NCBI GenBank assembly: GCA_012837765.1
Contig: DUQO01000012.1
Coordinates: 1-38,144, forward strand
Length of the DNA stretch: 38,144 nt
Direction of reading: 5' to 3'
From: Mollicutes bacterium
Lineage (GTDB): Bacteria > Bacillota_I > Bacilli_A > RF39 > UBA660
The translations under genes were made by a program, and so were the position numbers. The stretch's first letter is position 1, and every line of letters begins with the position of its first letter. Under the pieces are notes generated by a model, which saw only the letters and a program-made list of their open reading frames with translations, searched no databases and was not told the origin of the DNA. Below are positions 1 to 38,144 of the stretch, one piece after another.

Positions 1-57
1 AATAATTATTCCGAGCAATTCAACAATTGTGAATCCTTTTTTTTGAATCCCCTTCAT
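1..57 (-). CDS. Prepilin-like protein, 5' end only (runs off window)
   Basis: Only the first 19 codons are in the window. On the minus strand an ATG at 57-55, preceded by a strong AGGAGG site (61-67), encodes MKGIQKKGFTIVELLGIII. This is a class III signal peptide: a short basic leader, the Gly-Phe cleavage site for a prepilin peptidase, the invariant Glu five residues into the mature part, and the start of the hydrophobic helix. The family includes type IV pilins, type II secretion pseudopilins and competence pseudopilins such as ComGC. Which of these it is cannot be told from 19 residues. A second gene with the same N-terminal motif lies at 6191-6571. Confidence 0.75.
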   Translation of the reverse strand, partial: MKGIQKKGFTIVELLGIII

Positions 58-158
58 ATAGCCTCCTATTATAATTAATAGTGCAAATTAACAACAAACT
101 ATTCTACCTCAATTTTATCATTAATATGGGCAATAATCAACTTTTTTCGACATGTCAA

Positions 159-190
159 TAAAAAACACTTCATCTACATAATGAAGTGTT
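159..190 (-). terminator. Rho-independent terminator after the M23 gene
   Basis: A perfect 10-bp inverted repeat (164-173 and 181-190, 7-base loop) is followed on the minus strand by a run of T. It lies just downstream of the stop at 205 and ends the minus-strand transcript of the two M23 genes. Confidence 0.85.
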
Positions 191-204
191 TATAACATAG
201 TTTA

Positions 205-1407
205 TTAATTGTATCTTCTTGTGCGATCAGACCAATCTCTATATAAACTTGATGGAAAATTTACATAAGTTCTTGGATTTACAAGATTGCTATTAAAATC
301 CGTTCCTGCCATCCTAAGTCCTCTTGATACACCAAAATGAAGATGGACTCCAGTAGAACTACCTGTTGTTCCCATTACTCCAATCACTGTGTCTTTGCTT
401 ACTAATTGGCCCGTTTTTACAGTAATTGAACCAGCTCTCATATGATAATAAGAAGTGGTCATTTTTTCGCCATTTATATTATGATGAATAAATACATAAT
501 AACCCATTGATGAGCTGTAGCCTGTAGCTGAAACCTTACCTGTTGCAGCAGCATATATTTTAGATGAATTATCTTTATATCTGTCACTTATATCAATACC
601 ACTATGATAAACTGTTCCTTTCCCAGTGAATGGATCTATTCGTTCACCAAATTCAGAAGTTACATAACCTCTCATAGTAGGTCTCCAAAGTTTAGTATCT
701 GGTGGCAATATTTTATTAGCACAAACATTTAAATCTTCGTGATCCTTACAACCTGCTTGAATATACATATCGATTGTTTTTCTAGCTAGTGCTATTTCTT
801 CTTCTAACGAAAAATTATATTCATATAATTCTGTTCTCTCACGATTTAAAACCTTTAGATTATTATAAAGCTCTTGTTGTTTGTTTTTAGCTTCTTCTTG
901 TTTACGATTTAATTCTTCTTTCTTGTTGTTGTTATCTGTAATCATTTGATTCATTTCTTTAATTAGTTGATCGTTATACTCTAATAATTGTTGTGAAACT
1001 GATAAGCGATAGACAAAATCTGTTAGGTTTTCAGCTCCTGCAATATACTCTAAATATAACGAGTCACTACTAGACATCTGAATAAATGAAACAACATTTT
1101 TTATTTCTTTCCCTTTTTCATCTATTTTAATACCTAACTCTGCTATTTCTTTATTTGTTTGTTCTATTTCAGCACCTATTCTATCTAATTCTTTATATAA
1201 TTGGTTAATAGTATTATTCGCTTTATTTATTTGTTCGTTAGTATATTTAATCTTATTGCTTACTTCTTGATCTTCTTTTAATAGTTTCTCTAATTCACTT
1301 TTTAAATTACCAAGTGTTTTAGCTTCCACATTAGATGGCATAGCAATATTAAAGAATAGTACACAAACAATCAATATAATATTAAATATTTTACTTCGCT
1401 TAATCAT
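205..1407 (-). CDS. Secreted M23 peptidoglycan endopeptidase with long coiled coil (EnvC/NlpD-like)
   Basis: A 400-residue exported cell-wall hydrolase or hydrolase activator. Residues 1-29 form a signal peptide (basic MIKRSK start, hydrophobic core). Residues about 30-215 are Glu/Lys/Gln-rich coiled coil, as in EnvC-type proteins and Gram-positive homologues that sit near division machinery. The C-terminal M23 domain (about 245-385) keeps the LytM-type zinc site: H268 and D272 in HSGID, H322, and H355/H357 in HLHFG, so it should be catalytically competent as a metallo-endopeptidase cutting peptidoglycan cross-links. The start has AAAGGAG upstream. It follows the next M23 gene by only 11 bases and shares its terminator. 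The exact bond cleaved is not visible from sequence. Confidence 0.88.
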   Translation of the reverse strand: MIKRSKIFNIILIVCVLFFNIAMPSNVEAKTLGNLKSELEKLLKEDQEVSNKIKYTNEQINKANNTINQLYKELDRIGAEIEQTNKEIAELGIKIDEKGKEIKNVVSFIQMSSSDSLYLEYIAGAENLTDFVYRLSVSQQLLEYNDQLIKEMNQMITDNNNKKEELNRKQEEAKNKQQELYNNLKVLNRERTELYEYNFSLEEEIALARKTIDMYIQAGCKDHEDLNVCANKILPPDTKLWRPTMRGYVTSEFGERIDPFTGKGTVYHSGIDISDRYKDNSSKIYAAATGKVSATGYSSSMGYYVFIHHNINGEKMTTSYYHMRAGSITVKTGQLVSKDTVIGVMGTTGSSTGVHLHFGVSRGLRMAGTDFNSNLVNPRTYVNFPSSLYRDWSDRTRRYN

Positions 1408-1418
1408 ACTCTACTCCT

Positions 1419-2912
1419 TTACTTATATAAACTCATTGGATTTGTTGTTTTTGCACCTGGCAAATTAGGATTACCAACATACACTGCAAAGTGTAAGTGT
1501 GTTCCAGTAACTCCTACAACATATCCTGTATTACCCATAGTAGCTATTATTTGACCAGCTTCTACGGTTTGACCTACTTTGGCAAAGTTTTTAGCATTGT
1601 GAGAATAAAGCGTATATATATTATCTTCATGTTCAATAATAATGTAATTTCCAAATTCACTATGATATTTACTTAATATTACTTTACCAGCTTTAGCAGC
1701 ATATATTGGTGAACCATAACCAGTACCTGATATATCAATTGCGTTATGAAATTTTCTCCAACGATAACCATATTCACTTGTAATAACATAAGGTGTATTA
1801 GTTGGCCATACCCAGTTACCATCAGAACTTATAGTAATTGTTCCACCAGTAGGTGTTTTAATCCCTTGAACAATCTTTTTCTTAACAGGCTCTTTAATGG
1901 TAGTTGTAGAAGCCCTATCAATTTGAACGTTCGTTATAGCACCATTGGTTGTTTGACGTTTTTGAATAACACGCTCAATTCCATTAATCCCTTCTTGTAT
2001 AACTTTTGTTTCACCATAAGGTAGTGATTCATCATATGTTATTTCAGTAGCAAATCTTATTTCTTGATCTGAAACAATATGTTCTTCAACTACTACATCA
2101 AAAAGAGGGTTGATAAGTCCTACCGAAACTTCTTGTCCTGGAAATAAAAGACTGTTAGGATTTTTAAATTCTGGATTAACGATTAGAAACTCGCTAGTTC
2201 CTAGTTTATGATCAAAGGCTATTTGAGAAATAGTGTCGCCTTCTTTAACTTTATATTTTTGTTGTTCCTCAGTTGTACCAAATAATAAAAATTTAGCAAG
2301 TTCATTTTCATCAGTAAATATATATTCATCAGTTGAAATATATGTTTCTTTTTCTTTAATTTGTTCAGAAGGAATATATATATCTTCAATAATCTTACCA
2401 GTTGTTTTTATTTCAGGTTGTTTTTCTTCTAAGAATAATTTATATTCATCTGCTGAAACAAAGGCTTCAACTGTTTTATGAATAGCGTTTAAGAAAAGTT
2501 CATAATCGACAACATTTACAACTTTATCTTCTTGTCCCTCTTCAGTACTTTTTATTGTAAATGTCCAGCCTTTAACTGTAAAAGGACTTTTTTCTTTTAT
2601 GATTTCATATATTTGTTTTTCATCTAATACTTTTCCAGCATAACTTATATGTTTTTGGATGTTTAATGCTTTTGGTGGGTAAACTTTATCAACATTATAT
2701 TTTTCTTTTATTTCTGCCTGTTTCTTATCAATGTATTCTTCTAATTTATCTTTTGATTTAACAACTCCTATTTTCTCTCCAGCTAAATATACTTGATATG
2801 CTTCTTTAGGAGCATTATAATTACTAACTCTTTCATCTTCAAAGAAAATAATGATAACTGTACTTAGTGTCAAAGTTATTAAAAATGTGAAAAGCCAAGT
2901 AATTTTTTGCAC
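1419..2912 (-). CDS. Membrane-anchored M23 endopeptidase with LysM and G5 domains
   Basis: A cell-wall hydrolase of about 497 residues. An N-terminal hydrophobic segment (about 6-27) anchors or exports it. A long extracellular region precedes a LysM domain (YKVKEGDTISQIA start, about 220-268), which binds glycan chains. A G5-type beta domain follows (about 270-350), then an M23 peptidase domain whose zinc ligands are present (H and D of HNAID near 389-393, H near 438, HLHF near 472-475). No ATG exists at the 5' end. The chosen start is the GTG at 2912, because GGTGAT lies four bases before it. The two upstream in-frame GTG codons (from 2924) overlap that site. The gene lies between dnaE and a second M23 gene in one minus-strand run. 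Confidence 0.86.
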   Translation of the reverse strand: MQKITWLFTFLITLTLSTVIIIFFEDERVSNYNAPKEAYQVYLAGEKIGVVKSKDKLEEYIDKKQAEIKEKYNVDKVYPPKALNIQKHISYAGKVLDEKQIYEIIKEKSPFTVKGWTFTIKSTEEGQEDKVVNVVDYELFLNAIHKTVEAFVSADEYKLFLEEKQPEIKTTGKIIEDIYIPSEQIKEKETYISTDEYIFTDENELAKFLLFGTTEEQQKYKVKEGDTISQIAFDHKLGTSEFLIVNPEFKNPNSLLFPGQEVSVGLINPLFDVVVEEHIVSDQEIRFATEITYDESLPYGETKVIQEGINGIERVIQKRQTTNGAITNVQIDRASTTTIKEPVKKKIVQGIKTPTGGTITISSDGNWVWPTNTPYVITSEYGYRWRKFHNAIDISGTGYGSPIYAAKAGKVILSKYHSEFGNYIIIEHEDNIYTLYSHNAKNFAKVGQTVEAGQIIATMGNTGYVVGVTGTHLHFAVYVGNPNLPGAKTTNPMSLYK

Positions 2913-2953
2913 ATATATCACCACTTTTATTAATCTAGATATGTATAATTATA

Positions 2954-5902
2954 TCATAAATTAGTCATATCTTCCACTTTTATAACCGATAATTGATAGG
3001 TTGACATTCTCTTTTCAACACGAGCTTTCACTCTTAAAACATCTCCTTTTTTGATATTCGGATATATTTTATAAGTATTAGGAAACAATACTAAATCCAT
3101 TTTTGAAGTTTCATCTTCACCTGTTATGAAAGCCATATCTTCGTTATTTTTTGTAATTATTGTTTTAGTTTTAGTAACTAAAACAATAACATCAACTATT
3201 TTATCAAAATAATTTTTAACATTATTTAAGTTGATGACTCCTTTTACACCCGCCTTATATTTTAACACAGGATGGTTATTTAAATAGAAACCAAAAACTG
3301 CCACTTCCCTTTTATTTAATTCTTCTTTAGACATTTCATCTACGGGAGCTATAATAGGTTTTTCCACAAGTGATGAATCTATATTTGATACTAATTCAGC
3401 ATATGTTATTGCATTATCTATATTATATAAAAGTGTTTGATGGTTATGACCAAAGGCACTAAAACAATCTGCATCAATTAAAGATTCTATTACTTTTTTT
3501 GTAACAACTTTTCCATAAGTGCGTCCTACAAAATCAAAAAAGTCTTTAAATAAACCATTACTTCTTTCTTTAACAATTTCCCTACTTGTAATAGCCCCTA
3601 AATTTGATACATTCGATAGCGGAAACCTTATACCTTCAGTTTCTACTTTATAGTAAGATTCACTTTTGTTAATGTCTGGTTTTAAAATATTTATACCTAA
3701 AGCGCGACATTCATCTATATATTCTTTTGTTTTATAAGCATTTCCTATAACACTAGTAAGTAAATTACACATGAAATACTTAGGGTAATGAGCTTTTAAA
3801 TAAGCCATTTGATAACCAAGTAAAGAATATGAAACAGAATGTGCTCTATTAAAACCATAACCAGAAAACTTAAGTATTAAATTATATACTTTTCGAGCTG
3901 TAGATTCATCATATTTTCTTTCTATACAACGTCTAACAAATTTATCTTCTTCATTTATTAAAATATCTTTTTTCTTTTTACTCATGGCACGCCTTAAAAC
4001 ATCCGCTTCTCCTAAGGAATAACCAGCCATTACATTAGCAATTTGCATAATTTGTTCTTGATAAACAATAATACCATAAGTAGGTTTTAAAATTTCGTAC
4101 AAATCATTATGTAGATAATTATTTTTTTCCAGTCCTTGTTTTCGTCTAATAAAACTATTTATATTGTCCATTGGTCCTGGTCTAAATAATGCTATAGCAG
4201 CAATAAGTTCTTCTAATGAATCAGGTTTGAGTTTACGTAAGAAGTTTTTCATGCCAGGCGTTTCAAACTGAAATATACCAGACGTAATAACATTAGAAAA
4301 AAGCGAAAGTGTTTTCTTATCATCTAGTGGTATATCTTTTAAAGATAGATTTATGCCATCATTTTTTAAAGACTTTATGATTCCTTCAATTGTTGTAAGA
4401 CTTTCAAGTGCTAAAAAATCTATTTTCAAAAGACCTAGTTCTTCTAAATGTTCCATTGAATAACCAGTTATATAATGATCATTATATTTCTTTAGTGGTA
4501 TATAAGAATCTAATTCAAGTCCTGAAATAACAACTCCTGCTGCATGAACAGAAATCTGCCTTTTAGCACCTTCTATAGCAGAAGATATGTTATATATATC
4601 TGAGAGATCTTTATCAGATATAATTAAAGACCTTATTCTATCATTATGCTTTAAATTCAAAGCAAGGTTTTCCTTAGTATCGATTAACTTACTTAAATTT
4701 TCTAACTTTGGTGACGAATAGTTAAAGATGCGAGCTACATCTCTTAATGCTTGCTTACCACTTAAAGTTACAAACGTAATAATTGGAGCGACCCTTTTTT
4801 GACCATATTTATTTATAACATAATCAACTACTTCTTCTCTTCTTGTAGATTCAAAATCAATATCAATGTCTGGCATAGTAACACGTTCTGGGTTTAAAAA
4901 TCTTTCGAAAAACAAATTATATTTTATAGGATCAACATCTGTTATTCCAAGACAATATGATACTAAGCTACCAGCTGCGCTTCCTCTTCCTGGTCCTATT
5001 AAAATTTTATTTTTTCTAGCATATTTTACAAAATCGTATACAACTAAAAAGTAATTATCAAAACCCATTTTAGTGATAATATCAAGTTCGTATTTTAGTC
5101 GATCAACATAATAAGTTGGGATTTTATTATTAAGTCTTTTTTCAAGTCCTACTTTACATAATGATTGTAAGTATATACGAGTATCAAAATGTTCATCATC
5201 ACTATACTTAGGTAATAAATTAGTGTTTAAGGAAAAACTAATATCACACAAATTATTTATTTCCTCCATCCACTTCAAATCTTTTTCAACACTGTTTGAT
5301 AAAATTTCATCGATGTCCATCAAATGATGATTATTAGAAACATTATATGAAGTAATATAACTTCTTTTTTTATTGTCCTTTATCAAATATAAATACTTTA
5401 AATAAGTATTCTCTTTCTCATTTAAATATAATACTTCATTTATAAATAATACTTTGTTATGTATCTTATTTATTTTTTCTCTTTCATCTAAATTACTATA
5501 ACCTAAATAAAGATGTTTATATATTTTTTTTATTTCTTCATATAATTCAATCGAGCTATATGGCAAAATACATATTAAATTATTTTTATAATTTTCTAAA
5601 TCTTTAAGCGTTAGAGGGTTTGTTTGCTTTTTAAATACTAATCTTGTTAAATTTTGATATCCTTCGTAATTCATTGCATATAATAAAATTGATTTATCAT
5701 CTATAGTTAAATCAATACCTATAATAGGTTTTATATCATTTTGAATACATTTTTTATAAAAATCCATTGTGCTATACATAGCACTATCTGTTACAGCAAG
5801 TGAAGTAATTCCTAAGCTTTTTGCTCTTTTGATAAGATTGTCTATATCAACTAAGCTTGATAATAATGAATAATTAGTTTTAATATTTAGTGGTATATAC
5901 AT
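2954..5902 (-). CDS. dnaE: DNA polymerase III alpha subunit, DnaE type
   Basis: Replicative DNA polymerase of 982 residues, in the length range of short Gram-positive DnaE proteins. Order: PHP domain (about 1-200), palm/thumb/fingers (about 240-850), C-terminal OB fold (about 880-980). The catalytic Asp residues are visible: PDIDIDF at 344-350 (D345, D347) and KIDFL with D495. GPGRGSAAGS lies near 303-312 and a helix-hairpin-helix near FNRAHSVSYS. The PHP metal ligands are lost: the usual His-rich start reads KTNYSLL and the usual TDHGN reads TDSAM, so the PHP domain is probably structural, as in other polymerases of this group. A good AGGTGAT site precedes the ATG. In Bacillota DnaE usually works beside PolC, which is not in this window. 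Confidence 0.95.
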   Translation of the reverse strand: MYIPLNIKTNYSLLSSLVDIDNLIKRAKSLGITSLAVTDSAMYSTMDFYKKCIQNDIKPIIGIDLTIDDKSILLYAMNYEGYQNLTRLVFKKQTNPLTLKDLENYKNNLICILPYSSIELYEEIKKIYKHLYLGYSNLDEREKINKIHNKVLFINEVLYLNEKENTYLKYLYLIKDNKKRSYITSYNVSNNHHLMDIDEILSNSVEKDLKWMEEINNLCDISFSLNTNLLPKYSDDEHFDTRIYLQSLCKVGLEKRLNNKIPTYYVDRLKYELDIITKMGFDNYFLVVYDFVKYARKNKILIGPGRGSAAGSLVSYCLGITDVDPIKYNLFFERFLNPERVTMPDIDIDFESTRREEVVDYVINKYGQKRVAPIITFVTLSGKQALRDVARIFNYSSPKLENLSKLIDTKENLALNLKHNDRIRSLIISDKDLSDIYNISSAIEGAKRQISVHAAGVVISGLELDSYIPLKKYNDHYITGYSMEHLEELGLLKIDFLALESLTTIEGIIKSLKNDGINLSLKDIPLDDKKTLSLFSNVITSGIFQFETPGMKNFLRKLKPDSLEELIAAIALFRPGPMDNINSFIRRKQGLEKNNYLHNDLYEILKPTYGIIVYQEQIMQIANVMAGYSLGEADVLRRAMSKKKKDILINEEDKFVRRCIERKYDESTARKVYNLILKFSGYGFNRAHSVSYSLLGYQMAYLKAHYPKYFMCNLLTSVIGNAYKTKEYIDECRALGINILKPDINKSESYYKVETEGIRFPLSNVSNLGAITSREIVKERSNGLFKDFFDFVGRTYGKVVTKKVIESLIDADCFSAFGHNHQTLLYNIDNAITYAELVSNIDSSLVEKPIIAPVDEMSKEELNKREVAVFGFYLNNHPVLKYKAGVKGVINLNNVKNYFDKIVDVIVLVTKTKTIITKNNEDMAFITGEDETSKMDLVLFPNTYKIYPNIKKGDVLRVKARVEKRMSTYQLSVIKVEDMTNL

Positions 5903-5954
5903 CTTATCACCTCAATTACATTTTACTATATTTTAGTCTTTTTTGCTATTTAAA

Positions 5955-5983
5955 TTGACTTTAAGGGCATGTTATGATACATT
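5955..5983 (+). promoter_or_regulatory. Promoter of rpmB
   Basis: TTGACT (5955-5960) lies 17 bases from TACATT (5978-5983). An alternative is an extended -10 in the same stretch, TG-T-TATGAT (5970-5978). Both sit just upstream of the ribosome binding site of bL28. Confidence 0.5.
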
Positions 5984-6008
5984 TATTAGGCAAGAGGAGG
6001 AATAAATT

Positions 6009-6176
6009 ATGGCTATAAAGATTACAAATAAAAAACCTATGTTTGGTAATTTAAAATCTCATTCAAATAGAAAAACAAGACATGCCCAAAAACTTAACAT
6101 GCAAAAAATTAATGTAGATGGTAAAACAGTTCTTACAACTGCAAGGGAAGCTAAAAAAATAAAGAAATCTAATTAG
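6009..6176 (+). CDS. rpmB: 50S ribosomal protein L28 (bL28)
   Basis: A 55-residue basic protein. It has the N-terminal bL28 pattern: ITNKKPMFGN corresponds to the usual TGKKP.xGN, followed by SHSNRKTRH and then QKINVDGKTV, matching the usual LQKvrv...G. It is slightly shorter than the usual 60-64 residues. AGAGGAGG stands nine bases before the ATG. It stands alone between divergent dnaE and a convergent prepilin-like gene, with its own promoter and a terminator that overlaps its stop codon, as is common for rpmB in Bacillota. Confidence 0.88.
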   Translation: MAIKITNKKPMFGNLKSHSNRKTRHAQKLNMQKINVDGKTVLTTAREAKKIKKSN

Positions 6177-6192
6177 AAATCTTTATTTTTTT
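6153..6192. terminator. Bidirectional terminator between rpmB and the prepilin-like gene
   Basis: A 13-bp A/T-rich inverted repeat (6153-6165 with 6180-6192) has its own run of T on each strand. It covers the stop codons of both convergent genes and should end both transcripts. Confidence 0.7.
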
Positions 6193-6571
6193 ATTCTTCA
6201 TAAATAAATGGACCTACTGTTACTTCATATTTTCCTTTTGGTTTTACAAGAATTAAAACAGTAGTTGTTAAAGATATTTCCTTTTCAGTCTTTGGATCTA
6301 TCACTGGTGTTTTTAAACCTTCTTTATCAACAAGATCTTGTAAGGATATTGTAACTTCGTTATTTACTGTTTTTATCCCTTCAATACTATCTTTGTTTTT
6401 TCTTATATATAGCTGTGTTGTTTGCTCAATGTTTTCAAGCAATTGTTCATAAGCTACTTTTTTTGTTTCTTCGATATTACCAATTATCATAGGAACAGTA
6501 ATAACTGATAATACACCTAAAATAATGATAACTGATAATACCTCAATCAATGTAAATCCTTTTTTATTCAT
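6191..6571 (-). CDS. Prepilin-like protein (type IV pilin / pseudopilin family)
   Basis: A 126-residue protein with a textbook class III signal peptide: MNKKGFTLIEVLSVIIIL, cleavage expected after Gly5, mature N-terminal Phe and Glu at mature position 5, then a hydrophobic helix to about residue 30. The rest is a small soluble domain with a helix (about 30-62) and predicted strands. Such proteins are processed by a prepilin peptidase and assemble into pili or into the pseudopilus of competence or secretion systems. GAGG lies upstream of the ATG. No assembly ATPase, platform protein or peptidase is in this window. The 5' end of a related gene lies at 1-57, but it is not adjacent. Confidence 0.85.
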   Translation of the reverse strand: MNKKGFTLIEVLSVIIILGVLSVITVPMIIGNIEETKKVAYEQLLENIEQTTQLYIRKNKDSIEGIKTVNNEVTISLQDLVDKEGLKTPVIDPKTEKEISLTTTVLILVKPKGKYEVTVGPFIYEE

Positions 6572-6590
6572 TTTTACCCTCTTCTTAACT

Positions 6591-6620
6591 ATAGTGTAAA
6601 TTATTTAACACTATTTTTTA
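6591..6620 (+). terminator. Second plus-strand terminator-like hairpin
   Basis: ATAGTGT (6591-6597) pairs with ACACTAT (6608-6614) and is followed on the plus strand by TTTTTATTTTT. No plus-strand gene ends here, so it would stop read-through from rpmB. On the minus strand it forms a hairpin in the 5' leader of the prepilin-like gene. Confidence 0.45.
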
Positions 6621-6639
6621 TTTTTATTTATATAAATAA

Positions 6640-6648
6640 ATTATAACA
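6640..6648 (-). promoter_or_regulatory. Extended -10 promoter of the prepilin-like gene
   Basis: TG-T-TATAAT on the minus strand (6648-6640) is a perfect extended -10 element without a clear -35 box. It lies about 70 bases before the ATG at 6571. Confidence 0.5.
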
Positions 6649-6687
6649 AAAAAAAACATTTTTTACTAATTTCTTTTTCACCTCATA

Positions 6688-6696
6688 TGTTATAAA
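6688..6696 (+). promoter_or_regulatory. Extended -10 promoter of the Asn-rich protein gene
   Basis: TG-T-TATAAA on the plus strand lies about 40 bases before the ATG at 6739. No good -35 box is visible. Confidence 0.4.
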
Positions 6697-6738
6697 TACT
6701 TTTGTTTAGTAAATAATACAAAAGAAGGAGGTTTTAAT

Positions 6739-7203
6739 ATGAAAAGGCTGTTAAAAACAATTGTTTTTGTTGCCACTTTTTGTTATTTGATAATTTGTAT
6801 GCCAATTGCTTTAGCACAAAATACTAATGATCCAAATAACGTTGGACCAAACACCAATAATCCTAATGGCACAGATACTAATCTTAACGATCCTAACAAC
6901 AATGATACCAATAACCTTGGTCCAAATGATAACGATAATGATGTAAATAATAATAATGATGGCATCAATGACGGAACTAATAACGACATCAACAATGATA
7001 CCAATAATGACATCAACAACGGTACTAATAATGGAACCAATAATGGTATCAATAACGGTACCAATAATGAATCAAATGGCTTGCTAGATGACGACGATGT
7101 TGATGATACTAATTGGGGCGAAATTTTAACATATGGTGCTGGTGGTGCCATTGTTGGTAGTTTGCTAACTTATCTTGCTTTTCGTGGAAAAAGAACTACT
7201 TAG
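6739..7203 (+). CDS. Secreted Asn/Asp/Thr-repeat protein with C-terminal membrane anchor
   Basis: A 154-residue protein of unknown function. Residues 1-26 are a signal peptide ending IALAQ. Residues about 27-111 are low complexity, nearly all Asn, Asp, Thr, Gly and Pro, moving from NDPNN/GPN units to repeated NNGT/NND units. An acidic LLDDDDVDD patch (about 114-122) follows. Residues about 131-148 form a Gly/Ala-rich transmembrane helix ending in RGKR, so the protein is probably held in the membrane with the repeat outside. There is no LPXTG sorting motif. The strong AGAAGGAGG site supports the start. The reverse strand of the repeat is also open, but only because of the repeat composition. 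Confidence 0.75.
   Translation: MKRLLKTIVFVATFCYLIICMPIALAQNTNDPNNVGPNTNNPNGTDTNLNDPNNNDTNNLGPNDNDNDVNNNNDGINDGTNNDINNDTNNDINNGTNNGTNNGINNGTNNESNGLLDDDDVDDTNWGEILTYGAGGAIVGSLLTYLAFRGKRTT
6817..7071 (+). repeat. Degenerate in-frame tandem repeats (AAT/AAC-GGN-ACN units)
   Basis: The DNA is built from imperfect 9-18 base units coding for NNGT, NNDI and NDPNN. Such tracts can gain or lose units by slippage and so change the length of the surface stalk. Confidence 0.65.
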
Positions 7204-7214
7204 TTCTTTTTTTT
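7188..7214 (+). terminator. Terminator of the Asn-rich protein gene
   Basis: AAAAGAAC (7189-7196) pairs with GTTCTTTT (7203-7210) and runs into eight T. It overlaps the last codons and the stop. Confidence 0.75.
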
Positions 7215-7281
7215 AACACTTAAAGACTTATTTATCATCTTTATTATTTTGGTTTAGTTTATAATAGTTATTCTCATACAT

Positions 7282-7311
7282 AAAAAAAGTTTGTAAAAAT
7301 TTACAAACTTT
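7282..7311 (-). terminator. Terminator of the glucan synthase-pgi operon
   Basis: A near-perfect 12-bp inverted repeat (7286-7297 with 7300-7311) is followed on the minus strand by seven T. It overlaps the pgi stop codon. Confidence 0.85.
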
Positions 7312-8521
7312 ATAGTAATTCTTTTATAGCTTTCTTATATTCTTCTACTCCATTTTGACCAAATGGGTTTATATCCTCTAAATAACCATTTATGACACAT
7401 GATATCATAAAAAATTGAAGTAAAAAACCAATTGATTCTTCATTTAACGATTCGATTGAAATAACATTGTTTAATACATTACCTTTTTTATGAGCAATAG
7501 AAGTTCCAGTAGATGCAATATTATTTATATCAGTTAAAGTTTTGTTATATTTTGAAATATATATATTGTTATTTGATATTAAGACATTTATTACTGTTTC
7601 AAATAATATTTTATTACCTTCTTGAACAAATTGACCTGATGAATGTAGATCTTTAGTATTTACAAAAGAAATTGGCAGTATTCCTTTTTCACCTTTGCCT
7701 AAGGATTCAGCATATAATTGCTTTAACCATTCAGCAAATGAATATAACTTAGGCTCATATACTACAAAGGCTTCAGCTGTTTTTCCTTTTTTATACATTT
7801 CTGCTCTAATAATGGCATATTTAATTTGATTATCAATGTTTTCAGTTGCTTTTTTAGCACCATCATATAATCTTTTTATGTTGATACCTGATACAGCTAT
7901 AGGTAGTAATCCTACTGGTGTAAAAACAGAGAATCTTCCTCCTATATCACTTGGTATAGCAAAAGATTTATAACCATTATTTATTACTTCTTGCCTTAGA
8001 GTTCCATGCTCTTTATCGGTAGTAATAATAATTCTTTTCTTTAATTCCTCATCGTTATATTTACTCTTCATGAAAGTCATAATTAAATCATAACCTATAC
8101 TTGTTTCTAAAGTTGTGCCTGATTTAGATATTACATTTACAATTACATTTTTGTCTTTAACAAGTTCTAATAAGTCATGATAATAATCACTAGATAAATG
8201 ATTACCTGCAAAATATATTTTAGGATTTTTTGTCTCATTATAAAAATATGGGTTTAAGGCATCGATTACCGCTTTTGATCCAAGAAAAGATCCACCGATG
8301 CCAAGTACTAAAAATACATCACAGTTATTTTTTATATATTGTGCAGTAGCATCTATATCACTAATTATGGTTTCATCAAAAAGGTTATCCACTTCATTCC
8401 ATGCCATATTAGGATTGGTATTTAAGAAATTATCTAGATTAGATAATTTCTTTTCATACCCTCTTAGAATTTCATCACTTAGCAAATCATTGGTGTATGT
8501 TTTAAAATCAAATTTTATCAT
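7310..8521 (-). CDS. pgi: Glucose-6-phosphate isomerase
   Basis: Converts glucose 6-phosphate and fructose 6-phosphate in glycolysis. The protein has 403 residues, shorter than the roughly 450 of many Bacillota enzymes. Family motifs are intact: LGIGGSFLGS (73-82), the phosphate loop SKSGTT (132-137), the signature IGGRFS (193-198), E272 in YAES, H293 in LHSSGQF, and the C-terminal signature ending NPFGQNGVEEYK with K395. The ATG overlaps the TGA stop of the upstream glucan synthase gene by four bases (ATGA), and AAAGGAGG lies inside the end of that gene, so the two are translationally coupled. The pairing suggests that hexose phosphate balance is tied to glucan synthesis or phosphorolysis; that link is inference. 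Confidence 0.95.
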   Translation of the reverse strand: MIKFDFKTYTNDLLSDEILRGYEKKLSNLDNFLNTNPNMAWNEVDNLFDETIISDIDATAQYIKNNCDVFLVLGIGGSFLGSKAVIDALNPYFYNETKNPKIYFAGNHLSSDYYHDLLELVKDKNVIVNVISKSGTTLETSIGYDLIMTFMKSKYNDEELKKRIIITTDKEHGTLRQEVINNGYKSFAIPSDIGGRFSVFTPVGLLPIAVSGINIKRLYDGAKKATENIDNQIKYAIIRAEMYKKGKTAEAFVVYEPKLYSFAEWLKQLYAESLGKGEKGILPISFVNTKDLHSSGQFVQEGNKILFETVINVLISNNNIYISKYNKTLTDINNIASTGTSIAHKKGNVLNNVISIESLNEESIGFLLQFFMISCVINGYLEDINPFGQNGVEEYKKAIKELL

Positions 8522-11500
8522 ACATCCTCCTTTACAACTATGCTTATAATGTGATTCTTTTTATCGTTTGTTAATTTAATAACATTATCTTTTAAAATTT
8601 TATCATCTAATTTAACATGTGCAACATATTTATGTTCATAACCTTCATTGATTACCTTAATGTGATAATAAGTATCATAATATCTATAAGTTATTTCATA
8701 CTCTTTCCAATCATTTTTAATTTTAGGGTTAATAATTAAAGAGTCTCCTTGTTTAGTAAAGCCTAAGATCTGTTCTATCCCTATTTTATAAGCCCAACTA
8801 GCTGAACCTGTATACCATGACCAACCACCTCTACCTGGATAGTTTTCATGAGAATATATATCAGCTGCTATTACATATGGTTCTATTTTATATATTAAGG
8901 CATCTTCTAATTTTAAAGTCCTATTGATTGGATTTATCATTTGATAATATTCATATGCTTTATCAATTTGATTTTCTTTTAGAAGTGATGATATATACCA
9001 TAATGCTGCATGTGTATATTGTCCACCATTTTCTCTAACACCTGGTTTATAGTCCGTTATATAACCAGGATTATTTCGCGAGTTTTTAAATGCTGGCGTT
9101 AATAACTTAATAATTTTATTTTGCTTATCAACAAGATGTTTTTCAACTGATTTGTACAATAATTCTTTTTTATCAGCTGGTGCAAAATTACTTAATACAC
9201 TCCATGCTTGGCATAACAAGTCTATTCTACATTCTTCATTATTTCTAGAACCTAAAGCTACTCCATTATCAAAATATGCTCTTAAATACCACGAACCATC
9301 CCATGCGTTTTTACTCAAGGCTTTACCTAGTTTTTCTTGTTGTTTTAAGCATAAATGAGCAAATGAATAATCTTGATATATTTTAGATATATTAGCCATT
9401 TTAGGTAATAAATCATATAAGAAGAAACCTACAAAGACACTTTCACCACTACCTAGATGTCCAACTCTATTCATACCATCGTTCCAATCACCACTACCCA
9501 TAAGTGGTAGTTCATGTTTACCAAATTGATTTAAAGCTTTAGTCATACATAATTTTAAATGATAATATAGCGGTTCTTCTTCTGTTAAATATTCATAACT
9601 AATACCCTTTTCTGATTCATTAGGATTTAATTTTTCTCCTTCTACAAAGCCAACGTATTCATTTAAAATGCTATTATCGCCTGTAATCCTTAAATATTCA
9701 CTTGTAACATAAATAAGCCATAAATAGTCATCTGTAAATTTAGTTCTAGAACCAATCTTCAATTCTTCATGCCACCAGTGAAGGACATCTCCTTCTTTAA
9801 ATTGATGTTTAGCATGTTTTAATATTTGATTTCTAGTAAGTTCACTATTGCTATATATAACACTCAAAGAGTCTTGTAATTGGTCTCTAAAGCCTGTTGC
9901 ACCACCTACTTGATAGAATCCTGCTTTAGCAAGTAAACGAGATGCATAAACTTGGTATAAATACCAACCATTTAAAACATAATCAAATGCTTTATCTGGT
10001 GTCTTAACAGTAATTGCAGATAATTTATGATTCCAATGTTCCCTTACCTTATCAAAAGATTCAGTTATATGATTATCATCATATTTTTTATAAGGGAAAT
10101 CATCTTCTGTACAACCAAGAACAAATGAGAAAGTCTTAGTTTCATTTTTATCTACTTTAATTTCTACATTTACACCTTTTTCTTTGACATTATCTAAAAC
10201 ATCTTTAATAGGTTCAGTTGATGAAATATAAGCTTTAATATTTCTGAAGTTAGTATTATATGTATTTTTTAGATACAAGCAATTATCTTTTTTATCAAAA
10301 TTAGATGTGATAAAACGAATAGTATTTTCCTCTGTAACACCTAAAACTATTTTTGAAATGAAATCAACTTTAATGTTTTGTTCTTTATTTAATTTATTGG
10401 TAACTGATAACTGATAAAATTTAGCAGTATCAGTATCGTGAACAAACACCTTTAACTTAATTTCATATTCGTCAGTAGAACATTCAAATATACTATATCC
10501 AAAGCCATGTCTTACAATAGCTGGTTTAAAGAGCTTGTCATTAATAAGTATCTTTTCACTTATTGGATCTGATGTTGCATCATTACTCCAAGATGTTAAT
10601 TTAAACTCTCTACTGTTATATGCATAAGTAAAGCCACCCATTGAATTTGTAATAACACAACCAAATTTTTCATTTGAAATAACATTACTCCAAGGAGCTG
10701 GTGTTTTTAAATCTGTAATAAGGTATTCTTTACCATCCTCTACGAATCCACCTAAATCGTTATAGAAAGTTATATCTTTTGGTAAGTCTACTTTTGTATT
10801 TTTTATTTCTTCATGTTTTTCTAACTTTTTCTCCAAAATACTGTTAGTAGCTGCATAAGCTTGCTCACTTAATCCAGCATCACTTGATGCATCAAATGAT
10901 ATTACTGATACCACCTCTAACAATGATTTTTCTTCTTCATTGATTTGCTCACCTGGTATTATATGTACTTTACCAGGTTCAGCCTCAAAACCATTGATAT
11001 TATTGATGTGATACATTAAATCTATTATATATTTATTGATTATGTTTGAACCAGAGCTATCTTTTTCATTACAATTATTGATTACAACTACATCAATATA
11101 AATAGATCTATCTTTATAATACTCAAAAATTTGTAATACTTCTTTAACAAAACCAAGGTCTTCAACATCAGATATTTCAACTAATATGATAGGCCAATCA
11201 CCAGAAACACCAAATTTCCATAAAGCTGATTGTGATAATTGGTTTTGTTTTATTAATTCATTTCTTTCATTACCATAAGACCATACGCCATAGATAAACT
11301 TTAAAAGTTTATTATATAGATGAACTTGATGAGGTAACAAGTTAGCATAACTAGTCCTAATATTATTTGATACGGTTGCAATATCAAAAGCCTTGCTAAT
11401 AGTAAATTCATCTTTATAAGCTTCTATTACTTCCATTACCTGTTCTCTTGATTTACCAAAACCTACTACCCAATATAATGTATTTTTACTTCGTGCTTCT

Positions 11501-14500
11501 ATTTTTATTTGTTTTCTAATACTCATTATTGAGTCTAATGAACAATCTAATGATTTAGATAATTTTTTATTGTTTATAATAACATCTGGATTAGAAACAG
11601 TGTTGTTTCTACCAATAAATTTATCTCTTGATGTTTCATATTCAAATGAATTATCATCATTTTTACCTAAAAACATTCTATTGATTATATAATATCTTGT
11701 ATTTTCTTTAGTTTTGGATTTTCTACTAAATATTAAAGATGATGTTTCAGGATCAGCTTCGCTAGTTATTGTAATACTGTTAAAAGCTCTATGTGCTACA
11801 TCTTCTTCATTACGAGCTATAATTACTTCACCATAAGAAGTAACTTCTAATGTCACATCATAATCATTGTTATTTTGGAAAGTTAATCTTCTAATTTCAG
11901 CATTATGATCTTTGACAACTGTTATTTCACTAGATGTAATAATTCCTTCATCTTCTCTCATATATTTAACACGGTCAGATGCAAATACAACTTTATAGTT
12001 TTTAGGCTTATCATATAATGGAGCATAGGTATTTGACCATACATTATTTGTTTTTAAATTTCTTATATAAAAGAATACACCATAATTTTCATTCGAGACC
12101 TTACGATACCTATTTATTTGTAAATTTTTATATTTACTAAAACCAATACCTCTATCGTCTAATATAACAGTATATAAACCATTTGATAATATACTCATTT
12201 CAGGAACATTATTTAACTCGTTAATCTCTCTAATATCACTTGGCTTATGTTCTTTCATATATTGATATTTTTTATATCTTGCTATCTTTAAATCAATATA
12301 TGTTTTTATTTGTACTTTTTCTTTTAAAAGAGTCTCAACAGAGGCAATTTTTTTATCGCTATGGAAATAATCTTGTATAACATTATCTTTTAAATAATTG
12401 GTTATACCTCCTAAGACCATACCTTGGTGATGAGCATAATAGTTTTTAACAACTGCTTTTTCCTCATAATCGTAAGCATCATAAAAACCATACTCACCAA
12501 ACATATCCAATTTTTTAAATTTTAAAATGTTGTTATATACTTCCCTATCATCAATACTTAAAGCCATTATTGAACTATAAGGAGATATAATGATTGGATA
12601 AGATAAATTATCTTGTGATTTTAAATATGGTATCCCAAAAGTTCCATATCTATAATTTTGAGAATCATCTAATTCATTATAAGAAGATTCTGATATACCC
12701 CAAGGTAATGCAGGGTCTACTTCTTTCATAAACTCTCTTTGTGTAAAGTATGCATAATAGTAAGTTTCATCAAGTAAAGTATGTTTATATGTTCTCATAT
12801 AAATTAGTGGCATAAAATATTCGAAAGCTGTTCCGTTCCATGAAACAACGCCTTTATAATATTTGTATTTAGTTAAAGCTTTGTTCAAGAAGAACCAGTG
12901 TTTATATGGAGCATCTCCTTTAGCAATAGTCATAAAACTAGTAATTCTTGCTTCTGATGCAAAATTATTGTAATGGTATGGTAATAATGCTTGTTCACTA
13001 AAATTATAACCTATACTAAAGACATCTAAATCTTTATTATATAACTTAGTAAAATCCATATTTTCAATAAGCATAGTTGAACGATATACCAATTCTTGAT
13101 TGTTATGTTTCTCAGCAAAGCCTTTTACAACATATAAATTAGCTAGTAAGTTTCCAGTATCAACAGTTGAGATAAAATATGGGTGCATCTTTTTAAGTGT
13201 ATAAATGTTATACCAGTTGAATAATAAACCATTCCACTTTTCTAATTTTTCAATTGTTTTAATTATATTTTTTAACATAGTAAAAGCTTTATTTAAGGTA
13301 ATAATATCAAGTTCAAAAGCAGATATTACGGCTAATAGAGAATAACCAATATTAGTTGGTGAAGTCTTATGATCAGCTTTTTCTTCCCTATTTAATTGAT
13401 AATTATCAGGTACTAAATAGTTTCTTTCTTCTGTGATTAAATCTTCAAAATACTTCCATGTTTGAATAGCGATAGAATGAAGATCATTTTTTTCTTCGCC
13501 ACTTAATTCTCTATCATCAATTACTAATCTTTTACTATAAAAATACATTACAAATGGTGCTATAAGCCAAATAAAAGCTATAAGTAAAACAAGTAATAAA
13601 CTATATGGTTTGAAAATAATACAACATATTATTAACAATATAGCTGATATATAATTGACTTTAAAACTTCTAAGATATGTTTGCAAGTTATTCTTTACTG
13701 TTTTTTCAAGTTCTTCAGCTGTAACCCAATTTAACAGTCTTTTCTTACTGATAAACATACGATATAAAGCTTTAACCATAGAATCAACATATAAATATGC
13801 TTCATATGGCAATATAGCAAATGAGATAAAGGATTTATGAATAACAGCTATTATTCCCTTTATTAAATTAAGATAATACTTTAAAAAGATATCATATTTA
13901 TTACGATATAAAATCATAGAAACTACATAAAAGATAATTGGAATAAGAATAACTAACCCAACTAAAGACACATAATAAAATGGTGACCCTTCTCCTACTG
14001 TAAAACCATAGAAAATAATCAAAAGTAAAAATGGATTAACTAAACTTCTTCTTAAATTATCAAATATTTTCCACTTTGAAATAAGGTTAATTGGGTTTTT
14101 AACCTTTTCACCTTTTTTGTTTCTTACCCATCTCTTAAGCCAACTTATTATTTGCCAGTCTCCTCTATTCCAACGGTGATGTCTTAGAGCATCATTCAAA
14201 TAATTACTTGGATAATCATCAAATAGTTCGACGTCATTTATAAAACCACTTCTTAAATAATTACCTTCAATTAAGTCGTGACTTAATATTAAATTTTCAG
14301 GAAAAGCCTCATATAAAACCTTATCAAATACTTCTAGATCATAAATACCTTTTCCAACAAAACTTCCTTCATTAAAGACATCTTGATATAAATCAAAAGA
14401 CGCTGTTATATAACTATCTAAGCCACCTAAACCAGCAAATAACTGTGAATACCTAGATTTACTTGTAACCTCTACATCTATTCCAATACGAGGTTGCATA

Positions 14501-16218
14501 ATAGCATGCCCACTCACAACATGAGTTCCATCTTTTGAAAGAACAGGTCTATTCATTGGATGAGCCATTGCACCTATCAATTTTAAAGCTGTGTTCAACA
14601 CTAATCTTGTATCAGCATCTAGTGTTATTACATATTTGATTTTCTTATTAAAATCATCAAAAGTTTGGCAATTAAAATACTCTTTTATTTCTTTCTTAGT
14701 TAATTTTTTTAATAATAATCTATTAAAATGTAATAAAGCTCCTCTTTTTCGTTCATAACCTAGGTAGCTTTCTTCACCTTCATTATAAAAACGATTACGA
14801 TAAACAAAATTAAATATTTTTTTACCATATTTTTCATTCAATTCATTTACTTTGTTAAGACCAGCTTCAACAACTTCCTTGTCTTTATCTGTCTCTTTTA
14901 CAGCTTCACTTGTACAATCACCTAGTAGTGTAAAATATAGATTATCTGTTTTATTAGACAAATAATATAATTCTAGTTTTTCAAACATTTGAATAACTTT
15001 TCGTTTGTTGTTTAAAATAGTTGGTATGACAACCATCGTAGCATATTCTTCTGGAAGACCATCTTCAAATTTTAGTTTGAATAAACTATCAGCCCTATCA
15101 AAATGCATTATGATTTGATTGAGTGTATCATGTACTATTACACTCATTGGTATAAGCGTAATCAGGAAAAATGGAAGTCCTGCATATCCTGCAACTAAAA
15201 TTGATAAAAGAATCGTTGCAACTACGATAAAAGAAACATAGAACGATGCTCTAAGTTTATATTTTGGTTTCTTAAATATATACCAACCAATATGTCTATT
15301 ATCTTTATTAGCCATATCAACTATATAAGATGCATATTCATATTCACTTATTTTCTTTCTTCGAGCTTTTTTAATTATTTGATATCTATATTCCGTTTTA
15401 TTATTATCATAAATTTTGCCATAAACATCTGCCTTTTCAGAAATAAGAAGTTTTTCTGTAAAGTTTATATTTTTGTATAGATACTCTATTTTATATTTTA
15501 CAATTTTATTAAGCGAATTAAAAATATTGATAATTACAAAATTATCAGAAGCCATATCATTATGTGATTGTTCTATCAGTTCTTTAAATGAAGTCCCTTT
15601 CTTTTTAAGTAGTTCATTTAATTTAATAAAAGCTTCTTCAGCAGAATCACCAAGTTCTTTTAATTTATAATGAAGTTGTTCAATATAATAAGGATTATCT
15701 ATTATATTATCAGTTATCTTGATATAATCTTCAATTTTTAAAGAATCATTTTCTTTAATATCTTTTCTGATTAAATTAAATATTTTCTCAACCTTTTCCT
15801 TTTGTTTTAATCGGTCATCAAATTTATCACATAATACTCTTAATTCAGAAATTAAAATCATTTTCATATATATATAAATAAGATTTATTTCATAATAAGA
15901 AAAGTAATCATTTTTCTCTTTTTGATATCTATTTAATTTCCTAAATACATCAGTTATATTTATTTGAAAATCATTAGTCTTTAAAAGATTATATATTAAA
16001 GAATATAAAACTCTTTTCCTTTTTTTCTTGATTAAATTTATATCAAAGCCATAGTATTCTGCTCTTACATTTTTTTCTTGTTCACTTATTACATAATAAT
16101 TATCAATAATCCATTCATTCATACTACCTACATTTCGACCATTTTTAGTGTATGATATCAACTTTTTATAATAATCTGTAATTCTTTTTACGCTTTTTTT
16201 GAATTGTGAAATATTCAT
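8518..16218 (-). CDS. ndvB: Giant cyclic beta-1,2-glucan synthase-like protein (GT84 + GH94, NdvB/ChvB family)
   Basis: A 2566-residue membrane enzyme, somewhat shorter than proteobacterial NdvB/ChvB (about 2800). Order: a cytosolic helical region (1-320); membrane helices near 325-363; a GT84 glycosyltransferase domain with LDADTR (D534, D536), SHDLIEG near 645 and RHHRWNRGDW (679-688, the QxxRW-like motif); further membrane helices near 728-770 and 855-895; a glycoamylase-like region (about 1000-1330, with YAHHQGM); then beta-sandwich and GH94 phosphorylase regions with the catalytic GSGDWNDGMN near residue 2240. In the family the GT domain builds a beta-1,2-glucan on the protein, and the GH94 part trims and sets chain length. 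AAAGGAG precedes the ATG. The exact product in this organism is not shown by sequence. Confidence 0.9.
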   Translation of the reverse strand: MNISQFKKSVKRITDYYKKLISYTKNGRNVGSMNEWIIDNYYVISEQEKNVRAEYYGFDINLIKKKRKRVLYSLIYNLLKTNDFQINITDVFRKLNRYQKEKNDYFSYYEINLIYIYMKMILISELRVLCDKFDDRLKQKEKVEKIFNLIRKDIKENDSLKIEDYIKITDNIIDNPYYIEQLHYKLKELGDSAEEAFIKLNELLKKKGTSFKELIEQSHNDMASDNFVIINIFNSLNKIVKYKIEYLYKNINFTEKLLISEKADVYGKIYDNNKTEYRYQIIKKARRKKISEYEYASYIVDMANKDNRHIGWYIFKKPKYKLRASFYVSFIVVATILLSILVAGYAGLPFFLITLIPMSVIVHDTLNQIIMHFDRADSLFKLKFEDGLPEEYATMVVIPTILNNKRKVIQMFEKLELYYLSNKTDNLYFTLLGDCTSEAVKETDKDKEVVEAGLNKVNELNEKYGKKIFNFVYRNRFYNEGEESYLGYERKRGALLHFNRLLLKKLTKKEIKEYFNCQTFDDFNKKIKYVITLDADTRLVLNTALKLIGAMAHPMNRPVLSKDGTHVVSGHAIMQPRIGIDVEVTSKSRYSQLFAGLGGLDSYITASFDLYQDVFNEGSFVGKGIYDLEVFDKVLYEAFPENLILSHDLIEGNYLRSGFINDVELFDDYPSNYLNDALRHHRWNRGDWQIISWLKRWVRNKKGEKVKNPINLISKWKIFDNLRRSLVNPFLLLIIFYGFTVGEGSPFYYVSLVGLVILIPIIFYVVSMILYRNKYDIFLKYYLNLIKGIIAVIHKSFISFAILPYEAYLYVDSMVKALYRMFISKKRLLNWVTAEELEKTVKNNLQTYLRSFKVNYISAILLIICCIIFKPYSLLLVLLIAFIWLIAPFVMYFYSKRLVIDDRELSGEEKNDLHSIAIQTWKYFEDLITEERNYLVPDNYQLNREEKADHKTSPTNIGYSLLAVISAFELDIITLNKAFTMLKNIIKTIEKLEKWNGLLFNWYNIYTLKKMHPYFISTVDTGNLLANLYVVKGFAEKHNNQELVYRSTMLIENMDFTKLYNKDLDVFSIGYNFSEQALLPYHYNNFASEARITSFMTIAKGDAPYKHWFFLNKALTKYKYYKGVVSWNGTAFEYFMPLIYMRTYKHTLLDETYYYAYFTQREFMKEVDPALPWGISESSYNELDDSQNYRYGTFGIPYLKSQDNLSYPIIISPYSSIMALSIDDREVYNNILKFKKLDMFGEYGFYDAYDYEEKAVVKNYYAHHQGMVLGGITNYLKDNVIQDYFHSDKKIASVETLLKEKVQIKTYIDLKIARYKKYQYMKEHKPSDIREINELNNVPEMSILSNGLYTVILDDRGIGFSKYKNLQINRYRKVSNENYGVFFYIRNLKTNNVWSNTYAPLYDKPKNYKVVFASDRVKYMREDEGIITSSEITVVKDHNAEIRRLTFQNNNDYDVTLEVTSYGEVIIARNEEDVAHRAFNSITITSEADPETSSLIFSRKSKTKENTRYYIINRMFLGKNDDNSFEYETSRDKFIGRNNTVSNPDVIINNKKLSKSLDCSLDSIMSIRKQIKIEARSKNTLYWVVGFGKSREQVMEVIEAYKDEFTISKAFDIATVSNNIRTSYANLLPHQVHLYNKLLKFIYGVWSYGNERNELIKQNQLSQSALWKFGVSGDWPIILVEISDVEDLGFVKEVLQIFEYYKDRSIYIDVVVINNCNEKDSSGSNIINKYIIDLMYHINNINGFEAEPGKVHIIPGEQINEEEKSLLEVVSVISFDASSDAGLSEQAYAATNSILEKKLEKHEEIKNTKVDLPKDITFYNDLGGFVEDGKEYLITDLKTPAPWSNVISNEKFGCVITNSMGGFTYAYNSREFKLTSWSNDATSDPISEKILINDKLFKPAIVRHGFGYSIFECSTDEYEIKLKVFVHDTDTAKFYQLSVTNKLNKEQNIKVDFISKIVLGVTEENTIRFITSNFDKKDNCLYLKNTYNTNFRNIKAYISSTEPIKDVLDNVKEKGVNVEIKVDKNETKTFSFVLGCTEDDFPYKKYDDNHITESFDKVREHWNHKLSAITVKTPDKAFDYVLNGWYLYQVYASRLLAKAGFYQVGGATGFRDQLQDSLSVIYSNSELTRNQILKHAKHQFKEGDVLHWWHEELKIGSRTKFTDDYLWLIYVTSEYLRITGDNSILNEYVGFVEGEKLNPNESEKGISYEYLTEEEPLYYHLKLCMTKALNQFGKHELPLMGSGDWNDGMNRVGHLGSGESVFVGFFLYDLLPKMANISKIYQDYSFAHLCLKQQEKLGKALSKNAWDGSWYLRAYFDNGVALGSRNNEECRIDLLCQAWSVLSNFAPADKKELLYKSVEKHLVDKQNKIIKLLTPAFKNSRNNPGYITDYKPGVRENGGQYTHAALWYISSLLKENQIDKAYEYYQMINPINRTLKLEDALIYKIEPYVIAADIYSHENYPGRGGWSWYTGSASWAYKIGIEQILGFTKQGDSLIINPKIKNDWKEYEITYRYYDTYYHIKVINEGYEHKYVAHVKLDDKILKDNVIKLTNDKKNHIISIVVKEDV

Positions 16219-16340
16219 ATTGTTCTCCTTTCATCTGCTATAATATTGCTATTATTTTTTTGTTTTTAAATTATACTTAAACACTTTTAAACAACCTAAA
16301 AATTATTATAGGTTACTGTAATTACTGCAAAAAAATATGG

Positions 16341-16369
16341 AGTATAACCTCACCATTTTTATATAGCAA
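16341..16369 (-). promoter_or_regulatory. Promoter of the glucan synthase-pgi operon
   Basis: TTGCTA (16369-16364) lies 17 bases from TATACT (16346-16341) on the minus strand. It leaves a leader of roughly 115 bases before the ATG at 16218. The rest of the 16219-16504 gap is A/T-rich, with no gene and no riboswitch that I recognise. Confidence 0.6.
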
Positions 16370-16504
16370 GTAATTTTTTTAATCCTTGCTGTTTTTTAAT
16401 TATTTTAAATTCACAAACCTTTTTAACTTTTAATACTTTCTACCTCCATAAAAAACAAAACCTACATACTATCATATACATTTTATCACATTTTTTTATT
16501 TAAG

Positions 16505-17017
16505 TCACTTTTTCATCATAAATCGCCATTCAATACTTTTGTAAGGCTCAGATGCGTAGTCAATTCCTACTCTTTTCTTAGTTATATAATCCGTTTTAAA
16601 ATTATCATCTTCTATCCACACCTGGTTAGATGTTGTAAGATCAACGCCATTTAAATGCTTATCAATTTTTAATGACTTCGTTAATTTACCAGGTCCTTCA
16701 TACCCTTCTACAGCTCTTATCAAAATAGCTTGAGGATTATCCTCATCTCCTGTTACAACATTAAATAAATAATGAATTCCATAACATAAATAAACGTATG
16801 CATATCCTCCCTTTTCATATAAAATAGCTGTTCTTTTGGTTTTTCCAAATCTAGCATGACAAGCACTATCTTCTTCTCCAACATAAGCTTCCGTTTCAGT
16901 TATTCGATAACGAATAATACTTCCATCATCTAATTTTCTTACTAAAAATTTACCTAAAAGTTGAGGCGCTACAACCAATGCATCTTGCATATAAAATTTA
17001 GAATCAAGTCTTTCCAT
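16505..17017 (-). CDS. Alkyladenine (3-methyladenine) DNA glycosylase, AAG/MPG family
   Basis: Base-excision repair enzyme that removes alkylated and deaminated purines. Its 170 residues are short for the family (about 190-210). The active-site segment is clear: ITETEAYVGEEDSACHA, where E43, Y45 and H54 match the human catalytic Glu125, Tyr127 and His136 by spacing. The downstream YVYLCYGIHYLFNVV and PQAILIRAVE are also typical. The C-terminus is basic. AAGGAG stands upstream of the ATG. It lies between an unknown gene and the glucan synthase operon on the same strand. Confidence 0.92.
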   Translation of the reverse strand: MERLDSKFYMQDALVVAPQLLGKFLVRKLDDGSIIRYRITETEAYVGEEDSACHARFGKTKRTAILYEKGGYAYVYLCYGIHYLFNVVTGDEDNPQAILIRAVEGYEGPGKLTKSLKIDKHLNGVDLTTSNQVWIEDDNFKTDYITKKRVGIDYASEPYKSIEWRFMMKK

Positions 17018-17091
17018 ATTAAACTCCTTAAACTTTTTACTATTTATAATCTACACTTTTTCGTCATAAATAACCATTGTTTATAAATTAA

Positions 17092-17111
17092 AAGACTCAT
17101 TATAGAGTCTT
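17092..17111 (-). terminator. Probable terminator after the unknown gene at 17120
   Basis: AAGACTC and GAGTCTT form a 7-bp stem with a 6-base loop. On the minus strand it is followed by a short T-rich stretch (TTAATTT), so it is a modest terminator. Confidence 0.5.
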
Positions 17112-17119
17112 AATATATA

Positions 17120-17758
17120 CTAATGGTATTTTAATACAGTTTTTTCTATTCTATCTACTGCATTAGTAATGATTTGATCGTTATTATTATTATTACTTGA
17201 AACTATGGCATCTATCAATCTCAAAGCAGGATTATTATCCTTTTTATGATAATTGCTAGGAACATAATCCCAACTGTTTAAAGATACAACTGGTTTTTCA
17301 TTCTCTAAATAATATTTATCAATAGAATACGACATATAATCCCCATCTAAAAATTCTAAGAAATTACCTTCATTATCTATATCATAATCTGCCGAATGAA
17401 CTTTATTAAAGAAATATATTTGATTTGTATTTAGATCCCAATATAAAGCTTTCATACCAAGTGAAACTATTTCTTTTTCACCATTTTGTTTTTTTAAAGC
17501 ATTTACATACTCATAATAATTAAATGCTACATAATTATCTGTTACATAAGCATATAATCTACTATAATCATATAAATCATCATAACCATTTGAATCATCA
17601 CTCATGTATTCAAGCATCTCTCCAACAACATCAATCAGCTTATCACGTAAACCTTTAACACTTATCATCGGACTAAGTAAATCAATATTAGTAAATATTG
17701 TTTTTAATATCTTTTTAATATTTATGATATATTTTTGTTTATTTAAATAATTTTCCAT
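17120..17758 (-). CDS. Protein of unknown function
   Basis: A 212-residue protein that I do not recognise. It has no signal peptide or membrane helix. It is rich in Tyr, Asp and Asn, with a helical N-terminal third (about 1-60), a mixed middle with many aromatic residues, and an Asn run (SSNNNNNDQ) near the C-terminus before a final helix. The start is the ATG at 17758: AAGGGGAAG precedes it, and the longer reading from 17812 would begin inside the -35 box of the gene's own promoter. It is divergent from the CarD-like gene. Confidence 0.6.
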   Translation of the reverse strand: MENYLNKQKYIINIKKILKTIFTNIDLLSPMISVKGLRDKLIDVVGEMLEYMSDDSNGYDDLYDYSRLYAYVTDNYVAFNYYEYVNALKKQNGEKEIVSLGMKALYWDLNTNQIYFFNKVHSADYDIDNEGNFLEFLDGDYMSYSIDKYYLENEKPVVSLNSWDYVPSNYHKKDNNPALRLIDAIVSSNNNNNDQIITNAVDRIEKTVLKYH

Positions 17759-17783
17759 ACACTTCCCCTTCAAACACGACCAT

Positions 17784-17812
17784 ATATTACCATAAGAAGT
17801 GATTTTTAGCAA
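17784..17812 (-). promoter_or_regulatory. Promoter of the unknown gene at 17120
   Basis: TTGCTA (17812-17807) lies 17 bases from TAATAT (17789-17784), and a TG one base upstream makes it an extended -10. It fixes the start of the gene downstream of 17784. Confidence 0.65.
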
Positions 17813-17860
17813 GGTGAAGTGTTTAAAAAGCCTTATATTATAAGCTTTTAAAATGTTCGA

Positions 17861-17890
17861 TTAGCATTTTTTGAAATTTTGTGATATAAT
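17861..17890 (+). promoter_or_regulatory. Promoter of the CarD-like gene
   Basis: A perfect extended -10, TG-A-TATAAT (17882-17890), lies 18 bases after a weak -35 box, TTAGCA (17861-17866). Transcription should begin near 17897, just before the leader hairpin. Confidence 0.65.
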
Positions 17891-17904
17891 GTACTTACAG
17901 TGAG

Positions 17905-17948
17905 CTGCTTTTGAAGGCGTAAGTCCGGTTGCAAAAGTAGTTTTTTTT
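17905..17948 (+). promoter_or_regulatory. Terminator-like leader hairpin (candidate attenuator) upstream of the CarD-like gene
   Basis: CTGCTTTTG (17905-17913) pairs with CAAAAGTAG (17932-17940, one G-U pair). Inside, AA pairs with TT and GGC pairs with GTC across a GUAA tetraloop, leaving an unpaired CGG bulge (17926-17928). Eight T (17941-17948) follow directly. The structure sits between the promoter and the ribosome binding site, so transcripts could stop after about 50 bases or read through into the gene. It matches no riboswitch class that I can name. It could also be the end of a short independent RNA. Confidence 0.6.
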
Positions 17949-17964
17949 ATAGGAAGGTGATAAT

Positions 17965-18462
17965 ATGTTTGATGTTGGAGAGTATGTAGTTTACAGAACT
18001 AACGTTTGTAAAGTTGTGGAATTGGAAAAGGGTTATATAGATAATAAAGATTATTATATATTAGAACCTGTAAATGATTTATCACTGACGGTTAAGATTC
18101 CAACTGATAAAAGTGCTAATTTAATACGAAATGTTATAAGCGAAAAAGAAGTAAAGCAAATAATTGAAGAAATACCTAATATTGACATAATAGATAACGA
18201 TATCAGAAATATAGAAAACGAATATAAAAAATTATTGAAATCGGGCGGACATAAAGATTTAATAAAAATAATTAAAACGGCATACTTAAGAAATGAAGAA
18301 AGACTTGAAGCTAATAAAAAGATTAGTGAAACAGATAACAATTATTTTAAGAAGGCAGAAAAAATTTTATATACTGAATTTTCAATAGCACTAAATTTAT
18401 CATATGAAGATACAAAAGAATATGTTGTTAATAGAGTTAAAGTGTTAAATGAAATGAAATAG
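17965..18462 (+). CDS. CarD/CdnL-like transcription regulator (RNA polymerase-binding)
   Basis: A 165-residue protein. Residues 1-60 look like the RNA polymerase interaction domain shared by CarD, CdnL and the TRCF N-terminus: FDVGEYVVYR at the start, VCKVVELEKG, then YYILEPVND and LTVKIPTDK. The rest is helical, like the DNA-contacting C-terminal domain of CdnL. Such proteins bind the beta subunit and stabilise the open promoter complex. AGGAAGGTGAT stands three bases before the ATG. A terminator-like hairpin lies in the leader. The TAG stop at 18460 is followed in the same frame, only two codons later, by an orphan alpha-CTD-like reading frame. Confidence 0.82.
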   Translation: MFDVGEYVVYRTNVCKVVELEKGYIDNKDYYILEPVNDLSLTVKIPTDKSANLIRNVISEKEVKQIIEEIPNIDIIDNDIRNIENEYKKLLKSGGHKDLIKIIKTAYLRNEERLEANKKISETDNNYFKKAEKILYTEFSIALNLSYEDTKEYVVNRVKVLNEMK

Positions 18463-18468
18463 TTTTTC

Positions 18469-18684
18469 ATGAGAAAAAAAGCTTTAGAACAAGAGATTAA
18501 AATTTTAGATTTAAGTTCAGACATTGAAAACATTTTAATAATTAACAATATACTTTTTGTAAAAGACTTATGGGTATTAAATAGGAAAAATTTAAAAGAA
18601 ATTAACTTAACTGATAAACAAATAAACGAAATAACAATTAAACTACAATTACTAGGATTAGATTTAAATAAGAAAGTATATTAA
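18469..18684 (+). CDS. Orphan domain resembling the RNA polymerase alpha C-terminal domain
   Basis: A 71-residue frame. From about residue 12 it follows the alpha-CTD pattern: ILDLSSDIENIL for the usual L.dL.vRs.NcL, NILFVKDLWVLNRKNLKEI for NI.TvgeL..kte.dLl.i, and ITIKLQLLGLDL for i..kL...GL.L. The Arg that contacts DNA is not conserved. There is no Shine-Dalgarno before the ATG. The frame is the same as that of the CarD-like gene, separated by TAG-TTT-TTC, so it would need re-initiation or stop read-through. I read it as the C-terminal domain of a CarD fusion protein that has been cut off. The similarity call is from pattern only. Confidence 0.6.
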   Translation: MRKKALEQEIKILDLSSDIENILIINNILFVKDLWVLNRKNLKEINLTDKQINEITIKLQLLGLDLNKKVY

Positions 18685-18707
18685 ATACTTTTTTATTATT
18701 AATAAGT

Positions 18708-18738
18708 AAAAAGGATTACATCACTGTAATCCTTTTTT
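18708..18738. terminator. Terminator between the alpha-CTD-like frame and the convergent gene
   Basis: A 13-bp stem (18708-18720 with 18725-18737) with a TCAC loop ends in six T on the plus strand and in TTTTTA on the minus strand. It serves both convergent transcripts. Confidence 0.85.
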
Positions 18739-18740
18739 GT

Positions 18741-19067
18741 TTATTCTTTTCTAAATCCCATTGGAATCTTAGGTCTTTTAACTAATTGATTTTTTATAAG
18801 TTCTTCTTTTTCTTTATATAACCTTTTTAGTTCCTTCCTTCGCATTCTTTTTTTCACTTCGTCAATCTCTAAAAACATAACTAATGGTACAATATCTTGC
18901 CTTTTTAACCAAAGTGATTTGTTTGAAAAGATACATTTATACTCTTTATCATAATCATTTAAAGCAATTCTAATTACCTTTTTTACAAATGATACTTCAC
19001 GAACGATAACAACTTTATCAAGATTATTTAAAGTGATTACACTTACCCATAGATTTTTTACTTTCAT
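18741..19067 (-). CDS. Small basic protein of unknown function
   Basis: A 108-residue protein that I do not recognise. Residues 1-70 alternate short hydrophobic strands and charged turns. Residues 71-92 are a very basic helix (KKRMRRKELKRLYKEKEE), and the tail ends in RPKIPMGFRKE. The positive charge would suit nucleic acid or ribosome binding, but that is only inference. AGAGGG lies nine bases before the ATG, and a good promoter stands just upstream. Confidence 0.6.
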   Translation of the reverse strand: MKVKNLWVSVITLNNLDKVVIVREVSFVKKVIRIALNDYDKEYKCIFSNKSLWLKRQDIVPLVMFLEIDEVKKRMRRKELKRLYKEKEELIKNQLVKRPKIPMGFRKE

Positions 19068-19094
19068 AATAAAAGCCCTCTTCTTTTTTGAAAT

Positions 19095-19123
19095 ATATTA
19101 GCAGCTCATTTACCAGAAGTCAA
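19095..19123 (-). promoter_or_regulatory. Promoter of the small basic protein gene
   Basis: TTGACT (19123-19118) lies 17 bases from TAATAT (19100-19095), with TG one base upstream of the -10. Confidence 0.7.
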
Positions 19124-19145
19124 CGCTTTTAATGAGGATTGGTTT

Positions 19146-19790
19146 TTACTTTTTAATTTTACATGGCCCTTTATCTTCTTTTATTTCATCATTCATAATA
19201 TCATTATACCTAGAAATTTGAGTTAAAATTTCTTTTAACTGATTTAATGTAATCTTATCAAGATTATTTAAATCAATATCAAAGTGTGGTTTATTTTTAG
19301 CAAGTTCATTTTTTTCTGCTTGCATAATTGTTTGTTGATAATTTTTTAATGTGTTTTCATTTTCTAAAAACAATTTATACTTATCTTGATCTTCATATTC
19401 AGAAACAAAAGATTTAAGAACTCTAACAAAAGTCTTTGATATCTTATAATTAAAATATGTAAGTAATCCTAAAATTGAAGTTGGAATAACAGCATAAACA
19501 GTAACGAATGAATATAATAAACAAGTTAAAGTACCAAGTCCAAACTCTATCGTCAATATCGAAAATGCTGCTATTGCAGCAAGATTAAATATAATTGTTG
19601 TAAATCGATCATATTTGTTCTTTGTATAATCTAGTGCTTGAGAATGCATGACCTCATCTATTCTTTTTTTACAATCTAATGGATAAGTTACAACAGATTC
19701 ATCTAAGTATGTAACCATAATTTCATTATCTTTTATTTCATAATTTCTTATAGTATTTCCTTTAGGATAATTATCTGTTTCATATTTCAT
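19146..19790 (-). CDS. Membrane protein of unknown function with two helices
   Basis: A 214-residue protein. An N-terminal soluble part (about 1-60) has TIRNYEIKDNEIMVTYLDES, a short beta-rich pattern. Two hydrophobic helices follow near 63-83 and 88-111. The C-terminal half is a charged, probably coiled, cytosolic tail. The start is the ATG at 19790, with GGTGAT four bases before it; the GTG codons from 19802 are part of that site. I do not recognise the family. Confidence 0.65.
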   Translation of the reverse strand: MKYETDNYPKGNTIRNYEIKDNEIMVTYLDESVVTYPLDCKKRIDEVMHSQALDYTKNKYDRFTTIIFNLAAIAAFSILTIEFGLGTLTCLLYSFVTVYAVIPTSILGLLTYFNYKISKTFVRVLKSFVSEYEDQDKYKLFLENENTLKNYQQTIMQAEKNELAKNKPHFDIDLNNLDKITLNQLKEILTQISRYNDIMNDEIKEDKGPCKIKK

Positions 19791-19879
19791 AACAATCACC
19801 ACACTAAAAATAATTTAATAATTGAAGTGTTAAATCTTCCTATTCCACTTCAGCATCCATAATAATTACATCTATATCA

Positions 19880-19908
19880 ATTATACTTAACATATGGTTA
19901 TTTTACAA
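19880..19908 (-). promoter_or_regulatory. Promoter of the two-helix membrane protein gene
   Basis: TTGTAA (19908-19903) lies 17 bases from TATAAT (19885-19880), about 90 bases before the ATG at 19790. The rest of this leader shows no other element that I recognise. Confidence 0.6.
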
Positions 19909-19949
19909 TCTTTATTAAATATACAATTAATATTAATCAGATTATGTAT

Positions 19950-19980
19950 AAAACAGATTGCAATAATACAATCTGTTTTT
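19950..19980. terminator. Terminator after the DUF898-like gene
   Basis: AAAACAGATTG (19950-19960) pairs with CAATCTGTTTT (19969-19979) across an 8-base loop. It lies ten bases past the TAA at 19990, on the minus-strand side, which shows that the transcript unit really extends to 19990. Confidence 0.65.
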
Positions 19981-19989
19981 ATTTAACCA

Positions 19990-20307
19990 TTAAATATTTG
20001 GTCGGATTTCAAAATTGGTATGTTTGATTTTCCATTTTTTTAATTTAATACCTACCCACAAACCATATATTCCAACAGTTATTATAGTTAATAATAACCA
20101 TTTAATCCAATTTCCAAACAATTGAATTGCTGTTCCATCAAACTTTAATCTTCAACCATTTATAACTGTATGTTTGGCCTCCCATTTATAAATCATACAA
20201 ATTGCCCAAGGAAAGCAGATACCAAAGGTTAGTAATGTGATTAACGCTCCTAATAGTTTCCAACCAATTAACTGTGAAAGTCCACCATCGAAATAAGACT
20301 TTTCCAT
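19990..20307 (-). pseudogene. DUF898 (YjgN-like) membrane protein interrupted by an in-frame TGA
   Basis: The ATG at 20307 has GGAGGAGGTG upstream. The frame reads MEKSYFDGGLSQLIGWKLLG, a first helix, KWEAKHTVING, then TGA (20154-20152), then in the same frame RLKFDGTAIQLFGNW, a second helix and LKKWKIKHTNF, ending at TAA (19992-19990). This is one DUF898-type domain of about 105 residues with two membrane helices. The family normally reads G-[RKQ]-R-L at the break, so the TGA most likely replaces an Arg codon (AGA or CGA). A terminator follows the distal TAA, not the TGA. The proximal 51 residues alone lack the second half of the domain. Function of the family is unknown. Confidence 0.8.
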
Positions 20308-20375
20308 AAATACACCTCCTCCAATAATAAAAGTAGTTGCCAACAAGAAGTTATGACTATTTTATCGTTAACTAA

Positions 20376-20404
20376 ATTATACCGCTTTTGAAAGAAATAA
20401 GCAA
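20376..20404 (-). promoter_or_regulatory. Promoter of the DUF898-like gene
   Basis: TTGCTT (20404-20399) lies 17 bases from a perfect TATAAT (20381-20376). Confidence 0.75.
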
Positions 20405-20514
20405 AAAGCTTAGATAAATTAATAATATATCTTCTACATTCAATATTTATTCACATGCATCTAATTACGAAAATCAAAAGATAGTTAATGTTTTTAACAT
20501 AAAAGAAAGAATTT

Positions 20515-21600
20515 TTATCCTATTTTTACTTTTAATAAGTTTATAAGATCCTCTTCTATTAATCTCCAATTTTGATTTAGATCTATTGTTTTAACTATCA
20601 TTTCTGATTTTTCTATCTTATCAGTAACTATTCTATTAAATTGATAAACAAAATCAGCTGATTCACCAGTATATGATTTAGGATATAGAAGTATCCCCTT
20701 TAACATTTTTTCCGTTTCATAGTTATTTATATATGCAAATATTTGATATAAATTTGGCGATATTAGTTTTTTATTATTGTCCTGATTATATCTAGTATCT
20801 TCATTATAAAAATTTTTATAATATTTAGTATCAATAATAATCACTTCTTCTTTATTTTCAAGTAATATATCCAATTCCATTCTTGGAAGCCAGTTTTTTT
20901 CAATTCCATTAACATTCCAAGATATTTGACTTTGGAAAGAAGTATTAAATTTCGTTTCCTTCTCCTTATGTTTATAAAAATTAAATACAAAAATTTCAAA
21001 TAATTTCGCCATTTTTTCATCATTTTCAAAACAATCAAAAAACTTATATTTTCCTGTTTTCTCCGATACCATTGTCATATTATTAATTAATTCACATATT
21101 TTTATTATTTCATAAGTGTAATAATTGTTTTTATTAAATTTAATATTAAACATATTATCCTTAATATCATTAATATCAACATTGTTAAGTCGTAACAAAA
21201 CATTATTAATTTTGTTCCTTAAATCTTGAGTAACTTCATCTAAGTGATACAACTTATATGCTATTGTTTTTATTATTTGATTGATTAGGTTGTTTTCTTG
21301 AAATTCATCATATTCACAAAAAGCTTTAGCATTTTCAAAGGACAAATTATTAATAGAATTCTTAAAATCAACTTTACCTTTTATACCTTTTATTTCATCA
21401 TTTATTGTTACATATTCTCTATATAGTCCAGATTTTAAATATGAATTAATATTTTTTAAAAATATTGAAGCTAATATATCAGGTGCTTCAAAGTCATCAT
21501 TACCACTTAAATAACTATCTTTTATTAAATCGGTTTTTCCCCAAACATAACTTAGCATATAGAAAATATTTTCAATTGGAACTTTTCTTTTTTGTTTCAT
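20515..21600 (-). CDS. mcrC: McrC-type nuclease subunit of a type IV restriction system
   Basis: A 361-residue partner of McrB. The N-terminal half matches McrC proteins (VPIENIFYMLSYVW start; IKGKVDF near 72-78, the usual rGri). The nuclease core is a PD-(D/E)XK fold: ELD with D244, then IIIDTKYY with D257 and K259. In the family McrC cuts DNA after the McrB GTPase ring translocates on modified DNA. AAGGAAG precedes the ATG. It starts one base after the mcrB stop (TGA-T-ATG), so the two are coupled. No defect is visible in this subunit, but its partner is frameshifted near its 5' end. Confidence 0.9.
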   Translation of the reverse strand: MKQKRKVPIENIFYMLSYVWGKTDLIKDSYLSGNDDFEAPDILASIFLKNINSYLKSGLYREYVTINDEIKGIKGKVDFKNSINNLSFENAKAFCEYDEFQENNLINQIIKTIAYKLYHLDEVTQDLRNKINNVLLRLNNVDINDIKDNMFNIKFNKNNYYTYEIIKICELINNMTMVSEKTGKYKFFDCFENDEKMAKLFEIFVFNFYKHKEKETKFNTSFQSQISWNVNGIEKNWLPRMELDILLENKEEVIIIDTKYYKNFYNEDTRYNQDNNKKLISPNLYQIFAYINNYETEKMLKGILLYPKSYTGESADFVYQFNRIVTDKIEKSEMIVKTIDLNQNWRLIEEDLINLLKVKIG

Positions 21601-21601
21601 A

Positions 21602-24361
21602 TCATTCTTCCTTTAGAATAATTTTATCAATTGCATCCTTAATTCTTTTTTCATCATCAAAGAAATATTCTTCAATTAAAGGTTTTATTTCATACTCCAA
21701 TATTTCTTGATAAGTTACCATAAAATCTTGAGAATCGACAAATTGATTAATAAAGTAACTATGTCCTATTTGAAATCCTTTGCCTAACTTTTCTGTTATA
21801 TAAGCGTTTAGATTTCGAAAGCTAACCATTATCTTATCGATTAGCTCCTCATCTACATTTTCCTTTTTTATTAAGTATTCTCTCATTTTATCAGTACCAA
21901 ATGCAGGCTCAAGATCAATGAAAGCAAATCTTCTTCTTAATGCATAATCTACCATCGTTAACGATCTATCTGCTGTATTCATAGTTCCAATAATATATAA
22001 ATTTTCAGGAATATAGAACTTTTCATCTGAATAAGTAAGATTTATAGACCATTTTTCACTTCTCTTATCGCTTTCAATTAGCAGCATTAGTTCACCAAAT
22101 ATTTTCGAAAGATTTCCCCTATTTATTTCGTCAATTATAATGCAATACTTTTCAGCATTTTCTCTGTTTTTTTCATATTCATTACATGCTTGCTTTACCA
22201 CTTCATAAAAAAGACCATTTTTTAATTCGAATTTACCATCATCGTTCGGCCTGTAGCCTTGAACAAAATCTTCATAAGAATATGATTGATGAAATTGAAC
22301 AGTAAATATCCTGTTTTCTTCTTTTCTTCCTATAATAGATTGCATTATTTTTTTGGCGCAAAAAGTTTTTCCTACTCCTGGACTCCCTTGCAATATTATG
22401 TTTTTCTTTCTTAATAAAGTGTTTACCATATTATCATATTTTTCTGGGGAGATAAATACATCATTTAAAAATGATTCTCGATCGTATTTATCGATAATGA
22501 TTTCTTGTTTTAATAATTCTTCAATTTGAGCAGCATATCCATCATATTTTGTAATATTTGTTAATGTTTTTCTTACTATTGGTGTACCAAATCTATCTAA
22601 ATGATTCCATTCACCTTTATCCGTCCATTCAACTTCTCTATAACTTATATTTTTTTCTTCATCATAAATATATTCGGATTTTACTACTCCTCTACCTAAT
22701 ATAGTAGATTGTCCTTTTTTAGCAAAAACTATATCTCCTTTTCTTATTTCCCTTGAAAATTCCCATTTTTCTAAAACTTTGTTTTTTAGCGAACCAGATC
22801 TATCATTTTTTTTGTTTGAATTAAGCAAATCCTTAATTTCGTTTTTATTTGTTAATTCCAACAAGTTTTCAAGTCCATCATTCTCAATTACCATAATTCC
22901 TTCAGAATAATATTTTTCCCACATGTCTCCAGTTGATCCTGGTGTATATAACCAATACTGAACATTACTATCACTATTATTACCCTTATTTAAAAATAAT
23001 AAATAATTCCAAATTGCATTACCTAAAAATTCTGGATTTTGTTCATTATACATATTAAGATCTTTTCTAATATTTTTATTTAGTACGTAAGATAATTGTT
23101 CCGCAGGTAAAGTTTTATCTATTTCATATCCAAACACTTTGAATGCATCATTTAATCTTTGCTTAGCCGCTATATTAATAAATTTATATGGGTAATATAA
23201 ATATAATAGTTTTGTCAATACCATAGACATATCTTTTAGTAAAGGAAATTTTTCTTTAGTAATATATGGCTCAATATCCAATTCAAATGATTTTATGAAA
23301 TCATAAAGTTGTTTTTTGAATTCTATCCAATAGGATTCAACATCTTCAATTACACCGTCAGGACCTTTGTATTTGTTTTCTGCTGCAGAGAAATAAATGC
23401 CATGTTTTTTTACAGTTCCGCCGCCAATCCATGGCCCTATTTTTTTGTATTTTCCAAATTCAAGATGATATGATAATGTCTCTCTAGAGTTTTCTATACC
23501 TAAACAATATTCGTCTAATCTAAGATTTAAAATTCTTTTAATCGGATATTCTTTTTGAAATTGATCAATAATTTCATTTGCGTTAACAATCCATTCTTCA
23601 ATTTTTGAGTTCTTTTTTTCTTCTTTATTGGAGATATAAAAATTTTTAAATTCTTCTATTATCATCTCAATGTTTTTATTATTGCTTTTCAAATATTCCG
23701 ATATGGGCTTACCTTCATTGTCTATCCAATCCGTTCTGCCATTTGTAGATCTCCCATTTGCAAAAACAGCTGCAGCGGTTGGCGAAGAAAATTCAACATC
23801 CTGTTTTAAAATCCTGTTTTCATCTAGATATTTATACAAAGCTAAAGCGTTTTTATAATATGCTTTATGATATTTTGGAAATTCAGAACTTGGAGTAGAT
23901 ATGTATGAGCCTTTTTGTAATATAAATTTATCACCATCATAAATTAAAGTTGCCTTTTTCCCAGATCTTTTTAAAGTAAAAATGTTGTTTCTAATACTAA
24001 TGTCAGATGGTAATTCTGTTTCACCAATTGAAGAAGTTATCTTTTTATTGAAAGTTATATAATCTGAAGCAATTATTACTTTCAGTTGGTTTAATAAGGT
24101 TAAAAATAAATTTATATCTTCAACAACATTGATTTCTTTGATATTATTCAAATTATAATATTTTGAATAAATAGTTGTAGCTTCGTAACCTTTAGCTAAA
24201 TTATGATCAGACCTAAGATCAATTTTACGATCTAGGGGCGCATTAATTTCATCCTTCAAATAAAGTGATAATGAATTTGCTATTTTTTTACCACGAGTTT
24301 CACCAAAATTATCTGAAAACCAAGCAAATCCCTGATTTAAAGTAATATAAAATCCAGACAT
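21602..24361 (-). CDS. mcrB: McrB-type AAA+ GTPase subunit of a type IV restriction system (main part)
   Basis: The 919 residues shown begin at an internal Met, MSGFYITLNQG, which has no good ribosome binding site. Upstream the same frame stays open and encodes YVVKASCGKGSFAKIPWI and EGYYIAILF, the usual N-terminal DUF3578 DNA-binding domain of McrB. A central region (about 520-590) with IRKGDIVFAKKG and ILGRGVV looks like the EVE-like modified-base reader. The GTPase core has Walker A SPGVGKT (near 660), Walker B IIIDEINRG (near 742), and MNTADRS with RRRFAF. The true 5' end is at 24633 in another frame, linked across a T7 tract. An intact gene would encode about 1010 residues. Confidence 0.88.
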   Translation of the reverse strand: MSGFYITLNQGFAWFSDNFGETRGKKIANSLSLYLKDEINAPLDRKIDLRSDHNLAKGYEATTIYSKYYNLNNIKEINVVEDINLFLTLLNQLKVIIASDYITFNKKITSSIGETELPSDISIRNNIFTLKRSGKKATLIYDGDKFILQKGSYISTPSSEFPKYHKAYYKNALALYKYLDENRILKQDVEFSSPTAAAVFANGRSTNGRTDWIDNEGKPISEYLKSNNKNIEMIIEEFKNFYISNKEEKKNSKIEEWIVNANEIIDQFQKEYPIKRILNLRLDEYCLGIENSRETLSYHLEFGKYKKIGPWIGGGTVKKHGIYFSAAENKYKGPDGVIEDVESYWIEFKKQLYDFIKSFELDIEPYITKEKFPLLKDMSMVLTKLLYLYYPYKFINIAAKQRLNDAFKVFGYEIDKTLPAEQLSYVLNKNIRKDLNMYNEQNPEFLGNAIWNYLLFLNKGNNSDSNVQYWLYTPGSTGDMWEKYYSEGIMVIENDGLENLLELTNKNEIKDLLNSNKKNDRSGSLKNKVLEKWEFSREIRKGDIVFAKKGQSTILGRGVVKSEYIYDEEKNISYREVEWTDKGEWNHLDRFGTPIVRKTLTNITKYDGYAAQIEELLKQEIIIDKYDRESFLNDVFISPEKYDNMVNTLLRKKNIILQGSPGVGKTFCAKKIMQSIIGRKEENRIFTVQFHQSYSYEDFVQGYRPNDDGKFELKNGLFYEVVKQACNEYEKNRENAEKYCIIIDEINRGNLSKIFGELMLLIESDKRSEKWSINLTYSDEKFYIPENLYIIGTMNTADRSLTMVDYALRRRFAFIDLEPAFGTDKMREYLIKKENVDEELIDKIMVSFRNLNAYITEKLGKGFQIGHSYFINQFVDSQDFMVTYQEILEYEIKPLIEEYFFDDEKRIKDAIDKIILKEE

Positions 24362-24477
24362 GTCTTCAGTAAATAAAATTGCAATATAATATCCTTCTTG
24401 AATTAATTTTGTTATTTCTTTATCGAGTATACATATCCATGGTATTTTAGCGAAACTTCCCTTACCACAACTTGCTT

Positions 24478-24633
24478 TTACAACATACTTATCTGATAGT
24501 TTAAGTTCATTAAAAAAACTAAAGGTATTTCATTATTAAAAATGGAATTTAATTCATTGCCTGCAAAACCATGCTTTTGAAGATCTTTGTAGTTTTTTAG
24601 AACATACTCTAATATTTCTTTAATACTTTTCAT
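24478..24633 (-). pseudogene. mcrB: 5' end of mcrB, out of frame with the rest
   Basis: An ATG at 24633 with GGGAGG seven bases upstream starts MKSIKEILEYVLKNYKD, then LQKHGFAGNELNSIFNNEIPLVF. At T7 (24518-24512 on the minus strand) the frame leaves the McrB reading and stops at 24478. If the tract had eight T, the protein would continue LVFFNELKLSDKYVVK and so on into the main mcrB frame without a break. The longer reading from 24741 is rejected, since it starts upstream of the promoter at 24664-24692. Confidence 0.8.
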
Positions 24634-24663
24634 TTTATCCTCCCATAAAAATCTTATATAATA

Positions 24664-24692
24664 ATTATACCACCTTTTTAACTGGTAGCGAA
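24664..24692 (-). promoter_or_regulatory. Promoter of mcrBC
   Basis: A perfect TATAAT (24669-24664) lies 17 bases from a weak -35 box, TTCGCT (24692-24687). It places the transcript start about 25 bases before the ATG at 24633. Confidence 0.6.
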
Positions 24693-24720
24693 GCAATAGC
24701 CGTTTTGTCGTTTTAAATAT

Positions 24721-24742
24721 AAAAAAATTGCATTTCTGCAAT
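24721..24742 (-). terminator. Terminator upstream of mcrBC
   Basis: On the minus strand, ATTGCA-GAAA-TGCAAT (GNRA loop) is followed by seven T. It ended a transcript coming from the decayed frames at 24825-25425. Confidence 0.75.
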
Positions 24743-24824
24743 CTTTTAATTTATTTTATTTAATGTAATTGGAACGCAATCAACCATTACCATAAAAATA
24801 TATAATAATAGTTAACAAATAGAA

Positions 24825-25025
24825 TTAGATGGTTTTCTTGTATATTATAACACCATCCCCATAAACTAATAATTTTTCAATTATTTCCAACAACTTTTTC
24901 TCGTCTTCTTTGATTCTCATAGGATCACTATAGTTGTATCCCTCTTTATAAATACTATATAAATATGCTAAAGCAATAATACCGTTATTGTTTAATATAC
25001 AACCAAGTTGGTTTATAATAAAACC
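24825..25025 (-). pseudogene. C-terminal relic of an unrecognised protein
   Basis: An open stretch of 66 codons without a start codon or ribosome binding site. It reads LGCILNNNGIIALAYLYSIY, then YKEGYNYSDPMRIKEDEKK and a final KKTI before TAA. An in-frame TAA stands immediately upstream (25028-25026). The codon use resembles a real gene, so I read it as a gene tail. The stretch 25026-25182 between this relic and the next shows nothing I can interpret. Confidence 0.4.
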
Positions 25026-25182
25026 TTATATTTAAATGGTCATCTTTATATACATATCTTTTAATAGCTGCTTATGTTAGATATAAATATATAATCATAT
25101 TATATCTATTTGTTTTTTAAATAATGCGCTTTTCTTAATAAGATTTTACCTCACAAATAATGTATGGTATATGTTTGTTTTG

Positions 25183-25425
25183 CTAAAAATTGGATTTAAA
25201 GTCTTCAAGTATCTCAAATATTTTTTCTTTTCTATCAATAAGAGCATTTAAGTTAAAATAATAAAACGCATTAAGTTTTTCAAATGGAGTATTTTTTTGT
25301 TCATTATTTAAGTATGGCTTTAATTGTTCCAACAACTTTCCTCCAATAGTTTTTGAATATCCTATTTTTTATAGCTTATCTAATATATCACTAGGTACAA
25401 TCCCAGTTTTATCATTAACTGGGAC
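25183..25425 (-). pseudogene. Relic of an unrecognised protein with an in-frame TAA
   Basis: The frame reads NDKTGIVPSDILDKL, then TAA (25371-25369), then KIGYSKTIGGKLLEQLKPYL, a charged helical stretch and IFEILEDFKSNF before TAG. Amphipathic helices on both sides of the stop suggest one broken protein. After the TAA a GGAGG (25344-25340) lies close to TTG codons (25335 and 25332), so a 50-residue fragment could still be made. The upstream end overlaps the recombinase relic on the other strand, which marks a junction. I do not recognise the family. Confidence 0.4.
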
Positions 25426-26108
25426 TTATTAGAAACTAATCCGAACAGAAAAACAGACAGACCAAAAATTATTAAAAAGGAGTTGAAGGTTTATAGTAAA
25501 GAAACTACTTTTAAATTATTCGATTCCGTTGAAAAAGAATGTTTAAAATATAGAGTACTTATACTGGAGCTAGACGTGGTGAATTAACGGGTTTAGAATG
25601 AGAAGGCACAGATTTTAAGAACAAGACAATTCATATAAATAAGGTCACTCAAGCATTAGAGGGACAACTAATAAAGAAACCCTACCCTAAAAATATTACA
25701 TCAATAAGAACAATTACTATTAGCGAACAAACCATGAGACTATTAGAATAATACAAACAAGAACAAGATAATGAAAAAATTTTGTTGGGAAATAAGCGGG
25801 AAAATAGTAATAAAGTTTTTGTTAATGAAACAGACGCTTTAATGCATCCTGATACCCCAAGTAAGATTTTTCAAAAAATAAGAAAAAAGAACAACCTTCC
25901 TCATATGAAATTTCACGGCTTAAGACATACAAGTGTTTCACTACAAATATATGAGGGAGTTCATATGAAAGTAATTAGTAAACGTCTAGGACATAGTTCT
26001 TGCCTAACAACAGCTATGATATATTCACACATTGATACTACACTCAATAAAGAGGTAGCAAGTGTATTTAATGATTTATTCAACGAAAGAAAAACAGTAG
26101 CTAATTAA
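25420..26108 (+). pseudogene. Decayed tyrosine recombinase (phage-type integrase), catalytic half
   Basis: Reads WDLLETNPNRKTDRPKI, a linker common before the catalytic domain, then after a frame change near 25545-25565 TGARRGELTGLE (first active-site Arg), an in-frame TGA (25599-25601) where homologues have Trp, an in-frame TAA (25752-25754), and an intact end with HGLRHTS (His and second Arg), RLGHSS (His) and MIYSHI (Tyr nucleophile). The N-terminal arm-binding domain is missing. With one frameshift, two stops and no N-terminus it cannot work. It marks an integrated element whose excision is lost. The 3' end overlaps the convergent gene by three bases. Confidence 0.85.
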
Positions 26109-27172
26109 AGTATAATGCTACTGTTTTCTAATATTTCAATAATGTTTACAACCGAAATTAGTGAGGTTATTGTTAAGGCTGCTTGTTGCTTGGTAGCAGT
26201 CATTTTATGAGTTAATGTATCTGCTAAATCAACAGTCTTTTTACAATAACTTCTAAAGTCTTCATTAGTACTTCCGTTTAATTTATAAGCTATATAATCC
26301 ATTAACTTATTTTTATATTTATCACCGACTGGAACGGGTGTATTAGAATCAGTATGATATTCTTCTTTATAAACCTCATCAGCTAAACAATTATATACAT
26401 TTCTACACATAGCACCAATTCCATTAAATTGTGGAGTTGAATTAGCTTCAACAAAATCTTTCTTAATATCAGCAATGATTTTATTTATATTAGACCAACC
26501 TGTGTATTGTAAGTGCATGTTTATGTTAGGGATATTGTCACTCTTCATAATAATTTTAAATAATTCTTCATACAGGTTAGAAAAATAGACTCTTCGTTTA
26601 GCATAATCATCTAAATTAACCTTCCAGTAATTGTAGGCCTCCCATAAATTTTTAAAAGTATTAGGATTATCTAAATCAAGCCTCGTAAGAGCTTCATTAA
26701 CCTTGTTATATGTTTTGATATATTCGCCATTCAAATTTTCTATACGGTATTTTCCTATTGAGGTATCATGTAATATTTCTTTTAATCTCTTAATATCATT
26801 TATAAAACTTTCTTTATCATACAAATCAGTTATGAAAAACCAATTTACGTAGTTCATAATCATAGGTTTAATTACTACATAACTTATTTGTTCACTTTCA
26901 TCTTTCAATATTTGACCTAGCAATTCACATAACTCTTCTTCAATTTTTTTAATGTCATGTTTCTTTTCAATATCAGAAAAGTATTTTACATCTAGTTCAA
27001 TAACATACTTATAAAAATCTATTTGATAATTAAAACCACCATCACTAGTCAAATATTCGATAGAAATATTTGAATTATTTATTATATCAAACTTATCATA
27101 ATCAGCTTTATTATATAAAACGTTTTTTAACGTCGAAATAATTTTTTTAATATCTTTTTGCAAACTAATCAT
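26105..27172 (-). CDS. Unrecognised protein beside the recombinase relic (possible defence or element cargo)
   Basis: A 355-residue, mostly helical protein without signal peptide or membrane helix. An N-terminal region (about 1-110) has mixed strands and helices. The C-terminal third contains FNGIGAMCRNVYNCLADEVY, then YCKKTVDLADTLTHKMTATK and QQAALTITSLISVVNIIEIL. A helical end of this type (an L..H...AT..EA pattern) is one I associate with uncharacterised proteins in defence islands, but I cannot name a family. AAGG and GTGAT lie before the ATG, and an extended -10 promoter is just upstream. It sits between the dead integrase and tRNA-Lys. Confidence 0.6.
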   Translation of the reverse strand: MISLQKDIKKIISTLKNVLYNKADYDKFDIINNSNISIEYLTSDGGFNYQIDFYKYVIELDVKYFSDIEKKHDIKKIEEELCELLGQILKDESEQISYVVIKPMIMNYVNWFFITDLYDKESFINDIKRLKEILHDTSIGKYRIENLNGEYIKTYNKVNEALTRLDLDNPNTFKNLWEAYNYWKVNLDDYAKRRVYFSNLYEELFKIIMKSDNIPNINMHLQYTGWSNINKIIADIKKDFVEANSTPQFNGIGAMCRNVYNCLADEVYKEEYHTDSNTPVPVGDKYKNKLMDYIAYKLNGSTNEDFRSYCKKTVDLADTLTHKMTATKQQAALTITSLISVVNIIEILENSSIIL

Positions 27173-27195
27173 ATTATCACAACCTTTTCTTAATT

Positions 27196-27204
27196 ATTAT
27201 ATCA
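27196..27204 (-). promoter_or_regulatory. Extended -10 promoter of the gene at 26105
   Basis: TG-A-TATAAT (27204-27196) lies about 20 bases before the ATG at 27172, giving a very short leader. No clear -35 box. Confidence 0.5.
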
Positions 27205-27211
27205 TTAAAAT

Positions 27212-27237
27212 AAAAAAATACGTATATACGTATTTTT
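27212..27237. terminator. Terminator after tRNA-Lys
   Basis: A palindromic stem around ATACGT/ACGTAT with a run of T on both strands lies 13 bases past the encoded CCA end of tRNA-Lys on the minus strand. Confidence 0.6.
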
Positions 27238-27249
27238 AAAATTAAAAAT

Positions 27250-27325
27250 TGGTGTCCCCTGAGGGATTCGAACCCGCGACCCACTGATTAAGAGTCAGTT
27301 GCTCTACCAACTGAGCTAAGGAGAC
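27250..27325 (-). tRNA. tRNA-Lys (anticodon CTT)
   Basis: Full cloverleaf of 76 bases. The acceptor stem pairs GTCTCCT with AGGGGAC (one G-U), the D arm has AGCTCAGTTGGTAGAGC, the anticodon stem ACTGA/TCAGT holds the loop CTCTTAA (anticodon CTT, reading AAG), and the T arm has GGTTCGAATCC. The discriminator is A and the CCA end is encoded. Its 3' end faces the decayed integrase segment, a common integration site for tyrosine recombinases. Confidence 0.97.
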
Positions 27326-27345
27326 ATTTTTCAAGTTGCGTATAT

Positions 27346-27373
27346 ATTATAACATATTTTTTATTATTGTCAC
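27346..27373 (-). promoter_or_regulatory. Promoter of tRNA-Lys
   Basis: GTGACA (27373-27368) lies 16 bases from TATAAT (27351-27346), with TG one base before the -10, about 20 bases upstream of the tRNA 5' end. Confidence 0.7.
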
Positions 27374-27532
27374 GTAAAAATTTATTCTTTTTTTAAAAAA
27401 TAAAATAATCACACAAATTATACAATCAATACCAAATAATACCACGAATTCATGAATAAGTAGGATAAAATAATCTTCATTAATAAATCCCTTAAATATA
27501 ATATACTGAATAAAAAAAAGGGGTGAAAAAAT

Positions 27533-28120
27533 ATGGACACTCATTTAAATTGCCATGATAAACATGAAAAAAACATAGAAAAGTAATGTTGCAATAGATG
27601 GATTAAAGTTTTTTTATTATTTATTCCACTACTCTTTTTAGTAATATTTATGTTGATTTTTGCTGTAATAAATAACCAAGGTCCACCTGGACCTCCTGGA
27701 CCTGGCAGTGCATTAGTAGGTTTACAAGTACAATTGACTGATGAAACAGCAATAATTGAAAACGATAGTCCAATTATCTTTAACACATTATTTAATGATG
27801 TAACCGATGCTGTTTCATACAATCCTGCTACAGGTTTATTTACAATAACTGAAACAGGCAATTATTACATAGATTGGTGGGTAGCAGTTGACGGTTCTCC
27901 TGTTGCTATTACGATCGATGTATCTTTAGTAACATCAAATGGTGTTGTGGCAACATCAAGTTCTCCAATATTATCTGGTGTTGTAACAGGCAGTACTTTA
28001 ATCAGTGTTACTGAAGCACCAATTACATTCCGTTTAGTAAATACTACTGGCAATGAAATATTTATTGGTAATACTACTGTAAAAGCTAATTTGACAGTTG
28101 TTTATCTAGCTTCTGTTTAA
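27533..28120 (+). pseudogene. Membrane-anchored collagen-like surface protein interrupted by an in-frame TAA
   Basis: The ATG at 27533 follows GGGGTG at good spacing and gives MDTHLNCHDKHEKNIEK, then TAA (27584-27586). The same frame continues at once: CCNRWIKVFLLFIPLLF, a membrane helix, NNQ, then the collagen triplets GPPGPPGPG, then a C-terminal domain of about 135 residues rich in Thr, Val and Ile (ALVGLQVQLTDETA to TVKANLTVVYLASV). That domain resembles the trimeric C1q/BclA-like jelly-roll heads of exosporium and surface collagen-like proteins. Intact, it would be about 195 residues with the head outside. The first ATG after the stop (27650) has no ribosome binding site and lies inside the membrane helix. 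A terminator follows the distal stop. Confidence 0.72.
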
Positions 28121-28125
28121 AATAG

Positions 28126-28154
28126 AAAGCAAGCAATTAAATTGCTTGCTTTTT
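28126..28154 (+). terminator. Terminator of the collagen-like gene
   Basis: An inverted repeat of 13 bases (28126-28138 with 28140-28152; effective loop about 5 bases) built on GCAAGCAA is followed by T. Confidence 0.85.
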
Positions 28155-28164
28155 GTATTCTTAA

Positions 28165-28241
<77 letters not shown>

Positions 28242-28253
28242 AATGCATGTATC

Positions 28254-28282
28254 ATTTTACAATATAATTAATTAAATATCAA
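28254..28282 (-). promoter_or_regulatory. Promoter of tRNA-Val
   Basis: TTGATA (28282-28277) lies 17 bases from TAAAAT (28259-28254), about 13 bases before the tRNA 5' end. Confidence 0.7.
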
Positions 28283-28292
28283 CAAAAAATCA

Positions 28293-28321
28293 AAACAAAA
28301 GACAACTTATTTTAGTTGTCT
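28293..28321 (-). terminator. Terminator of the hydrolase-murF-ddl operon
   Basis: AGACAACT (28300-28307) pairs with AGTTGTCT (28314-28321). T-rich sequence follows on the minus strand. It overlaps the ddl stop. Confidence 0.75.
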
Positions 28322-29497
28322 GAACTTTAACTTACCTTTTGATCCTTTTAAACCATTAAAATCTTTTAATATATTTGATTCAAAAGAATATACCATTTTA
28401 GTCTTTCTTTTATATTCTTTTATTCCTAGTGTTATTAAGTCATCTAATAATGATGTATAATCTTTTCCAATTGGTTCAAATAAATAGAATGATAATGATC
28501 CTGGAATAGTGTTTATTTCATTTATATATACTTTGTTCTTTTTACCATCGACTAAGAAGTCAATTCTACATACTCCAGATGAATTCAATACCCTAAATAC
28601 TTTTTTAGCTAGATCTCTTATTTCTTTTCTAAGTTCATCATCTATATTAGCTGGTATTCTTCTATTAGTAGATGCCATTCCTTTAGATTTACCACCCTTT
28701 GTATTACCTAAGTATTTATCTCTATATGTTAAGAACTCATCAGCACTTATAACTTCTTCTATTTCACTTGTTTGTTGATATTCATAATTACCTAAAACAG
28801 CACAATTTACTTCAATTAAATCATTTACTACTTCTTCAACAACAATCTTATTATCATATTGCATCGCATCTTCAATAGCTCGATCTATTTCTTCTATTTT
28901 ATTTACTTTACTTATACCTATACTACTTCCTAATTTAGCTGGTTTTACTATAACAGGAAAATTTAGTTTCTTAATTCTTTCAATGATCGGTTTTGAATCA
29001 TCTATATATTCACTATCGAAAAACCATTCATATTTTGTTATTGGCATTTTTTCTGCTTCAAATATTTGTTTCATAAAAACTTTGTCTTGTCCTACAACAG
29101 ATGCATATATATCACTTCCTACATAAGGAATACCTATTAAATTTAAATAACCTGCTAAAGTTCCATCTTCTATATTAACACCATGTACTATTGGAAATGC
29201 TATATCTATTTCATTTATAACTCTTTTTAAACCTTTTGTACTTTGTAAAATAAATCGACCATTCTTATTACATAAAATTATCTTTTTAGCATATTTTTTT
29301 AAATTATCTAAATCTTGATAATTACTTATATCTTTAAGTAAATTACCTGTATACCATTCTTTTTCTTTTGTTATATAGATTGGAACAATTTCATATTTAT
29401 TGCTATCTAAAAATTTCATAGCTTGAACAGCTGATATGATGCTTACCTCATGTTCAACTGTTTCTCCTCCAAAAATAACACCTATTCTTAATTTCAT
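28307..29497 (-). CDS. ddl: D-alanine--D-alanine ligase
   Basis: ATP-grasp enzyme that joins two D-Ala for peptidoglycan. Its 396 residues are longer than the usual 310-370. Seen motifs: IGVIFGGETVEHEVS at the start (E17, S19 contact the first D-Ala), DKVFMKQIFE near the ATP site, VKPAKLGSSIGI (ATP-grasp lysine and glycine loop), and the metal-binding NEINTIPGSLSFYLF near the C-terminus. A positively charged C-terminal extension of about 30 residues ends the protein. Its ribosome binding site (TAGGAG) includes the stop codon of murF, whose product uses the dipeptide made here. A change to D-Lac or D-Ser specificity is not evident. Confidence 0.95.
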   Translation of the reverse strand: MKLRIGVIFGGETVEHEVSIISAVQAMKFLDSNKYEIVPIYITKEKEWYTGNLLKDISNYQDLDNLKKYAKKIILCNKNGRFILQSTKGLKRVINEIDIAFPIVHGVNIEDGTLAGYLNLIGIPYVGSDIYASVVGQDKVFMKQIFEAEKMPITKYEWFFDSEYIDDSKPIIERIKKLNFPVIVKPAKLGSSIGISKVNKIEEIDRAIEDAMQYDNKIVVEEVVNDLIEVNCAVLGNYEYQQTSEIEEVISADEFLTYRDKYLGNTKGGKSKGMASTNRRIPANIDDELRKEIRDLAKKVFRVLNSSGVCRIDFLVDGKKNKVYINEINTIPGSLSFYLFEPIGKDYTSLLDDLITLGIKEYKRKTKMVYSFESNILKDFNGLKGSKGKLKFRQLK

Positions 29498-29508
29498 AAA
29501 CTCAACTC

Positions 29509-31101
29509 CTATTCATTAAATATATCAGGCAAATCATTTTCTAATAAAATATACGTGTTTCCATCTTTTAATTTTTCTAGTAAAGCTAAGGCTTGCTTTA
29601 CATCATTCACAATATGAATTTTTTTAGAACTATACTTAGCTTCTTTTAAGGCATCTTGAATTGGTTTAGTTTGATTTTTTCCAACTAATATTACTTCATC
29701 ACATACCTTTGATATTTGAAGACCAAACTCTTTATTTAATTCATATTGTTTTTCTCCAAGTTCTGTCATACCAGGTGTTACTATTATTTTTTTACCAGGC
29801 ATAGTATTTAATACTTCAACTGCCATCTTTGAGCCCTCTGGATTTGAATTATAGGCATCATCAATTAAGAACATATCTAAATATTTTTTTAATTCAAGTC
29901 GATGTTCTACCGGTTTAACTCTTTTTACTGCTCTTTGTAATTCTGGGATAGTAATACCCAGCTCATAGCCTAAAGCTATAGCACCTAAAATGTTATATAC
30001 ATTAGCATATCCTAATAATTTTGTTTCAAACTTATATTTTTTCTTATCACCTTTAAATATAATATCGAAGGTAGTTCCTTCATGAGACGATTTAATATTA
30101 GTTGCTCTTACATCTACATCTTTTTTATCAATACCAATCCATTTTATCTGACAATTATTTTTTAATTTATAATTTAATTGAAGATCATCATCTTTATTCA
30201 AAATACCTATTCCATCTTGTGGTAGGCTTTCAATAAGTTCAAATTTAGTCTTTTGAATATTTTCTTGAGAACCAAAAGATTCTAAATGAGCGGTTCCAAT
30301 CTTAGTTAAAATCCCATATTTAGGTTTTACAAAATCACACAGTTCTTTTATTTCACCTTTTTTATAAGCTCCCATTTCAGCTATAAGGATTTCAGTAAAT
30401 TTATCTAAATAATTATTGGTAGTAATCATTAAACCATATGGTGTATTATAATTCTTTGGTGTTGGTAAAGTATTATATTTTATACTCAAGATATCATTTA
30501 ATATATTCTTACTACTTGTTTTACCATAACTTCCAGTAATACCTATAACCTTTAAATGAGACATATTTTTAAGTGTTTTTTTAGCTTTGTTAAAATAGTA
30601 ATAATATACTAGTTTTTCAACTGGTATATTTATTATAACAACTATCAATAAAATAAAATATTGAAAATAAGCGAGTAATATATATATGTATAAGTAATCT
30701 TTTATTTTTGACAAATCATAATTATTTATTATATATATAGTAGGTATTAAATATAAAATAAAAGTAGTTATTATTATTCGTTTTATTCTTCCTGTTATAA
30801 CTAAAGGAAGTTTCTTTGGCTCTTTTTTCATCTTATCATATGTTTTTATGAAAGCTATGCCATACACTATAACTACTAAGATAGTTATAATTATATTATT
30901 TGATATAAAAGGAATAATAACAGCTAAACATAATGGGATTAAATCAATTAAATCAAATACTTTAGTTCTATTTTTTGAAATCCATTTAATATACCTTTTA
31001 TTACGATTATATAAATTTTGTTGAAGCATATGTAATGCTTTTTTTGTTCTTAAAAAAGTGTAAGCAAACCATACTATTAGACATAGTATAAAATAAATCA
31101 T
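29509..31101 (-). CDS. murF: MurF-like UDP-MurNAc-tripeptide--D-Ala-D-Ala ligase with membrane domain
   Basis: A 530-residue protein. Residues 1-165 hold four or five hydrophobic helices (near 1-18, 48-85, 108-126, 138-160) in place of the normal soluble UDP-binding domain. The Mur ligase core follows: GSYGKTS (190-196, ATP loop), ILIAEMGAYKKGEI, KIGTAHLESFGS, IDDAYNSNPEGSK and TPGMTELG, which match MurF rather than MurC/D/E. The reaction adds D-Ala-D-Ala to the UDP-linked tripeptide. The ATG overlaps the TGA of the upstream hydrolase gene (ATGA), and ddl follows. The membrane domain suggests that the enzyme works at the membrane; whether it takes a nucleotide or a lipid-linked substrate is open. 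Confidence 0.88.
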   Translation of the reverse strand: MIYFILCLIVWFAYTFLRTKKALHMLQQNLYNRNKRYIKWISKNRTKVFDLIDLIPLCLAVIIPFISNNIIITILVVIVYGIAFIKTYDKMKKEPKKLPLVITGRIKRIIITTFILYLIPTIYIINNYDLSKIKDYLYIYILLAYFQYFILLIVVIINIPVEKLVYYYYFNKAKKTLKNMSHLKVIGITGSYGKTSSKNILNDILSIKYNTLPTPKNYNTPYGLMITTNNYLDKFTEILIAEMGAYKKGEIKELCDFVKPKYGILTKIGTAHLESFGSQENIQKTKFELIESLPQDGIGILNKDDDLQLNYKLKNNCQIKWIGIDKKDVDVRATNIKSSHEGTTFDIIFKGDKKKYKFETKLLGYANVYNILGAIALGYELGITIPELQRAVKRVKPVEHRLELKKYLDMFLIDDAYNSNPEGSKMAVEVLNTMPGKKIIVTPGMTELGEKQYELNKEFGLQISKVCDEVILVGKNQTKPIQDALKEAKYSSKKIHIVNDVKQALALLEKLKDGNTYILLENDLPDIFNE

Positions 31102-31835
31102 TTTTTCACATCCTTTAGGAATTCATTTATTATATTTACTGTTTGATCTATTCTTTCAAGATATGCATAATGAGTACATCCTTCATATATAATTAAACCA
31201 CAATCATTGATTGTATTTTCTATTACTTTTGCTTCTTCTACTGGCACTTCTGTATCTTCAGAACCCCATATAAGGATTGTTGAAGCTTTAATTTTAGTTA
31301 AATAATCATATAAATTTTCATTGATGACATTAACTAATATTTTCCTCATTATTGGTGTTGCATTACGATAATCAGTTGACCCCATATGTTTTTTTGCAAA
31401 GCCTTCTAAACGTTTTATAACAGGCACCTTTTTCATGAACTTTAATACTTTTAATTTTAGATCAGCTTTTTTATTACTTCTTCTAAATGGGGCTGCAAAA
31501 AGGATTAGTTTTGTAACAGGTTTTAATGCTGCATATATAATAGCAACTCTACCACCAAAAGAATGACCAATGAGAATTGGCTCTTTAATTTTTAGTTTGC
31601 TTAAAAACTCATCTAATAATTCATAATAATTATAAACTGTAAGAGCAGTTGGTGGTTCTCCGCTTTTTCCAAATCCCGGAAAATCAATTATTGTTATTCT
31701 GAAATCTTCTTCTAATCTTCTTCCGATAGGATCCATCATTTCAATGTTTTGACCCCATCCATGAAGTAAAACAATGTCCTTTCCCTCTTTGTTACCATAT
31801 TGAACATAGTTTATATTTACATCTTTGATATTCAT
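31098..31835 (-). CDS. Alpha/beta hydrolase
   Basis: A 245-residue alpha/beta-hydrolase fold protein. The triad is visible: Ser92 in GHSFGG, Asp194 in WGSEDTEVP and His222 in CTHYAYLE, with the oxyanion segment LLHGWGQN near 23-30. No signal peptide, so it is cytosolic. The substrate cannot be read from sequence. The start is the ATG at 31835, with GGTGAT four bases before it; two GTG codons from 31847 overlap that site. It leads an operon with murF (4-base overlap) and ddl, so a role in cell-wall precursor handling is likely but inferred. Confidence 0.85.
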   Translation of the reverse strand: MNIKDVNINYVQYGNKEGKDIVLLHGWGQNIEMMDPIGRRLEEDFRITIIDFPGFGKSGEPPTALTVYNYYELLDEFLSKLKIKEPILIGHSFGGRVAIIYAALKPVTKLILFAAPFRRSNKKADLKLKVLKFMKKVPVIKRLEGFAKKHMGSTDYRNATPIMRKILVNVINENLYDYLTKIKASTILIWGSEDTEVPVEEAKVIENTINDCGLIIYEGCTHYAYLERIDQTVNIINEFLKDVKK

Positions 31836-31869
31836 TTTAATCACCACTCACTATATTATATGTGATAAT

Positions 31870-31896
31870 AACCCAATGGGTTCTATATCCATTATA
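31870..31896 (-). promoter_or_regulatory. Promoter -10 with an overlapping palindrome, hydrolase-murF-ddl operon
   Basis: TATAAT (31896-31891) has no good -35 box. Just downstream, where transcription should start, lies a 13-base perfect palindrome, AACCCA-A-TGGGTT (31870-31882). It could be an operator or a small 5' hairpin. Confidence 0.45.
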
Positions 31897-31962
31897 CAAT
31901 AACTTTAAAAAAAAGAGCGGATTATTTACACTTTTAAGCGAAAAGTAAAAGTAAAGTTTACA

Positions 31963-31998
31963 AATAATAAGGACAACATTGATATTGTTCTTATTATT
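31963..31998 (-). terminator. Terminator of the LysM helical protein gene
   Basis: A 14-bp stem with one G-U pair (31963-31976 with 31985-31998) and an 8-base loop abuts the stop at 31999. The minus-strand tail is T-rich but short. Confidence 0.7.
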
Positions 31999-32721
31999 TT
32001 ACAGAAATTGATTAGGAAATTGTTCTATTATTCCATTGGTAAAGTAATCGGACATCATAATAACTTGTTCTCTAGCTTCATCAAACGCATCCATCTCGGC
32101 GGCATAATTAGATGCTAAACGATTTGACAATATTCTTTTAATACGATCTATATGACCATACATAAATTGTCTAACTTCATCTTCTTGAAAAAACGGGTTT
32201 ATTTCATTGAACAGCGCAGCTATATTATCAGCATTTTGCAACCATTCTCTATTATACGTCTCAGCATTTGCATTATCACCTTTTTTAGTGGCATCTATAA
32301 ACTTGCTACCAATTAAAAGATGATTTCTAAATAAATTAGTTATCCTATCAGCTATTTCACTACCATAATATCTTCTGAATAAATTTCCTATCTCAATGAC
32401 ATTTCTTAACATTCTTTCGTTTATCACATCTATATCATTTAAATTATTAACTACACTTACTATAGATTGTCTTTCTAAAATCACATTATTGTCAAATAAG
32501 GCTGCCATATTATCCATCAATTCTAGTTCGCGCTCTGTTATCGCATTACTAGGAATATTTGGTCTTCTATATATTATTATTTGATCTCCTACCACTAATC
32601 TATTAGGATCTAAATATGGATTAGCATCCATTATAATATCAACTGTTGTATTATATCTTCTAGCTAAACTATAAAGTGTATCACCCGGTGCAATCACATG
32701 AATAATAATGTCTTTATTCAT
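31999..32721 (-). CDS. LysM protein with a helical domain common in endospore formers
   Basis: A 240-residue protein. Residues 5-52 are a LysM domain (IIHVIAPGDTLYSLARRYN to VVGDQIIIYRR). Residues about 60-240 are an all-helical domain with INERMLRNVIEIGNLFRRYYG, LFRNHLLIGSKFIDATKKGD, REWLQNADNIAALFNEINPFF and MMSDYFTNGIIEQFPNQF. This matches a family abundant in Bacillus and Paenibacillus that is often mislabelled acetylglutamate kinase; its function is unknown. There is no signal peptide. AGGAGGGG lies three to four bases before the ATG, a tight spacing. The next LysM gene, at 33250, points the other way. Confidence 0.75.
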   Translation of the reverse strand: MNKDIIIHVIAPGDTLYSLARRYNTTVDIIMDANPYLDPNRLVVGDQIIIYRRPNIPSNAITERELELMDNMAALFDNNVILERQSIVSVVNNLNDIDVINERMLRNVIEIGNLFRRYYGSEIADRITNLFRNHLLIGSKFIDATKKGDNANAETYNREWLQNADNIAALFNEINPFFQEDEVRQFMYGHIDRIKRILSNRLASNYAAEMDAFDEAREQVIMMSDYFTNGIIEQFPNQFL

Positions 32722-32785
32722 AATCCCCTCCTACATTACTTTTTCATTATATATTATGCAGAGTAATTTTTTGGGTGATTAATCT

Positions 32786-32809
32786 AAAAAAGTTCCTAAT
32801 AAGAACTTT
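32786..32809 (-). terminator. Terminator of the Cys-rich protein gene
   Basis: AAAGTTC (32789-32795) pairs with GAACTTT (32803-32809). Six T follow on the minus strand. It overlaps the stop codon. Confidence 0.75.
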
Positions 32810-33105
32810 AGTGTTTTGCTTTTTTACTTAAAACTTTGTATTGACCGACAATCACATCATTTTCCCATCCTAAGCAAAGATGTCCAACTGGTTTTCCTTT
32901 TTCATCTACTCCATATTTTTCATTTGATGGTATTGTACAAATACCATTAGTACAATTTAAGCAACATGCTTCTTTTACTAATTTTTTAATATATTTTCGT
33001 TCATCGGGTGTAAGAAAAGAAGCTACTTTTTTTGTAAAAATCATCTTCGTTCACTACTCTACTTATTATTTCTGATAGGTCTGTAAATGTTGGTTTTTCA
33101 CTCAT
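32808..33105 (-). pseudogene. Small Cys-rich protein (Cys-rich VLP-like) with a homopolymer frameshift
   Basis: An ATG at 33105, five bases after GGAGG, starts MSEKPTFTDLSEIISRVVNE and DDFYKK. At an A7 run of the coding strand (33033-33027) this frame passes into SSFFSYTR and stops. The neighbouring frame carries the expected continuation: VASFLTPDERKYIKKLVKEA, CCLNCTNGIC, then GHLCLGW and a basic tail ending at 32808. With six A instead of seven, the two join exactly. LTPDER...CC..C..GIC resembles the Cys-rich VLP family. The ATG at 33044 in the second frame (giving 78 residues) has no good ribosome binding site. Confidence 0.65.
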
Positions 33106-33249
33106 ATAAACCTCCAAAAGCATTAATCTATTATTTATTTTATCATGATATTAAATCTGGAAACAAGCAAATTAATGATTCTTAGATAAATAATTAAAAC
33201 AGCAATATCGTAATGCATAGAATATAAAGAAACGAAAAGGAGTGATACT

Positions 33250-34380
33250 ATTATTATACATGTAGTAAAAGAAGGAGATTATTTATATAAGATTGGGCAA
33301 TTATATAATGTTGATTATAAAAAAATTGCTAGTGATAATGATATTCCCATTGATCAAATGTTAGTTGTTGGTCAAACTCTTGTAATACTTACTGATGATG
33401 TAGTGAAAGAAAGGGAAATAACAGTTAACGGATATGCTTTTCCAAACATTCAAGACGATGTTTTAGCTAAAGTTTTACCTTTCTTGACTTATCTTAGTAT
33501 TTTTAGTTACCACGTAAATTATAATGGTAGCTTAAAGATTATAAATGATGAGGATTTAATTAACACTGCTAAAGAGAATAATGTAACTCCTATTATGGTT
33601 ATAACCAATATTGGTAATGAAGGAAGATTTGATAGTGATCTAGCTCATGAAGTTTTAACTAATCCTGAGGTCCAAAACAAGGTAATTACTAATATATTAA
33701 ATATTATTACAAGTAAAGGATATGGGGGCTTAAATATTGATTTCGAATATGTTTATCCCGAAGATAGAAAAGCTTTTATTGAGTTTATTAGTAAAATAAA
33801 AACGGAACTTAATAATGAACTTCCACTTTTTGTAGCACTTGCTCCTAAAACAAGTTCTGATCAACCAGGATTATTGTATGAAGCTCATGATTATAAAATG
33901 ATTGGTCAGCTAGCTGATTATGTTATTTTAATGACCTATGAATGGGGATATTCTAGAGGTCCTGCTAGAGCTGTAGCACCTGTCAATCTTGTAGAACGAG
34001 TTGTTGCATATGCTGTAAGCGAAATCCCTTCTAATAAAATATTGATGGGTATCCCTAATTATGGATATGACTGGCTATTACCGTTTAAAGAAGGAAACAT
34101 TGCTAGATCAGTTGGTAATTATGAAGCTGTTTTATTAGCGATAAGTAGCAATCAATCTATCAATTATGATGAGGAAGCACAAGCCCCTTTTTTCAATTAT
34201 TATGATCCATTAGGAATAAGACACGAAGTATGGTTTGAAGATGCAAGAAGTATTCAAACTAAATTAAATTTAGTATTAAAGTATGATTTAGAAGGAATAA
34301 GTTACTGGACCATAAACAGAATATTCCCTCAAAATTATTTCGTTTTAAATTCTATGTTTGACATAAAAAAAGAAAGATAA
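33250..34380 (+). CDS. LysM-GH18 protein (SleL/YaaH-like N-acetylglucosaminidase) with apparent ATT start
   Basis: A 376-residue protein if read from ATT at 33250. AAGGAG (33237-33242) lies seven bases before it, and translation from there gives MIIHVVKEGDYLYKIGQLYN, a proper LysM N-terminus (residues 2-47). No ATG, GTG or TTG occurs in frame before 33358; starting there would cut off most of the LysM. The GH18 domain (about 55-370) has GGLNIDFEYV with D164 and the catalytic acid E166, plus ILMTYEWGYS and GISYWTINR. The family includes SleL/YaaH, which cut spore cortex peptidoglycan, and vegetative wall glucosaminidases. There is no signal peptide. It is convergent with thyA. Confidence 0.85.
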   Translation: MIIHVVKEGDYLYKIGQLYNVDYKKIASDNDIPIDQMLVVGQTLVILTDDVVKEREITVNGYAFPNIQDDVLAKVLPFLTYLSIFSYHVNYNGSLKIINDEDLINTAKENNVTPIMVITNIGNEGRFDSDLAHEVLTNPEVQNKVITNILNIITSKGYGGLNIDFEYVYPEDRKAFIEFISKIKTELNNELPLFVALAPKTSSDQPGLLYEAHDYKMIGQLADYVILMTYEWGYSRGPARAVAPVNLVERVVAYAVSEIPSNKILMGIPNYGYDWLLPFKEGNIARSVGNYEAVLLAISSNQSINYDEEAQAPFFNYYDPLGIRHEVWFEDARSIQTKLNLVLKYDLEGISYWTINRIFPQNYFVLNSMFDIKKER

Positions 34381-34391
34381 TCTTTCTTTTT
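34367..34391. terminator. Terminator between the GH18 gene and thyA
   Basis: AAAAAGAAAGA pairs with TCTTTCTTTTT across a TAA loop that contains the end of the GH18 stop codon. Runs of A and T on each side allow use on both strands. Confidence 0.6.
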
Positions 34392-34405
34392 CTTCTTGGT
34401 TTATT

Positions 34406-35308
34406 TTATTGTGAAATTGGAAATTTAATAGGACCATGATGTTTATAATTTAATACTTTTATATCTTTCAACTCGCGTGAATTATCAAAATCTTCAAATT
34501 TCTTCACTTCTGGATTCAACCAAAGTTGTGGGGCCGGAAAATCGCCTAGCTCCTCATATCTTCTTATTTGCTCTTTTATTCCCTCTACCTGATTAACATA
34601 AATGTGCGGGTCATTTAAGCTCCATCTCATTTTTCCAGGTTTATAACCAGTAACATGAGCAATCATATTTCCTAATGTTGCATATTGTGTAACATTAAAT
34701 GGTAATCCTAATGGAACATCACATGATCTTTGGTGTACCCAAAAGTTTATTCTTCCATTCCAAACATTCCATTCAGTTGACCAAACGCAAGATGGTAAAA
34801 CCGCTGTAGGCATAAATTCATCTTGCCATAAACTTTTTACCATTCTACGGTCTGTTGGATTAGTTCTAATCGCATTAATTAAACTTTCAATCAATTTATA
34901 TCTATCTACTATAAATCCATAAGCTGTTCCAATAGTATGTGCTTTATCTATACCAAAGTCTTTTACTATTTCTTTTTTTATCAACTTACCGTTCTCATCC
35001 GGAACCATTTGTGTAGCTCGCCATTTCCCATCTTCTGCAATTTCCCATTCGTTCCAAATTTTCACATTTCTTTCTTGAAGCCATCTTACATCATTTGAAT
35101 GAGCTTGATAAATCCATAACATTTCCAAAATAGCATTTTTAAAAAATAATTGCTTTGTTGTTAAAACAGGAAATTCTTCAGCTAAATCAAACTCTAAATA
35201 ATCTCCATCTAATTTAATAGCATTAGTCCCTGTCCTGTTTTCTACTTCAATTCCTTCTTCTAATATTCTTTTGCAAAGTTGTAAATATCTTTTGTCCCAT
35301 TTTGTCAT
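34406..35308 (-). CDS. thyA: Thymidylate synthase
   Basis: Makes dTMP from dUMP with methylene-tetrahydrofolate. The protein has 300 residues from the ATG at 35308, chosen because GGGAGG lies eight bases upstream; the longer reading from 35326 covers that site. Motifs: ENRTGTNA near 23-30 (phosphate-binding Arg), TDRRMVKSLW with the dUMP-binding Arg pair (153-154), the catalytic C174 in LPSCVWST (normally PPC), QRSCDVPLGLPFNV (193-206) and HIYVNQ near the C-terminus. All key residues are present. No folate reductase gene is next to it. Confidence 0.96.
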   Translation of the reverse strand: MTKWDKRYLQLCKRILEEGIEVENRTGTNAIKLDGDYLEFDLAEEFPVLTTKQLFFKNAILEMLWIYQAHSNDVRWLQERNVKIWNEWEIAEDGKWRATQMVPDENGKLIKKEIVKDFGIDKAHTIGTAYGFIVDRYKLIESLINAIRTNPTDRRMVKSLWQDEFMPTAVLPSCVWSTEWNVWNGRINFWVHQRSCDVPLGLPFNVTQYATLGNMIAHVTGYKPGKMRWSLNDPHIYVNQVEGIKEQIRRYEELGDFPAPQLWLNPEVKKFEDFDNSRELKDIKVLNYKHHGPIKFPISQ

Positions 35309-35389
35309 AATAAATCCTCCCACCAATTTTTACTGCCCCAACTTATTCTTTATTAATAATTGATATTCTAAAAACCATAATCACATTTT

Positions 35390-35962
35390 TTATTTTTCTA
35401 ATTTTACCCTCAATGTTTCATTATTACCATCCACTAATTCACTTAGAATATTATAAGCTTCATATGCATCATATAACGAATTTATTCTTAATCTATTAGC
35501 ATTGGCGTTCCCTTTATTGTCTGTATGAAAATCTTTTGTTGTTATCAATAAAGTTGCACTTCCATTACTATCTACAATGCCACCTACAACTTGTATTGTT
35601 CCAACATTTTTTAAAGTATAATGAATAAAATTGTTATTAAAAGCTCCAGATCTTTTAATAATTCTTTTGTTTGTTATACAAAAATAAGTGTTTTTGGCAT
35701 TTAAAATAGCATAAATAATGTAACACGCTATTATAATTGGAAAGATAAATAATGCTGGCGCAAACATATTAGTTGGAGTAAAATTTCTATTTCCAAAATT
35801 AATAATAGGCGTTAAAAATCCACATATCCAAATACTAAAAAAGGCTCCCAATGCTATTGCTGGAACTAATCCTTTCAACATGCTTGCCTTAGCATTTGCT
35901 CTATTACACCATTTTATTTCTTCACCCTTTTGAAGTACCATTTGAAACATTTCTTTATACAC
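35390..35962 (-). CDS. Membrane protein with bacterial PH-like domain
   Basis: A 190-residue protein. Two hydrophobic helices (about 30-50 and 67-88) follow a short N-terminal part starting with LQKGEEIKW, then a soluble domain with YFCITNKRIIKRSGAFNNNF and a row of strands ending in an amphipathic helix (SLYDAYEAYNILSELV). This is the layout of bPH2/DUF304-type membrane proteins (YdbT-like), whose role is not settled. AGAGGT lies rather far (about 13 bases) from the ATG. A later Met at residue 7 is an alternative start. Confidence 0.7.
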   Translation of the reverse strand: MYKEMFQMVLQKGEEIKWCNRANAKASMLKGLVPAIALGAFFSIWICGFLTPIINFGNRNFTPTNMFAPALFIFPIIIACYIIYAILNAKNTYFCITNKRIIKRSGAFNNNFIHYTLKNVGTIQVVGGIVDSNGSATLLITTKDFHTDNKGNANANRLRINSLYDAYEAYNILSELVDGNNETLRVKLEK

Positions 35963-36128
35963 TTAAAACAACCTCTATTCTTTATTTATTTTCTTGTAAA
36001 TATTTTTTGCTTTATCTATATAAACCGAGTTTACTTTCTTCTAACTTTTAGAACAAATTCTTGTTTTAATAAAAAAGTTAAGCGCAGTAATGACCTTTAT
36101 CTTTTAATGAGTTATATAGAATGTTTTA

Positions 36129-36434
36129 TTAATTAATCTTTAAACTACTTATTCCATTTAAATCTGCTTGGCCTCTTATTGTAACAACGTTTTTGTTTTC
36201 TATATCATGACCTTCTAAATTATTATATTCTTCATTACTTTTTGGTAAATAATTATTATTATAAACTCTAAAATATATAGAAACATTCCCTATGTTAGGT
36301 TTGAGTAATGTAATATAATTATTTATTTGATTTCTTACAGATTCTTCTGTTTTGTAATCATTAGAATTTAAGGCTATATTAATTTTAAATATTGCATTAG
36401 TTAGATATTCTTTAAAACTTGTATTTGCTGGCAA
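36129..36434 (-). pseudogene. 3' part of an interrupted lipoprotein gene
   Basis: About 101 residues from a TTG at 36434, but there is no ribosome binding site there. The frame is the same as that of the lipoprotein fragment at 36483-36806, and the codons between (36482-36435) are open, so this is the distal half of that protein after one TAA. It has helices (FKEYLTNAIFKINIAL), strands (SIYFRVYNNNY) and a terminal VVTIRGQADLNG. I do not recognise the domain. Confidence 0.6.
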
Positions 36435-36482
36435 ATCATAAACTACTAAATTATCAACTTCATTATTGTACTCATAAAAAAC

Positions 36483-36806
36483 TTAAAATTTGTTATGAGA
36501 ATAACTTTCTAGTAATTGTTTTGCTAGACTAAAATATTTTTGAGTTAAATAATCATCTTTATATGTATCTGTGTTTCCATATCCTACTGCCACCCCTATT
36601 TGAGTTACATCATTTAAGTCATCACATTTAATGTATATATCGTGAATACCAGCATAAGACATATTCCTTGGTGCACCTTTTGTATACTCGCAAATAGTAT
36701 TATACTTCTTTTCAACATATGAAATAGCATCTTCTTTCTTATCTGTTGAAGTGGTACAACCTGAAATCATAATTATTGTAAGAATAAACAAGCAAAATTT
36801 TAAAAT
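36483..36806 (-). CDS. Lipoprotein of unknown function, N-terminal part, apparent ATT start
   Basis: AAAGGTGAT (36818-36810) is followed three bases later by ATT (36806), the same spacing used by dnaE and the CarD-like gene before ATG. From ATT the protein starts MLKFCLFILTIIMISGCTTS, a complete lipoprotein signal with lipobox ISGC and Cys17 as the lipid-modified residue. The only alternative starts, TTG at 36791 and ATG at 36770, cut into the signal peptide. The frame stops at TAA (36485-36483) after about 107 residues, but continues in the same frame to 36129. The mature part has KYNTICEYTKGA and IHDIYIKCDDLND, possibly two disulphide-linked strands. Unrecognised family. Confidence 0.6.
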   Translation of the reverse strand: MLKFCLFILTIIMISGCTTSTDKKEDAISYVEKKYNTICEYTKGAPRNMSYAGIHDIYIKCDDLNDVTQIGVAVGYGNTDTYKDDYLTQKYFSLAKQLLESYSHNKF

Positions 36807-36925
36807 TTTATCACCTTTATTACCATAATCATTTTATCATACTTAAACTTCTAAATCGATTCTGACTTACGAAATTTATCAACATTTTCTAGATTCATCA
36901 TATGCTTGTTTAAACTTTTTTTCTA

Positions 36926-36959
36926 TAAAAAGACAAGGAATTACCAATTGGCATTCCTT
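36926..36959 (-). terminator. Terminator of the duplicated-domain protein gene
   Basis: AAGGAAT (36935-36941) pairs with ATTCCTT (36953-36959) around an inner CCAATTGG palindrome. A T-rich stretch follows on the minus strand. Confidence 0.65.
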
Positions 36960-36965
36960 ATCCTT

Positions 36966-37916
36966 TTATTTAACTCTTCTTTTTATATAATTTTGAAATT
37001 TCAAATTATTTGTTTTAACCTTTTTATAAAGTTTTAAAGCTTCTGAAATTGTAATCAAGTCAGATTCTACTTCAACACTACCATTTTCTAAATATTCTTG
37101 AAAAGGAATCATCATATCATAATGGCTTTCATCAACCTTTTCTTTATTATTAAAATGTTCCTTTGTCAAAATTCCTTGATTATATACTTGATAATTATGC
37201 AAGTTATATAATCCGTGTGGCTGTTTTAAGAATAAACTTTTAAAAACTACAAAATCATGTACACCATAAATTGATCCATGGTCAGTTTTTTCTTCACCTT
37301 TTATCCCATACATTTCACCAATATTTGCATCACTATTAAATAAAATATATTTTTGCGGTAAATTAGCGTGTTGATAACTTTTTTTATACTCGTTTTCCAT
37401 TTCAAGTGAAAAACCCTCATATAAATTTAAATTACCAACATAAAAATCTTGTATTTGATATTTTGTTTTATCACATAATTCATCGATTTTATTTGATTTT
37501 TTCTTTTTAAACAAGTAATCAAATAGATTAATAGCTTCTTTTATACTTATAGAAGTTGGTTTAATAAAATCAACCTTTGGCAATAATTCTGATAAAGAAA
37601 CTAGATTATCACAAAAATCCTCACCAAAAGAATCATAGAATTCACCATTATGAAACGATAAATATTTATCGTCTATTTTATAAAAAATTGTCAAAACTCC
37701 TTCATAACATCTTTTACTATCCCAATCAAAATATTTTCCCAATGATCCTTTTCGAATTTCTATTGCGCCTTTCTTACAGATTGAGTCAACTTTCATTATT
37801 TCCAAATATTCCTTCTTATTAGAGCAAGATTCTACAGTCGTAGTAATAAATGGAAATGACAGATATAATTCTCCAACATAAAAGTTTTCAACATTATATT
37901 TTTTACTTTTTACCAT
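36966..37916 (-). CDS. Protein of unknown function with an internal duplication
   Basis: A 316-residue protein from the ATG at 37916, which has GAGGAGG upstream; the reading from 37934 overlaps that site and is rejected. Two copies of one domain are visible. Copy one begins KKYNVENFYVGELYL (about 5) and ends ISIKEAINLFDYLFKK (about 145). Copy two begins TKYQIQDFYVGNLNL (about 156) and ends ITISEALKLYKKVK (about 300). There is no signal peptide or membrane helix. The domain is not one I know; the YxVxxFYVGxLxL start could serve as a search motif. It has its own promoter and terminator. Confidence 0.7.
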   Translation of the reverse strand: MVKSKKYNVENFYVGELYLSFPFITTTVESCSNKKEYLEIMKVDSICKKGAIEIRKGSLGKYFDWDSKRCYEGVLTIFYKIDDKYLSFHNGEFYDSFGEDFCDNLVSLSELLPKVDFIKPTSISIKEAINLFDYLFKKKKSNKIDELCDKTKYQIQDFYVGNLNLYEGFSLEMENEYKKSYQHANLPQKYILFNSDANIGEMYGIKGEEKTDHGSIYGVHDFVVFKSLFLKQPHGLYNLHNYQVYNQGILTKEHFNNKEKVDESHYDMMIPFQEYLENGSVEVESDLITISEALKLYKKVKTNNLKFQNYIKRRVK

Positions 37917-37946
37917 TATTAAAAACCTCCTCAATTAACCACATTC

Positions 37947-37975
37947 AGTATACCAAACAAATCTATTCAATTCAA
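37947..37975 (-). promoter_or_regulatory. Promoter of the duplicated-domain protein gene
   Basis: TTGAAT (37975-37970) lies 17 bases from TATACT (37952-37947), about 30 bases before the ATG at 37916. Confidence 0.75.
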
Positions 37976-38010
37976 CAAGTTGTAAACCCTTGATATTATT
38001 TTTTAATATA

Positions 38011-38093
38011 AGAACATAAAAAAACTTCTTTCATTATTCAAAGAAAGGGTTCTATAATAAATAGTGTTGGTGGAAAAAATCAACACTATTTTA
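38011..38093. other. Two adjacent hairpins at the right edge (possible insertion-sequence end or RNA structure)
   Basis: AGAAC...GTTCT (38011-38053) encloses an inner TTCTTT/AAAGAA stem. Next to it AATAGTGTTG (38060-38069) and CAACACTATT (38081-38090) form a perfect 10-bp stem with an 11-base loop. No gene is visible from 37976 to the end of the window. The stretch may be a terminator pair, or the inverted-repeat end of an element lying beyond the window. Confidence 0.4.
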
Positions 38094-38144
38094 TGTTTAA
38101 TATAAAAGAGACACAAACCAAAGACTTTTGATACAATGTAATTA

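Follow-up and report, generated by a model that had tools for sequence, protein, structure and literature searches.

Anatomy of an operon encoding a CarD-family factor and an orphan RNA polymerase alpha-CTD-like protein behind a conserved leader RNA

Results

CarD and an orphan alpha-CTD gene make up a complete transcription unit

Our analysis revealed that a gene for a CarD-family transcription factor and a small gene for an orphan protein with the fold of the RNA polymerase alpha C-terminal domain (alpha-CTD) constitute a complete transcription unit, which comprises a promoter, a leader, the two genes and a terminator (Table 1). The unit lies in the window, by which we mean the whole stretch of 38,144 nucleotides that was analysed. 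CarD and the orphan alpha-CTD are a two-gene arrangement, not a broken fusion, and the anatomy of their operon is well supported. The distance between the TATAAT and the leader is constant in the alignment of relatives, and the leader hairpin starts a few bases past the predicted transcription start. The host assembly amounts to 1.0 Mb and is 93.6% complete. Elsewhere in the window the minus strand encodes a McrB/McrC-like type IV restriction pair (20515-24361), in which a DUF4357 domain is part of the McrB-like protein, and a protein of 2566 aa (8518-16218) with glycoamylase and GH94 domains, like cyclic beta-glucan synthase, which is large for a 1-Mb genome. A search for a defence-system association of the locus gave no convincing PADLOC match.

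Table 1. Elements of the CarD/orphan alpha-CTD operon and their positions in the window
Element	Positions	Strand	Description
Promoter	17861..17890	+	Sigma-70 type, TTAGCA-18-TATAAT with extended -10 TG; 10/12 matches, a level frequent in this AT-rich stretch
Leader RNA	17897..17950	+	Conserved; terminator-like attenuator with a probable tail-loop pseudoknot
Shine-Dalgarno of the CarD gene	17951..17959	+	AGGAAGGTG; from sequence
CarD-family transcription factor	17965..18462	+	165 aa, RID and CarD C-terminal domain, complete, TAG stop
Orphan alpha-CTD-fold protein	18469..18684	+	71 aa, separate gene, without Shine-Dalgarno
Intrinsic terminator	18708..18737	+	Closes the operon; bidirectional hairpin, fold z -6.0

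The two genes are separate in relatives

The original prediction had taken the two frames for one CarD-alphaCTD protein interrupted by a single stop codon. The layout on which it was built was confirmed, as the CarD frame ends at TAG 18460-18462, the 71-aa open reading frame (ORF) follows in the same frame from ATG 18469, two codons on, and the sequence before this ATG holds no Shine-Dalgarno. The fusion itself was contradicted by the relatives, which hold two separate genes, mostly with ribosome-binding sites of their own, an outcome that the original prediction had itself named as its refutation. We found CarD in 44 of 193 genomes of the same family, and in every intact copy the open frame spans 159-189 aa; no one-piece relative of about 240 residues was found, nor did any of the inspected fusion candidates of 135-445 aa contain CarD. 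The aligned CarD relatives all terminate within a few residues of the position of the TAG in the window. The TAG is therefore located at a C-terminus common to all CarD relatives and is not decay, an error or a site of required read-through, the three explanations that had been offered for it. Across the adjacent CarD/alpha-CTD pairs in the family genomes and named contigs, of which at least 14 are distinct, CarD stops at TAG or TAA and the spacing ranges from a 14-base overlap up to 19 bases; a 271-base 'pair' was left out of the spacing, its CarD copy (L124) being broken by an internal stop. As eight of the 14 pairs are in frame and six in +1, the shared frame in the window carries little meaning. 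Most orphan alpha-CTD copies have their own Shine-Dalgarno, the window copy and one other being without it, and many genomes carry an orphan alpha-CTD gene with no CarD alongside. When CarD and the alpha-CTD were modelled by AlphaFold as one read-through chain, both domains folded (pTM 0.72) and no interface was evident. As a general arrangement, the one-piece protein is refuted. The lack of a Shine-Dalgarno and the tight spacing suggest instead that translation of the orphan alpha-CTD is coupled to that of CarD, and the 71-aa protein is probably produced in this way.

The orphan alpha-CTD is associated with CarD and restricted to one clade

Orphan alpha-CTDs were detected at strong E-values in 19 of the 193 same-family genomes. 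Both CarD and the orphan are present in 11 genomes, where 4.3 would be expected (P 5e-4), so that the association of the two, claimed originally, is genuine. Still, about three quarters of the CarD genomes lack an orphan alpha-CTD, and the two are not an obligate pair, since each frequently occurs without the other. When 84,980 named genomes were scanned, 45 loci came up, 44 of which were re-recognised by the orphan profile, and nearly all of these loci come from metagenome assemblies of gut, rumen or digester Bacilli; the clade that carries them is presumably the GTDB order RF39. Run against 392 genomes of the phylum, the orphan profile recovered, besides the orphans of the family itself, only rpoA and a small number of unrelated proteins, and the matches examined outside the same family were rpoA or unrelated proteins. 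Judging by these searches, orphan alpha-CTDs form a family of their own that does not extend beyond this clade of Bacilli. The 71-aa ORF is not a chance reading frame, because it is encoded in some 20 genomes of the same family and none of the invariant residues is missing from the window copy. A phage origin was considered and rejected, as phage records held no match.

Several other arrangements were also seen. Downstream of thirteen orphan alpha-CTD genes without CarD (L092, L096-L099, L103, L109, L111, L113-L116 and L122) there are, on the same strand, large proteins of one family, with sizes of ~500-900 aa seen; the two that were scanned had no Pfam match. A membrane protein with a weak match to ATP synthase subunit I carries a C-terminal alpha-CTD-like domain (G415, L227 175-879), and one rpoA carries two alpha-CTDs in tandem (G394, L229 23-1357).

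CarD retains its RID domain and lacks the tryptophan wedge

The CarD identity of the first frame, part of the original prediction, was borne out by Pfam PF02559 (CarD_TRCF_RID; E 2e-7, 31.4 bits against a cut-off of 23), with PF21095 falling just below its cut-off (21.4 against 23.1 bits). In the Foldseek search with the read-through model, the CarD part fitted 8hvr_H and 6edt_M over ~165 columns at a target TM of 0.83-0.84. The RID domain is intact, and therefore binding of this CarD to the polymerase beta subunit is likely. In known CarD a tryptophan wedges the promoter minor groove (PMC4593161). The position of this wedge, which in M. tuberculosis is W85 and holds the open complex, is I83 in the window CarD and is occupied by I, L, M or Y, never W, in 19 of 19 relatives, so the wedge mechanism cannot be assumed here despite the CarD fold. 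One other RID domain is encoded in the host genome, within an open frame of 1097 aa that we take to be Mfd. Some CarD copies contain in-frame stops (L124 216-716; G071:C31, G189:C2, G175:C2 and G045:C2) and are apparently decaying, some of them still behind an intact leader.

The orphan protein has the alpha-CTD fold and has lost DNA-contact residues

By sequence, the 71-aa ORF matches Pfam RNA_pol_A_CTD just under the cut-off (E 2e-4) and the NCBIfam rpoA models at E 2e-5. A sequence-profile search returned alpha-CTD families at E 8e-5 and weaker; a de novo TIM barrel that outscored them there was discarded as a spurious, partial repeat match. The structure prediction agreed with the alpha-CTD pattern noticed originally: the AlphaFold model built with 21 homologues reached pLDDT 92.5 and pTM 0.79, and a Foldseek search of the PDB gave RNA polymerase alpha-CTDs throughout the top ranks, the best superposition being that with the B. 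subtilis alpha-CTD (1z3e_B; rmsd 1.0 over 65 columns, 35% identity).

In the E. coli alpha-CTD, R265, G296 and S299 are central to DNA contact, and the 287 determinant of a normal alpha-CTD is the site that meets activators. None of these three residues is found in any of the 51 orphan sequences (0/51 each, in E. coli numbering), while of the other residues of the DNA-contact determinant N268 is kept in 12, K298 in six and E302 in five. In their turn, W282 and D313 are present in 51 of 51, R286 in 46 of 51, and position 317 is always K or R. The host genome also has a single normal rpoA (E 4e-26), whose alpha-CTD retains R265, N268, C269, G296, S299 and E302. The orphan is a lineage-specific paralogue of the polymerase domain and, as far as the aligned residues and the predicted model tell, is an alpha-CTD fold devoid of the DNA-contact face, with a new conserved surface around 282-287, the region in which a normal alpha-CTD meets activators. 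As the DNA-contact residues are gone and new invariant positions are found instead, the orphan probably acts through protein contacts. Of the earlier proposal that the partner of CarD brings its own DNA contact, the alpha-CTD fold stands and the DNA contact is weakened.

A conserved leader RNA precedes CarD, orphan alpha-CTD and MATE genes

The leader in the window consists of a 5′ tail CAGU, a hairpin GAGCUGCUUUUG...CAAAAGUAGUUU with the loop GGCGUAAGUCCGGUUG, and then a U-tract; hairpin and U-tract occupy 17902-17948 and fold at -15.7 kcal/mol (z -2.4). It is matched at 17893-17949 by R1, our sequence-only leader model (E 4e-12). The loop is the same in the aligned relatives (consensus ACAACGAGUAGCUAU...GGCGUAAGUCCAGUUG..UAGCUAUUUUU), and loop bases unnecessary for termination are nearly invariant across a wide range of genera. 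The hairpin arms match far better within the individual sequences than between different ones (sum 488, against 360 +- 16 when permuted, with 0 of 1000 permutations as high). Pairing of the 5′ tail (CAAC) with the loop (GUUG) is possible in 20 of 23 sequences, three showing the compensatory form UAAC:GUUA, a level reached in 22 of 1000 permutations; on this modest evidence a tail-loop pseudoknot in the leader is probable. Rfam had no match at the gathering cut-off for the leaders of the window and 23 further loci, nor any below E 1 in four loci, and a BLAST search of a leader against plasmids found none.

We ran R1 on the 193 family genomes. Among the best 20 matches, 18 precede CarD or an orphan alpha-CTD; one of the remaining two lies before a small HTH protein and the other before no clear gene. 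One leader copy (L199 1501-1640) is found 5′ of a gene whose 69-aa product weakly matches a helix-turn-helix. In a genome of the window's own genus (G072), CarD and the alpha-CTD reside on different contigs, each with its own copy of the leader. A leader pattern search hit 23 genomes, three of its matches being chance matches in coding sequence, and the reversed control hit none. There is also a second leader form, CAAUGAGUAGC..UGCGUAAGUCCAAUUG..GGACUUACGUAUUUUU, whose terminator arm is formed by the conserved box. It lies before MATE efflux pumps, of which some share a MATE-CarD operon, and also immediately before CarD; we saw it 5′ of MATE in L013, L015, L030, L066, L067, L070, L071, L075-L077, L084, L085, L090 and L091. 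In L015 the MATE gene runs straight into CarD, and the upstream reading frame suggests the same for L013 and L030. Two other families have similar leaders before MATE genes, and a third has one before a cytidylate-kinase-like gene. The leader-like elements with a GUAAGUCC core stand 5′ of MATE in L184 and L185 (other families) and in L216 and L218 (same family), and 5′ of the cytidylate-kinase-like gene in L174; none of these five had an Rfam match. No transaminase gene was seen behind leaders among the downstream genes inspected, and sugE-type genes are nearly absent from the sampled phylum (1 of 149 genomes).

Discussion

A possible role for the operon

We consider it rather probable that the locus is an attenuator- or riboswitch-controlled operon of RNA polymerase modulators, CarD and the orphan alpha-CTD. 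The leader would terminate transcription by default, and a signal would refold its pseudoknot and let transcription through. The proposed signal is a small molecule or toxic compound, given that MATE efflux pumps are under the control of sister leaders. Joint production of CarD and, through translational coupling, of the orphan alpha-CTD would follow. CarD would dock through its RID domain on the polymerase beta subunit, and the orphan would act in trans at the promoter complex through protein contacts, either as an adaptor beside CarD or as a decoy that draws off activators or sigma from their normal contact with the alpha-CTD of the polymerase itself. Both the ligand of the leader and the action of the alpha-CTD protein are what we infer from these data. 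A bolder and more tentative reading, which we think possible and hardly probable, is that a new ligand-sensing RNA class with the core GUAGC...GGCGUAAGUCCRGUUG commands a wedge-less CarD, a free alpha-CTD that does not bind DNA, and efflux pumps. If so, a toxic compound would both induce its own export and reprogramme promoter recognition.

A literature search returned no description of a CarD-alphaCTD pair, of an orphan alpha-CTD family or of CarD under a riboswitch. Should orphan alpha-CTDs indeed work in trans, a domain detached from the polymerase would offer a novel means of adjusting promoter choice. Through their common leader, CarD, which is a general transcription factor, is linked with efflux pumps, and this leader provides a directly testable handle on the signal that calls for CarD in uncultured gut bacteria.

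Alternative explanations

The two-gene reading has to be weighed against a single CarD-alphaCTD protein that was split here by a recent stop, is read through, or was broken by a sequencing error. Such a protein would account for two parts that share a frame two codons apart and for a second part without a Shine-Dalgarno; given that all relatives stop CarD at the same place, by TAG or TAA, that six of 14 adjacent pairs are out of frame, that most orphan copies come with a ribosome-binding site of their own and many lack a neighbouring CarD, and that no fused protein appeared among the inspected candidates, we regard it as extremely improbable. With two separate genes, the orphan might be a DNA-binding activator on UP-like DNA that recruits polymerase together with CarD. 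Its alpha-CTD fold has the helix-hairpin-helix, and contact with nucleic acid could still be made by several conserved basic residues (R286, K or R at 317), but with R265, G296 and S299 missing from all 51 sequences and frequently acidic, a DNA-binding role seems unlikely and we prefer action through protein contacts.

Regarding the leader, a hairpin followed by a U-tract could be the ordinary terminator of an upstream unit or a plain promoter-proximal attenuator without a ligand, and the small gene a decaying fragment of rpoA; several CarD copies of the clade have stops, so the locus does decay in places. This account is quite improbable in view of the near-invariant loop bases that termination does not need, the placement of the hairpin downstream of the promoter and not before it, and the conservation of the orphan alpha-CTD with invariant residues of its own. 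Alternatively, the leader may belong to the guanidine-IV/Gd4v riboswitch class, with which it shares the design of a transcription terminator with a conserved loop and a pseudoknot (PMC7736828, PMC9788692), an association with MATE genes and, for Gd4v, the gut setting. We find this membership conceivable and rather doubtful: Rfam has no match for the leader, the published motifs form two hairpins whereas the leader forms one hairpin and a 5′ tail, and the essential positions reported do not appear to line up with the leader motif. These are a G and a U in the pseudoknot strand, a G at -4 and a G at +6, corresponding to G62, G66, U67 and G72 in L. lactis and G71, U72 and G77 in C. botulinum (PMC7736828, PMC9788692). 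Judged by the positions in the papers' text, this set gave no fit at fixed spacing in either type-1 or type-2 leaders. A short GG.../...CC pairing is possible inside the leader loop.

Comparison with known systems

Each component of the operon resembles a known one and departs from it. In comparison to the polymerase alpha-CTD (PF03118), the orphan has a closely similar fold (TM 0.84-0.89 to 1z3e_B and 3k4g), 25-35% identity and the helix-hairpin-helix, and differs in being a free-standing gene of 65-77 aa without the N-terminal assembly domain, in a one-residue deletion near E. coli 290, and in the loss of the DNA-contact residues with W282 and D313 as new invariant ones. The CarD protein shares with CarD/CdnL of Mycobacterium, Thermus and Streptomyces the RID and helical C-terminal domains and a full-length fold match (8hvr_H, 6edt_M, 4l5g), and differs in having no tryptophan wedge and in standing behind an RNA leader, often beside MATE or an orphan alpha-CTD. 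For the leader, the nearest published RNA design appears to be that of the guanidine-IV riboswitch and its variant Gd4v, in which a terminator with a pseudoknot controls MATE genes (PMC7736828, PMC9788692, PMC11611296). The likeness lies in the hairpin and U-tract terminator, the conserved loop with its putative pseudoknot and the MATE genes downstream of related leaders, and the difference in the core GUAGC ... GGCGUAAGUCCRGUUG and in the presence of CarD and the alpha-CTD downstream.
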